Below are positions 1 through 45,424 of a stretch of DNA of 45,424 bases, one piece after another. The translations under genes and the position numbers were made by a program. The stretch's first letter is position 1. Every line of letters begins with the position of its first letter. The notes under the pieces are model-generated. The model was not told the origin of the DNA, ran no database searches, and worked only from the letters and a program-made list of their open reading frames with translations. The DNA comes from a virus. The stretch spans positions 1 to 45,424 of the IMG/VR virus record IMGVR_UViG_3300042154_000979; one strand, given 5' to 3'.

Positions 1-114
1 TACTCGGTTGCGGTGCCACGGAGCCTCCAGGCCCGAACATGATCCGGTAGGGCATCGAGCGCGGCGAGTCGATCTGCCGGTTTCAGCTTGCGCCACGCTC
101 TCTCTGCTCCGGCC
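1..114. repeat. Diverged second version of 45184-45297 (strain variant at contig start)
   Basis: By eye this stretch aligns without gaps to 45184-45297 with about 15 mismatches in 114 bases. Both versions keep the replication-initiator frame open and differ at only two amino acids in it, Glu/Gln and Leu/Thr. The pattern is that of two co-existing phage strains rather than sequencing error. Inference: the contig was entered from a minor strain branch and joins the shared path at base 115. Confidence 0.8.
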
Positions 115-737
115 TTGGCGGTCTTGCGTGGGTACTGGCTCCACCATGCGCCGAAGTCGTCAGGCTCCTGAACACTCACCCTGGCGACTGTGTTCGTTGG
201 GGAGTTTGAGCTTTGCGCGCGAGAGTGTTTTTTCTGTTCTTCTAGTTGTTCTTCTCCTTGTTCTTCTATGTGGACGATTTTCGACCGTTTAGTGGACGAT
301 TTTCGTCCATTCTGTGGACGATTTTCGCCCATTCTCTGCGCCGAGAGTGGGCGATTTTCGACCGTTTCTAGTGGACGATTTTCGTCCATCTCGACATCCT
401 GAGAGCGCTTCGGACGAGCAGCGAGAGCATCCCAAGGTCCGGCCATCAAGCGATACCGGCGACGGTTGCCATCACGGACGATGGTCACGAATCCGCCAGC
501 CTCTAGCTCCTCGATCCACTGCGCCACCACGCCCGAGCATCCGAACTCGCCACGAATGCGACGCATCGAGAGCGTGAACAGGTAAGCGGTCGTGTGCGAG
601 TGCAGCCACCCAAGCAGACACTTAGCGCCGTAGGTCATGTCGAGCGTCCACAGGCCGTGCGGAACCTTCGAGTAGTTGTCGGTTACCCGAGTCTCTCGCT
701 CCCAGCCATCCATAGACGCCGTGATATCATTATTCAT
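1..737 (-). CDS. Replication initiator with in-gene origin, N-terminal part (gene crosses the contig ends)
   Basis: Starts at ATG 737 behind a strong GAGGAGG site and stays open to base 1. Across the contig junction it continues in frame to the stop at 44988, giving about 310 aa. Residues about 17-100 look like the winged-helix N-terminus of phage replisome organisers (KVPHGLW near the start, then GEFGCSG and a basic RDGNRRRYRL wing). The middle, about 115-160, is encoded by DNA iterons and is low complexity with three ENRP motifs. The C-terminal domain (FGAWWSQYPRKTAKAGA) is the conserved tail of phage helicase-loading replication proteins. The probable helicase-loader gene follows with an ATGA overlap. 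Likely job: bind the iterons and recruit the host DnaB-type helicase. The order initiator-with-origin then loader resembles lambda O and P. Sequence similarity to O is not claimed. Confidence 0.8.
   Translation of the reverse strand, partial: MNNDITASMDGWERETRVTDNYSKVPHGLWTLDMTYGAKCLLGWLHSHTTAYLFTLSMRRIRGEFGCSGVVAQWIEELEAGGFVTIVRDGNRRRYRLMAGPWDALAARPKRSQDVEMDENRPLETVENRPLSAQRMGENRPQNGRKSSTKRSKIVHIEEQGEEQLEEQKKHSRAQSSNSPTNTVARVSVQEPDDFGAWWSQYPRKTAKAGAERAWRKLKPADRLAALDALPDHVRAWRLRGTATE
115..241. repeat. 127-bp exact direct repeat, first copy (assembly overlap)
   Basis: Identical to 45298-45424, the last 127 bases of the window. A 127-bp exact end overlap is typical of a de Bruijn assembler run with k=127, so the two copies are probably one locus on a circular or circularly permuted molecule. 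A true biological terminal repeat is less likely because it lies inside the replication-initiator gene. Confidence 0.85.
228..389. other. Probable replication origin: five iterons plus a strand-skewed A/T-richer tract
   Basis: Five copies of a 19-bp unit, consensus GTGGACGATTTTCGTCC, begin at 270, 292, 314, 347 and 371. The spacings are 22, 22, 33 and 24 bp, so mostly whole helical turns. Units at 292 and 371 contain a perfect inverted repeat (TGGACGA, TTT, TCGTCCA), and all share CGATTTTCG. Beside them, 228-269 is a pyrimidine-rich, A/T-richer tract (purine-rich on the coding strand) that could melt. Because 22 is not a multiple of 3 the units are read in different frames, so selection on DNA explains the repeat better than selection on protein. 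Iterons inside the initiator gene next to an A/T-rich tract is the lambda ori plan. Confidence 0.75.
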
Positions 738-764
738 GTCTCAACCTCCTCGGGGTTGGGTCCA

Positions 765-796
765 TGCCTCGGATCGTTGACAGCGATGCCGAGGCA
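765..796 (-). terminator. Strong hairpin between a small gene and the replication initiator
   Basis: 765-772 pairs with 789-796 (TGCCTCGG arms), continued by ATCG/CGAT with one bulged base and a 7-nt loop. It lies in the 79-bp gap (738-816) upstream of the initiator. There is no U-run, so it may be a weak terminator or an RNA element in the initiator leader rather than a classical terminator. Confidence 0.5.
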
Positions 797-816
797 CTTT
801 CTTGTGTCAGGTCAGT

Positions 817-981
817 CTAGTTCTTCGCGGCACGCCTGCGAGCACGGTAGGCGGCCATCCGTGGACGCATGTAGTCAGCGTGCGCGCGAGTGCAGACCGG
901 GCATCGACAGCCCCGGTTGCGATAGGCGCTTGCGTCGTGCCGGATCGGCTTCGGTGACTTCGGTGCTTTCGTGGTGGTCAT
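817..981 (-). CDS. Small Cys-containing basic protein
   Basis: 54 aa from ATG 981; an in-frame start at 1035 is possible but lies deep inside the upstream gene. The core has GCRCPVCTRAHADY followed by an Arg-rich tail. The same layout, GCRCxxC plus a Tyr and Arg-rich tail, recurs in the gene at 1189-1506, so the two may be distant paralogues. CxCxxC suggests metal binding. It overlaps the upstream gene by about 107 bp in another frame, which is unusual here, so one of the two boundaries may be wrong. Function unknown. Confidence 0.6.
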   Translation of the reverse strand: MTTTKAPKSPKPIRHDASAYRNRGCRCPVCTRAHADYMRPRMAAYRARRRAAKN

Positions 982-1192
982 GATGTCTCTCGCCCGTAAG
1001 GAGTTCGAGCACCCGGTCAGGGTGCATGTGGTCATACGGCGCGCAAGAGGACAGCAGTCCAGCGGCGAGGTGTAGAGCGGTCCGGAGTCGTTCGATCTCG
1101 TCGGCGGCCCTCAACATCTGTTCAATCCACGGCTCCCCTTCAGGCCCGCGCCACGCCATGAGATGCAGTCGAGTCACGATGTCGTCAGTCAT
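875..1192 (-). CDS. Small protein of unknown function (DIVTRLH motif)
   Basis: 105 aa. ATG 1192 is set by an AGGAG site 8 nt upstream and by an ATGA overlap with the gene before it. The N-terminal DIVTRL and the central ADEIERLRTAL helix resemble short actinophage and enterophage proteins of unknown role. The last 35 residues lie in the long overlap with the downstream gene and are basic and His-rich, so this tail may be unconstrained. Member of the polycistronic run 2250 to 817. Confidence 0.6.
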   Translation of the reverse strand: MTDDIVTRLHLMAWRGPEGEPWIEQMLRAADEIERLRTALHLAAGLLSSCAPYDHMHPDRVLELLTGERHHDHHESTEVTEADPARRKRLSQPGLSMPGLHSRAR

Positions 1193-1506
1193 GGCGATAT
1201 CTCCTGCATCATGGAGTTTCGGAGTCGGATCGTGTGCTGCTGGGTGACCGGCAGACAGTCCGGGTGCGCCTGCTCCCGCGCGCGCCACTCGGCATAGGTC
1301 AGAGCGTGCCGGAGGTTCACCGCTCCTGTCCCAACTGCAGCCAGCATGCGCCCTGTTGCCTCTGCGGACGCTCTCAGAGCGTTCTCGGCCTCCTGCTGCG
1401 CTACTCGCTTGCGAGCACGGTAGGCGGCGATATACGCCCGGTTACCGGCCTTGCACGGTTCACACCTGCACCCGAGGACGTAGCTCGAGTACGTCCCGCA
1501 GTTCAT
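1189..1506 (-). CDS. Small Cys-motif protein with helical tail
   Basis: 105 aa. The N-terminus reads CGTYSSYVLGCRCEPCK and is followed by a Tyr/Arg-rich helix (AYIAAYRARKR), the same plan as the 54-aa protein at 817-981. The Cys cluster (CxCxxC) may hold Zn. It starts at ATG 1506, overlapping the upstream stop (ATGA), and ends in an ATGA with the next gene, so it is translationally coupled on both sides. Function unknown. Confidence 0.7.
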   Translation of the reverse strand: MNCGTYSSYVLGCRCEPCKAGNRAYIAAYRARKRVAQQEAENALRASAEATGRMLAAVGTGAVNLRHALTYAEWRAREQAHPDCLPVTQQHTIRLRNSMMQEISP

Positions 1507-1685
1507 GACTCCACTACCAGTCTGCGATCCACGGTGACCGGCGCGTCTCGTTCGTCAGCGATACGGACGCACTCCGGGCAGCTTGGTGCATCGTAGGTGT
1601 AGGCGGCGAGCATCTCGGCACGATCAACACCGCACAGCGAGCGATGCCCGTCGTAGGTGCTGTGAGCGATCTTCGTCGGGTTCAC
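1503..1685 (-). CDS. 60-aa protein with paired cysteines
   Basis: Short acidic protein with SLCGVDR and, about 24 residues later, SCPECVRIADE, a possible three-Cys metal site. ATGA overlaps with both neighbours show it belongs to the same operon. I do not recognise the family. Confidence 0.65.
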   Translation of the reverse strand: MNPTKIAHSTYDGHRSLCGVDRAEMLAAYTYDAPSCPECVRIADERDAPVTVDRRLVVES

Positions 1686-2023
1686 GACTCCACCTTCGTA
1701 ATGCGGTCGATGAGGAGACCGGCGTTACGTCCACCGTTCTGCATGGCGGTGAGCACCTCGTGGACTCTCGCCCATGAGACCGTCGAGCGAGCATCGAGCG
1801 GGAACTCTGCGATGAGACGCTGCGAGGCGGCGACCATCTCGGGCGTGTACGAGTCGGGGAATGACTCTGCGTAGGTCGCTCCCCTAACGGCACGGAGTTC
1901 GGCCTCGTAGGCCGCGTCTCCTCTGTGCGCCTGTAGGAAAGCGTGAGCGCCGAAGCGCATTGCCGGAGTAATGGTAAGAGTCTGCATGTCGTGGTCCTTT
2001 CGCTGCAGAGTGGTCATGGTCAT
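1682..2023 (-). CDS. 113-aa protein of unknown function; two possible starts
   Basis: ATG 2023 overlaps the upstream stop (ATGA). The first 12 codons, MTMTTLQRKDHD, contain a CGAAAGGA site placed for a second in-frame ATG that would begin MQTLTITPAM. The same leader-plus-internal-start layout is seen at 24853 and 44059. The rest is soluble and largely helical, with no motif I recognise. Confidence 0.65.
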   Translation of the reverse strand: MTMTTLQRKDHDMQTLTITPAMRFGAHAFLQAHRGDAAYEAELRAVRGATYAESFPDSYTPEMVAASQRLIAEFPLDARSTVSWARVHEVLTAMQNGGRNAGLLIDRITKVES

Positions 2024-2250
2024 GACTGCGCCTCGATGGAGCGTCGAGCCGCTGCTCGTGCTCTGCGCTCGATGCGACGCTGTGCGTCTTGGGCGAATAG
2101 CAGAGCCTCAGCCTGAGCGCGAACGGCGCTACCGGCGAGCGTGTAGCTGGTATCCACTTTGTTGCAGTGCCAGCAGCGCCCGCCGTCGCAGTGTGCGACC
2201 TCCAAGCGGTACCCGGTGCCGTTGCACTTGTGGCAGGTGTTCGTGGTCAT
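2020..2250 (-). CDS. Small zinc-finger protein (DnaJ-type CxxCxGxG)
   Basis: 76 aa. The N-terminus, MTTNTCHKCNGTGYR, carries one CxxCxGxG repeat of the DnaJ cysteine-rich type, and RCWHCNK adds a second Cys pair, so it probably binds one Zn. The C-terminal half is a basic Ala/Arg helix. The start is fixed by a TATACT box 7 nt upstream, so translation is probably leaderless. First gene of the run down to 817. Nucleic-acid binding is plausible but not shown. Confidence 0.75.
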   Translation of the reverse strand: MTTNTCHKCNGTGYRLEVAHCDGGRCWHCNKVDTSYTLAGSAVRAQAEALLFAQDAQRRIERRARAAARRSIEAQS

Positions 2251-2257
2251 GATGGAC

Positions 2258-2286
2258 AGTATAACGCTGGTGTGCTCGGCTGACAA
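2258..2286 (-). promoter_or_regulatory. Leaderless promoter cassette, ATG 2250
   Basis: -10 TATACT at 2263-2258, 7 nt before ATG; -35 TTGTCA with a 17-bp spacer. This copy lacks the upstream AAATATTT box. Start context ATGACCACGAAC is shared with the other cassettes. Confidence 0.75.
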
Positions 2287-2288
2287 CA

Positions 2289-2471
2289 TCACGCCGCCAC
2301 CTTCGTGACGAGGTGACGGTTCGGGTGGTAGTGCCCGGACTCATCGCAGACGAAGTAGCCCTCGATGAGCAGCGCCCAGTCGGAGGACGTTGCGTTGCCG
2401 CAACCGATGCGACGGCAAGCGTCCTCGAGAAACGAGAAGGGGAAGGTGCGGAGGGCGGTCGTCGTGGTCAT
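2289..2471 (-). CDS. 60-aa protein of unknown function
   Basis: Starts at ATG 2471 (MTTTTALRTFPFSFLEDACR), 6 nt after a TATACT box. An open frame continues upstream through the promoter, but that part is not expected to be translated. C-terminal FVCDESGHYHPNRH has a Cys and several His residues that could bind metal. It is the sole gene between the cassette at 2471 and the next one at 2250. Confidence 0.65.
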   Translation of the reverse strand: MTTTTALRTFPFSFLEDACRRIGCGNATSSDWALLIEGYFVCDESGHYHPNRHLVTKVAA

Positions 2472-2477
2472 GTCACT

Positions 2478-2526
2478 AGTATAACCATAAGCGGACGAGT
2501 TGCAACATCCGGACGAAGAAATATTT
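2478..2526 (-). promoter_or_regulatory. Leaderless promoter cassette, ATG 2471
   Basis: TATACT, 6 nt, ATG; -35 TTGCAA with a 16-bp spacer; AAATATTT box at 2526-2519. It begins directly after the U-run of the terminator at 2530-2574. Confidence 0.85.
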
Positions 2527-2529
2527 CCG

Positions 2530-2574
2530 AAAAACGTAGAAGGGACGCCCGACCGCCGAAGCGTGAGCGTCCCT
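2530..2574 (-). terminator. Probable terminator after the lysis genes
   Basis: On the minus strand an 8-bp stem (AGGGACGC with GCGTCCCT, 2574-2567 and 2548-2541) is followed 6 nt later by TTTTT. A second, smaller CCGGC-GCAA-GCCGG hairpin lies just before it at 2586-2599. It would end the late transcript behind the holin. Confidence 0.7.
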
Positions 2575-2618
2575 CCTGTGTCGTCCGGCTTGCGCCGGTT
2601 GACCACGACTCGATCAGT

Positions 2619-2882
2619 CTAGACGGTCGGACCTGTGGACGACTCGCCATAGCTCGGAGTCTTTGCGCTCCCGAACAGGACATGCCCTACGACCGGCCAA
2701 CGAGCCTCGACCATACGAGCCGCCCGGTAGCACACTCCGACGATGGCAGGCATGACGAGCATCAGCGTCTGCCAATCTGACTCAGCGAGGTCGATGCCGA
2801 AGCGTGCGACCAGCCAGACGAGCAGCGTCGTCCATGCCACCGGGACCGTGGTCCTGATCGTGGCGGTCGTTGTCCCGGTCAC
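2619..2882 (-). CDS. Probable holin
   Basis: 87 aa, starting ATGA-overlapped with the endolysin stop. Two hydrophobic segments (about residues 15-30, VAWTTLLVWLVARFGIDL, and about 40-55, LMLVMPAIVGVCYRAA) are separated by a short polar loop. A soluble Ser/Gly-rich C-terminus follows. Size, two membrane segments and position right after the amidase fit a small holin that permeabilises the membrane for lysis. The sequence family is not recognised, so the call rests on topology and context. Confidence 0.7.
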   Translation of the reverse strand: MTGTTTATIRTTVPVAWTTLLVWLVARFGIDLAESDWQTLMLVMPAIVGVCYRAARMVEARWPVVGHVLFGSAKTPSYGESSTGPTV

Positions 2883-3643
2883 CTCGAGTTGCTCACGATC
2901 TCGTCGTACTGCGCCTGACTCAGCGTCAGTCGAACGGCTCCGGCCTGCAGGAACGCCTCTGCGTCAGCGATGCTCGCGATGCCGTAGACGGTTCCAGCGG
3001 TCCAGATGAGATCCGGCAGCACGCCGGGTTTCGGTGAGGTGAGGTAGTACATAGCGGAGTCCTCCGGTAGCGGTGGTGGTGGTGGTGGTGGTGGAGTTGG
3101 GCGGGTGAGTAGTGCCGGGATGAGGTTGCCCAGTCGGCCCTGCCCGGTAGGTGAGTTCCATTCCGGACCGGGAACCTCGGCGTTGATGCCGCAGCACGAG
3201 GTCGTGCGAAAGCGGTAATGCGGGACGGCCTGATGTCCGGGCACGAGCATGGAGATGCTCACCATATGGTCTCTGAGCGCCCACCATGAGCGGACCTGCG
3301 CGGAGTTCACGCGAACGTCGGAAGCGTTCAAGAACAGCACTCCGACGCTCTCCTCGTTCCAGTTGAGACAATGCGCCGCTTGGACGTTACCGCCCTGCTC
3401 GAACACGGTCCCATCCAGCCCGATCATGTAGTTGTATTCCCACGGTCGATCCGTGCTAATGCCGTAGGCGGCGGCGGCTCGAGCGTCATCGAGCACCCTT
3501 GCCGGGTCAGCGCTGCGATACCGGCCGTTCGGTGGAGTCTTTACGCCGACCTCGTGAGCGAGCAGCCAGCGCCGATCCGTGAGCCGTGGACGAGTCGCCG
3601 GAGGAGTCGGTGTCCCGATGACAGAGCGAGGGACGATAATCAT
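2879..3643 (-). CDS. Endolysin: N-acetylmuramoyl-L-alanine amidase (Amidase_2/PGRP type)
   Basis: 254 aa. The N-terminal domain (about 20-170) has AHEVG with the first Zn-binding His, YNYMIGLDGTVFEQGG typical of Amidase_2, AAHCLNWNEESVGV, and PHYRFRTTSCCG supplying the last ligands. It should cut the bond between MurNAc and the stem peptide. A Pro-rich linker (about 180-193) leads to a 60-residue C-terminal domain (MYYLTSPKPG to VSNSR) that may bind the wall. The start at ATG 3643 has no Shine-Dalgarno but a TAGGCT box 6 nt upstream, suggesting leaderless expression. The holin gene follows with an ATGA overlap. Confidence 0.9.
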   Translation of the reverse strand: MIIVPRSVIGTPTPPATRPRLTDRRWLLAHEVGVKTPPNGRYRSADPARVLDDARAAAAYGISTDRPWEYNYMIGLDGTVFEQGGNVQAAHCLNWNEESVGVLFLNASDVRVNSAQVRSWWALRDHMVSISMLVPGHQAVPHYRFRTTSCCGINAEVPGPEWNSPTGQGRLGNLIPALLTRPTPPPPPPPPLPEDSAMYYLTSPKPGVLPDLIWTAGTVYGIASIADAEAFLQAGAVRLTLSQAQYDEIVSNSR

Positions 3644-3649
3644 GCGCGC

Positions 3650-3655
3650 AGCCTA
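3650..3655 (-). promoter_or_regulatory. TANNNT box (TAGGCT) 6 nt before the endolysin start
   Basis: Same spacing as the TATACT cassettes, no Shine-Dalgarno, no clear -35. One of eight such sites before virion and lysis genes; weak alone, supported by recurrence. Confidence 0.45.
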
Positions 3656-4267
3656 GTACCGGCCATGAATCGTGAGCGTAAGAACGTCAGCAGCAGCCGG
3701 TGCGAAGTTTGGTGTAACACCGAACGGATTATTGACTCCATCGGTCGAGAATCCGAATGCCGTCACCGAGCTAGGGATAATCGTCCCGGCGTAGGTTGCG
3801 GTGCCCGAGTCGAACCACGAGAACGACCCACCGATGTCGTACAGATTCGGCAGCGTGAACGGTGTCGGCATGGTGATCGCATTCCCTGCTGCGCCAGCTT
3901 GAAAGTTCGTGAGCCGTGCCTGAGCAATAAACGTGCCCGAGGCTCTCTGCGTCCAAGCTCGGGTAGCGGTGAGTGTCTTGCTGCCCGACTGGTCATAGGT
4001 TGCGATTGCCCACGTTTGCGGAGGCTCGGACAGGATCACCCATGCGGCCCCATCCCATTGCAGGGTGCGGAGCGTGTCCGACTCTGCGATGGTCATGCCG
4101 ACTACCGGCGATGCGGGACGAGTCGAACTCGTGCAGCCGAACACGCCGACGATGTTCTGCGCGATGTGCCGGTGAGCGAGTAGCTCCACAAGGTTCAGCC
4201 GACTGATAAGCGACGAGATGAGACCGCCGAGAGCGTCAGCCGGTCCAGCGTTCGTGCGTGGACTCAC
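3653..4267 (-). CDS. Tail fibre-like or minor tail protein
   Basis: 204 aa, starting ATGA-overlapped with the hub gene. A short helical N-terminus (about 1-45) is followed by a segment reading LQWDGAAWVILSEPPQTWA, a common bridge in fibre proteins. A Thr/Ser/Gly-rich beta region (about 80-204) ends in LTLTIHGRY. This looks like an N-terminal attachment part plus a small beta-sandwich tip. Position at the end of the tail genes, just before lysis, fits a tail-tip or receptor-binding role. No catalytic motif is seen. Confidence 0.6.
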   Translation of the reverse strand: MSPRTNAGPADALGGLISSLISRLNLVELLAHRHIAQNIVGVFGCTSSTRPASPVVGMTIAESDTLRTLQWDGAAWVILSEPPQTWAIATYDQSGSKTLTATRAWTQRASGTFIAQARLTNFQAGAAGNAITMPTPFTLPNLYDIGGSFSWFDSGTATYAGTIIPSSVTAFGFSTDGVNNPFGVTPNFAPAAADVLTLTIHGRY

Positions 4268-5310
4268 GGAACCTCCACGGCCTGAATCGAGACTGTGATC
4301 TCACCGTCAGCCGACTGCGACAGAGTGCGGGCGAGCACCTGTGCCGTGATGGTCGGTACAGCGATGCCGATTGGGTAGACGGTGGAGCGAGGTTGAGCGA
4401 TGGTCACGAACTCGCCTACTGCGTAGTTGCCGACAGAGAAATACGCCTCAGGTTCGCATTCGATCTGCCACACCGATGCCGGAGAGTTGGCCTCCTCGAG
4501 CAGTCCGTCTGCGTGCTCGATGAGAGTGTTCTGAACGCTGACATCACCGAACGCCTGATACCGCTCCCAGCGTCCTCTAGGGTCCGTCCCGACTCCTGCC
4601 GTTGCCTGGATCACCGGAGTGGTGAGCAGAGCGTCTCCGGTCACTACAACGGCGTTACCGAACTGTGCAGCCGACGACGGGCGACTCATCCCGCGTGCGA
4701 TGTTGCCGAGTTCAATCGGCATCAGGTTCGTTGGGTAGAGAGCGGCCTGACTAACGGTGAGTTGGAGCGCCGAGTTGATATCCCATGTCGGTCCATTGAT
4801 GACCTGCGTGAGTTCCACGATTGCGTCAAAGATGTTCTTCCCGACCTCGTAGGTGCGGTCTCTTGTGACGGCAGGACCAGCAGCAGCGAGGGTGATGCCG
4901 AGGTTTCCTCCGGTTGCCGCCTGTGCGTGTTGGATGAGGTTCCAGATGATCGTGCCCTGCGTGATGCCCGAGTAGGTGAGCGGTGAGCGAACGTGCGCCT
5001 TCTTCAAGAGTCGCCGGTAGCAAGCGGTGGTGACCGCTACGTCGTCCTCCCCGGACGGTCCCCAGACCTGTGACACTCCGACGATGCGTTGCCGTTCAAT
5101 GATTGCCAGGTCTTGCGCTAGCAGGACATCGGTAGCGAGTTCGTCAATGTTCTGTCCTGCAGCAGAGTCGCCTCGAGTGTCAAACGTGATCGAGCAGCCG
5201 TCGTCAAGGTTCTGTGTCAGCGTCCATGAGGTGAAGTCGGATACGTCAGCGAGTACAGCGCCCGCCGAGTTAGCGATCTGCAGAGTGAACCGTGGCAGGG
5301 TCACAGCCAA
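4264..5310 (-). CDS. Minor tail protein, probable baseplate hub (Tal/gp27-like)
   Basis: 348 aa, third in the series tape measure, Dit, hub, the normal order in siphoviruses. The N-terminus (PRFTLQIANSAGAVLADVSDFTSW) and the mixed beta pattern with GEFVTIAQPRSTVYPIG near the C-terminus fit actinophage minor tail proteins related to the gp27 hub fold. It overlaps the Dit gene by 10 bp and the next gene by 4. It would form the ring at the tail tip below the Dit protein. Assigned by order and general character. Confidence 0.65.
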   Translation of the reverse strand: MAVTLPRFTLQIANSAGAVLADVSDFTSWTLTQNLDDGCSITFDTRGDSAAGQNIDELATDVLLAQDLAIIERQRIVGVSQVWGPSGEDDVAVTTACYRRLLKKAHVRSPLTYSGITQGTIIWNLIQHAQAATGGNLGITLAAAGPAVTRDRTYEVGKNIFDAIVELTQVINGPTWDINSALQLTVSQAALYPTNLMPIELGNIARGMSRPSSAAQFGNAVVVTGDALLTTPVIQATAGVGTDPRGRWERYQAFGDVSVQNTLIEHADGLLEEANSPASVWQIECEPEAYFSVGNYAVGEFVTIAQPRSTVYPIGIAVPTITAQVLARTLSQSADGEITVSIQAVEVP

Positions 5311-6167
5311 GCATCCCGAAACGAAAGATTGAGATTATTTGCCGGTGCCGGGAGACCGGTGTTGTATTCGAGCGTGTTGCTCCCCGGTTGCATAAACAGG
5401 CTCTCCCATGACCACGAGTACGAGTTCACCTGCGGATAGAGGTTCACGAACGGAGCAGCGCCCAGGTTTGTTGATTCGATGATGGTTCGGGCGGCCAGGT
5501 CCAACGTCACCATGCGATTGATCGGCACGGTGTACGCCGGGAACGAAACGCTAATGCCATTGATCACCAGTTGCGGATTGATCGCTTGACCGGTGAACGA
5601 CGCTACCCATGCGGCGGGAGCGTTGCCCTGATGCCAGATCGTTTCGACCGGGCCGTTAGGTCCAGCAGCCCACAGGCTCAGATCTTTCGTTTCGAGGTAT
5701 GCGTCCACCGTCACCCATGATGCGGACACGGTGAGGTAGCGAGGACCGGAGATCACGAGCGGAGCGTCAGCCCCACGGACAATCGCAGAGCGCCAGCGAC
5801 CATCCGAGGTCGGGTACGGGATGGGTGATGGAGGTGCCGGAGGGTACGGCGTGTCACCGAGCCGCCATGCAAGCCGTGGACGGCGGGTCTGAGCAAGGAA
5901 CGGCAGCAGCAGGTCCACGAGTGACTGCATCGGGGCGACTGTCGTATCGAGCGTCAGGGACAGCGTGAGAGCACGATTGCCGAGAAACGCAGAGTTGTCG
6001 ATGAGACCGTCCCCGAGCGCACGAGCACGCACGACCGGACGAGGTGCCGGGAACCCGACCTGCAGTTCGGTAGCGACGAAACCGGTCGTGCAGTCGATGG
6101 CGAGATCCGGCAGATCGTCAGCGGTCAGCAGGATCTCACCCGGCGTGATGGGTAGAGCGCATGTCAT
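5301..6167 (-). CDS. Distal tail protein (Dit-like)
   Basis: 288 aa, starting ATGA-overlapped with the tape-measure stop, the usual place for Dit. Residues about 1-120 are beta-rich with ITPGEILL at the start. A short Pro-rich loop at about 108-120 (YPPAPPSPIPYPTS) leads to a second beta region (about 150-288) ending in SWSWESLFMQPGSNTLEY. That last segment is like the closing strand of siphovirus tail domains, where WxSLFxxPGxNxL is common. Function: ring connecting tail tube to tail tip. Confidence 0.75.
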   Translation of the reverse strand: MTCALPITPGEILLTADDLPDLAIDCTTGFVATELQVGFPAPRPVVRARALGDGLIDNSAFLGNRALTLSLTLDTTVAPMQSLVDLLLPFLAQTRRPRLAWRLGDTPYPPAPPSPIPYPTSDGRWRSAIVRGADAPLVISGPRYLTVSASWVTVDAYLETKDLSLWAAGPNGPVETIWHQGNAPAAWVASFTGQAINPQLVINGISVSFPAYTVPINRMVTLDLAARTIIESTNLGAAPFVNLYPQVNSYSWSWESLFMQPGSNTLEYNTGLPAPANNLNLSFRDAWL

Positions 6168-8863
6168 GCTGCGAAGCTCCTAGATCGTTGTGCGGCGAGC
6201 ACTCTCTGCGCCACAAGGTCTGCGTCTGACGGTGTAGCGAACACGGCGCTCTGAATGTTGACAAGTGCGCCGCCTCCGCTGGTGGAGCGTGCGAGGTCTG
6301 CGAGACCGGACTGCTCCATGAGTTCGAGCGCACGGCGTGGGCGTGTGATCGGGATGACTGCCTCTGCCCCAGCCTCACCGAAGATGCCCATAGTCGGACC
6401 GTAGGCGATGGTGCCGTCAGCGAACGTGGGGATCGGGTTGTCGGGCAGGTCAATGGCGAACGGACCTACCCCGATGTTGTTCGGCAAGAAGTTATTGATC
6501 TCGCGAGCAACCGTGTTCCATGCGCTCTTGAACGCCCCGACGATTGCGGTCGCAACATCTTTAGCGAAACCAGCGACTCCGGTTATGCCGTCCTTTAGCG
6601 AGTTGATGAACGCTGCGCCGATGGCGAGACCTGCGCTAGCGATGTTGGCGAGTCCCTGCCGGAGCCTGTCCGGTAGCCCGGTGACGAAACCGACTACCTC
6701 GTCTATCTTCTGCCCGATCCAGTCCTTCGCCGCCGTGATGCCGTCACGGAGACCGTTCCACAGGGTGGAGATGGTCGCTGAGATGCGGCCCGGTAGCCCG
6801 GTGACGAAACCGACTATCTCGGTGATCTTCGTGCCGACTGCAGCGGCTACCTCTGCGACCTTCGTGGCGATGGCAGCGAATACTGGGATCACGTTGTCTC
6901 GGATGAACGCCCATATCTGCTGAAACGCCGGTACCAGTTCGTCCACGATGTACGCCACGATGGCATCGAACGCCGGTTGCAGATTGTCCGCTAGCCACGA
7001 GACGAGAACGCCGATGTCCTCAGCGAGCAGCACGACCCACCCGATAACCGTTTCGAGCAACGGAGCGAGGTTCTCGATGGCGGTAGCGAGTCCGTCTGCG
7101 AGCCAGCCCACTACCTGCGTGATGATCGGTACGAGCGCCAGCAGCAGCTGAGAGAGCGGCGGTAGGAGCGTCGTCACGATCTCGAGGAGTGCCGGGATGA
7201 GCGGCTCGAGAGCGAGCACGATGCGGAGGAATGCGTCAATGATCGTGGGCAGGATCGGTGCGAGACCGGCGACGAGTTCAGCAATGAGAATGCCGATGGG
7301 CGGCAGGACCGTAGTTAGCACCCGAAGGAACGCCCCGCCGATTACGTCAGCTACTTGCATGAACGCATCGAGCAGAACCGGCAGGATTGGTGCTAGCGAG
7401 GTCAGCAGAGATGTAATGAGTTTCGACAGGACCGGGAGCAGCACACGGAGCGCACCGGCAAAGACGTTCCCGAGCACACCGGCAACCTGCCCGATAATGG
7501 GAGCGATCTCACGGAACAGGTCCAGAACGACCGGCAGAATCTCTGCGAGGTAGTCGGACAGCATCATGCCGACTTCCATCAGAATCGGCGCGAGAGCGTC
7601 GATGACACCGAACAGCGCCTCACCAATAATGTCGGCCATGATGCCCAGGTACTCGCCCACCTGCACGATGACCGGAGCGAGAGCGTCGAACACGGCAAGC
7701 AGAGAGCCGGAGAGAGCGGTAGCGAGTACGCCGACGATCTGCACGATTGGTTCGATAAGCGGAGCGAGTGACGAGAAGATGCCGCCGAGGTCTAAGAGCA
7801 CCTGAGCGAACTGCGTAACGAGCACCGAGATGGAGGGACCGAGCGCGTCGAGGAGCGGACCGGCAAACGAACCGAGCGCCTCACCGACCTGCTCCATGGG
7901 ACCCATGAGCGAGTCGGCCAGCTCTAGCAGTCCTGGCGTGACTTGATCGAGCGCCCCAATGAGACCAGCGCCTACCGCCTCTTTGAGTTCACCGAAGTTC
8001 GCTGCGATACGGTCGGTGCTCTTTGCGCTTGCCTCAGCGGTGCCACCGAACTGGACAGCCAACTCGTCAAGGATCAGACGCTGCGCGCCAGCAGCATCAC
8101 CGGCCTCAACCATCGCCTTTACTGTCGCCTTCTGCTCGGCGGTGAAACTCACGCCGGAGCGAGACAGCGCAGACATGCCCTTGATCGGGTCGTTCAGCGC
8201 CTTGCCCAACTGCATCGTTGCGCCCTGCAGGTCCGTCCCGAGGACCGCCGACAGGTCAGCGGCACGCGTAATCGTCTCGTCAAAGATCGGCCCGGACACG
8301 TTCGTAAACGTGAGCAGAGCGTTCGACGCTTCGATAACTGCCGTGTCATCAATGCCGATGGAGAACCGCATCGAGTCGGCGAGAGCGGTGATCTGCTCCT
8401 GCGTAACTCCGGCCTTGCCTCCGGTGGACTCAATGAGTTGCGCCGTGTTTGCTAGCGCCGAGTTGGCTGCTTGCGCTTCTACCGTTGCGTCCGCAAGGAA
8501 CGACCCGAGTCCTACGCCTGCCAGCACGCCACCGAGACCAGCGGCGATCTTTCCGAAACCGCCACCGATGCCGTCTAGTGCGCTCTCGGACTGTCGGGCA
8601 GCTTCACGGAACGAGTCCTCGATGACCTCGCCGGATCTCTCAGCGTCAGCATTGAGCGACGCAAACGGGTTACCGGCTGAGATGCTGTCGAGCGAGTCCT
8701 CCACCTGCCGTGCAGCCTCACGGAACGAGTCCTCTACTGCCTCGCCTGTCTTGTCGGCCTCGGTCTGCACCTTGTTGAGTGCGTCGGTGACACCTTTACG
8801 GAGTTGCGCGTCGAATGCCGATAGATCCGGTTTGATCTCGACCCTTGCTTCACCGAGCGCCAT
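6164..8863 (-). CDS. Tape measure protein
   Basis: 899 aa, the second longest protein here. The N-terminus (ARVEIKPDLSAFDAQLRKG) is the usual TMP opening and is followed by a repeated helical heptad, SFREAARQ at about 47 and 84. Residues about 300-690 hold many hydrophobic repeats of the LAPILPVLLDAF kind, expected for the membrane-interacting tape. The C-terminus has the common GEAGAEAVIPITRP motif. A tail of roughly 130 nm would follow if 1.5 Angstrom per residue applies. The start at 8863 has an AGGA site and also TAGGAT 6 nt upstream. Long plus-strand open frames opposite it are shadows. Confidence 0.95.
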   Translation of the reverse strand: MALGEARVEIKPDLSAFDAQLRKGVTDALNKVQTEADKTGEAVEDSFREAARQVEDSLDSISAGNPFASLNADAERSGEVIEDSFREAARQSESALDGIGGGFGKIAAGLGGVLAGVGLGSFLADATVEAQAANSALANTAQLIESTGGKAGVTQEQITALADSMRFSIGIDDTAVIEASNALLTFTNVSGPIFDETITRAADLSAVLGTDLQGATMQLGKALNDPIKGMSALSRSGVSFTAEQKATVKAMVEAGDAAGAQRLILDELAVQFGGTAEASAKSTDRIAANFGELKEAVGAGLIGALDQVTPGLLELADSLMGPMEQVGEALGSFAGPLLDALGPSISVLVTQFAQVLLDLGGIFSSLAPLIEPIVQIVGVLATALSGSLLAVFDALAPVIVQVGEYLGIMADIIGEALFGVIDALAPILMEVGMMLSDYLAEILPVVLDLFREIAPIIGQVAGVLGNVFAGALRVLLPVLSKLITSLLTSLAPILPVLLDAFMQVADVIGGAFLRVLTTVLPPIGILIAELVAGLAPILPTIIDAFLRIVLALEPLIPALLEIVTTLLPPLSQLLLALVPIITQVVGWLADGLATAIENLAPLLETVIGWVVLLAEDIGVLVSWLADNLQPAFDAIVAYIVDELVPAFQQIWAFIRDNVIPVFAAIATKVAEVAAAVGTKITEIVGFVTGLPGRISATISTLWNGLRDGITAAKDWIGQKIDEVVGFVTGLPDRLRQGLANIASAGLAIGAAFINSLKDGITGVAGFAKDVATAIVGAFKSAWNTVAREINNFLPNNIGVGPFAIDLPDNPIPTFADGTIAYGPTMGIFGEAGAEAVIPITRPRRALELMEQSGLADLARSTSGGGALVNIQSAVFATPSDADLVAQRVLAAQRSRSFAA

Positions 8864-8869
8864 GACTCA

Positions 8870-8875
8870 ATCCTA
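8870..8875 (-). promoter_or_regulatory. TANNNT box (TAGGAT) 6 nt before the tape-measure start
   Basis: Overlaps the possible AGGA ribosome site, so this is the least independent of the eight sites. Confidence 0.35.
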
Positions 8876-8886
8876 CGCTATGCGTG

Positions 8887-9205
8887 CTACCGCCGGTTCG
8901 GGGTGACCGGGGCACGAGCAGCCATCTCCCACTCAGCCCACATCTCATCCTCACCGAAACCGACCGGGATGCCGTTCACGCGCACACTCAGCGGTGGAGT
9001 GAGAGCGTCCTCGATCTTGTCGATGGTCTTGTCGTCTGCGTTCTCACGGAGAGCAAATAGGTAGGCGTTTACCGCCCGGTCTGCGCTCAGAGCGGCAGCG
9101 TCGATCCCTCGGGCGGTGCACCATCCGTCGAACTGCTCCCAGTTGGCAACGATCCAGTGGACGACGACTCCGGCTGAGTAGGGTTTCCGGTCCCGGTGTA
9201 CTCCC
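8887..9205 (-). CDS. Tail assembly chaperone extension (gpT-like), probably made by -1 frameshift
   Basis: The -1 frame relative to the upstream chaperone is open from about 9205 down to a stop at 8889-8887 and reads KPYSAGVVVHW, then IVANWEQFDGW and so on. This is typical of the T part of gpG-gpT fusions. It has no convincing start codon of its own and ends 23 bases before the tape-measure ATG. Possible slip points in the shared part are GGGGAG (9206-9201) and GGAAAC (9188-9183); neither is a perfect X XXY YYZ heptamer, so the exact site is uncertain. Product: a few percent of chaperone made as the long form, which loads onto the tape measure. Confidence 0.65.
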
Positions 9206-9509
9206 CGGTCACCTCCTGCACCATCTCGACCAGCACGGTCACATCAAGGTCGCCGGAGATGGCAGCGAACTGGCCCCGGTCCTCCGGCGTGACAAACGTG
9301 GCGATCATGTCCACCATGAGCGTGCGACGCTTCACGATTGCTTCGATGGAGTTGCCTTCGATGGGAGCCTGCAGAGCGTCCACGGCCTCAGCGATCTCCA
9401 CGAGGTCCACGGAGGGACGCAGCCGGATCTCGGTGCCGTCGATCTCCCAGACAATGGGATCGGCCTTGCGACGGGCGGCGGCGGTGGTGAACGAGCGATG
9501 TCGGGTCAT
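9087..9509 (-). CDS. Tail assembly chaperone (gpG-like)
   Basis: 140 aa. A structured N-terminal part (about 15-110, with IVWEIDGTEIRLRPSVDLVEI) is followed by a Ser/Thr/Pro/Gly-rich tail. The second half of that tail overlaps the -1 extension frame. Position two genes after the connectors and directly before the tape measure is diagnostic. ATG 9509 has no Shine-Dalgarno but TAGACT 6 nt upstream. Confidence 0.8.
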   Translation of the reverse strand: MTRHRSFTTAAARRKADPIVWEIDGTEIRLRPSVDLVEIAEAVDALQAPIEGNSIEAIVKRRTLMVDMIATFVTPEDRGQFAAISGDLDVTVLVEMVQEVTGEYTGTGNPTQPESSSTGSLPTGSSSTDGAPPEGSTLPL

Positions 9510-9515
9510 GCGGAC

Positions 9516-9521
9516 AGTCTA
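9516..9521 (-). promoter_or_regulatory. TANNNT box (TAGACT) 6 nt before the tail chaperone start
   Basis: No Shine-Dalgarno between box and ATG. Same spacing as the strong cassettes; no -35 seen. Confidence 0.45.
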
Positions 9522-9539
9522 AGCGTCCGACCCTGTGCG

Positions 9540-9989
9540 TTAGTAGATCGCTGCGCTCAGGGCGTCACGGAGGAACGGTCGGCCGGGGAAGCCCTTCGAC
9601 TTCATCGAGTAGGTGTAGTTCGCTGTCCTGCCTGCCTTGTAGCGCCGGTTCCCGCCCGTCTGCTTGTAGGCGTTATTGATACCCGGCCAGCGGAGCACCT
9701 TCGCCTGTACGGGTCGGATGTACCGCTTTCTCGGGCCGTAGAGACCGGTGCCCTCGTGAACGTAGATCGCATATTTCAGGTTCGAGCCGACACGAGCAAC
9801 AGGTACGCCACGGTCTATGACCATCTCCATGATGAGCGAGTTCTTCAATACGCCGGTGTCTTTCGGAGTGTTCGCCTTCGCCTGCATGAGCACTCGGTTG
9901 CCACGCCTGCGGATGTCGTTCCATACCGGCCCGGTCGGACCAGCAAGCAGTTCCCGTAGAGCGGCAGCGTCGATCTGGACCTCAGCCAC
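9540..9989 (-). CDS. Head-tail joining protein, HK97 gp10-like
   Basis: 149 aa. The string ANTPKDTGVLKNSL (about 39-52) followed by AIYVHEGT (about 74-81) is the hallmark of the HK97 gp10 family. The C-terminus FPGRPFLRDAL is also typical. These proteins complete the neck or tail terminator after head packaging. It overlaps the upstream gene by 8 bp. Confidence 0.9.
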   Translation of the reverse strand: MAEVQIDAAALRELLAGPTGPVWNDIRRRGNRVLMQAKANTPKDTGVLKNSLIMEMVIDRGVPVARVGSNLKYAIYVHEGTGLYGPRKRYIRPVQAKVLRWPGINNAYKQTGGNRRYKAGRTANYTYSMKSKGFPGRPFLRDALSAAIY

Positions 9990-10254
9990 CGCCGACCGCC
10001 TGAGCGACGAGGGTAGCTACGGTCCCACCGAGAGCACCGCCACCGGCAGCGACTCCGGCGAGGAACCAGCGCGCCCGGTTCATCGAGTCCTCTAGTCCGT
10101 CGATGCGGTCCTCGAGTTCATCGATCTTCTTATCTCGGTGAGCGGTCTGAACGTCCATCTTCACGGCGAGGTCGTCCAGCTTGGACATGACATGACCGAG
10201 ACGCTCGAACAGCACAGCGATGGAGATAGCAGGGTCTTTGTCAGTCATGGTCAC
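9982..10254 (-). CDS. Small coiled-coil plus membrane-segment protein
   Basis: 90 aa. Residues about 10-55 are a charged coiled coil (RDKKIDELEDRIDGLEDS); about 61-88 is one Gly/Ala-rich hydrophobic segment (FLAGVAAGGGALGGTVATL). The topology recalls XhlA-type lysis or holin-associated proteins, but the gene lies among connector genes and starts ATGA-overlapped with one, so a virion role is equally possible. Confidence 0.55.
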   Translation of the reverse strand: MTMTDKDPAISIAVLFERLGHVMSKLDDLAVKMDVQTAHRDKKIDELEDRIDGLEDSMNRARWFLAGVAAGGGALGGTVATLVAQAVGGG

Positions 10255-11303
10255 ACCGCCGAGTAAGAGCCTTGAATATGGAAGTTGTCTGCGGTCGTGA
10301 GGACGAACGGCGAGTTATGGTCGAACTGCTCATCCTCACCATTGCTTGCCGTGTACCACAGAGTGAGTTGCACGTTCCCGGCGACAGCGTGACCGCCGAG
10401 TGCGTACTGCTTGCCGTTCGAGTTGCGATGGACGCAGCCCCCACGGATCATCACCGGATGACTCGGAGCGAATGGCAGATCGACGTAATACTGCCCGGTC
10501 CCAAAGTTCGTGATGTTGTCGAACTCCACTTGGATCTCGAAATGCACATAGTCACCGATGCGGATGTATTGCCCGGTGAACAGCGGAGGACCGGAGAACG
10601 TGGGCTGAGTACCGCCGATGGTCCCGCCGTTTACCGTGAACGGGACCGGGGTACCGATGGCGAGGGTGGAGGTTGCTAGCTCGCAGATCGCATCCTCCAC
10701 GTTCGTAGAGGTCAGTCCCTCGCACGGCTCGAACACGACCTGATCGGCGTTCGGGCGGCAGAGCGGCCCACCCGGCACATGAGGTTGCGGTTCGGTACAG
10801 CAGATCGCCCACTCGGTCTGCGGGATGCCGATGGTGATGCGAGTCTCGACACCGATGCAGCCACCCTCAGCGCCGATGAACGACTGGTTCGGTCGGGTGC
10901 GCTCCCAGTCCTGAGATGGCAGAGGACCGGCTAGAGCGTTCATGACGATGGCAGCGTCGCCCATCAAAGCGTTATAGGCGGCGGTCAGGGAAGCAGCGGA
11001 CGGAGGGTTGCCCCGAGAGTCCATGTTCGGCAGGCAGCGGAGCAGGATCACCACGAACTGTGCGGAGATGAAGCCCTCGTCACAGATCACTTCGGTCGTG
11101 TCCTCGATGGGGAAGGTCTCGGTGAAGAACACCCGCTCGGGTGCGACGATGAGCGACCCGCAGCAGTCATCCCACGCGACCGCCCCAGCGGCAACGTAGG
11201 CGGTCGTGATCGGTTCCCGGTTGCACTCGTCCAGAGCAACACGAGCCGTGTCTAAGAGCCATTGCGCGATGTCGGCGGTGGACTGCGAGTAGATGTCTGT
11301 CAC
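10251..11303 (-). CDS. Head-tail connector fused to a fibre-like beta domain
   Basis: 350 aa. Residues about 1-175 are helical then mixed (IYSQSTADIAQWLLDT) with Cys-rich spots, in the normal place for a connector or tail terminator. Residues about 190-215 (TSTNVEDAICELATS) match the linker that in phage fibre and collar proteins leads into a beta-sandwich, as in the common pattern STNVQDAIDEL. The last 140 residues are beta-rich with GDYVHFEIQVEF and a hydrophobic core. Inference: each neck subunit displays a small surface domain. It overlaps the upstream adaptor gene by 4 bp. Confidence 0.6.
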   Translation of the reverse strand: MTDIYSQSTADIAQWLLDTARVALDECNREPITTAYVAAGAVAWDDCCGSLIVAPERVFFTETFPIEDTTEVICDEGFISAQFVVILLRCLPNMDSRGNPPSAASLTAAYNALMGDAAIVMNALAGPLPSQDWERTRPNQSFIGAEGGCIGVETRITIGIPQTEWAICCTEPQPHVPGGPLCRPNADQVVFEPCEGLTSTNVEDAICELATSTLAIGTPVPFTVNGGTIGGTQPTFSGPPLFTGQYIRIGDYVHFEIQVEFDNITNFGTGQYYVDLPFAPSHPVMIRGGCVHRNSNGKQYALGGHAVAGNVQLTLWYTASNGEDEQFDHNSPFVLTTADNFHIQGSYSAV

Positions 11304-12001
11304 CGGGCACGCCTAGCGAGATCCGGGCTGAACACCTGAGACATGGACTGCAGCTTGTTCGGGTTCACCGACCGGATGAACGCATCCGAGATCGGCAGTC
11401 CGATACGGCCCATCTCGAACAGCGTCTGTGCGTCCCCGAGGTCGAGCGAGATGCCCTGCCGTGAGATCGAGACCACGTTCGACGGGAGACGGCAGTCTGC
11501 ACCAGCGAACGCCCGGAGGAACTCGCACGCCAGTTCGCCCATAGCGAGGTGAGCGATTGCCGGAGGATCAATCCCGTAGGTGTAGGTGACCTCTACCGGT
11601 GGAGCGTCGCACTCCTGCCCGCACGGCCAGCACTCCCCGAGCCGGAATAGGACATCACGCTCCAGCGCATACTCGTCAGGGTTGAGTACGGTGCCGAGCG
11701 CCGTCACCGAATCAAGAGACCGGACTGGACGCTGTGCGAGATGGATACGACAGCAGAGTCGTCGGCCGAGTTCGTCACCCAACCGGTACTCGACACCCGG
11801 CCCGAAGTAGTCGCCGTAGGGATTAGCACACGGACTGTTGCAGGTCAGCCGGTAGCTCTCGGTCGTGGAGCACAGACCGTACCGTCGCCCGGTGAGCGAC
11901 CATAGAAGCGTCTGTGCGGACTCCTGAGCGGCCTCCACGAGAGGCTCGGAGTAGTCCGTGATGTCACACGGCCAGACAATCGGCCACTCGGTGCAGTCCA
12001 T
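11300..12001 (-). CDS. Head-tail adaptor (gp6-like connector)
   Basis: 233 aa. The helical N-terminus (EPLVEAAQESAQTLLWSLTGRRYG) and the later YTYGIDPPAIAHLAMGELACEFLRA are the typical pattern of head-tail adaptors in actinophages. About nine Cys residues lie in the middle, unusual for the family. ATG 12001 has no Shine-Dalgarno but TAGAAT 7 nt upstream. Confidence 0.75.
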   Translation of the reverse strand: MDCTEWPIVWPCDITDYSEPLVEAAQESAQTLLWSLTGRRYGLCSTTESYRLTCNSPCANPYGDYFGPGVEYRLGDELGRRLCCRIHLAQRPVRSLDSVTALGTVLNPDEYALERDVLFRLGECWPCGQECDAPPVEVTYTYGIDPPAIAHLAMGELACEFLRAFAGADCRLPSNVVSISRQGISLDLGDAQTLFEMGRIGLPISDAFIRSVNPNKLQSMSQVFSPDLARRAR

Positions 12002-12008
12002 GACGCGT

Positions 12009-12014
12009 ATTCTA
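12009..12014 (-). promoter_or_regulatory. TANNNT box (TAGAAT) 7 nt before the adaptor start
   Basis: Closest of the eight late boxes to the TATAAT consensus. It sits in the 35-bp gap after the preceding gene. Confidence 0.5.
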
Positions 12015-12036
12015 CGTCATGGCGTCCAAGCGTGGA

Positions 12037-12348
12037 TTAGGGGTAGGCGTTGAGGATCGTGGAGCGTTGCTTGCCGGTGGACTCGAGATCGATGATCCGG
12101 TCCCGATCCTCGGGGTGCTCCTCGATCCAGCGGAGAACGTCAGCGACCTTCATCGTTGCCGGGTCCGGTTCTTCGTGCACCTCTGCGGCGGGTGCGTCGT
12201 CCTCTGCGTCGAGGTCTGCGAGCAACGGCACTACGACCATGATCGGCTCTGCGATGTCCGGCTGCGACCGTTGGATCTGCGTGCCGCTCAGTCGTCGGCC
12301 TCGTTCGTCTCTGGCAACGTCGAAGATGCCGTGCAAGATGTCACCCAT
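12037..12348 (-). CDS. Small acidic virion-operon protein
   Basis: 103 aa, overlapping the glycosyltransferase gene by 8 bp. The N-terminal half is extended; an acidic Ala/Pro/Glu linker (LDAEDDAPAAEVHEEPDP) precedes a helical hairpin ending (VADVLRWIEEHPEDRDRII). Such a C-terminal helix is common in short proteins next to head genes of actinophages. Function unknown. Confidence 0.6.
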   Translation of the reverse strand: MGDILHGIFDVARDERGRRLSGTQIQRSQPDIAEPIMVVVPLLADLDAEDDAPAAEVHEEPDPATMKVADVLRWIEEHPEDRDRIIDLESTGKQRSTILNAYP

Positions 12349-13657
12349 GATGGATCATGTCTCCTCTGTGTTCTGCCACCAATGATGCCATGTCGTGAGC
12401 CATCTTGGCGTTGCGGTAGCGAGCTAGCAGTCGCTCGTTAGCGTCGTTGCCGAGGTCACGTTTCATTCGTGGTGCCGGAGGGTGCCAGAGATGGAGCAGA
12501 CCAGCAGCGCCACGCCACGGCTCCCCGAGCGATGATCTGAGCGCCAGTCCCCACGCCTCATCCTCGCCGCCCCATCCTCTGAACCTCGGGTCGGGAGGGC
12601 ACCGCTCGAACGCTTCACGGTCGATGACGAGTATCCCGCCGCCGACGAGACCACGGTAGACATGCTCCGCTGTCCGGTTCGCAAGCGTGCGAGGGTCCAC
12701 ACCGCCCAGGACGGCCCTCGTAGCGTCCCAGGAGAGGCGATGGACGTTCGTGTGCGGAATAGCCCATCTCGCCCTGTTCGTGCTCACAGCGGCGACAGCA
12801 GAGCGAAGGTCGGTCACGATGAGGTCTGCGTCTGTGATGACGAGAACATCACCGTATGAGCGTGAGACGGCATCACGGATCGCTTGTGCCTTGCTGAACG
12901 GGTCGCCCGGTTCGTCTGCTTCGACCACTTGCCACGACGGGAAGAATCTCTGATAGTACGCCTGCACCCATTGCCAGTTCTGTTGCCGGTACCGGTCGGA
13001 CGGTCGGAACGGGACAATGACCGACACGGAGCGCCGGATCGATGCCCAGACATGGTGACAGACCGCATCGGGTCCGATCTCGGGCGGTGAGCCGTCCGGT
13101 AGCAACTGCGTGTGGTGATACGGGTAGATGCGTTCTCGTGGGAGCAGAGCCAGCCCCGGCGTAGAGCGTGCGGTACGGGTGAGATGCTCGGGTCCAACGG
13201 TGCGCCACGGTTTCTGTCCGGGGCGCGCCTTGACCGACTGTCTGGCGGTTTCGATCATCCGAGACATGAACGGGTGCCCGACTGTGCAACCCATCAGACC
13301 GTTAGCGATCAGTCCCGGCTGCTCCTCTGCGGCGAACATCTCTAGTCCGTCGATGAGCGGATCAATCGGGGCGAGACACTCGAAGTCGGTGTCCACATAC
13401 ATGCCGCCGAACCGCTCGAGGATCTCCATGCGTGCGAGGTCCGAGCGCATCCGGGGAACCTGCGACGAGTCCACGAGCGACGGAGCGTTGTCGTACAACG
13501 CCTGATTGCGGAGCGGTGGCATGTTGCCCTCGTTCCATTCGAGCATCGTCCACTCCGGGTGATGCTTGCGCCAGGTCTCCCCGTAACGACGAAACTCCTC
13601 CGGCATAGGCCCGCCGAGCCAGATGCGATGGAGGAGTTTCGGGATCAGAACGGCCAT
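12341..13657 (-). CDS. Two-domain glycosyltransferase (GT32-like plus GT2/GT7-like)
   Basis: 438 aa. Residues 1-205: IPKLLHRIWLGG start and GGMYVDTDFECL with the DxD motif identify the Och1/TcdA-like sugar transferase family (GT32-like). Residues about 210-430: SVIVPFRPSDRYR, VLVITDADLI with a second DxD-like acidic motif, and FRGWGGEDEAWGLAL, the hallmark of GT7/GalNAc-type C-terminal domains. So two sugar-nucleotide-dependent catalytic domains lie in one chain. It sits between tail-tube-like genes and connectors, and glycosylation of a virion protein is the simplest role. No Shine-Dalgarno at ATG 13657. Confidence 0.9.
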   Translation of the reverse strand: MAVLIPKLLHRIWLGGPMPEEFRRYGETWRKHHPEWTMLEWNEGNMPPLRNQALYDNAPSLVDSSQVPRMRSDLARMEILERFGGMYVDTDFECLAPIDPLIDGLEMFAAEEQPGLIANGLMGCTVGHPFMSRMIETARQSVKARPGQKPWRTVGPEHLTRTARSTPGLALLPRERIYPYHHTQLLPDGSPPEIGPDAVCHHVWASIRRSVSVIVPFRPSDRYRQQNWQWVQAYYQRFFPSWQVVEADEPGDPFSKAQAIRDAVSRSYGDVLVITDADLIVTDLRSAVAAVSTNRARWAIPHTNVHRLSWDATRAVLGGVDPRTLANRTAEHVYRGLVGGGILVIDREAFERCPPDPRFRGWGGEDEAWGLALRSSLGEPWRGAAGLLHLWHPPAPRMKRDLGNDANERLLARYRNAKMAHDMASLVAEHRGDMIHHG

Positions 13658-13668
13658 GCCGCAGTCTG

Positions 13669-14328
13669 TCAGCTATAGGAGAACGGGACGCAGCCAGCGG
13701 TATCGGCGGGAGGCTGCACGGTGGTCACGGACATGCCCATGAGGTCACCGACCGGGAACGTGGCACCGAGCGGGTTGCCGCCGTAGGGATCGAGTCCCCA
13801 CGTTGCCGGAGCGCCGAACGCCTGCCCGATGACCGAGGTCGTGAGGGTGCCGTTCTCGATGGTGATGTCACCGTCGATGCGACCGTTGCGGACGAACGGG
13901 ACTACGAAGTATCCCCACTCGGGAGTCACCGAGTTGCAGGTTGCGCCGGTGCGCTTCGTCCACACTTCGAGCGCGAACGAGTCCGAGTTCGTGTTCGGTC
14001 CGAGCGTGCTGCCGATGGTGTCCGGTGCCGAGATGATCGGGTTCATGTTGGCGACGATGTCGAGGATGTCCGGGTTGATCTCGGCGAAGTCAATCGACAC
14101 GTTCAGCCACTTGATCTTGTCGGGGTCTTTGTCGTTCACGCACAGGTCGCCCCATGCCGACTTCAAGAGGTACTCGTCTCCGGCCTCGATCTCGGGCGAG
14201 AGCGTTACCGACACGAAGCAGGACGAGACCACGGTGGAGCACGAGCCGACGACTACTGCGCCACACTCGTTCAGTCGAGTGATGCGAACGACCCGACCCT
14301 TGATCGACTTCAAGACTTTGGTTGCCAT
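13669..14328 (-). CDS. Major tail protein-like, copy A
   Basis: 219 aa, paralogous to the next gene upstream. Shared landmarks: KSIKGRxxRxTxLxxCG at the start, GxLCVNDxDPD at about 60-72, FALEVWTK at about 117-124, WGYFVVPxxRNGxxDG at about 136-151, and VTTVQPPA near the end. This is the pattern of tail-tube proteins of several Streptomyces- and Gordonia-type phages as I know them. The ATG at 14328 has no Shine-Dalgarno but TACCCT 6 nt upstream. Confidence 0.75.
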   Translation of the reverse strand: MATKVLKSIKGRVVRITRLNECGAVVVGSCSTVVSSCFVSVTLSPEIEAGDEYLLKSAWGDLCVNDKDPDKIKWLNVSIDFAEINPDILDIVANMNPIISAPDTIGSTLGPNTNSDSFALEVWTKRTGATCNSVTPEWGYFVVPFVRNGRIDGDITIENGTLTTSVIGQAFGAPATWGLDPYGGNPLGATFPVGDLMGMSVTTVQPPADTAGCVPFSYS

Positions 14329-14334
14329 GCCGTC

Positions 14335-14340
14335 AGGGTA
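14335..14340 (-). promoter_or_regulatory. TANNNT box (TACCCT) 6 nt before tail-tube copy A
   Basis: In the 40-bp gap between the two paralogues. No Shine-Dalgarno. Confidence 0.4.
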
Positions 14341-14368
14341 CTACAGGGTCATCGGGTCATGCGTTGAG

Positions 14369-15073
14369 TCAGAGCGTCGCAGAGAGTTCGGCATCGATCC
14401 AGAACACGCCACCCTCGAGCAGCCTGTCCGGGCAGAGCGACAGGTCTACAACTGCCGGAGGTTGCACGGTGGTCGTGGAGATGCCCCACAGGTCACCGGC
14501 AGGGAACGATGCCGGGAACGGGTTACTCAGGTACGGTCCTGTCCCCCATGCCGCCGTCGCCGGTTGAGCCGATGCCGCACAGGTCACGGTGAGCGTGCCG
14601 TTATTGATTGTCACGCCTCCGTCGAGTTTGCCGTTACGACAGTACGGGACCACGAAGTAGCCCCAGCGCCCATCGCATGACTCACCGACTGCCTTCGTCC
14701 AGACCTCGAGCGCGAACGATGACCAGTTGCGCTGCGAGCCGAAGCTGAATCCCTCTGCCTCACCGGACACTAGGACCGGTTGCTCCCCGAGGATGATTGA
14801 GAGTACGTCTGGGTGGACCTCGCACAGTTCGATGGAGACGGACACGCTGACGAGTTGGTCAGGGTCGGAGTCGTTCACGCACAGGGTGCCGAAGATGTCC
14901 CGAGCTTGGAACTGTTGCCCGGTGACGTACTGCCCGGAGAGCGTGACCGAGATGAACCCATCCGAGACCACGGTCCCGCAGCCATCCGAAACGTCAACCG
15001 GCGTGCCACAGTTGTCTAGCTGCGTGAGCCTGATACGTCGGCCCTTTATGGACTTGATGACTCGGGTGCTCAC
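14369..15073 (-). CDS. Major tail protein-like, copy B
   Basis: 234 aa, starting at GTG 15073. Aligns along its whole length with copy A, with the same KSIKGR, LCVND, FALEVWTK and WGYFVVP landmarks. It differs by a C-terminal extension ending LLEGGVFWIDAELSATL that recurs in the 55-aa gene at 19312-19479 and, in weaker form, in the 1351-aa protein. Two tube-like genes in tandem may form a tube of two proteins or give tube and decoration. TACCAT lies 7 nt before GTG; a GGAG is present but too close to the start to be a good site. Confidence 0.75.
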   Translation of the reverse strand: MSTRVIKSIKGRRIRLTQLDNCGTPVDVSDGCGTVVSDGFISVTLSGQYVTGQQFQARDIFGTLCVNDSDPDQLVSVSVSIELCEVHPDVLSIILGEQPVLVSGEAEGFSFGSQRNWSSFALEVWTKAVGESCDGRWGYFVVPYCRNGKLDGGVTINNGTLTVTCAASAQPATAAWGTGPYLSNPFPASFPAGDLWGISTTTVQPPAVVDLSLCPDRLLEGGVFWIDAELSATL

Positions 15074-15255
15074 GGCTCCGATGGTACATCGTCAGGGATG
15101 ACGTTGCCCTCAGCGTCGATCAGCCCGTTCGGGATGCGAGAGTCATCCCACTCGAACGTGGTCGGGTCGTCGTCCAGTTCCACCGGGTCGCCTAGTTCTA
15201 CGCCGTTCACGGTGAGTTGGTGTGACCAGTTGGTGAGGCTCCGTAGTGTTCCCAT
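15070..15255 (-). CDS. 61-aa acidic virion-operon protein
   Basis: ATG 15255 overlaps the stop of the 1351-aa gene (TAATG), setting the start. The sequence (LTNWSHQLTVNGVELGDPVELDDD) is acidic and beta-like, with no known motif. Its stop overlaps the GTG of tail-tube copy B by 4 bp, so it is coupled to both sides. Confidence 0.65.
   Translation of the reverse strand: MGTLRSLTNWSHQLTVNGVELGDPVELDDDPTTFEWDDSRIPNGLIDAEGNVIPDDVPSEP
15081..15086 (-). promoter_or_regulatory. TANNNT box (TACCAT) 7 nt before tail-tube copy B
   Basis: GTACCATCG here matches the box before the capsid protease (24111-24116). Confidence 0.45.
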
Positions 15256-18200
15256 TATGCCGCTCCGTAGTAGTTGAGAACCGCTGTGATCTCTGCGGTT
15301 GTGAGTGCTCTGCGCCACACGGCGACAGCCCGGATCTCGGAGTCGAGATACTCGGTGCCTGCCCCAGACAGTCTGCCGATCCGCATGACGGACCCGTTGG
15401 ACAGGTCGCCGGTTGTCGCTGCGACGGGTGTCCCTGCTGCGCCTCCGGTCCATGAGGTCAGGGTGCCACCGGAGCGGACCAGCACGGCGGCTTGGCGTTG
15501 CCCGGTGAGCCTCTGCGGCCCGAACGCCTCAGCCCCAGCGGAACCGTCTCCGATCCTGCCAGCGGTACGCAGAGCGTCGCCGGTTGTCGGGTTGGACACG
15601 GCCCAGCCTTGCGCTGTCACGGTGGTCGTATCGACCTTCGCTACGAGCGTGTCCGACGAGCCTTGTAGCCACCACGGTCGCTGAATGACGAGAGCGGTGA
15701 AGTCCTGTCCTGCGCCCATGTCGAGCAGCACCGAGTCGGGAACCTCGAACCAGTCGTCGGTAGCGAGGGACCATACGGCGGTCGGGACGGCGACGGAGCG
15801 CCTGCCTGCCGATGCCCGGTTGAGAGTTGCGACTCGGCGTTGTGACGGGTCGAGCCAGAGGACTGCCTCACGGAGCAGAGCGGTGCTAGCGGTTGTCGGC
15901 CCGGTCTGATAGTGGGCGTTCACGGTGGCGATCTCGGCTGCGCTCAAAGCACGCCGGAACACGGCAGCACCGAAGAACTCCATGTCGGCGAATCCTCCGA
16001 CTCCTGCGCCAACTGTGCCGAACCGGAGCGGGTTACTGCTAGCGAACGAACCGATAGCAGCAATGCTGATTGAGTTGTTCTCTACGCCCCCGGTAAATAT
16101 CTTTCCTGTCTGATCTTGCCTGTTCACGACCCCGGTCAGAACGCGCGTAGTCCCGAAGGTATAGGTGCTTGAAGTTACGTTTGATCCGAAGGGAATCACT
16201 CCGTCGGCAAGAGTGAAGTTGCTGGTTGTAAAGGTCGAGTTGTTTGTGATCGCATACCCGACACCAGTTGAGGCGGCTTGAATCTTGCTGACATGCGGAG
16301 CAAAGTTTGGAGACGTTGCCCATTGCCTGACTACGACCGCAACGGTGAACGAGTCAGCCGCTCCGAAGTCGATGAGATCCGAGTCGGGAACCTCCAGATA
16401 GTCGTCGGTCCCGAAGAGCATCGTGTCACGCGTGACCGCAACAGCCTTGCGTCCCGAGGTGGAGCGTGCAATGGCAGCAGCCTGCTTGCTCCGTGCAGGG
16501 TCAACCCAGAACACCGCCTCACCGAGCAACGCCAGCGAGGCAGGAGTAACCGTCCCGTTGTAGTGGGTGTTTACGAGAGCAATCTCGGCAGCAGAGAGCG
16601 CACGCCTCCAGATCGCAGCACCGAATAGCTCACCGTTGAACGGCGTTCCAGATGTGGTATTGCCGATCCGCATTGTGAACGTGCTAGCGAACGATCCGGT
16701 TGGTGGCGTTGCTGCGACTGCTGTTGTCGCATTGTTGTAGACGGTCATGCTCGTATTCGCAACGACCACTAGACCGGAGAGAGTCAGCGCGCCGTAGCTC
16801 CCAGCGGCATCGACGTTATTGGAGTTGTAAGAAGTGTCGCTGCCCATTCGGGCACGAGTTGTTGTGGTCGAGCGACCCAACGCCCAACCCAGATCATTAG
16901 TAGCAAAGTTGGCTTTCTTCGCAACGATGGACTCGTTCCCTGCAGTCGCCCACGTTCGGTTAGCAGCAATGACGGTAAAGTTCTGACCGGCCCCGAAGTT
17001 CAGCAGGTCGTTATTCGCAACGTCCATGTAGTCGTCGGTCCCGAACAGGAGTGTCGGCTGCACGACGGCAACCGAACGTCGTCCCGAGGTGGAACGGTTG
17101 ATCGTGACCGTGGCTGCGTTCGTGGAGGACTCGGTGAACGTGGTCTGTGCGCCAGAGATGATGCCGGTGGAGAAGTTGGCATCGAACACGACGGTGCCGC
17201 CGATGCCCGAGAGAACCTGCGCCAGGTAGAACTTTGCTGCGGCAAGCCCGGAACTCCCAGAAGCGAACGAACCGATTTCCAACGGTGCCGCAGTTGAGGC
17301 GATGGCTACAACCCCGGCAGCGGTTACCGGAGCGCCTAGCTGTGCCCATGTCACCCCATCATCCGAGGTGTAGAACGTACCCGTATTGCCCGCTGCGCCG
17401 TTGTCCACATCGAACGCTACGCGTACCCACTTGATCGAACCATCAGCGATGCCAGTTGCAACCGAGGACGTGACAGAGACTCCCGTAACGCCACCCGTCG
17501 TGTATTGGAATCGAAGCGTGCCAGCAGTCTGCACATCGAACAGATAAGACCGCGCGCCAGAGCCGCCGTACTTCGCCAGTAACGTTTGCGCTGCCGCAGG
17601 AGTCCAGTCGTCCAGCGCCACACGAACACGGATGTCGATGTCGCCGGTAATGTCCAACGCAGCCGAGTCAGGCGTAGACGCGTAGTTGTTCGCAACCCCA
17701 GACAGGTACAGGTAGTTCGTTCCCGTATGCGACAACACGGCCGGATCGTTCGTGTCTGCCGCTGCAAGGTTTGAGCCACGCTGTGCGTTCAGCACCGGAC
17801 CGCCTGTCCCCAGGTTCGTCAAGACAAGAGCGTTGTCCAGTTGGTCTGCTGCGGTGCCTGAGATGGCGAGCGAGGTCTGTGCCCCGTTGACGATGCCGGT
17901 GGTGAAGTCAACGTCGAGAGCGACCGTGCCGCCGATGCCGTCGAGAACCTGCGCCCGGTAGAACTTGCCCTGCATGAGAAACACCGATGGCGCAATGCCA
18001 TACGCTCCCAGTACGAGACCGGTTGGCGTAACTCCGATGCTCGTAGTTCCAGCCTGAGTGACGGTCGTTCCGAGTTGCGTCCATGTCACGCCGTCGTCGG
18101 AAGTAAAGAACTGTGCGCTACGACCGCTTGCACCGTTGTCTACGTCCAGCGTCGCTCGGACCCACTTGATCGTGCCGTCAGCGATTCCAGTAGCAACGGT

Positions 18201-19310
18201 CGATGTGGCGTTGCGATCCACCCCGGCAAGAGTCCAGCCGATCCGAAGTTCCCCCGTAGCAAGAAGCCCGAAGTAATACCCGGCAGTTGATTCGTGGTAC
18301 TTGCTGACGAAGTGCTGAATACCAGCAGACGGAGCAGAGGTCCAGTCATCCAGCGCAACACGAACACGGATGTCGATGTCCCCGGTGATGTTTAGCGCGG
18401 GTGCATTGCCGACTACCGCATAGTTGAGAGCAACACCCGGCAGGTAGACGTAGTTCTCAGTCGTCCGGGTGAGCAGCAGCGGGTCGTTCGTGTCCGGGCC
18501 GACAGCAGAGCCATACCGGGCGTTCAGGCTGAACCCGCCCCAACCCAGGTTCGGCAGGGTGTCAGACGGCTCAGGGATGATCGGGGAACCGGGACCGGTG
18601 GACAGCATCGCCGTCTCCGAGCCGGTCGTAATCATGGTGGAGAGGTTCGTGTCCAGCACAACGGTGCCCGAGATGCCAGAGAGAACCTGCGCCCGGTAGA
18701 ACCTGCCAGCACCAAAGACAGACAGTCCAGCATTGATCGAGCCGAGCGTGAGCGGAGCCGCACCATTGAAGATCGACGTTGTGCCAGCGGTCGTGATCGT
18801 CGTCCCGATCTGCGTCCACGCCACCGGAGTCGTAGCAGAGAACGGTGCCTGAAAGAACTGCACGACCCGATCAGACCCGGACGCAACGTCAATCGTTGCC
18901 CGGAGCCAGTACGCAACACCGGAGAACAGAGACGGGACCACGCTTGAAGTGTGCGTCAGGATCGCCGTGCCGTCAGCGGAGGTGACCAGTTGAAGCGCGC
19001 CCGTAGTCCCGATCCGGAACTGCCATGACCGGTTCACCGACAAGTTCGTGAACTTGGCGATGAGCGTCTGCTCTGCGCCGGTGTTCCATGCGTCGAGCAT
19101 GACCAGCACGCGCACATCGAGATCGCCGGTGATGTCCAGAGCAGCCGAGTCGGTGACACCGAGATAGTTCCCTGCCAGCCCCGGCAGGTAGGCGTAGTTC
19201 GTGCCGTCGTGGTCGAGCAGTAGCGGAGCGTTCCCGTTCACGGTCGGAGCGGAGCCGTACTGCGCGTCTAGCGTGCCTCCGCCTGTCCCTAGATTCTCAG
19301 CGAACGGCAC
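15255..19310 (-). CDS. Large repetitive surface protein with laminin-G/ConA-like units
   Basis: 1351 aa, GTG 19310 with a GAGGAGG site. Two unit types occur three times each. Units 1-3 (about 1-250, 250-497, 497-735) start NLGxGGxxLxAxxGS, continue with LDITGDxDxRV, and contain FYRAQVLSGIxGTVVLD; this is the LamG/concanavalin-like sandwich. Units 4-6 (about 735-945, 945-1160, 1160-1351) start RSTSGRRSVAV, then TDDxxxVxxxxLLxFGA, and end RRALSAAEIAxVNxHY, also LamG-like. Such domains usually bind sugars. It lies between the capsid and tail-tube genes rather than among tail-tip genes, so it may be a head or neck fibre. Divergence between units argues against recent duplication. Confidence 0.85.
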   Translation of the reverse strand: MPFAENLGTGGGTLDAQYGSAPTVNGNAPLLLDHDGTNYAYLPGLAGNYLGVTDSAALDITGDLDVRVLVMLDAWNTGAEQTLIAKFTNLSVNRSWQFRIGTTGALQLVTSADGTAILTHTSSVVPSLFSGVAYWLRATIDVASGSDRVVQFFQAPFSATTPVAWTQIGTTITTAGTTSIFNGAAPLTLGSINAGLSVFGAGRFYRAQVLSGISGTVVLDTNLSTMITTGSETAMLSTGPGSPIIPEPSDTLPNLGWGGFSLNARYGSAVGPDTNDPLLLTRTTENYVYLPGVALNYAVVGNAPALNITGDIDIRVRVALDDWTSAPSAGIQHFVSKYHESTAGYYFGLLATGELRIGWTLAGVDRNATSTVATGIADGTIKWVRATLDVDNGASGRSAQFFTSDDGVTWTQLGTTVTQAGTTSIGVTPTGLVLGAYGIAPSVFLMQGKFYRAQVLDGIGGTVALDVDFTTGIVNGAQTSLAISGTAADQLDNALVLTNLGTGGPVLNAQRGSNLAAADTNDPAVLSHTGTNYLYLSGVANNYASTPDSAALDITGDIDIRVRVALDDWTPAAAQTLLAKYGGSGARSYLFDVQTAGTLRFQYTTGGVTGVSVTSSVATGIADGSIKWVRVAFDVDNGAAGNTGTFYTSDDGVTWAQLGAPVTAAGVVAIASTAAPLEIGSFASGSSGLAAAKFYLAQVLSGIGGTVVFDANFSTGIISGAQTTFTESSTNAATVTINRSTSGRRSVAVVQPTLLFGTDDYMDVANNDLLNFGAGQNFTVIAANRTWATAGNESIVAKKANFATNDLGWALGRSTTTTRARMGSDTSYNSNNVDAAGSYGALTLSGLVVVANTSMTVYNNATTAVAATPPTGSFASTFTMRIGNTTSGTPFNGELFGAAIWRRALSAAEIALVNTHYNGTVTPASLALLGEAVFWVDPARSKQAAAIARSTSGRKAVAVTRDTMLFGTDDYLEVPDSDLIDFGAADSFTVAVVVRQWATSPNFAPHVSKIQAASTGVGYAITNNSTFTTSNFTLADGVIPFGSNVTSSTYTFGTTRVLTGVVNRQDQTGKIFTGGVENNSISIAAIGSFASSNPLRFGTVGAGVGGFADMEFFGAAVFRRALSAAEIATVNAHYQTGPTTASTALLREAVLWLDPSQRRVATLNRASAGRRSVAVPTAVWSLATDDWFEVPDSVLLDMGAGQDFTALVIQRPWWLQGSSDTLVAKVDTTTVTAQGWAVSNPTTGDALRTAGRIGDGSAGAEAFGPQRLTGQRQAAVLVRSGGTLTSWTGGAAGTPVAATTGDLSNGSVMRIGRLSGAGTEYLDSEIRAVAVWRRALTTAEITAVLNYYGAA

Positions 19311-19311
19311 G

Positions 19312-19479
19312 CTATGCCTCCTCGATCAATGGCTCCGAGCCAGGGTCTCCAGACGGAGCGTCCAATGTTTGCGATAGTTCAGCGTCGATCCAGAAGATCG
19401 CCTGACGGAGCAGACCTACGCCTGCGGTAGCGCACGGTGTGAGCGCGATTGCATGGCCTAGACCTAGAGCGATAGCCAC
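19312..19479 (-). CDS. 55-aa protein sharing the FWIDAELS motif
   Basis: GTG 19479 to TAG 19312. It reads MAIALGLGHAIALTP, then LLRQAIFWIDAELSQTL. The second part matches the C-terminus of tail-tube copy B at both protein and DNA level. The N-terminus is hydrophobic, about 20 residues. No good Shine-Dalgarno. It may be a real small virion protein or a remnant of a duplicated gene end. Confidence 0.5.
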   Translation of the reverse strand: MAIALGLGHAIALTPCATAGVGLLRQAIFWIDAELSQTLDAPSGDPGSEPLIEEA

Positions 19480-19482
19480 TTG

Positions 19483-20286
19483 TCACGGCTCCGTCGAAGG
19501 ACAGCCGAGTTCAATCGTTGCTCCAACAGCGAAACAATCCCAGCCGAGGACGTAGTCCCGTTGCGCCACGATGCTCACATCGTTCAGCGCCTTATCGATG
19601 GCGTTCTCTCGAGTGTCCACATCGCCTCGGAACATGACCAGCGGCCCGGTGCCGTAGATCGTTGCGGTGGAGTCAATCGGTGACGGCAGCGGGTCGTACC
19701 CTCCACCGACTACAACCGGCGTGCCGAGCACGGTACGCATCACGCCACCCTCGACATGAAGATGGAGCGACAGGGCAGACGCTGCGTAGCGGTTCATGTG
19801 GATGACGCCCTCAGAGCCGAACGTCTCTGCGATGGCCTGCTCGATGTACCCGAGTCCAAGCCAACCGGGAAAGGCTGTCATGTCGGTAGGGACCGGATCG
19901 GCCACCAGCAGTTGCGCCCACACCGATTCTTCGACCGCCCGCTGCTCACCGTTCAGCAGACGAGCAATAGCGTTCGCCTCATGCTCTGCCAGCGTCTTAC
20001 CGGGGATCGCATCGGTGTTGTACGCGTAGACCGTGAACGCCGGATACTCGAGCAGTCTGCACACTCGGTCTGAGACCAGCGGAGCAGTCTCCGGTTCGAT
20101 GCATTGATTGAACGTGACGAGTGCGTCGCCGCACGCCTCCGAGTCCCATGTAACACCGAGCCGCCAATGCTCATCGACGCCGAGACCCTCTAGGGCAGCG
20201 GTGCGAGGTTGAGCAACGGAGAAGATCCCGTAGCGATAGGGGACGACTGCCGGAGGTGCTACCGGGTGTTTGATCGTGATGGTCAT
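19483..20286 (-). CDS. Conserved virion-region protein downstream of the major capsid gene
   Basis: 267 aa, ATG 20286 with GGAGGA. Landmarks: VPYRYGIFSVA, DEHWRLGVTWDSEACG, AFTVYAYNTDAIPGKTLAEHE, LLNGEQRAVEE and a C-terminal domain with WDCFAVGATI. I associate this arrangement with conserved genes of unknown role next to capsid or tail genes in other actinophages. A structural function is likely; no enzyme motif is seen. Confidence 0.7.
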   Translation of the reverse strand: MTITIKHPVAPPAVVPYRYGIFSVAQPRTAALEGLGVDEHWRLGVTWDSEACGDALVTFNQCIEPETAPLVSDRVCRLLEYPAFTVYAYNTDAIPGKTLAEHEANAIARLLNGEQRAVEESVWAQLLVADPVPTDMTAFPGWLGLGYIEQAIAETFGSEGVIHMNRYAASALSLHLHVEGGVMRTVLGTPVVVGGGYDPLPSPIDSTATIYGTGPLVMFRGDVDTRENAIDKALNDVSIVAQRDYVLGWDCFAVGATIELGCPSTEP

Positions 20287-20323
20287 GTCGTCGTCCTCCT
20301 ATCGCTACGGGTGTCAGGGTGAA

Positions 20324-21907
20324 TCAGGCTGGAACTTCGCAGCAGCCAGTAGCGCCGTTCACGCTCAGGGTCACGGTGACCTCACGAGCGTTCGGGCCGA
20401 GTTGCGCCACGAGGTACAACTGCTCCGTCCATGCGGCCGTGTAATCGTTCGTGGCGTTCAGCACGCTGTCACGGACGATGCCGAGGTCGATGGTGCCACC
20501 GTCGCCACGCACGAAACCGCCTGCCGGGTAGAGCAGGAAGTCGAGCGTTGCAGGCCATGCCGTCGCAGCAGCCACGCCGTAGAGCGGTTGGTAGTCGTGC
20601 ACGAACTGGACCCGGACATGACGAGCAGCGAAGTGATCCGCGATCATCGCATCGGTCACGTTCGAGTAGCCCGCTGCGTCACGGAATGCGAAGTCGGCAC
20701 GGAGAGCCTCACGGACCCAGAGCGGGAACACGGCCTCGAGGACTGCGTTCGTCGCCATCCGGTACTGCGACCGGTAGTCAGCGACCTGCAGGTCGATGGC
20801 GTTCAGGATGTCACCCGATGCGCTACCGACAGGACTCGTGACGGTCACGCCGGTTGATCCGGCGATGATGTCAGCGATGACAGCAGCCGACAGACGGTGG
20901 AGGTGTGCGTTGATCGCCAACGACACGAACCGCTGCGTGAGTTCGGGGAACGCACGATCGGTGAGGTTGCCGTTCGTGATGCACAGACCTTCGGCCACGA
21001 GCCGGTAGTCGGTGAACTCCGGGCAGGGGATGCGGAGACAGGGCTTCTCGCCGGTCGGGCTTGACGGGTCGTGAGCGGCCTCGTCGTCGGCCTCGGTCCA
21101 TGTCCACAGCGCACCGGCAGCGTCTCCGATGTCGAAGAAGCTCGGGACGTTCAAGCCGCCGCGGGTGACTCGCACCGTGGGCAGGTCGATGAGTCCGTCG
21201 CCTGCGTCGATGCCGAACATCGAGTACAGGTTCTCTGACGGAGCGCACCAGCCACCAGCAGCCACGAGGCTCTGCGTGTCGGTTGCCTGAGCCAGAACGT
21301 CGAGGTTGTGCGCCAGGTCAGCGCCTACCGAGAACCGCGACGGGATGTCGATCTTTGCCACCGGCACCCGAGCCGAACCGTCCGACAGCGTGCGAGCCTT
21401 CGCGTGCATCGCCTTCGCAACGTCGAGCAGCGACAGCTCTGCCGAAGCAGAAACGCCGGGGATGTCCGCGGCGGCGAGGATCGTCACCCGGTCATCGGTC
21501 TTGGCGGGTGCGTCGGGCAGAGTGACATGACGGCGAACCGCACGAGCACTCGGAGCCTTCGGGGTCTGGGCGCTGGCGGTCACCAGTTCACGCTCCTCTG
21601 TCTCGGCCTCTGCGGGCGCTTCGGCGGTGATGTCGTCGGCAGCTTCCGCTACCTCTTCGGCCTCGGTCGCACGGACACGACCGGCGAGTTCGGCGATCTT
21701 GTCAGCGGCAGCGGTAGCGGCCTCGTTACGAGCGGCAAGCTCGGTGCGGATTGCGTCCACGCTGTCTGCGATCTCGGTGAGCGCAACGATGTCGGTCGAG
21801 CCTGCATCGTGCAGAGCGTCGAACTCTGCGATGAGTGCCTCGAGGATGGTGTTCAGTTCGGCAGGATCTTCGACGGTGCTGAGATCCTCGGGAATCGTGA
21901 TGTCCAC
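20324..21907 (-). CDS. Major capsid protein with N-terminal scaffold-like domain
   Basis: 527 aa from GTG 21907 (AAGGAG 5 nt upstream); the frame is open further upstream but that lacks a start signal. Residues 1-125 are Glu/Ala-rich helix (LNTILEALIAEFDALHDAG), the built-in scaffold or delta domain cleaved by the protease in HK97-type heads. Residues about 170-527 are the capsid fold, with DLPTVRVTRGGLNVP and PCPEFTDYRL. It sits two genes after the protease. A TACCAT at 21989-21984 could start an mRNA with a leader of roughly 70 nt, the only virion gene here with both a leader and a strong ribosome site, as expected for the most abundant protein. Confidence 0.9.
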   Translation of the reverse strand: MDITIPEDLSTVEDPAELNTILEALIAEFDALHDAGSTDIVALTEIADSVDAIRTELAARNEAATAAADKIAELAGRVRATEAEEVAEAADDITAEAPAEAETEERELVTASAQTPKAPSARAVRRHVTLPDAPAKTDDRVTILAAADIPGVSASAELSLLDVAKAMHAKARTLSDGSARVPVAKIDIPSRFSVGADLAHNLDVLAQATDTQSLVAAGGWCAPSENLYSMFGIDAGDGLIDLPTVRVTRGGLNVPSFFDIGDAAGALWTWTEADDEAAHDPSSPTGEKPCLRIPCPEFTDYRLVAEGLCITNGNLTDRAFPELTQRFVSLAINAHLHRLSAAVIADIIAGSTGVTVTSPVGSASGDILNAIDLQVADYRSQYRMATNAVLEAVFPLWVREALRADFAFRDAAGYSNVTDAMIADHFAARHVRVQFVHDYQPLYGVAAATAWPATLDFLLYPAGGFVRGDGGTIDLGIVRDSVLNATNDYTAAWTEQLYLVAQLGPNAREVTVTLSVNGATGCCEVPA

Positions 21908-21998
21908 GTTTGCTCCTTGGGTATGTGGGTCGGTCCGAGCTAGGCCCGGTGCACCGTCAGCATCAGCCGAGCGGATTGCGAGCATGGTAACACTCCAC

Positions 21999-22166
21999 TC
22001 ACGGTGATGCGTTGGGATCGACTACCTCGCCGCCGATGCGCCGCGCGTACCCTTGCGCGGCAATGAGCGAGGTGAACCGTCGCCCGGTTGGCTTGCCCTG
22101 ACGGGTGACCTCATAGATCATCCGCTTCATCGCCTCCGCTGAAAGTGATTCGACTCCGGCACTCAC
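21999..22166 (-). CDS. 55-aa basic protein between protease and capsid genes
   Basis: GTG 22166 to TGA 21999 (MSAGVESLSAEAMKRM, then RRFTSLIAAQGYARRIGG). No good Shine-Dalgarno at the GTG; an internal ATG at 22130 has GGAGG only 2 nt away. It fills most of the 290-bp gap between protease and capsid genes. Probably real but unrecognised. Confidence 0.5.
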   Translation of the reverse strand: MSAGVESLSAEAMKRMIYEVTRQGKPTGRRFTSLIAAQGYARRIGGEVVDPNASP

Positions 22167-22198
22167 GGTGCCGCGTGTGCGCCCGCCTCAACCCACGG

Positions 22199-24103
22199 TC
22201 AGCGTGCCGCCTGCACGCGCTGCGCTAGTTCGACCTTGCGGCTCTGTACGTCTCTGCCGATGGTCGCTGCGATGCGGTCTACCGCTCTGCGCTCGAGTTC
22301 GTTGCGACGCTCTACGGGCGAAATAACGGTGTCCCTGGGGACGAGAGACGCAACGAGTGATGCCACCATGCCCTCGTGCTCCCGAACCGCTATCCGGTTC
22401 TTCGGAAAGCCGGGGACGTTCACACTCAGCACGGCGATGAGTTCCAGCGCCGAACCGATCCTGCGCCAGTCACCCGAGACATCCGCGGCCATGACTGCAC
22501 GGACCTTCTCCGGGGACAGACCGGGACGGAGCGCACCAGCGAGCCAGATGCCGTGCCGGTCCTCGCCTGCACAGACATCGGCAATCGCTGCTCCGGTGTC
22601 GTCGTAGTGGGCGAGCGCCCGAGCCGGGTTGGCGTTCAGCGGAGCGTGTCCGGTGTCCATCGTGATCTGCCCGACCGGGACACGAGTGCCGTCCTCGCAG
22701 AGCAGTTCACCGGTGAGAAAGTGAGCGTATGAAGCAGCCGAGCGAGGTGGTGTCACGCACGAGTCCGAGTAGGCGATATGGCATTGTCCCCAGACTGCGA
22801 GGTGTCCGAACACTCGCCCGTCGTCGCAGATCGTGAGCGGTGTAGGCCCGGACATCTTCGGGTCACGGAACCAGCTTGACGGAGGTACGACCGGAGCCTC
22901 GATAGCAGCGGCGGTGATCGACCCACGTTCGATTCGTGCGTTCATCGAGCGTTGCATCTTGCGTGCCCACGCCCACCCCGGATCTCCACCCCACAGCGCC
23001 CATGCGATACGACCAGCAGACGGGTAACCGTCCTCGCCTGGCCTCCACCCTGCGCCCTGCTTGTCGATCTCGTGCCTTGCGAAATACGATGCCATCCGGT
23101 TTACGGTGGTCGGTGTCAGGTTGCGTCCGTTCGACAGGTCACGCGCCCGAGCAACTCCGACAGCGGTACCGCCACGCCCGTACTCCTCACGCCACGCCAG
23201 ACCACGAGCGGCCTCCTGGCGTGCACCTACGGGCGGCGAGAAGTCGAGACCGTCGAGGGACTGCATGGTGATCCACCCGGTAGCGAACGGCTCCGACTGC
23301 AGCACCGCAGCGGCAGCGGCGAGCGACTCGATGAACGCCTCCTGAAACGCCGGGAACGGGACGACGGTAGCGCCCATGATCCGGGCCGAGGTCACGATCA
23401 TCTTTGCGTCGTCGGAGGACATGCGGATCTGTCGGCGGTTGCCGGTCTCGTCCTCCACCTCATCCTCGATCTCGTCGTCCATGCCTTCTGCTGGCATGAC
23501 GATGTCGTACTCGAGGCTGTCCAGATCGACGCTAATGCCCCGGAGGTCTCCGGCCTTGATGAACCCTTGCAGTCGCATGATGTCTGCGTCGTCGGAGTTC
23601 ACGAACCTGCCCCATGCGTGAATCTCACGACCCTCACGCTCTATCCGGGTAATCTGCCCGACCAGCACAGCGTCAGCGTGTCCCTCGGTCGTGCGGTCGG
23701 TCGCCATGAGCGGCAGCGGTAGGTCACGCCACGACAGAGCGCCCTCTTCGATCCAGCGCCCGTCACCGGTCCACGTTCCCTCCACCACGAGCAGCGAGTG
23801 GAACTCTTCGCCGTCCTGCTCACCGTCAGGCTCGATCATCGGCTCCGGCATGTCCTCGGGCATCTCTACGACCGGCTCTCCGGTCTCGTCATCGATGCCG
23901 TCACCGTTCAGATCGGCCATGCGCTTACGGTCGCCCATGTCGTCGTCTGGCATCTCAGGGAGAGAGTCCGGGCCGAACAGGATCATCTCCCAGTCGCCTT
24001 CGACAGCTTCGGCGTTGGTGATCCGCTCTAGCGCACCGCAGTACGCGTCGCTATTGCCGTCAGCGAGACAAGCGTCGAAGTCGGGATACGGTCCGATAGG
24101 CAT
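22199..24103 (-). CDS. Capsid maturation protease, three-domain
   Basis: 634 aa. N-terminal region (about 1-95) is acidic with DLNGDGIDDETGEP, an EF-hand/dockerin-like Ca loop. Protease domain (about 95-290): GEEFHSLLVVEGTWTGDG, HAWGRF and GDLRGISVDL supply His and Ser positions of the caudovirus prohead protease fold, and IMGATVVPFPAF closes it. Middle domain (about 300-395): ARGLAWREEYGRGGT, MASYFARHEIDKQG and YPSAGRIAWALWGG, a module common in phage head proteins. C-terminal domain (about 400-600): FGHLAVWGQCHI, TMDTGHAPLNANP. It should cleave scaffold and capsid N-termini. Long N-terminus and extra domains exceed the usual 200-250-aa protease. TACCAT 7 nt before ATG; no Shine-Dalgarno. 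Confidence 0.85.
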   Translation of the reverse strand: MPIGPYPDFDACLADGNSDAYCGALERITNAEAVEGDWEMILFGPDSLPEMPDDDMGDRKRMADLNGDGIDDETGEPVVEMPEDMPEPMIEPDGEQDGEEFHSLLVVEGTWTGDGRWIEEGALSWRDLPLPLMATDRTTEGHADAVLVGQITRIEREGREIHAWGRFVNSDDADIMRLQGFIKAGDLRGISVDLDSLEYDIVMPAEGMDDEIEDEVEDETGNRRQIRMSSDDAKMIVTSARIMGATVVPFPAFQEAFIESLAAAAAVLQSEPFATGWITMQSLDGLDFSPPVGARQEAARGLAWREEYGRGGTAVGVARARDLSNGRNLTPTTVNRMASYFARHEIDKQGAGWRPGEDGYPSAGRIAWALWGGDPGWAWARKMQRSMNARIERGSITAAAIEAPVVPPSSWFRDPKMSGPTPLTICDDGRVFGHLAVWGQCHIAYSDSCVTPPRSAASYAHFLTGELLCEDGTRVPVGQITMDTGHAPLNANPARALAHYDDTGAAIADVCAGEDRHGIWLAGALRPGLSPEKVRAVMAADVSGDWRRIGSALELIAVLSVNVPGFPKNRIAVREHEGMVASLVASLVPRDTVISPVERRNELERRAVDRIAATIGRDVQSRKVELAQRVQAAR

Positions 24104-24110
24104 GCGGTCG

Positions 24111-24116
24111 ATGGTA
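24111..24116 (-). promoter_or_regulatory. TANNNT box (TACCAT) 7 nt before the capsid protease start
   Basis: Lies between the hairpin 24127-24172 and the ATG, so a new transcript could start right after termination. Confidence 0.5.
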
Positions 24117-24126
24117 CTACGCGCAA

Positions 24127-24172
24127 CAGCCCCAACGCTCAGAGACGGCAGGGTGTCCGAGCGTTGGGGCTG
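24127..24172 (-). terminator. Long GC-rich hairpin between a small-gene island and the capsid protease
   Basis: A 14-bp perfect stem (CAGCCCCAACGCTC with its complement) and an 18-nt loop. No U-run; the minus-strand sequence after it reads TTGCGCGTA, as after the hairpin at 30601-30625. Both stand at the end of an island and before a virion gene, which fits termination. Confidence 0.65.
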
Positions 24173-24199
24173 GCAATGGGGTGACCGGAGAGTATCAGG

Positions 24200-24319
24200 T
24201 CACGGATCGATGAGCGCCGGTTCTCCGACCCATGCGCCGATGAGGACGAGCGACGCTAGCAGCGCCATCCATGCGGCGAACTGTGCGCCCTCGGGCAGAC
24301 GGTCCCACAGGTCACGCAC
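24200..24319 (-). CDS. 39-aa single-pass membrane protein
   Basis: GTG 24319 overlaps the upstream gene's TGA region (GTGCGTGA). Reads VRDLWDRLPEGAQFAAW, then a hydrophobic segment of about 17 residues (MALLASLVLIGAWVG). One membrane pass, N-terminus probably inside. Too short to assign; last gene before the hairpin. Confidence 0.5.
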   Translation of the reverse strand: MRDLWDRLPEGAQFAAWMALLASLVLIGAWVGEPALIDP

Positions 24320-24470
24320 GAGCGGCCTCCCAGCGGTCCAGAGCGTCATCCTCTGCGCTCTCCAGGGTGACACCGAGAGCGGCAGCGAGACGGAGCGCCT
24401 CGGCGTGATCCGGTGCTGCGTACCCGAGCCGGATACCGGCATCGACCAGCTTTCGCAGTTCGGCGCTCAC
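24312..24470 (-). CDS. 52-aa helical protein
   Basis: GTG 24470 overlaps the upstream stop (GTGA). Sequence MSAELRKLVDAGIRLGY, then EALRLAAALGVTLESAEDD; all helical, no motif known. Coupled to both neighbours. Confidence 0.55.
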   Translation of the reverse strand: MSAELRKLVDAGIRLGYAAPDHAEALRLAAALGVTLESAEDDALDRWEAARA

Positions 24471-24853
24471 TCTGCCACCTCATCGGACGGGTCCACATAG
24501 CCACCGAACGACAGCAGCGTCTCGCAGATCAGCTCACGAGCGACGTACTCGGCGCAACCGCTCTCGATGGCATCGACCCATGCGTCCTCGATCCAGCGGA
24601 GCGAACCGGTCGCTGTGGCGTAGCGCCTGCGGACCTTCTGGACGTTCTTGTCGAGGCTGCGGTGCGCCGTGTCCATGCACAGCACCAGCTTGCCGGAGAC
24701 CGTGCGCTCCTCGAAGAACGGGCGATTCGGGCAGGTCCGGGCGTCTCGGCCTGTCAGGGTGATCTCCTCGCCGGAGGAGAGTTGGATGGTGACCTCGGGG
24801 ACGAGATCGTTGTGGGTCGTGGTCATGGGATTGCCTTTCGTTGTCGTGGTCAT
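24467..24853 (-). CDS. 128-aa protein with dual start
   Basis: Cassette ATG 24853 begins MTTTTKGNP. Its AAAGGC is placed for a second in-frame ATG at 24826 (MTTTHNDLVPEVTIQL), so a leaderless and a Shine-Dalgarno start may both be used. The body has beta then helical parts, with RPFFEERTVSGKLVLCMDT and a helix near YVARELICETLLSFGG. No family recognised. Confidence 0.7.
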   Translation of the reverse strand: MTTTTKGNPMTTTHNDLVPEVTIQLSSGEEITLTGRDARTCPNRPFFEERTVSGKLVLCMDTAHRSLDKNVQKVRRRYATATGSLRWIEDAWVDAIESGCAEYVARELICETLLSFGGYVDPSDEVAE

Positions 24854-24860
24854 GGTGGAG

Positions 24861-24888
24861 AGTATAACGGACTGTCGGCCGTTGTCGG
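24861..24888 (-). promoter_or_regulatory. Leaderless promoter cassette, ATG 24853
   Basis: TATACT, 7 nt, ATG; weak -35 CCGACA at 16 bp. Spacer GGCCGACAGTCCGT is shared with the cassette at 36887 as part of a 26-bp identical stretch. No AAATATTT box. Confidence 0.8.
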
Positions 24889-24891
24889 CGC

Positions 24892-25161
24892 TCACAGCAC
24901 GGAATCTTTCGGGAGTTCGGCGTACAGGTCGGAGAGCACCGTCGTGGCGTTCTCGAGGTTCGAGTCCCCGATGTAACCGGGGTACATGGTGGCGGTACGG
25001 AGAGCGCGAGCGAGACGGTCGATAGCGTCGGCTCGTTCTGCGTGCCCGTTGCTTGCGTGCCACGCCCCGCTCTCAATCGCCAGAGCCAGCAGACGGAGAT
25101 CCCCGGCGTTCAGACCGGAGACAGTCGTGGTGCCGTTGCGGAGGTTGCGAATCTTTATCAC
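24892..25161 (-). CDS. 89-aa protein of unknown function
   Basis: ATGA overlap with the gene before it. Starts MIKIRNLRNGTTTVSGLNAG, then helices (LRLLALAIESGAWHAS, AIDRLARALRTATMY). No motif known; second gene of the cassette starting at 25532. Confidence 0.65.
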   Translation of the reverse strand: MIKIRNLRNGTTTVSGLNAGDLRLLALAIESGAWHASNGHAERADAIDRLARALRTATMYPGYIGDSNLENATTVLSDLYAELPKDSVL

Positions 25162-25532
25162 TTGCGGACCAGCCCGACGAGATCAGCGAACGAGACCTTT
25201 ACGCCCCACCCGCCTTCGAGCATGTAGCGATGCGACAGGATCTGGCCTGCGATCTGCTGACGGAGAGCGGCGTAGCGGTTGGCGTCGGCTGCGGACTGGT
25301 GGAACACTCCGAGTTCGTTCACGGTCTGACCGTTGGTGATCTGCTCGAGCGCACGCTCTGCGTCACGCTGGACCCAGCCGATGGCGTTCTGAAGCTGCTC
25401 GGTGACATCGTGGTAGCGGCCCACGGTCGTGCGGATCACTTCGAGCATCAGGTCAGCCATTGTCTCGCTGTCGGTTGCGTCGTGGATCAGGTCGTGAAGC
25501 TCGGAGGTGGTGAGGGCGGTGTTCGTGGTCAT
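25158..25532 (-). CDS. 124-aa helical protein of unknown function
   Basis: Leaderless start at ATG 25532 (MTTNTALTTSELHDLI). Mostly helical, with possible coiled-coil (YHDVTEQLQNAIGWVQRDAE). C-terminus WGVKVSFADLVGLVRK. No family recognised. Confidence 0.7.
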   Translation of the reverse strand: MTTNTALTTSELHDLIHDATDSETMADLMLEVIRTTVGRYHDVTEQLQNAIGWVQRDAERALEQITNGQTVNELGVFHQSAADANRYAALRQQIAGQILSHRYMLEGGWGVKVSFADLVGLVRK

Positions 25533-25538
25533 GTCCCT

Positions 25539-25587
25539 AGTATAACCAACCTGCAGGCAGAACCAACACCCGGAGGAATAAATATTT
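25539..25587 (-). promoter_or_regulatory. Leaderless promoter cassette, ATG 25532
   Basis: TATACT, 6 nt, ATG; -35 TTGGTT at 16 bp; AAATATTT box at 25587-25580, next to the upstream stop. Confidence 0.9.
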
Positions 25588-25588
25588 C

Positions 25589-25966
25589 TCAGTCGCCTGC
25601 ACGACTGTCTTGCTCTGCTCGGACGGCGGCAAGGATCTGCTCGAGGGTGAACGGCAGGAACATGGACGCGTGTCCTCCGTCAACTGTGACCACGAGTGCC
25701 GTGCCGCCGTTGCGAAGCGTCTGCACTCGGATACCGGAGGCGGTGGAAACGTGCAGCGCCGTGGAGCGGGTCGGTTCGCAATCGTCCACCTCGTACTCGG
25801 AGATATCGACGCTGCTGTGCGAGTTCAACGTGGTACCGCTCACCCACCACGAACGATGCGAGGAGCGGTAGTCCAGCCGCTCGTGTTCGCTGGTGGTCGT
25901 GGTCAGCCACGGTGTGATTCGTTCGCTGGTCCGGGTGGTCGTGAGTTCTGGTTCTGTCGTGGTCAT
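25589..25966 (-). CDS. 125-aa protein of unknown function
   Basis: ATG 25966 with AGAAAGA upstream. Long Thr/Glu-rich start (MTTTEPELTTTRTSER), then SSHRSWWVSGTTLNSHSS and a small beta region, VQTLRNGGTALVVTVDGGHA. The end (LEQILAAVRAEQD) is helical. Third gene of the 26895 cassette. Confidence 0.65.
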   Translation of the reverse strand: MTTTEPELTTTRTSERITPWLTTTTSEHERLDYRSSHRSWWVSGTTLNSHSSVDISEYEVDDCEPTRSTALHVSTASGIRVQTLRNGGTALVVTVDGGHASMFLPFTLEQILAAVRAEQDSRAGD

Positions 25967-25993
25967 GGTCGTGTCTTTCTGGGTTGGGTCGAG

Positions 25994-26611
25994 TTAGAGC
26001 TTGCCTGCACAGACCGGGCCGATACCGGCGTCAATGCTGTCAGGGTTGGACAGGGTGCGGCAGCAGACGCAGCAGCGCCCGATGCGACGGGTGACCTCTG
26101 CGGCTTCTTCGAGACTGATCCGGTCACCGGCGGTCACATAGCGGAGCGCCCCGGTGACGTACTCGTACTTGCCGGTGCTCTCATCGAGCACGGAGCCGTA
26201 CAGGTTGCCGGTGGACTTCGCTGCCTGGACCTTCACGATGCGACCCTGCGCCCGGTAGATGCCGGGGACGATGCCGCTGGTCCGCTCGATGGCTTCCGAC
26301 TTGCGAGCGGTGGAACGTGCCGACTTCACGCAGCCGAGCAGGTAGTCGATCATCGAGGACGCTTGCTTCGGTGACATCTCTGCGAGACCGAGCCGGAGAG
26401 CTTCGGCGCTGTCGGCCTTCGATCCGTCCAACTCCACCAGTTCTGTCAGCAGCTTCGTGGCGAAGTCGAGTTGCTTGGCGGTCGGTCCGTTCGGCTTGAC
26501 CTCACGAGCGGTGACGGTGGGCATTGCGCCTGACTGGCACTTGCAAGCGTCGAGGAAACCGGGATCAATGCCGGTACCCGAGCAGATCGAGCAGGTAGTC
26601 GTCGTGGTCAT
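25994..26611 (-). CDS. Zinc-binding protein with N- and C-terminal Cys clusters
   Basis: 205 aa, ATGA-overlapped with the gene before. N-terminus CSICSGTGIDPGFLDACKC forms a short Zn site; a helical middle (KQLDFATKLLTEL) follows. The C-terminus RCCVCCRTLSNPDSID, then GIGPVCAGKL is the pattern of small DUF6011-type Zn domains that pack on phage and helicase-like proteins. DNA- or protein-binding adaptor; enzyme activity not seen. Confidence 0.75.
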   Translation of the reverse strand: MTTTTTCSICSGTGIDPGFLDACKCQSGAMPTVTAREVKPNGPTAKQLDFATKLLTELVELDGSKADSAEALRLGLAEMSPKQASSMIDYLLGCVKSARSTARKSEAIERTSGIVPGIYRAQGRIVKVQAAKSTGNLYGSVLDESTGKYEYVTGALRYVTAGDRISLEEAAEVTRRIGRCCVCCRTLSNPDSIDAGIGPVCAGKL

Positions 26612-26895
26612 CCGTGCCGCTCCACGAACGAAGCTGCTTTGGCTGATGCCTTCTCGAACGTCCGAGCGTATGCAACGAACCCCGTCGCCAGGTGAGAGAC
26701 CTTCCAGTCAGCAGCATTGCGATACTCGACCGCTCCCTCTCGCTCGACGGTGACCGCTACGGTTCCGTCAGTCGAGCGGAGGACGTAGCAGGCTGAGTAG
26801 CGAACTACCTTGCTTCGATCCCCAAACGTCGAGCGAGCAGGAGTCACCTTCTCTAGTTTGATTGGGGAACAGAGTGGATCGGTGTTCGTGGTCAT
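26608..26895 (-). CDS. 95-aa protein of unknown function
   Basis: Leaderless start at ATG 26895 (MTTNTDPLCSPIKLEKVTP). The beta-rich middle has YVLRSTDGTVAVTVEREG; the end is a helix, FEKASAKAASFVERHG. First gene of the cassette that splits the MuF and protease genes. Confidence 0.7.
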   Translation of the reverse strand: MTTNTDPLCSPIKLEKVTPARSTFGDRSKVVRYSACYVLRSTDGTVAVTVEREGAVEYRNAADWKVSHLATGFVAYARTFEKASAKAASFVERHG

Positions 26896-26901
26896 GTCGT
26901 T

Positions 26902-26951
26902 AGTATAACCAACCGTGACCCAGGATCAACACCCGGAGCAAAGAAATATTT
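26902..26951 (-). promoter_or_regulatory. Leaderless promoter cassette, ATG 26895
   Basis: TATACT, 6 nt, ATG; -35 TTGATC at 16 bp; AAATATTT box at 26951-26944, 5 bp after the MuF stop. Confidence 0.9.
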
Positions 26952-26956
26952 CCGAG

Positions 26957-28690
26957 CTAGTCGAACGCCCCGGAGTCGATGAGCGCCTGTACTCGCGACT
27001 GCTCGGACTGCACGAGGTCGGTGTAATCGACTGGCGTCGGCACCCAGTTCTCGTCGCCTTCGTAGATGTCATCGAAACCGCATCGGCAGTTAGAATGCAC
27101 GAACGCGGGCGACCACAGGAACCCGGTTTCGGATGTGAGGTTGTAGACCCAATGCGAGCCAGACGACACGTTGATCTTGATGACCTTCGTGAGCGATACG
27201 AGCGAGGCGAGAGCGTGCTCGCAATCTCCCATGCTCTCGGCATTGACCGGAGTACCGTCGTGCATCGGTTGGGGGAGTGTGGCCTGCCGATCCGATCCGG
27301 CAGTGAGGCGAACATCCTCCGAATGCGGAACATGAGTGCGGAGCAGCGACGCGAACTCGCCCGACACGCCCACGACGCTCGACGGATTATCAATCCGGTC
27401 ATCGACTCGACCGCTAGAACGCTCGGGGATCACCTGAGCGATTGGGCCTACCGGCGTGCCGTAGTTACTGCCAGCCAGCGCCAGGTTTCGCTCGGTGTCA
27501 AGTTCAGCCACGAGTACGACACCATCGAAGCGTTGACCGAGTTCGATCCGGTCGTGCAGTTGGCCTGCGGTCCCTACAACCTCGATCTTGCCATCGGGTC
27601 TGTCGCCGTGGAAGTTCATGCCTCTCACACTCGCTACGACCGCTCCCGTAGATACTCGACTCGCAGCGTGCAACTCCTCGACTCTGGCTGGTCGGTGCTC
27701 GTTGTCTGGCTGGTTGATGGGCAACCGGATCGAGACAACATCATCGCCGGGCTTGACGAGCTTTGCAGGCTTCCACCCGGTCGAGCTGAGTACCGGATGG
27801 TTCGGGGTAAGGATGAGCGATTCTCCGTCAGCCGTTACGATCTCATACGTTTCGCCATGCCAGCGCATCCGAGCCGACGACAGTAACGCTCCGACCGGGA
27901 GAGCAACCTGCCCCTCTACGATGCAGTTCACCACGTTTGCTGCGCTAGCGCCGTCTGCGTGAGGGAACATCATCTCTTCGCCGTCCACGATAAACGGCTC
28001 GTTGTACGGCACCGTCTGCCCGTCGGCGTCCTGATGGGCGGCTCGTGTTCGTGAGTCCATGACCGTGCTCCACCGCTTCATCTTCGGCCCGTACTCCCCG
28101 AGCGCACGCCCGCCCTCGAAGTGGCCACCGTTGAACGCGGCGACGGTCTCGGTGCGAGCGATGGTGTCCGCTCTGAACTCCGAGAACTGCCGGTAGGTCT
28201 GGATCGACCCTTTCAGTTCCTCCGTGGTCGCTCCGGTGTTGATGGCCTGCACGGTCATCGACCTCACGGTGCGCCAGACGTTATCCCCGACTCCGACGAG
28301 TCGGTTCGTGGCGGTGCGCTGATAGGCCACGGCGGCATCGTTCACGACGGACGCCCACCCGGAGGAGGCGGTAGCAGGCAGAGCAGCGGTAGCGGGAGCC
28401 TGAACCCATGACGACAGACTGCCGTCGAGGAACATGCCGCCGAACATCTCGATGAACTCGTCAGCGAGGAAACCTTCCCAGCGGATCGGGATGGAGTCGA
28501 ATGCCGACAGGTCACCCGATGCGGTTAGCGTCCCGAGAAACGTCTCGTATGCCTCGTCCACGATGCGGACCATCTCCCGGCGTGCGATACGGGCGATGCG
28601 CTCCTCTTGTGCAGCGAGCCAGTCCCGACGGTCAACCGGATCAGCGGGCGGGTGCGAGCGACTCGACCAACGCAGCGGCAAGGTCGCCAT
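26957..28690 (-). CDS. MuF-type head morphogenesis protein containing an intein
   Basis: 577 aa precursor. Residues 1-255 and 535-577 are the MuF-type minor head protein, which binds the portal inside the procapsid: basic ARIARREMVRIVDEAYE near the start, TRTAAHQDADGQTVPYNEPF, and the closing NCRC motif. That motif is split: N255 is followed by an intein (256-534) and resumes as CRCGFDDIYEG at 535. Removing the intein gives a 298-aa protein with an intact ANVVN-CRCGF junction. Start ATG 28690 overlaps the portal gene by 50 bp. An unspliced precursor would lack the conserved motif, so splicing is probably needed for assembly. Confidence 0.9.
   Translation of the reverse strand: MATLPLRWSSRSHPPADPVDRRDWLAAQEERIARIARREMVRIVDEAYETFLGTLTASGDLSAFDSIPIRWEGFLADEFIEMFGGMFLDGSLSSWVQAPATAALPATASSGWASVVNDAAVAYQRTATNRLVGVGDNVWRTVRSMTVQAINTGATTEELKGSIQTYRQFSEFRADTIARTETVAAFNGGHFEGGRALGEYGPKMKRWSTVMDSRTRAAHQDADGQTVPYNEPFIVDGEEMMFPHADGASAANVVNCIVEGQVALPVGALLSSARMRWHGETYEIVTADGESLILTPNHPVLSSTGWKPAKLVKPGDDVVSIRLPINQPDNEHRPARVEELHAASRVSTGAVVASVRGMNFHGDRPDGKIEVVGTAGQLHDRIELGQRFDGVVLVAELDTERNLALAGSNYGTPVGPIAQVIPERSSGRVDDRIDNPSSVVGVSGEFASLLRTHVPHSEDVRLTAGSDRQATLPQPMHDGTPVNAESMGDCEHALASLVSLTKVIKINVSSGSHWVYNLTSETGFLWSPAFVHSNCRCGFDDIYEGDENWVPTPVDYTDLVQSEQSRVQALIDSGAFD
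27089..27925 (-). mobile_element. Intein (279 aa) inserted in the NCRC motif of the MuF protein
   Basis: First residue Cys (CIVEGQVALPVGALL, block A); block B LTPNHPVLSSTGWKPA (residues 39-54) with the TxxH catalytic His; KLVKPGD at 55-61; C-terminal block HWVYNLTSETGFL then SPAFVHSN with the penultimate Ser and final Asn, followed by +1 Cys. These are all expected HINT splicing blocks. The penultimate residue is Ser rather than the usual His, seen in other working inteins. The central 170 residues contain no sense-strand endonuclease motif; the antisense strand does (27152-27886). Confidence 0.9.
27152..27886 (+). CDS. Probable homing endonuclease, antisense inside the intein (HTH plus Vsr-like nuclease)
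   Basis: 244 aa, the only plus-strand gene called. Residues 8-45: LRERYERGESVLAISHALG, then IDRSTVVHRLGECGLPIR, a clear helix-turn-helix. Residues about 120-210: GPYNLDLAIGSVAVEVHASH, then LLDSGWSVLVVWLVDG, the Vsr-like (very-short-patch) nuclease pattern with Asp and Glu at the active site, seen in phage homing enzymes. ATG 27152 has GAGG about 11 nt upstream; ATG 27095 is an alternative also inside the intein. An open frame to 26915 is antisense to extein and promoter and is rejected as start. It covers intein residues 14-258 in register. Open frames in this register are common in GC-rich DNA, so the call rests on the two domains, not on length. Confidence 0.8.
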   Translation: MRARRHVDLDDLRERYERGESVLAISHALGIDRSTVVHRLGECGLPIRSGSEANILRMRNMSAEQRRELARHAHDARRIINPVIDSTARTLGDHLSDWAYRRAVVTASQRQVSLGVKFSHEYDTIEALTEFDPVVQLACGPYNLDLAIGSVAVEVHASHTRYDRSRRYSTRSVQLLDSGWSVLVVWLVDGQPDRDNIIAGLDELCRLPPGRAEYRMVRGKDERFSVSRYDLIRFAMPAHPSRRQ

Positions 28691-30533
28691 AGGTCAGTTC
28701 CTCCTGTGAGGCGAGCAGCAGTCTCGTGAACGAGTCAAGTGTCCGCACGAGTCGGGCAGGGTCCACGCCGGAGCGGCGAGCGATGTCCGGGGCGAGAGAC
28801 CATGCGCCGGTCAGCAGGTCGGTGAGGTCTGCGTGTTCGTGCGCTACGACGCTGAGATGCAGTCGGGCAGGGTCGTCGCATTGGATCGCTGCTGCGCCAC
28901 CCTTCACGCTGCGCCCCGCGGCACCTCGGAGACGGGAACCGGCACGCTCGAGCGCACGGTGCACCAGCAGGTACGACGCTGTGATGACCTCGGGCGGTGC
29001 GCCGGTGACCTCTACGGGCGCTGTCGGCGGTAGGTCTCGGGTGTCCTCTGCTGCCGGTGGAGCGCCTACGACGGGCGCTGCAGTCGGTGCCGGGATCTCT
29101 GCGACCGTGACAGCCTCAGCGAGATATCCGAGTTCGGCGAGCATCGCCGGTGCGAGACCGGGCGCGCTCGTAGCTACTCCGAGCAGGATGCGCTCACGCT
29201 TCTCTTGCGGAGTTGGTGCGTCCTCGATGCTGAGACCTAGCTCGCGGAGCAGAGCCTCACCGGACAACTCCATGCGGTCGTAAGCCTCACGAGCAACGCT
29301 GCTCTTGTCCGGGCGACTGGTGAGGTCGGTGGTGTCGTACCACACCATCACCGACTCGGCCTCTACCTGGGAGTAGCCCTCAGCGAGCAGAGCAGGCAGG
29401 AGGTACCCGACGGTGAGAGCGTTCGTCACGACCTCGGAGAGCGGCTCGATGTGAAGCGTGATCGCCTCCTCCTGCACCTGCCATGCGCCCCAATGGTTCA
29501 TGCCCGATGTTCCGGTGAGCACCTCGGGCGGGATGTCCATGCCGAGAGCCAGACGCTTGATCGCGCCCTCCATGAGGGACAGGACTCGCTCATCGAACGG
29601 AGTAGCGAACGAGATATGCCGGACCTTATCGACGTACTCGCCGGGGATCTTCACGACCAGCGGCACGACGGCTGCGGCAGAGGACCGGTCGGTGATCGGG
29701 ACCGTCATCGCCTCTACGAGCGTGTCCACGAACGTGTCCTCGGGACTCGTGATGTTCTCGTCGTCCGGGTCCACGTTCTGACTGGACTGCGGTCCCTGCC
29801 CCGGAGGAAACACGGCCTCTGACGGGATGGCGAGCAGACCAGCACCAGCGAGACGGGACTGCGCGCTAGCGGTGATGTGCTTCTGTAGCAGGTCGATCTC
29901 GCGGAGGACCGACAGCACGCCGTGAGTGGGAGCGTCTGACTCCCACGAGCGCCGAGGGTGCCTGCGCCAGCACTTCACGACTACCGCTTCGGGCGGGAGC
30001 AGACGCCACGCCCGTTCATCGATCTGTACCTCGATGCCGTCACCGCCGACAGCGGCACGGACCTCCTCGGACGAGTAGACATGCCAATGCGTGAAGCGGT
30101 CTGACAGCGGGTCTTGCGGGTCCGGTTCGATCACGAGCCATGCGAGACCGGCGATGGTGAGGTGCAGACCGAACGCCGACATGATCTGCCCTTGCGTCGA
30201 AGCACCTCCGGCGATGGTCCCGACGATCTCGGCGGCACGAACCTGTACGGGCGTGAACTCCGGTTGAGACGGGTCGATGGGAGTCGGTTCGTCACCGGGC
30301 CGAGCCGGAGCAGCAGCAGCTACGAGGTTGACTCTGGACATGGCGTTGCCGATCCAGTTCGCCCCGAAACGGAGTTCGCCAATGCCGTCGTAGTAATCCC
30401 ACGCTGCTCGTTGCCATGCGTGGACCTTGCCGATGCTCGTTGTCAGAGCGACGTTAGGCGCGGTCATCACCTGCGCGGCAGCTACGAGCGAGTTCCAGCG
30501 TGGAGCGTCACGGCGGCGGGATCGGGCAGACAC
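28641..30533 (-). CDS. Portal protein
   Basis: 630 aa from GTG 30533; the frame is also open to GTG 30551. Landmarks: YYDGIGELRFGANWIGNAMSR near the start, WHVYSSEEVRAA, KCWRRHPRR with PTHGVLSVLREIDLL, DERVLSLMEGAIKRLALGMDIPPEVLTG (catalogued in two pieces), and HWGAWQVQEEAI. These are characteristic of phage portal proteins of the SPP1/HK97 group. The C-terminal 150 residues are Pro/Ala-rich and then helical. It forms the 12-mer DNA entry ring. Overlaps the MuF gene by 50 bp. TACGAT lies 6 nt before GTG 30533; no Shine-Dalgarno. Confidence 0.9.
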   Translation of the reverse strand: MSARSRRRDAPRWNSLVAAAQVMTAPNVALTTSIGKVHAWQRAAWDYYDGIGELRFGANWIGNAMSRVNLVAAAAPARPGDEPTPIDPSQPEFTPVQVRAAEIVGTIAGGASTQGQIMSAFGLHLTIAGLAWLVIEPDPQDPLSDRFTHWHVYSSEEVRAAVGGDGIEVQIDERAWRLLPPEAVVVKCWRRHPRRSWESDAPTHGVLSVLREIDLLQKHITASAQSRLAGAGLLAIPSEAVFPPGQGPQSSQNVDPDDENITSPEDTFVDTLVEAMTVPITDRSSAAAVVPLVVKIPGEYVDKVRHISFATPFDERVLSLMEGAIKRLALGMDIPPEVLTGTSGMNHWGAWQVQEEAITLHIEPLSEVVTNALTVGYLLPALLAEGYSQVEAESVMVWYDTTDLTSRPDKSSVAREAYDRMELSGEALLRELGLSIEDAPTPQEKRERILLGVATSAPGLAPAMLAELGYLAEAVTVAEIPAPTAAPVVGAPPAAEDTRDLPPTAPVEVTGAPPEVITASYLLVHRALERAGSRLRGAAGRSVKGGAAAIQCDDPARLHLSVVAHEHADLTDLLTGAWSLAPDIARRSGVDPARLVRTLDSFTRLLLASQEELTYGDLAAALVESLAPAR

Positions 30534-30539
30534 AGCGCC

Positions 30540-30545
30540 ATCGTA
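30540..30545 (-). promoter_or_regulatory. TANNNT box (TACGAT) 6 nt before the portal start
   Basis: Supports GTG 30533 over GTG 30551 as the start. No -35 seen. Confidence 0.45.
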
Positions 30546-30600
30546 CCCCACGAGCGCCTAGCCTGCCGTAGAGCGCCCGCAGAGCGGCCTGTACGCGCAA

Positions 30601-30625
30601 GAGCCGCCCCATTACGGAGCGGCTC
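30601..30625 (-). terminator. Hairpin between a small-gene island and the portal gene
   Basis: 10-bp stem (GAGCCGCTCC with GGGGCGGCTC on the minus strand, one G-U pair) and a 5-nt loop, then TTGCGCGTA. Sole strong structure in the 93-bp gap 30552-30644. Confidence 0.65.
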
Positions 30626-30644
30626 CTGCGGAGGGATCTATCGG

Positions 30645-30893
30645 TCAGACTCCGGGGACGAGACCCTGCACCGCTCTCGTGATGTCCCACCAGTTCAACC
30701 GCTCGAGCGCCGAGATACCGACCACGAGCGCCCGACCGGCATACGGTCCTGCTTCGTGGACGATGAGAGCGCCGTCTGCCTTGCGGGTACCGGTGAGCCG
30801 GTAGATGGTCGTGGTGATCGTGTCACCCTGCACTTGCTTGCCGTCGAGGTGGATCTCGTACTGGCGTCCCTGGATCGTTGCTGTCGTGGTCAT
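30645..30893 (-). CDS. 82-aa protein of unknown function
   Basis: Leaderless start at ATG 30893 (MTTTATIQGRQYEIHLDGKQ). Beta-rich small domain with TITTTIYRLTGTRKADG and a helical end, ALERLNWWDITRAV. Single-gene cassette closed by the hairpin at 30601. Confidence 0.7.
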   Translation of the reverse strand: MTTTATIQGRQYEIHLDGKQVQGDTITTTIYRLTGTRKADGALIVHEAGPYAGRALVVGISALERLNWWDITRAVQGLVPGV

Positions 30894-30899
30894 GGAAGT

Positions 30900-30945
30900 A
30901 GTATAACCAACTACGTCAGAGAACCAACACTCGAAGCAAATATTT
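30900..30945 (-). promoter_or_regulatory. Leaderless promoter cassette, ATG 30893
   Basis: TATACT, 6 nt, ATG; -35 TTGGTT at 16 bp; AAATATTT box at 30945-30938. Much of this element lies inside the 3' end of the upstream gene, whose TAG (30911) falls in the spacer. Confidence 0.85.
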
Positions 30946-31126
30946 CTTTCTCGGCCTCGTCAGCGTCACGGACTCGAGCCAGCGGTAGACCGCAATGCTC
31001 ACACGCTCCACCAGCGAGCACCCGGAGCCGGTCACGGCCGATCACCACGAACTCTGCCGGGACGGACGAGATGCGACCGCAACCGAATACCCGATTCTGA
31101 TCGCAGCGGACCCGCACGGAGATCAC
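30911..31126 (-). CDS. 71-aa protein whose C-terminus is encoded by a promoter cassette
   Basis: GTG 31126 overlaps the upstream stop (GTGA). Contains RVRCDQNRVFGCGR and later GGACEHCGLP, two Cys pairs that probably bind one Zn. The last residues (EKEIFASSVGSLT) are encoded by the AAATATTT box and -35 of the next cassette. The natural end may have been lost when the cassette arrived, or the box evolved within the gene. Confidence 0.65.
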   Translation of the reverse strand: MISVRVRCDQNRVFGCGRISSVPAEFVVIGRDRLRVLAGGACEHCGLPLARVRDADEAEKEIFASSVGSLT

Positions 31127-31311
31127 GACTCCACCAGTTCGGCGGCGAGGTTGGCGACATCCCATCCCCGGAACCAGTAGCTCACGAGCGTGCCCCACGC
31201 TTTCGACTCTGCGCTACCGACCGTGCTTGCCGGGTACGGGATCGGGCAGGCTCGAGGAGCACCGGCCTTGTAGGCGGCGGCACCAGCGGCGACAGCTTCA
31301 CGGTTCGTCAT
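31123..31311 (-). CDS. Small RMF/CrpP-like protein
   Basis: 62 aa. The pattern AAYKAGAPRACPIPYP, then W-x-SYWFRGWDVAN resembles ribosome modulation factor and its CrpP relatives (AxxxGxxxxxCPY, then WxxGW). RMF dimerises and stalls ribosomes; phage relatives have no settled role. Resemblance is over a short stretch, so confidence in function is moderate. Second gene of the 31548 cassette. Confidence 0.55.
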   Translation of the reverse strand: MTNREAVAAGAAAYKAGAPRACPIPYPASTVGSAESKAWGTLVSYWFRGWDVANLAAELVES

Positions 31312-31314
31312 CGC

Positions 31315-31548
31315 TCAGCCCTCGAAGTCTTCCGGCGTGTAACCGAATGCGACGGCCTGAGCCATGACATCCATGAGTTCGCTGTCCATCTCGTCGAGCC
31401 AGCGGTAAAGACTGTCCAGTTCGCATTCCATCTTGCGGCCTTCGGCAATCTCGATCATTGCCTTGATGCCTTCGATGCGATTCTCAACGGATGCCATCTC
31501 GGCGGTCAGCTTGGCGATGGTCGGGCGGCGCTTCGTGGTCGTGGTCAT
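31315..31548 (-). CDS. 77-aa coiled-coil protein
   Basis: Leaderless start at ATG 31548 (MTTTTKRRPTIAKLTAEMAS). One long helix follows (VENRIEGIKAMIEIAEG), acidic to the end. No known motif. Confidence 0.65.
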   Translation of the reverse strand: MTTTTKRRPTIAKLTAEMASVENRIEGIKAMIEIAEGRKMECELDSLYRWLDEMDSELMDVMAQAVAFGYTPEDFEG

Positions 31549-31554
31549 GTGAGC

Positions 31555-31602
31555 AGTATAACCAACTGTGAGCTAGAACCAACATCGGAGCGCAAATAAT
31601 CC
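31555..31602 (-). promoter_or_regulatory. Leaderless promoter cassette, ATG 31548
   Basis: TATACT, 6 nt, ATG; -35 TTGGTT at 16 bp; A/T box here ATTATTT (31600-31594). Directly follows the terminator at 31606-31644. Confidence 0.85.
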
Positions 31603-31605
31603 TAG

Positions 31606-31644
31606 AAAAAGTCGAACGGCCCGGTCGTGATAGACCGGGCCGTT
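31606..31644 (-). terminator. Intrinsic terminator
   Basis: Minus strand: 12-bp perfect stem (AACGGCCCGGTC and complement), 6-nt loop, then CGACTTTTTC. The best classical terminator in the window. A smaller TTATCG hairpin precedes it. It ends the cassette gene at 31669. Confidence 0.85.
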
Positions 31645-31668
31645 TATCGTTGCAGCGATAACGCTTGC

Positions 31669-31947
31669 TCAGGACATGATCGCCGTGGTGCCTGTCTTGC
31701 GTCCCTTTCGGCCCCAGCATGCGCCGTCGATCACGGTCGTATTGATGTCGAAGAGGTCGAGTCTCGGCTGCCCGTAACGGTTCGTCGTGCCGTTCAGTTG
31801 GGCGAGCTTGCGGATCTTTGTCCGCTCCAACTCCACCACGACCATGCCCGAAGGAACGATTACGTCGGTCGTGTCAACTACCTGGCAGAGAACTCGGGTC
31901 GATGGATTGCTGCAGCGGGTGCCGGTGGGGATATGGTTCGTGGTCAT
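31669..31947 (-). CDS. 92-aa protein of unknown function
   Basis: Leaderless start at ATG 31947 (MTTNHIPTGTRCSNPSTR). Beta-rich with VLCQVVDTTDVIVPSG and LERTKIRKLAQLNG. The frame is open through the promoter to ATG 32013, which has a GAGGG upstream, so a 114-aa form (start MTVANISPFECW) could be read from the upstream transcript. Followed by an intrinsic terminator. Confidence 0.7.
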   Translation of the reverse strand: MTTNHIPTGTRCSNPSTRVLCQVVDTTDVIVPSGMVVVELERTKIRKLAQLNGTTNRYGQPRLDLFDINTTVIDGACWGRKGRKTGTTAIMS

Positions 31948-31953
31948 GTCGCA

Positions 31954-32001
31954 AGTATAACCACGAGCGGACGAGTTCCAACACTCAAACGGAGAAATAT
32001 T
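31954..32001 (-). promoter_or_regulatory. Leaderless promoter cassette, ATG 31947
   Basis: TATACT, 6 nt, ATG; -35 TTGGAA at 16 bp; box GAATATTTC at 32001-31993 region. Translatable in the frame of the gene it drives. Confidence 0.85.
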
Positions 32002-32016
32002 CGCGACAGTCATGCC

Positions 32017-32139
32017 TCAGCCCTCGCAGTCGTGCCCGTAGGCCCACTCGGCGGCATCGTCAGCGTTCGACAGGTCGAACACCCGCTCGCACTCCCGGCA
32101 GGTCGGGCCGGTGACAGTCCGTGCCATCTCGGCGCTCAT
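32017..32139 (-). CDS. 40-aa Cys-pair protein
   Basis: ATG 32139 overlaps the upstream stop (ATGA). Reads MSAEMARTVTGPTCRECER, then VFDLSNADDAAEWAYGHDC. CxxC plus HxC is a likely Zn site. Real by coupling and composition; role unknown. Confidence 0.65.
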   Translation of the reverse strand: MSAEMARTVTGPTCRECERVFDLSNADDAAEWAYGHDCEG

Positions 32140-32366
32140 GCTGCGATCCGGTCAGCGACGAGGACCGGAGCCATCGAGTAGGTGCCGTCGGGGAATGCGA
32201 TCTCGCGGTTGCCGGATACTTTGCAACCGACACGCACGGTGTCGCCGTACTTGTCCTCGAGCGTGATGAACTTTGCGGTACGGGAAAGAACGGTGTAGAT
32301 CAGGATGTAGTCGCCGCGACCGGCTGCGTAGGTTGCGCCAACTTGGAATGTGGTGTTCGTGGTCAT
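32136..32366 (-). CDS. 76-aa beta-rich protein of unknown function
   Basis: Leaderless start at ATG 32366 (MTTNTTFQVGATYAAGRGD). Alternating beta pattern, YILIYTVLSRTAKFITLED, suggests a small SH3-like barrel. First gene of its cassette, coupled to the 40-aa gene. Confidence 0.7.
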   Translation of the reverse strand: MTTNTTFQVGATYAAGRGDYILIYTVLSRTAKFITLEDKYGDTVRVGCKVSGNREIAFPDGTYSMAPVLVADRIAA

Positions 32367-32372
32367 GTCGTT

Positions 32373-32422
32373 AGTATAACCAACGGCGAGCTAGAACCAA
32401 CACTCGGAGCGAATAAATATTT
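32373..32422 (-). promoter_or_regulatory. Leaderless promoter cassette, ATG 32366
   Basis: TATACT, 6 nt, ATG; -35 TTGGTT at 16 bp; AAATATTT box at 32422-32415, 5 bp after the upstream stop. Closest copy to the family consensus. Confidence 0.9.
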
Positions 32423-32427
32423 CCGGG

Positions 32428-32703
32428 TCAGTCGAAGAACCGGGCGAGTATTCCTGTGACGGCAGACGCTGACAGAGCGAGCAGCCCAACCCAGACGGCA
32501 CGGTTCTCCGGCCAGACGACAGCGACAGCGGCGACAACCGGCGACAGCCAGACTGACAGGCACCACGAGCACGACACGAGCGCCCCGATGAACGGGCGAG
32601 CCTCGAGACGGATACGAAGCGGAAGAGTGATCGAGTCTGCGGTCACGAGACGAGTGAGTCGGTAGGTGGTGAGCACGGTTAGGAGTGCGAGCAGAGCAGG
32701 CAT
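32428..32703 (-). CDS. DUF1360-like small membrane protein
   Basis: 91 aa. LTTYRLTRLVTADSIT, then CSWCLSVWLSPVVAAVAVV is the DUF1360 pattern. Two or three membrane segments (about 1-15, 45-62, 68-88). Such genes are common next to head genes in actinophages; role unknown. Starts 4 bp after the terminase stop. Confidence 0.8.
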   Translation of the reverse strand: MPALLALLTVLTTYRLTRLVTADSITLPLRIRLEARPFIGALVSCSWCLSVWLSPVVAAVAVVWPENRAVWVGLLALSASAVTGILARFFD

Positions 32704-32707
32704 AGGT

Positions 32708-34120
32708 TCAGCCTATGCGACGAGATGCCACCGACCGAACCGATGCACGAGCAGTAGGTTTCGCAGTGAGCAGCGTTGCGACAGCGTGCACCATTGCGTC
32801 GAGACGGTCAGGACTCTTGGACTCACCCGGAACCCAGCTAGTGAGCTGGCTTTCGAGCAACGGGAAGAACCCGGCGTGATGCACGAATCCACGTTCGGCT
32901 AATGCCGAGACAGGTTCGGCACGAGCAGCCTTCGATTCGGTGGCACGCAGCTTCTCGACACGCAGAGTCGGGTCTACCGCTTGGATCGTGGCGCGAGTCA
33001 TGTCGCCACCCTGGTTTGATTCCACGATCACTCGCTCAGCCCTCCACCGTCGTGCGGCGGCTACGACCTGTGCGCCCCATTCCTCCGGCCTTCCAGCGAG
33101 TGACGCATCCTCCACGATGACGCAATGATCGATACCGGCCTGCCCTTGCACCGGAGCCATCGCTACCACGATGCCACATTCGGCGGTCTCCCCCGGAGGA
33201 TCGACGGCGACGATGGTGCGCCATGCCCGACGATCCGACTGCGCTGGCCTGCCCTGATCCGAGAGCCATTGGGCGAGCGACTGCCACGGTGCCTGCGGAT
33301 CAAACGTGCGCAGTCGTGCCCGGTCGATGACCTGCTCCGTCCAGAGCGCACCCTCTACGTCATCGAGCCATTCGCCTTCTAGCTCCTGGCGTCCGAGTCT
33401 TGTCCCGCCGTAGCGTGCCTCAACGTCACTTAGGAACGTCGGAGCTAGATACCGGGCGTTATCTCTCGTTGCGCCGGTCGTAGTGATCGTGTCCGGGCGC
33501 TCTGCTAGCTCTCTCAGCCATCGATGTTTCTTCGGGGTACCGGTCATCATCGCCCACGGTGAATCACCGAGACGCATCCCGAGCAGCAGGTTTGACATCG
33601 CCTCTTCGCCCCGTGGCATTGATGCCGGTTCGTCAATCCACGCCCGATGATGCTGCGGACCACGCAGACGCTCCGGCTCATCGGCAGAGTATGAGGTCGC
33701 TATCGCACCGTTTGAGAACGTCACACGACGGAGCGAGGGTTGCCAGACCGGACGATGCCCATCTGGGAACACCGACAGTAGGCCCGACTCTCCCTCGATC
33801 ATCACATCTCTAACGTCTGCCGCAGTCGGCCCAACGAGAGCGATACGACCGGATGCGCCCAACTCGGCCACCCATCGGCGCACCTGCTCAGCACCGGTAC
33901 GAGTCTTTCCCGATCCTCTACCAGCACGAAATAGCCAGATACGGAACTCGCTGCCCATGTTCATCGGCGTTGTCTGATTGCTGCGCCGCCAAATGATCCA
34001 CTCGTGCCACATCTCACGGACCTGCTCTTGCGGCATGCCCTCGATCCGGCCCTTTAGTGAACCGTCATCGGTCCACTTCTCGATCAGCGACCGGTTATCG
34101 TCAAACCGCAGAATCGGCAT
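32708..34120 (-). CDS. Terminase large subunit
   Basis: 470 aa from ATG 34120; a TTG at 34144 would add 8 residues. Walker A RAGRGSGKTRTG (about 65), Walker B-like RAWIDEPASMP (about 157-167), coupling motif MMTGTPKK (about 190). The nuclease domain starts about 280 with IVAVDPPG and VIVESNQGGD. ATPase plus nuclease that packages DNA through the portal. Overlaps the small subunit by 20 bp. Confidence 0.95.
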   Translation of the reverse strand: MPILRFDDNRSLIEKWTDDGSLKGRIEGMPQEQVREMWHEWIIWRRSNQTTPMNMGSEFRIWLFRAGRGSGKTRTGAEQVRRWVAELGASGRIALVGPTAADVRDVMIEGESGLLSVFPDGHRPVWQPSLRRVTFSNGAIATSYSADEPERLRGPQHHRAWIDEPASMPRGEEAMSNLLLGMRLGDSPWAMMTGTPKKHRWLRELAERPDTITTTGATRDNARYLAPTFLSDVEARYGGTRLGRQELEGEWLDDVEGALWTEQVIDRARLRTFDPQAPWQSLAQWLSDQGRPAQSDRRAWRTIVAVDPPGETAECGIVVAMAPVQGQAGIDHCVIVEDASLAGRPEEWGAQVVAAARRWRAERVIVESNQGGDMTRATIQAVDPTLRVEKLRATESKAARAEPVSALAERGFVHHAGFFPLLESQLTSWVPGESKSPDRLDAMVHAVATLLTAKPTARASVRSVASRRIG

Positions 34121-34577
34121 CGTCTGCCAATCCGAGACGTTCAAGCATCGCCCGACGGTGATCTATCTCCACCCTCACCGGTCCACCGTCATCGCCAGTC
34201 ACGGCGACCGTGGCCTTACGTCCGTAGTCCTTCGGGACCATGCGCTCGAGCCACCATGCAGCAGCCTGCCAATGTCCATCCGCCGACGCTGCGTTGATCG
34301 CAGTGAGCCGAGCCTGGATCGCATCCGCTCGCGCTCTTTGTATGGCTTGTACATAGTGAACGAACGGAGCATCTTCCTCATGGATCGGTTCGCCCTGCTC
34401 AGCACGGTCTAGGGCACGTTCTCCACGATCACGCCATTGGATCTCGGCCTTCGATGAGATACCAGCAGCAGCCGCAGCAGTCGTGAACGACATCCCTGAG
34501 ATGACGGCACGAACGAGCACCTCTTGCACCTCTGGCGTGAGTTTCGTCGGTGCTCCGGTTCGTCTCTTGGCGGTCAT
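34101..34577 (-). CDS. Terminase small subunit
   Basis: 158 aa. N-terminal HTH (LTPEVQEVLVRAVISGMSF, then AAAAAGISSKAEIQWRDRG) for DNA recognition, a helical middle (YVQAIQRARADAIQARL) for oligomerisation, and AAAWWLERMVPKDYGRK, the usual phage small-terminase signature. ATG 34577 has AAGGGA 5 nt upstream. Confidence 0.9.
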   Translation of the reverse strand: MTAKRRTGAPTKLTPEVQEVLVRAVISGMSFTTAAAAAGISSKAEIQWRDRGERALDRAEQGEPIHEEDAPFVHYVQAIQRARADAIQARLTAINAASADGHWQAAAWWLERMVPKDYGRKATVAVTGDDGGPVRVEIDHRRAMLERLGLADDADSAV

Positions 34578-34600
34578 GGTGTCCCTTGCTGGGTATGAGG

Positions 34601-34635
34601 CAGGCTGTCGGTACCCCGTTAGTACCGACAGCCTG
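34601..34635 (-). terminator. Perfect 14-bp hairpin between the methyltransferase and terminase genes
   Basis: CAGGCTGTCGGTAC and its complement around a 7-nt loop; an outer ATGAG/CTCAT pairing extends it. No U-run. It separates the early block from packaging genes in the 73-bp gap 34578-34650. Confidence 0.7.
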
Positions 34636-34650
34636 ACATCTCATGCCAGC

Positions 34651-35568
34651 TTACTCGTTGGTGCCTGTGGGCACCGGGTCGAACAGGCTCGGCAGGCTCA
34701 TCTCATACTCGATGCGCTGCAGGTTGTCCACGGCTGAGCGCCAGTACGACGGCTTCAACTCGCATCCGATGCCCTTGCGCCCGAGCTTGATTGCCGAGTA
34801 GACCTCGGAGCCGATGCCGAGAAACGGCGTGAGCACCGTTTCGCCACGATTCGACCACAGCCTGATCACTCGCTCGATGAGATCCAACTGCAACGGGCAG
34901 ATGTGGCGTTCGTCTGCATCATCCCGAGCTACGACGGTGTTGAGCGTGTTCGTCTCACGGATGCCGAACCAGACCGGGCGTGCCCACTCGATCCATGTCT
35001 CGTTGTCGCATTCGGGCTTGATTGCTTCCTCGTTGTCTCCGTGCTTGCGGAACATGAGCAGGTAATCAGCCATCGCCGGACGAGACATGGCGGAGTCCCG
35101 GTTCAATGTCTGGAACATGAGCGAGGTGGCTTTCGTTCGGATCGCCTGAGCCTGCGGGTCTTTGTCGATAGTGACCTCGCCGTGGAAGATCCACCCTGCA
35201 GCGACATGGGAGCGGATCAGGTCACCACGGAAGTCGTACAGGCCGATAGCCCCATCACGGCCCTTCTGGGTTGCGAGCTGCTGGCAGTGAACGACCGAGA
35301 GCCTGCCGGGCTTGGTCACTCGCAGCATGTGCTCGATGATGTACCGGTAGTGCTCATGGAACTCTGCGTGATCCTTGCAGTTCCCCAGGTCACGATCCGA
35401 TGGCGAGTAGGTGAACAGACTCGAGAACGGCGGCGAGTAGATCGACAGGTCCACCGAGTTATCGGGCACCTCAGCGAGTCGCTCGCACGAGTCCCCGAGC
35501 ATCGCTGTCCAGTTGGCTCCGGTGGCGATGTCGGTGACATAGGGCTGTGCTTCGTGTGTCGTGGTCAT
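34651..35568 (-). CDS. DNA methyltransferase (N4-cytosine/N6-adenine, beta class)
   Basis: 305 aa from ATG 35568, with AAAGGAG 5 nt upstream and an ATGA overlap with the helicase stop. Motif IV SPPFSSLFTYSPSDRD (about 42) precedes motif I-like LTPFLGIGSEVYSAIKLG (about 260), the beta-class order. SPP rather than NPP/DPP favours N4-cytosine. Methylates phage DNA, presumably against host restriction; no cognate nuclease is present. Confidence 0.85.
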   Translation of the reverse strand: MTTTHEAQPYVTDIATGANWTAMLGDSCERLAEVPDNSVDLSIYSPPFSSLFTYSPSDRDLGNCKDHAEFHEHYRYIIEHMLRVTKPGRLSVVHCQQLATQKGRDGAIGLYDFRGDLIRSHVAAGWIFHGEVTIDKDPQAQAIRTKATSLMFQTLNRDSAMSRPAMADYLLMFRKHGDNEEAIKPECDNETWIEWARPVWFGIRETNTLNTVVARDDADERHICPLQLDLIERVIRLWSNRGETVLTPFLGIGSEVYSAIKLGRKGIGCELKPSYWRSAVDNLQRIEYEMSLPSLFDPVPTGTNE

Positions 35569-36842
35569 TTCTGCTCCTTTGTGTTCATGTGTTGGACGAG
35601 TCGATCGACCCATTCGGCTACTTCGGATTCTTTGCGGCGAATGTTGTCCACGATCTGTGTTTCTAGCTCGGAGACAACGAGATGGACGTTGACGGGTGAG
35701 GTTTGCCCGAATCGCCAGCACCGGCGGATGGCTTGGTAGTACTGCTCCCATGAGTCATTGACTCCGACGAATACCATCTGATGGCATTGCTGAAAGTTCA
35801 TCCCCATACCGGCAATGCTCGGTTTCGTGACCAGCACTCGAATGCGCCCATCTTGAAACGCCTCGAATGCGTCTGCTTTCTCATCGGGTGACATGGTGCC
35901 GTGGACGTTGTGCGCCCCATCCACTAACCGTGTGATGGTCTCGGCTTCCTCGTTGAGTCCACACCATGCGATCCATTGTCCGGGCTGAGAGCAGCGTTCT
36001 GCGGCAACCTTGACACGCTCCTCGAGAGTTGCCTTTCGGACCCTCGCACGACCGCCCACGCCTCCGAGGTCGGTTGCGAACAGTTGGCCCTCTTGCTCGA
36101 TCTCCACTCTCACCACATCGGGGAACAGTTCGAGTGGCGGGAGAATGTATGCCGTGTCGTCTCCCCCTACGTCCGATGGGCGACGGGCAGCGATTGCCCA
36201 TGTTGCCATCCAACTGAACATCGGGTCGGTCGCATGGCCTTTGAGCCTCCATCCGTCGTCGTCGTGCACGAAGTACGCAGCGAGCATCTCGTTTCGTGAC
36301 ATCGCCCCGAGGAACTCCGCTTGATTGCACAGCTCGGTTACGTCGTTCGGTGCCGGGGTCGCTGTCCACGATGAGCGGTAGCGGGTCTCGGACCATTGCC
36401 GGATCAGAGCGTTACGGGTTGAGCCGGTGAAGTTCTTGAGGATGCTTGACTCATCGAGAGCCACAGCACCGAACTCGGCAGGGTCAAACTTGTCAGCCAT
36501 CTCGTAGTTAGTGATCGAGATGCCGTCGGTCACCTGCTCCGGCGATCTGACATAGCGAACCGCTACGCCGATCTTCTCGGCCTCTCTGACTGTCTGACGA
36601 GCCACCGAGAGCGGAGCGAGGATCAGGGACCGTGGAGCGATCAGTCTGCACCATTCGATCTGCATTCGTGTCTTGCCGAGTCCGGTGTCAGCGAATACCG
36701 CATTCCTGCCACGCTCGAGCGTGGTCAGGACGATGCGCTTCTGCCAGTCGTGAAGTGATGGGTGCAGATCATCGGCAGATGCGGTGATGCCTACATGCGA
36801 GTGAGAGCGCGCCTTGCGTGCCAGGAAGTCGGTATAGCTCAT
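35565..36842 (-). CDS. SNF2-like DEAD/H helicase
   Basis: 425 aa. Motif I FADTGLGKTRMQI (about 51), II DESSILKN (about 128), III TATPAPND (about 158), VI QAIRRCWRFGQT (about 375): SNF2-type superfamily 2. ATG 36842 overlaps the stop of the upstream leader peptide (ATGA); there is no Shine-Dalgarno, so it depends on that coupling. Longer starts to 37016 would cross the promoter. Forms a helicase-methyltransferase pair with the next gene. Remodelling or fork restart are possible roles. Confidence 0.85.
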   Translation of the reverse strand: MSYTDFLARKARSHSHVGITASADDLHPSLHDWQKRIVLTTLERGRNAVFADTGLGKTRMQIEWCRLIAPRSLILAPLSVARQTVREAEKIGVAVRYVRSPEQVTDGISITNYEMADKFDPAEFGAVALDESSILKNFTGSTRNALIRQWSETRYRSSWTATPAPNDVTELCNQAEFLGAMSRNEMLAAYFVHDDDGWRLKGHATDPMFSWMATWAIAARRPSDVGGDDTAYILPPLELFPDVVRVEIEQEGQLFATDLGGVGGRARVRKATLEERVKVAAERCSQPGQWIAWCGLNEEAETITRLVDGAHNVHGTMSPDEKADAFEAFQDGRIRVLVTKPSIAGMGMNFQQCHQMVFVGVNDSWEQYYQAIRRCWRFGQTSPVNVHLVVSELETQIVDNIRRKESEVAEWVDRLVQHMNTKEQK

Positions 36843-36880
36843 GGTGCAGCCTGAGGCTGTCCTTTCGTTGTCGTGGTCAT
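36839..36880 (-). CDS. 13-aa leader peptide coupled to the helicase
   Basis: From cassette ATG 36880: MTTTTKGQPQAAP and TGA. The stop overlaps the helicase ATG (ATGA). It is the cassette's leaderless start reused as an upstream ORF; the helicase is in another frame and has no ribosome site of its own. Its first seven codons match those at 24853. Confidence 0.65.
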   Translation of the reverse strand: MTTTTKGQPQAAP

Positions 36881-36886
36881 GTTGAC

Positions 36887-36914
36887 AGTATAACGGACTG
36901 TCGGCCGTTGTCAA
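36887..36914 (-). promoter_or_regulatory. Leaderless promoter cassette, ATG 36880
   Basis: TATACT, 6 nt, ATG; perfect -35 TTGACA at 16 bp, so predicted strongest. Lacks the AAATATTT box. Shares 26 bp with the cassette at 24861. Confidence 0.9.
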
Positions 36915-36924
36915 ACTCGGATCG

Positions 36925-37461
36925 CTAGTTGCACCAAGTGGACTGCTTGGTAGCTCTCCACGGTTGCCACCCGCATCCATACGCTTGCTGAGCCTTGAAA
37001 TACAAGGTGCGCCCAATCCGCAGATTGGTCACCGGATCGTAGAGCCGGTCAAAGTTCCCATCGACGAGCGGGCGTACCCATCCCCTGTGAGCAAGCATGT
37101 TCAACTGCATCAGACCGTAGGAGTTGTCTCGGCCTTTGCCGTTGTAAACGCCAGGGTTGCAGCGAGATTCCCGGTACATCACATGGTCCAGTTTCGGCCA
37201 GTCGGTTACCGCCCATCCGGCGACCAGCGAGGCTGCGTAGTGCTGCGGGCACTTCGAGCCTGCCGGAGCGACCGGTACCGGGGTTACTGAGCCGTCTGGC
37301 ATGACCTCTCGTCCGTCAGCGAGACGGATCGGGACATCGGGCAGATCGACCAGCGACGCATCGAGTTGGATGCCGGTCACTCGTTCGTAGGTAGCAAGCT
37401 GCTCCGGGGTGCAGGCTGCGAGGGTAAGGGTTGCCACTAGGGCGATGATGGTGAGACGCAT
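36925..37461 (-). CDS. Lipoprotein with lytic-transglycosylase (SLT-like) domain
   Basis: 178 aa. Signal peptide with lipobox LTLAAC (Cys 17). Linker about 18-85. Catalytic domain: VMYRESRCNPGVYNGKG with the catalytic Glu, NSYGLMQLN and a closing Cys pair. Cleaves glycan strands without hydrolysis in this family. Membrane-anchored outside the cell, in an early block rather than among lysis or tail genes, which is unusual. ATG 37461 has GAGGAGG. Confidence 0.85.
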   Translation of the reverse strand: MRLTIIALVATLTLAACTPEQLATYERVTGIQLDASLVDLPDVPIRLADGREVMPDGSVTPVPVAPAGSKCPQHYAASLVAGWAVTDWPKLDHVMYRESRCNPGVYNGKGRDNSYGLMQLNMLAHRGWVRPLVDGNFDRLYDPVTNLRIGRTLYFKAQQAYGCGWQPWRATKQSTWCN

Positions 37462-37582
37462 TGCGTCCTCCTCTCGTGTCCGAGCCGGTCATAGCTCGTG
37501 CCGCTGGAGTGCGACGGTGCCGGATCGAGCGGGAAAGAACCGCACACTCGATGGCTTCACCATGTTACAGGAATATGACGGA
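37462..37582. other. 121-bp intergenic gap between two lipoprotein genes
   Basis: Holds the ribosome site of the SLT lipoprotein at its left end. I see no clear promoter or terminator in the rest. Confidence 0.5.
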
Positions 37583-38449
37583 CTATGCGTTAGCGCCCCG
37601 GTTGACTGCTGCTGCGAGGTCGGTCGGTTGCCCGGTCTGTGTCACGAGTGAGTCCGTGGCGAACTCCGGCGTATTGATCGGGCGGTCACCTCCGAATATG
37701 AGGATGGACTCGCACCCTGCCTCACGGTGGTCTCTCATCTCTTGCTCGACGCTCTGCGCTGTCGGCCGGTAGGGACCGTGCGCTAGAGCGTTCACGGCGC
37801 ACATGAGCGGGCGCTGCGGAGCGTAGGTGCGGGCGAGACGGAGCGACTCCGGTACGTCGTAGGCGTCATAGCTGAGTAGCGGTCCCGGCAGGTCTGTGAG
37901 CGCCTTCGTCAGAGCAGAGTTCCAGCCGAGGTGATTCGTGAACGGCCACACTCCGATACCGGGGACAGTCTCCGAGACGAGCAGGTTCCAGCGTGCGACG
38001 AGTATCGGCCACTCTGCGCTCCGAGGGTCGTACTCGTCCCCGAGGTCGAAACCGGCGAGGTGATGACGGACGCTCCACCACTCATCGAGCGCCGAACTTC
38101 TCACCTGCGGGTCGGTGTTCCAGAGTCGGGCGTCGTAGACCACGGTCCTCATACCGACCGTGGCGTTCAGCATGACGAGACGGTGGTAGGTCTCCGGCGA
38201 CGCGTACCGCTGTCCGGGGTTGGCTGGCGAGTAGGTAGACCAATCCGGCGGCAGGCACGGGCCGAAGGTTGCGTCGATACCGGCGACCTGTGCGAGCGTC
38301 GAGACCTTCGCCTGTGCGTAAGGATCGTCCGGGTGGACTCCGCAGAATGCCCACGCTTCCATCGGCGGTTTGACCGAACATGAGGTCGTGATGCCGACGA
38401 TGATCGCCAGTATTCCGAGCAGCAGTAGAGGTGTGGATAGTCGTTTCAT
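37583..38449 (-). CDS. Secreted lipoprotein, possible TIM-barrel enzyme
   Basis: 288 aa from ATG 38449; GTG 38461 would add four residues (VTTT), echoing the cassette start. Signal peptide KRLSTPLLLLGILAIIVG and lipobox ITTSC. The mature part has HLAGFDLGDEYDP (about 140), then PGIGVWPFTNHLGW, LLSYDAYDVP and ESILIFGGDRP, an alternating strand/helix pattern with conserved acids at strand ends, as in glycosidase barrels. The enzyme family is not identified. A cell-surface lipoprotein could block superinfection. Confidence 0.6.
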   Translation of the reverse strand: MKRLSTPLLLLGILAIIVGITTSCSVKPPMEAWAFCGVHPDDPYAQAKVSTLAQVAGIDATFGPCLPPDWSTYSPANPGQRYASPETYHRLVMLNATVGMRTVVYDARLWNTDPQVRSSALDEWWSVRHHLAGFDLGDEYDPRSAEWPILVARWNLLVSETVPGIGVWPFTNHLGWNSALTKALTDLPGPLLSYDAYDVPESLRLARTYAPQRPLMCAVNALAHGPYRPTAQSVEQEMRDHREAGCESILIFGGDRPINTPEFATDSLVTQTGQPTDLAAAVNRGANA

Positions 38450-38466
38450 TGTCGTGGTCACTTTCG

Positions 38467-38835
38467 TTAGGCCGAGATAACCGTGATGGTCATTCGCTCG
38501 GGTATGTCTTTCGGTACCTTGTTCGGTGCGTGAAACGTGATCGCTCGCACGATGTCTCCGGTGTCCCCGGACAGGACTCGGGCATCGACTAGCCCATCTA
38601 TCGCTGCTTTGACTGCTCCGACGCACGCCCCGGTGTCAGCGACCGGGTGCCGCATTGACACCTCTATCTCAATCGTCACCGGGCCGGGGAACCGGACTCC
38701 TCGTTGTAGTCCGAGCGCCCAGAACGCTCTCCGCCAGTCCCTCGTTCGCTCTCGGGTCTGCGCCCAATGCGTGCCGCCTCTGCGCTCATCGTTCAGCGTC
38801 CACGGACGGTCAGCGTGAGCGTAGGACTCGATCAC
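38467..38835 (-). CDS. RusA-like Holliday junction resolvase
   Basis: 122 aa from GTG 38835, which overlaps the upstream stop (GTGA); GTG 38862 is possible but less likely. DRPWTLNDERR at the start, IEIEVSMRHPVADTGACVG, then AIDGLVDARVLSGDTGDIV at about 75-95 match the RusA fold with its acidic cluster. The usual DxDN is replaced by DTGAC, so activity is not certain. Resolves or trims branched DNA before packaging. Confidence 0.75.
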   Translation of the reverse strand: MIESYAHADRPWTLNDERRGGTHWAQTRERTRDWRRAFWALGLQRGVRFPGPVTIEIEVSMRHPVADTGACVGAVKAAIDGLVDARVLSGDTGDIVRAITFHAPNKVPKDIPERMTITVISA

Positions 38836-39416
38836 CGGGCCGAGACCCTCTGTAGCGTCCACCCGATATCAGCGAACGATGCCACGAGCGCCGGGACGGT
38901 CTGCGTGGACCAGTCAGCGGTTACGCGTGCCACGATGTCGGCTACCCGGCGCATTTCCTCTACCTTCACGCCAGCAGCGGAGTCGGTGAGCACCTGATGC
39001 CACAGCTTCGTGCCGTCGTCGTGCACGCTGGCGTGGGCGTAGCAGATGACTTGTTGCCGGTTCTCGAGGTCGATGCCGTGCGAGATCAGCACGGTCTTTA
39101 CGAGCGGGTCAAGGTCCGAGATCCGTTGGAGGTCACCGGGGCGAACGTCTGCGATCTCCTCCGGGTCGAACTGCCGACTCCACGCCTCATCGCACCTACC
39201 GGCGATCTGTGCGCCGATAGCGAGCGACATCGAGGCGAGTAGACCGATCACATCATCGTCGGAGGTGCACCGCATCGCCTCTGCGGAGAACGGCACGGCG
39301 ACGAGTCTCTGCCCCGGTGCGTCAGCCCACAGCGTCGTGAGGTGCGTCCCCAACTCCTGATAGGTCTGCACCGCAGCACAGTTATGAGCGACGGTGAGGT
39401 GTTCAAGCTCGTTCAT
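38832..39416 (-). CDS. 194-aa protein of unknown function
   Basis: ATG 39416 inside the end of the WhiB-like gene (14-bp overlap). Mixed helical, acidic; landmarks VPFSAEAMRCTSDDD, EAWSRQFDPEEIADVRPGD and RRVADIVARVTADWS. Contextually an early or recombination gene; family not recognised. Confidence 0.65.
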   Translation of the reverse strand: MNELEHLTVAHNCAAVQTYQELGTHLTTLWADAPGQRLVAVPFSAEAMRCTSDDDVIGLLASMSLAIGAQIAGRCDEAWSRQFDPEEIADVRPGDLQRISDLDPLVKTVLISHGIDLENRQQVICYAHASVHDDGTKLWHQVLTDSAAGVKVEEMRRVADIVARVTADWSTQTVPALVASFADIGWTLQRVSAR

Positions 39417-39855
39417 ATGCCGGGCGTCCTTTGCGGCGGTCGTGGCGTTGGCGTGGTGTCAGTCCTCCGGCGACATGATCGGTTGCCGGGTCTACGTCCT
39501 GCATCGCCCATGTACGGCATTGGACCAGTACCGGGCACCCGGCACAGATCGCTAGTGCCTCTTTCTCGAACGCTCGGTCTGCGTATGAGAGCCGCTGTTT
39601 CTGCGCCTGGTTGCAGTCGTAGAACATGCGTTTGCCGCGGCACGCTGCGTGGTCGATCCAGTCGCCCGGTGGTCGGGGAGGGTCTAGCCTCGTCATGGCT
39701 TCGACCGTCGGCTCGCACGCATATCGTGCCAGCGTATTACGGGTGATGGGACCGTGGAACGCGATGTCGAGCGCGGCCACTACATGCCAGCCCACCGGAC
39801 GGTCTGAAACGTCGATGGCGCGCACGAGATCGGCGTAGGTCTTTACGGTGCTCAC
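39403..39855 (-). CDS. WhiB-like Fe-S transcriptional regulator
   Basis: 150 aa. WIDHAACRGKRMFYDCN, then CAGCPVLVQCRTWAM gives the four Cys of a [4Fe-4S] cluster (C, CxxC, C), and VAGGLTPRQRHDRR is the Gly-rich turn and basic tail of WhiB proteins. A roughly 60-residue N-terminal extension with a helix-turn-like part (ITRNTLARYACEPTVEAM) is unusual. WhiB proteins act with the host sigma factor; phage versions can repress host whiB genes. Specific to Actinobacteria. ATGA overlap with the upstream gene. Confidence 0.9.
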   Translation of the reverse strand: MSTVKTYADLVRAIDVSDRPVGWHVVAALDIAFHGPITRNTLARYACEPTVEAMTRLDPPRPPGDWIDHAACRGKRMFYDCNQAQKQRLSYADRAFEKEALAICAGCPVLVQCRTWAMQDVDPATDHVAGGLTPRQRHDRRKGRPAYERA

Positions 39856-40010
39856 AGCGTGAACCGGTCGAACACTTGGCGCTGTGCGGAGTCTCGTTGC
39901 GCCTCGTATTTGTCAGCCAGAGCCGTCAATGCACGGACCATCTGCAGCATGTTCGAGCGCCACTCCTCTGCTGTCGCACAGCACTTACAGTCGGGCGTGT
40001 CACAGTTCAT
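39852..40010 (-). CDS. 52-aa Cys-rich helical protein
   Basis: ATG 40010, overlapping the upstream gene by 11 bp. MNCDTPDCKCCATAEEWRSN, then one helix. CxxxxCxCC cluster may bind metal. Role unknown. Confidence 0.6.
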   Translation of the reverse strand: MNCDTPDCKCCATAEEWRSNMLQMVRALTALADKYEAQRDSAQRQVFDRFTL

Positions 40011-40173
40011 CTTGCGGCGTCCGTTTCGGGTAGCAGATCGTGCCGTAACCGCCGACACCATCCGGGCCGTGATGCTCCCGTAGAAACTTGAACCATGCGA
40101 GCTTCTCGTCCTCGGTCATCAGTCCCCAGCGCCGGAACTCAACACCGATCTCGGGTTCACTACCGATGGCCAT
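40000..40173 (-). CDS. 57-aa protein of unknown function
   Basis: ATG 40173 overlaps the upstream stop (TAATG). Reads MAIGSEPEIGVEFRRWGLMT, then EKLAWFKFLREHHGPDG. Amphipathic helix then Gly-rich end; no family recognised. Confidence 0.65.
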   Translation of the reverse strand: MAIGSEPEIGVEFRRWGLMTEDEKLAWFKFLREHHGPDGVGGYGTICYPKRTPQDEL

Positions 40174-40343
40174 TAGCGGCGACCGAAGGACGAGTCACGG
40201 CGAGGACGAGTTGCGTCGCACGCCTGATGCCAGTAGCGCATAGCGCCTGTCGTGGATACCTCCGACCAGGGATATGTGTTCGGGTCGATCCGTTCACGGC
40301 AGGCATAACAGGTTCGGCGTGCGGAGTCTCCTGAGAGAGTCAT
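40173..40343 (-). CDS. 56-aa Zn-ribbon-like protein
   Basis: ATG 40343 with AAAGGA 8 nt upstream. RRTCYACRERIDPNTYPW, then MRYWHQAC: CxxC and HxxC make a likely single Zn site. Role unknown. Confidence 0.65.
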   Translation of the reverse strand: MTLSGDSARRTCYACRERIDPNTYPWSEVSTTGAMRYWHQACDATRPRRDSSFGRR

Positions 40344-40360
40344 TGTCGTGGTCCTTTGAG

Positions 40361-40573
40361 TCAGTAAGCGTCGGGAGGGAGCATCGTGCTCACCTCGGAG
40401 CACGGAACAGTCAGGTATACGCCGGGACGGATCTCGAGCCGTGCCCGGTTGCGGGCGTGCGGTGCAGCCCATCGGATCAGTCTGCCAGAGGTGCCGTTCT
40501 TCAGGGTCACGGTGGCACGGCGAGACGCTGCCTGGATCATCGCTGAACGTGAGAGACCTTCTACCGGGATCAT
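40361..40573 (-). CDS. 70-aa basic beta-rich protein
   Basis: ATG 40573 overlaps the upstream stop (ATGA). MIPVEGLSRSAMIQAASRR, then TVTLKNGTSGRLIRW. Basic beta-rich domain; could bind nucleic acid. Not recognised. Confidence 0.6.
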   Translation of the reverse strand: MIPVEGLSRSAMIQAASRRATVTLKNGTSGRLIRWAAPHARNRARLEIRPGVYLTVPCSEVSTMLPPDAY

Positions 40574-40929
40574 GTCTGGCTCCGGATGTTTGCGCTTACG
40601 GTGCGGAGAGCGTCGAGTCGTGCCCTGAGTGAGAGCAGAGATTCCTTGCTGGACATTCGACGGGCCTCTGCGATCTTCCATGCTCGGAGTTCGGCCGCAG
40701 CGTGGAGTTCGGCCCGAGCCTGTTTCTCCGGTGCGGTGAGCTTCGACTGCGTGCTAGCGAGGGCGACGAACGCACGCGCATAGCTCAGTTTGTAGTCGGC
40801 CTCACAGGTTGCGGCGAGGTCTGCTACGTCAGCGAACTGCTCGGTACCGGCCTCGAGAGCGTCCGACACGGAGAGGATGTCATTCTCGATCTGGCCTTGC
40901 GACATCGGCATAGAACGACGGCCCTGCAT
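40570..40929 (-). CDS. 119-aa helical protein of a common phage type
   Basis: ATG 40929 shares a base with the upstream TAA (TAATG). Long helices, DYKLSYARAFVALAS and the closing LRARLDALRTVSANIRS, a layout I associate with small helical proteins near phage recombination genes. Function unknown. Confidence 0.65.
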   Translation of the reverse strand: MQGRRSMPMSQGQIENDILSVSDALEAGTEQFADVADLAATCEADYKLSYARAFVALASTQSKLTAPEKQARAELHAAAELRAWKIAEARRMSSKESLLSLRARLDALRTVSANIRSQT

Positions 40930-41372
40930 TAGAACACCGCCTTAGCTTTCAGAAGGTCTACCGCCGTGCCGCCAGCCTGCCATTCGTCTACAGCTTGCCG
41001 TTGCTCGTCACAAAGTGAGTCGTACTGCTCGATGAGCATTGGCAGCACAAGGATGAACGATCCGATGGCTCGGCCGATGATGTCGTGCTGGATCATTGCG
41101 AAACATGACCAGTATCTTTCTCCGTGCATGTCCTCGGTTCGAGCGTGACACCCGGAGCAGAGAAGATGCAGATTGTCCGCAGTATCGCTGCCTCCCTGAT
41201 TCCTCGGGATGATATGGCAGCGCTGGATTCTGGACGACATGATGCCGCAGAGCCAGCACGCGTCAGTAACGACTCGACCGTTTAGGCGTTTATCGTCACA
41301 CCAGTATTCTGCGATCTTCTCCCGTGTTGGCAGATTGCGCTGCTGCTTCCCTTTGCTGGTCACATCGACCAT
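40929..41372 (-). CDS. HNH endonuclease with Zn ribbon
   Basis: 147 aa. CWLCG and CSGCHARTED give the Zn pair; RCHIIPRNQGGSDTADNLHL is the HNH core. The C-terminal half is helical. Sits in the replication operon rather than inside another gene, so it is a phage nuclease rather than an obvious homing element. Confidence 0.85.
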   Translation of the reverse strand: MVDVTSKGKQQRNLPTREKIAEYWCDDKRLNGRVVTDACWLCGIMSSRIQRCHIIPRNQGGSDTADNLHLLCSGCHARTEDMHGERYWSCFAMIQHDIIGRAIGSFILVLPMLIEQYDSLCDEQRQAVDEWQAGGTAVDLLKAKAVF

Positions 41373-41821
41373 CCGGTGTCATCGAGACGGTCGATAGCCC
41401 GGAGTCCCTCATCGGTGACCTTCCAGACGATGGACTCGTCAGCCGATCCGGGGTTGCACGCTCGGGTGCCCGAGTCCTGCAGATACCCGGCGGCGAGCAG
41501 GTCCGAGACTCGTCTACGGCATCCCTCCACGCCGGACACGGTGCCCTGAGTGATCCTGACGGCGGCACCCTGAGCGGTGAGCGGTTCGACTGCCAGCAGA
41601 CGGAGGAGATGCGCCTGTCGTGAACGGTCTGAGAACCGGCGTAGATCCGGCTCGGTCTCGCTTGCAGCGTGCGAGGTGTCCGGGTCGGTCGGTCGTGCTG
41701 GTGCAGATGTGATCGGTTCAGCAGACGACACGATGCCGGTGCCACCGCAGCAATGGCACGGGCGACTCGTTACCCATTGAGCCGGGTAGTTGTCGAACAT
41801 GGACGGTTGCATCGTGGTCAC
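41360..41821 (-). CDS. Winged-helix protein with N-terminal Zn knuckle
   Basis: 153 aa from GTG 41821, which overlaps the upstream stop (GTGA). CHCCGGTG near the start, DPDTSHAASE (common phage motif), then a winged helix (SRQAHLLRLLAVEPLTAQG, then VSDLLAAGYL). Probably DNA-binding. Confidence 0.7.
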   Translation of the reverse strand: MTTMQPSMFDNYPAQWVTSRPCHCCGGTGIVSSAEPITSAPARPTDPDTSHAASETEPDLRRFSDRSRQAHLLRLLAVEPLTAQGAAVRITQGTVSGVEGCRRRVSDLLAAGYLQDSGTRACNPGSADESIVWKVTDEGLRAIDRLDDTGWSM

Positions 41822-42006
41822 GGTGTCCCTTTCGGTTTGTTGGCGATTGCGTCGCGGAGCGAGTTGTGATCGGTCTGCCAGACCTGCCAGACGATGGGTT
41901 TCGTGGCGATCTCCTCAATGGAGCGCATCCACGCGACGGCGATCTCTGCGTCGGGTAGGAGTTGGGCGAGAGCGCCGCCCGAGGTCGTTCCCTCTACGAC
42001 GATCAT
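41818..42006 (-). CDS. 62-aa protein of unknown function
   Basis: ATGA overlaps with both neighbours' coupling sites. MIVVEGTTSGGALAQLLPDA, then EIAVAWMRSIEEIATKP. No family recognised. Confidence 0.6.
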   Translation of the reverse strand: MIVVEGTTSGGALAQLLPDAEIAVAWMRSIEEIATKPIVWQVWQTDHNSLRDAIANKPKGTP

Positions 42007-42320
42007 GCGCTGGCCTTCAGCAGCAGACCGAGAGCGAGTGACTCGGTGATGTGCTCATGGACCCAGGAGTGATGCGCCCGGCAGAGGCTCACGAGGTTCT
42101 CCAGCGTGTCGGGTCCACCCTGTGAGCGCCGACGGATGTGGTGAGGGTCGATCCGTCCGAAGCAGTCCACTTGCGGGATAGTTCGTCGTGCGACGCAGCC
42201 ACCATCACGGCGAGTCACGGCGAGGTAGACATCTGCCGGTACCGCCTTGCTGCCGTGCTTGCGCTTGATCGGCCCTGAGCGTTGCAGCGGAGTCTTGCGG
42301 GCGAGCGGTGAACGCTTCAC
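42003..42320 (-). CDS. HNH endonuclease, small
   Basis: 105 aa from GTG 42320, overlapping the ERF stop (GTGA). Basic start KRSPLARKTPLQRSG, then DPHHIRRRSQGGPDTLENL and LCRAHHSWVHEH, the HNH core. Coupling to ERF suggests a recombination or genome-processing role. Confidence 0.85.
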   Translation of the reverse strand: MKRSPLARKTPLQRSGPIKRKHGSKAVPADVYLAVTRRDGGCVARRTIPQVDCFGRIDPHHIRRRSQGGPDTLENLVSLCRAHHSWVHEHITESLALGLLLKASA

Positions 42321-42967
42321 TCGGCCTCCTCTGCCAGTTCGATCTGCTCGAGGACCAGCGCCAGAGCGGCAACGTGCAGCGTTGGCTCCAGGTCGGTCAG
42401 AGTGCACCCGAACTCGGCCATGAACGCTGTCTTGATCGTTGCGGCGACTGCTGCCGGGATCTGCGCCAGACGGCGGCGAATCTCGGCCTCCTGCTCCGTT
42501 CTCGCTTCCGGCACCGGGCGGGCCTCGGAACGCACTACGGGCGTGTTGCTGCGCTCTGTGCGAGGTGATGCGCTAGCGCCGTCGTCGTCGTCGGTGGCGA
42601 GACCGAGGAACGCCATCAGCGCATAGCGGCGGGCGTAGGTGATGCTCGACCCGGTGGCCTGTGCTGTCTTGCCGATGGGCATGCGTACCGGTGTCGTGGT
42701 GACCCATTGCCCGGACGAGTGCAGCATCGTCGTGGTGACGAGAACGTCCGACTCCGTGCAGTCGATGGACTGCGTGACGAGTAGACCGTGACCGGACAGG
42801 ATCGGGCGTGCCATCGACAGCACATCACCGAGATCGGCGTAGGTGTATTTGATCGGTCCGGCGTTCACCTTGCGAGTACGCGGCACCTCGTCCATCTCGC
42901 CTGCTGCTCGTGTCCATGCGGCGGCGAGTTCGGTGATGGTCTCCGAGCGGTCGGTCCATGCGGTCAT
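42317..42967 (-). CDS. ERF-family single-strand annealing protein
   Basis: 216 aa. IKYTYADLGDVLSMARPIL, then TTMLHSSGQWVTT, IGKTAQATGSSITYARRYAL and MAFLGLATDDDDGA are ERF signatures. Anneals single strands for recombination; no 5'-3' exonuclease partner is seen. Overlaps the next upstream gene by 4 bp. Confidence 0.9.
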   Translation of the reverse strand: MTAWTDRSETITELAAAWTRAAGEMDEVPRTRKVNAGPIKYTYADLGDVLSMARPILSGHGLLVTQSIDCTESDVLVTTTMLHSSGQWVTTTPVRMPIGKTAQATGSSITYARRYALMAFLGLATDDDDGASASPRTERSNTPVVRSEARPVPEARTEQEAEIRRRLAQIPAAVAATIKTAFMAEFGCTLTDLEPTLHVAALALVLEQIELAEEAE

Positions 42968-43638
42968 TGGTCTGTCTCCTGTGTCGTGGTCGTGACGGTG
43001 ATTCTGCGGACGATGTTGTCCACGATCCGCACGGTAGGCGTGCGGACTGTGCGACCGTCGTCGTCCGTGGCGACGGTGCAGAACTGGTCAGGGTCGATGC
43101 CTGCAGCCTTCATGGCGGTCATCTTCCAGTCGGGTCGGAACCATTCGAGTAACGCCGGAGCGGCCTCCTCGTGACGGCGAATCTCCCCGGTTGGGAGATG
43201 CAGCAGCGCGTAACCGTGAGCGGCGAGCAGCGCCGACAGGACGTTCTCGTTACGCCACTCGGTGCGCTTCACTTCGCTGGTGCCCTCCACGGTGACGACT
43301 CCCGAGACCGTCAACCGGCGCACACGCTCATCGTTCAGCGCGGCGGCGGTCATCGTCCTCATCGTGTCCCGAACGTGGCGCACATCGGCCAGGACAGCCT
43401 CCATGCGTGCAAGCGCCTGAGACAGCGCCACAGGGTCACCCTCGTGCTCTGCGGCCTCCTGATCGAGACGGTCGAAGAACTGCCGGAGGACTCCGAGAAC
43501 GTCGGTGCTGCCGAACGCTTCCGGGCCGGTCGGGTTGATCGGCGTGACCTCTACGTCACGACGGCCTCCGGCCTTCAACGGTGTCACCCGAGCCTCGTAG
43601 GCTGCGGCACCGAGGACGACGAGCTCCCCGGCGCTCAT
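42964..43638 (-). CDS. 224-aa protein next to ERF, unknown function
   Basis: ATG 43638 overlaps the upstream stop (ATGA). Helical N-terminal half (LGVLRQFFDRLDQEAAEHEG); C-terminal half has EGTSEVKRTEWRNENVLSAL and FRPDWKMTAMKAAGIDPDQ. Position suggests help to the annealase. No family recognised. Confidence 0.65.
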   Translation of the reverse strand: MSAGELVVLGAAAYEARVTPLKAGGRRDVEVTPINPTGPEAFGSTDVLGVLRQFFDRLDQEAAEHEGDPVALSQALARMEAVLADVRHVRDTMRTMTAAALNDERVRRLTVSGVVTVEGTSEVKRTEWRNENVLSALLAAHGYALLHLPTGEIRRHEEAAPALLEWFRPDWKMTAMKAAGIDPDQFCTVATDDDGRTVRTPTVRIVDNIVRRITVTTTTQETDQ

Positions 43639-43838
43639 GCGAGAGCCTCGGTTACGACTGCGTAGAACGCTTCGTCGGTCATCGGGACCAGATGCCCACC
43701 GGTCTCGTCGCTTTCCCAGTCGAGCAGTCCTTGCTCGACCAGAGCGGAGCAGACGAGTTCGGCCTCACTCATGGTCACCTCGCCGCACATCTCTGCCAGG
43801 TAGCCCAGGCTCTGAACGATCTCAGTCTTTGCGCTCAT
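43635..43838 (-). CDS. 67-aa winged-helix-like protein
   Basis: ATG 43838 overlaps the upstream stop and has AGAGGTG. EIVQSLGYLAEMCGEVTMSE, then ELVCSALVEQGLLDWESDE fits a short winged helix. Probably DNA-binding. Confidence 0.6.
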   Translation of the reverse strand: MSAKTEIVQSLGYLAEMCGEVTMSEAELVCSALVEQGLLDWESDETGGHLVPMTDEAFYAVVTEALA

Positions 43839-44059
43839 GCTGTCACCTCTGCGACGTACACCGTGCGAACTCCGGTCTGCTGTGCGGACCATGAGCCGTC
43901 GTGGACGACATCGCCGTCAGCGTCAATCAGGATCCAGCCGGTTTCGTCGGCATCGAGGCTCGCGGTGATCTGGGCCGGAGTCGCCGGTCCGATGAGCCGG
44001 TCGGTCTCGGCTGCGAACAGTCCGTAGGTCATGGTCGTGTCCTTCTGTGTCGTGGTCAT
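43835..44059 (-). CDS. 74-aa protein with dual start
   Basis: Cassette ATG 44059 begins MTTTQKDTT; its AGAAGGA serves a second in-frame ATG at 44032 (MTYGLFAAETDRLIGPATP). Beta-rich acidic domain (TGWILIDADGDVVHDG). Heads the recombination operon 44059 down to about 37.6 kb. Confidence 0.7.
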   Translation of the reverse strand: MTTTQKDTTMTYGLFAAETDRLIGPATPAQITASLDADETGWILIDADGDVVHDGSWSAQQTGVRTVYVAEVTA

Positions 44060-44066
44060 GTTGAGT

Positions 44067-44113
44067 AGTATAACGGACTGTCCAGCGGGATCAACACCCG
44101 GACGGTGTATTTC
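44067..44113 (-). promoter_or_regulatory. Leaderless promoter cassette, ATG 44059
   Basis: TATACT, 7 nt, ATG; -35 TTGATC at 16 bp; degenerate box AAATACA upstream. Confidence 0.85.
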
Positions 44114-44120
44114 TGTGCGT

Positions 44121-44561
44121 TCAGTCATTGCAGATCACCGCTCCCGAGCCGCCGCAGTCGTAGCAAGTGAATCCCGGCCATTGGGTCGAGCCGCCAGCGC
44201 CACCGCAACGATTGCACCGGCACAGACCTTGCGATTCCCACGCTGCGTCCTGTGCGGCGAACTGAGCACGGCGCTGCTCTTGGCGTGCGATCTCGTCGGC
44301 GGTCAACTCTCGGGGAGTCGGAGCCGGTGCGTTGCGCTTGGCGATGATCTCGCTAATGGTGCGTCGAGCACCGACCTCGCAGAGCCATGCGGTATCGAGG
44401 ACGTTGCCGGGAGCGGAGCAGTAGACCTGCCCGTTGTAGTAGCCCTCCCCGGCATAGACGTAGGAGCCGCAGGAGCAATGACCGGCGTACCGGTTCGGGC
44501 GACCGTCGAACCATGCGTATGGCTCGAACGTCGGATCGGGGCGGGTCTCGGTCGTGGTCAT
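44121..44561 (-). CDS. Zn-finger protein with DnaJ-like Cys repeats
   Basis: 146 aa, leaderless start ATG 44561. N-terminal YAGHCSCGSYVYAGEGYYN; helical middle (LTADEIARQEQRRAQFAAQ); C-terminal CRCNRCGGAGGSTQ, then CYDCGGSGAVIC, two CxxCxGxG-type repeats holding Zn. No J domain, so not a DnaJ chaperone. Confidence 0.75.
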   Translation of the reverse strand: MTTTETRPDPTFEPYAWFDGRPNRYAGHCSCGSYVYAGEGYYNGQVYCSAPGNVLDTAWLCEVGARRTISEIIAKRNAPAPTPRELTADEIARQEQRRAQFAAQDAAWESQGLCRCNRCGGAGGSTQWPGFTCYDCGGSGAVICND

Positions 44562-44567
44562 GTCGTT

Positions 44568-44613
44568 AGTATAACGTACTTTGCAGCGGTATCAACACTC
44601 GAAGCAGATATTT
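44568..44613 (-). promoter_or_regulatory. Leaderless promoter cassette, ATG 44561
   Basis: TATACT, 6 nt, ATG; -35 TTGATA at 16 bp; box AAATATCT (44613-44606). Confidence 0.85.
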
Positions 44614-44622
44614 CTCGACAGG

Positions 44623-44991
44623 TCATTTGATGCCGCTCATCGTGGCAAGAAAGTGCGAGCGGTCAGGCTCCTTGCCGAGACGCCGAGCCTCAGCGCAATA
44701 GCCATCCCACGCCAGTTTCATCGCCCGTTCTCTCGGAGTCGGCACGATGTCGAGCTTCGGTGGCGGTGGACGACGGGCTAGTTCACGGCGGTACGCAGCG
44801 AGGAACTCGGCGATAGGCGGGTGACCGGGTCTGGTCCATGTTCGGATCAGACCCATCACGGCATCCCTTGCGGCAGGGATGTCATCGAGACGGCCCATCT
44901 CTGCGACCCATAGCTGCGCCTGATGGTCATCCCAGCCGGTAGTACCGGCGACCAGCAGACCGACGAGCTGCGTTGCTTCTGACTCGATCAC
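44623..44991 (-). CDS. Probable helicase loader (G39P-like)
   Basis: 122 aa, ATGA overlap with the initiator stop. The N-terminal 65 residues (ATQLVGLLVAGTTGWDDHQA, then WVAEMGRLDDIPAARDAV, and HPPIAEFLAAYR) fit the helical fold of phage loader proteins that inhibit and place the replicative helicase. The C-terminal half is a basic Pro-linked tail. Function inferred from position and fold. Confidence 0.65.
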   Translation of the reverse strand: MIESEATQLVGLLVAGTTGWDDHQAQLWVAEMGRLDDIPAARDAVMGLIRTWTRPGHPPIAEFLAAYRRELARRPPPPKLDIVPTPRERAMKLAWDGYCAEARRLGKEPDRSHFLATMSGIK

Positions 44992-45424
44992 TCGTCGCCC
45001 CAGTCGTCATGCTCGTGGTCGTAGGCGAGTCCCGGTAGAGGTGCGCCGATGGTCTCTCGGAGTCGTGCAGCAGCGAAACGATCTTCGAGCGCCGCCATCA
45101 CCGGATTGACCTTGCGCCCCGAGGTCAATGTCAGGTCATCCTCCCATCGTCGCCCGTTGAGCCACGTTGCCGGGTGAGGGACGTACTCTGTTGCGGTGCC
45201 CCGGAGCCTCCACGCCCGGACATGATCCGGCAGGGCATCGAGTGCGGCGGTTCGGTCTGCTGGTTTCAGTTTGCGCCACGCTCTCTGTGCACCAGCTTTG
45301 GCGGTCTTGCGTGGGTACTGGCTCCACCATGCGCCGAAGTCGTCAGGCTCCTGAACACTCACCCTGGCGACTGTGTTCGTTGGGGAGTTTGAGCTTTGCG
45401 CGCGAGAGTGTTTTTTCTGTTCTT
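44988..45424 (-). CDS. Replication initiator, C-terminal part (continues at 1-737)
   Basis: Open from the window end to the stop at 44988. It includes the C-terminal domain (FGAWWSQYPRKTAKAGA, then YVPHPATWLNGRRWEDD). A GTG at 45362 could look like a start, but the frame is continuous with the N-terminal half across the contig junction. Compared with the variant at 1-114 it has Gln for Glu and Thr for Leu. Confidence 0.8.
   Translation of the reverse strand, partial: EQKKHSRAQSSNSPTNTVARVSVQEPDDFGAWWSQYPRKTAKAGAQRAWRKLKPADRTAALDALPDHVRAWRLRGTATEYVPHPATWLNGRRWEDDLTLTSGRKVNPVMAALEDRFAAARLRETIGAPLPGLAYDHEHDDWGDE
45298..45424. repeat. 127-bp exact direct repeat, second copy (assembly overlap)
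   Basis: Same 127 bases as 115-241. Joining the two gives a circle of about 45,183 bp and restores one uninterrupted replication-initiator gene across the junction. Confidence 0.85.

Follow-up and report, generated by a model that had tools for sequence, protein, structure and literature searches.

A probable replication origin within the initiator gene of an uncultured actinobacterial phage

Introduction

The locus considered here raises the question of whether repeats that lie well inside a protein-coding gene are there for the protein or as the place where replication of the phage begins. The window analysed is a whole virus record of 45,424 bp, IMGVR_UViG_3300042154_000979. Origins inside initiator genes are established for lambda (PMC7466680) and for oriL of SPP1, which has direct repeats and an AT-rich DNA unwinding element (PMC6316719), and genetics supports them for 80alpha (PMC5499656) and the plasmid pSK41 (PMC5703833). 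With such origins already known, that of the window would be a further case of a known design. For mycobacteriophage RepA, the origin has been suspected to be inside or next to repA with its repeats not identified (PMC7157519), and a precise candidate origin for an uncultured actinophage is of value against that background. The reading favoured here, with a probability of about 0.86, is that the array of five dyads and the tract beside it (Table 1) are the replication origin of the phage, placed inside the gene that codes for its initiator.

Table 1. Features of the initiator locus and of the map closure (positions in the 45,424 bp window)
Feature	Position	Strand	Remarks
Replication initiator gene, residues 1-245 of 310	1..737	-	ATG at 737; phrog_270
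Rest of initiator gene, residues 246-310 and stop	44988..45183	-	same frame through the exact 127-bp end overlap
Predicted winged-helix DNA-binding domain, residues about 22-98	444..674	-	AlphaFold2 model and fold matches
Iteron nearest the winged-helix domain	372..388	-	perfect 7-bp dyad; read DENRPL
Iteron	348..364	-	read VENRPL
Iteron	315..331	-	read GENRPQ
Iteron	293..309	-	perfect 7-bp dyad; read NGRKSST (shifted frame)
Iteron nearest the AT-rich tract	271..287	-	read KRSKIVH (third frame)
Putative DNA unwinding element	226..270	-	three 12-bp AGAAGAACA-type repeats and A tract; GC minimum of the contig
C-terminal domain, from residue 193 (WWSQYPRK ... YVPHPATWLN)	1..161, continued 45183-44988	-	common to many phage replication proteins
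122-aa gene	44623..44991	-	4-nt overlap (GTGA) with the initiator stop
Repeat of 1-241 at 94% identity	45184..45424		circular-map assembly closure with strain variation

The initiator gene and its protein

Though the initial annotation was right that a replication gene carries the repeats, the gene as seen in the window is cut by its edge. The ends of the contig overlap by 241 bp at 94% identity, the last 127 bp being exact, and with positions 1-241 recurring at the far end the map closes on itself and its ends are arbitrary. Because closure is on the exact 127-bp overlap (we infer that 127 is a k-mer length common among assemblers), the gene runs off position 1 and resumes near the other end. 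In the 114 bp beyond the exact overlap there are 15 differences, 12 of them synonymous and three in two changed codons (E/Q and L/T). Judged from these end sequences, two strains that occur together account for the differences, and the map is either circular or permuted.

The wrapped protein of 310 aa matches phrog_270, ‘replication initiation protein’, with an E value of 2e-24 (residues 19-270 on positions 29-257 of the 383 of the profile), and also phrogs 9327 and 9474 (primosomal, replication initiation). A Pfam search with it gave nothing significant, with no match to Phage_rep_O (PF04492) at E 1 and none to RepA_N (PF06970), and comparison by sequence to solved structures gave no significant match. 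An AlphaFold2 model of residues 1-115, made from a 14-row alignment of winged-helix sequences that were hand-picked and hand-trimmed, has a mean pLDDT of 76.8 and a winged-helix layout, with helices at 36-48, 58-65 and 71-80 and strands at 84-89 and 92-97; a single-sequence fold of the 245-aa piece was unusable (pLDDT 43). Together with the phrog_270 match, the model supports the description of the product as a winged-helix replication protein.

Foldseek alone found no PDB match to the model below 1e-3. When PDB chains were re-ranked, the top rows included 4pql_A (Z 9.3, with an rmsd of 2.5 over 90 residues, unrelated rows being within 1 Z), 5kbj_H (9.1) and 4pt7_B (8.8). The PDB titles of these three entries refer to the N-terminal domain of a DNA-binding protein, a Rep-DNA complex and an initiator, and we take all three to be pSK41-type Rep proteins. 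A 2014 structural study, as it is cited in PMC5703833, agrees with that assignment. Transcription regulators of SarX type also score within 1 Z of the Rep structures, and so the winged-helix fold is supported and the family is not. The C-terminal domain is probably the partner-binding end, and in distant relatives which have this common domain, short repeats in the linker are also often present.

Support for an actinobacterial host comes from a WhiB-like transcription factor encoded at 39403-39855 (minus strand; PF02467 with E 6e-11, and phrog_472), in agreement with the earlier recognition of the phage as WhiB-bearing. Among 396 actinobacterial genomes there was one match to the C-terminal part of the initiator and there were two weak ones to the 122-aa gene, and a DNA search of isolated phages with the first 3 kb of the contig gave no match.

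The iteron array

The iterons start near residue 117 of the initiator, in the linker that follows the winged helix. On the coding (minus) strand the unit is GGNCGAAAATCGNCC, and five units lie within 271-388 at spacings of 22, 22, 33 and 24 bp. The initial annotation had put five 19-bp iterons at 270, 292, 314, 347 and 371, and repeats are indeed found there. Exact GGNCGAAAAWCGNCC occurs five times in the 45,424 bp, always in the array, and in none of 200 dinucleotide-preserving shuffles; a scan of the contig at up to one mismatch found no copy outside the array. Dispersed stoperators are ruled out by this absence of other copies in the contig.

The two dyads that had been noted as perfect over 7 bp are so (TGGACGA-TTT-TCGTCCA, or TGGACGA-AAA-TCGTCCA on the coding strand), and the geometry of the iteron is that of a 15-bp dyad arranged 5-5-5, GGACG-AAAAT-CGTCC.

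Might the repeats exist for the protein, as a repetitive disordered linker with a motif such as ENRP? Three of the five units do encode the ENRP peptide in one common frame, as first described, and in-frame repeats with the same DNA core occur in other genes (tail-fibre and hexapeptide proteins). Against this, the other two units are read in the two remaining frames, and dyad symmetry is meaningless at the protein level. A protein repeat is made very improbable by these features and by the homologue considered below.

We likewise give very little weight to the array as a site for partition or another maintenance function, such as a centromere or a packaging signal. This alternative draws on the repeated sites carried by actinophages with parABS loci (PMC7157519), but a search of the contig for a ParA-type ATPase found none and the iterons are confined to the initiator gene.

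The AT-rich tract

Read in the coding direction, the last iteron is followed directly on its 3′ side by CATAGAAGAACAAGGAGAAGAACAACTAGAAGAACAGAAAAAACA, made up of three 12-bp repeats with a run of A. Whether GC is taken over 40, 60, 100 or 150 bp, the minimum of the whole contig is in the segment beside the iterons; GC at 226-265 is 0.325, the minimum for 40 bp, where the contig mean is 0.622 (sd 0.061). Over 40 bp, the pyrimidine fraction of the contig peaks (0.875) in the segment that starts at 228, in keeping with the pyrimidine-skewed, A/T-richer tract that had been described beside the iterons. Cumulative GC skew, put forward earlier as a check, has no turning point at the array and was uninformative.

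The location of the tract bears on a further alternative, that the dyads are operators bound by the initiator or a phage repressor for control of transcription, with replication starting elsewhere. In its favour, many transcription regulators have winged-helix domains with this fold, and certain plasmid initiators use their iterons for autoregulation. The repeats are, however, about 350 bp into the gene rather than at a promoter, and a promoter-like site was not seen in their vicinity; the dyads also adjoin the AT minimum of the contig, and the layout matches that of known in-gene origins. Operators are accordingly considered unlikely, if somewhat less so than a protein repeat or a partition site, and an origin is the preferred explanation.

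Conservation in a close homologue

Conservation of the repeats in homologous genes was a check set beforehand. One close relative was found, L003 from IMG/VR, 81% identical over the aligned protein columns and itself matching phrog_270 (E 2e-26); searches for relatives with the N-terminal domain and with the 122-aa gene had matches only in its contig. L003 keeps the DNA unit while the peptide changes. Four diverged iterons, their arms altered (mainly GGTCGAAAAACGACC), are retained at spacings of 25, 22 and 22, and occupy all three frames (RSKNDHH, TVENRPL, GRKTSDK and RSKNDHI). Taken with the two units of the window that are out of frame, this upholds the contention that the DNA and not the peptide is what is conserved, and it counts against a protein repeat, as does the difference in linker length between the two initiators.

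The A-rich tract is unchanged in L003, and the longest exact DNA match between the two genes, 78 bp, comprises the edge of the last iteron and this tract. Among degenerate codons for the same residue, 32 of 36 are identical to those of L003 in residues 157-192, compared with 35/66 in the N-terminal part and 69/97 in the C-terminal part.

Comparison with known systems

The lambda-type plan discerned in the initial annotation holds up: a protein of an initiator family, a modelled winged helix, linker iterons in several frames, an AT tract 3′ of them and a following gene that overlaps by 4 nt are all present. In the lambda record, gene O has four annotated iterons in three frames with the geometry CCCTC-AAAAC-GAGGG, and immediately after them comes the 40-bp GC minimum of the 1.8-kb stretch compared. 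Winged helix, iterons, A-rich AT minimum, C-terminus and overlapping next gene come in the same order in O/P and in the window. In both, the iterons start near residue 117 and form 15-bp 5-5-5 dyads in several frames, and the overlap with the next gene is 4 nt. The differences are that the window gene has five units rather than four, with unlike arms, and no Phage_rep_O match, and that the 122-aa product of its next gene, for which no relationship to P was found, is about half the length of P (233 aa).

pSK41 Rep has an N-terminal winged helix and a separate C-terminal domain, and Rep structures rank near the top of the fold neighbours of the window protein. Its four Rep boxes are central in rep, where ori encodes the central linker (PMC5703833). 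It is the protein of a staphylococcal plasmid, however, and the window protein is without a PF06970 match. SPP1 G38P with oriL (loader G39P) and 80alpha ORF20/ORF21 also have the origin in the gene of the replisome organizer. SPP1 (module G38P/G39P/G40P) differs in having another origin, oriR, together with a DnaB-type helicase of its own, and 80alpha in having a DnaC-type loader; none of these was found in the window contig.

RepO of Pontimonas phage phiPsal1, which has an actinobacterial host, is related to the window initiator along most of its length (hhalign probability 98%, residues 14-265). It too has in-gene repeats and then an AT minimum, and an overlapping downstream gene of 110 aa (‘replisome organizer’), whose product compared to Inhibitor_G39P gives only E 0.23. 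The repeats of phiPsal1 differ, being TTCCACTGTGGA-type units every 15 bp and in frame. The AT minimum is placed likewise after the iterons in lambda, L003 and phiPsal1. The uncultured phage, whose host is probably an actinobacterium, seems to be a well-supported further example of the known lambda-like design, and not a new kind of system.

Proposed mechanism

In the course of initiation as envisaged, the N-terminal winged helix would bind the five 15-bp dyads, probably as one dimer per dyad. The bound array would then strain and melt the A-rich tract just 3′, and the C-terminal domain would bring the host replicative helicase to the melted DNA, with or without the 122-aa protein. The iteron DNA would double as a tolerant protein linker, on account of which its units could sit in any reading frame.

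Recruitment of the helicase is the weakest step, as the 122-aa protein is without a family match and the contig is without a match to DnaB or IstB/DnaC. The downstream gene had been described as loader-like, a description that its product does not sustain on homology: there is no Pfam or PHROG family match, nothing significant in PDB, and no significant similarity to the downstream protein of phiPsal1. By position and size it is a candidate helicase loader. Searches of the contig, a record that may be slightly incomplete, found no match to the DnaB family (DnaB_C) or to the IstB/DnaC family.

Dyad arrays in other viral contigs

IMG/VR was scanned for three nearby copies of CGAAAAWCG, ignoring gene function. 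This yielded 13 distinct arrays in ORFs of at least 150 aa with units in more than one frame, and for 10 of these 13 there is a match of the ORF to a replication initiator or DnaD-like family (L025, L034, L035, L038, L053-L057 and L070, L035 being the contig of L003). Of the other three, one has no match (L043), one was outside the family search (L071), and in the third the array precedes an antirepressor (L074). As the frame and length classes of arrays were drawn after the dyad arms had been seen once, the association of arrays with initiators is strong but is not a blind test.

In the frame-varying in-gene arrays, pairing of the arms at the three positions outside CG is 0.76, 0.79 and 0.71, and further out it falls to 0.46, 0.25 and 0.37, which points to a 15-bp dyad whose arms are variable but paired. 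A set of 19 array-bearing genes, those of the window and L003 included, gave matches to HTH_36 (nine), RepA_N (one), Phage_rep_O (one) and the DnaD-like DnaD_N (one). On our own reading, the genes directly downstream of array-bearing genes appear to include ones for AAA+ proteins (L025, L057 and L076) and a DnaB-type protein (L079).

Arrays in a single frame are often protein repeats of tail-fibre or hexapeptide type. The first core scan also matched arrays outside initiator genes (L024/L026, L029/L030 and L032), treated as other or chance occurrences, and a core scan of genome contigs, in which many among the matches listed are simple tandem repeats, was left out of the counts. Several viral contigs, L039, L049, L051, L052, L059 and L065, a number of them over 80 kb, have CACGAAAATCGTG dyad arrays outside long ORFs; these share the dyad core and may be origins that lie in non-coding DNA.

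A tentative proposal, which we think has a lesser chance of being right than wrong, is that one syntax, N3-CG-AAAA(A/T)-CG-N3, with arms variable but paired, situated just after the winged helix and free of frame, is used by many winged-helix initiators of phages, in several initiator families. If so, the specificity of an initiator would be readable from the gene that encodes it, and a simple scan could locate origins in uncultured phages. With the site in the gene of the protein that binds it, each such gene would carry a putative matched protein-site pair, and a dyad geometry that recurs from one initiator family to the next would make it possible to predict origins from sequence. While in-gene origins are well known, a dyad syntax common to initiator families may be less appreciated; no paper on it was found in the literature searched, in searches not aimed at the motif itself.

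Other features of the contig

All the genes that follow are on the minus strand. An Erf-type single-strand annealing protein is encoded at 42317-42967 (PF04404, E 6.5e-25) and a RusA-like resolvase at 38467-38862 (phrog_34, E 3.4e-5), placing recombination genes within a few kb of the initiator on the closed map. A large protein at 22199-24103 matches the portal family phrog_859 (residues 102-627) as well as head maturation protease and structural families, and may be a fusion or reflect a mis-named family; a second large protein, at 28641-30551, matches the portal family phrog_776.

There are also 12 similar promoter-like elements on the minus strand, at 44573, 44072, 36892, 32378, 31959, 31560, 30905, 26907, 25544, 24866, 2483 and 2263; TATACT has 0 occurrences on the plus strand. 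The elements mostly have GTTG upstream and GGT or CGT before TATACT, and each is 6-8 nts before ATGACCACG, from which the proteins start with MTT and the genes would be leaderless. From their sequences, the 12 look like one family of promoters that serves small genes throughout the phage.
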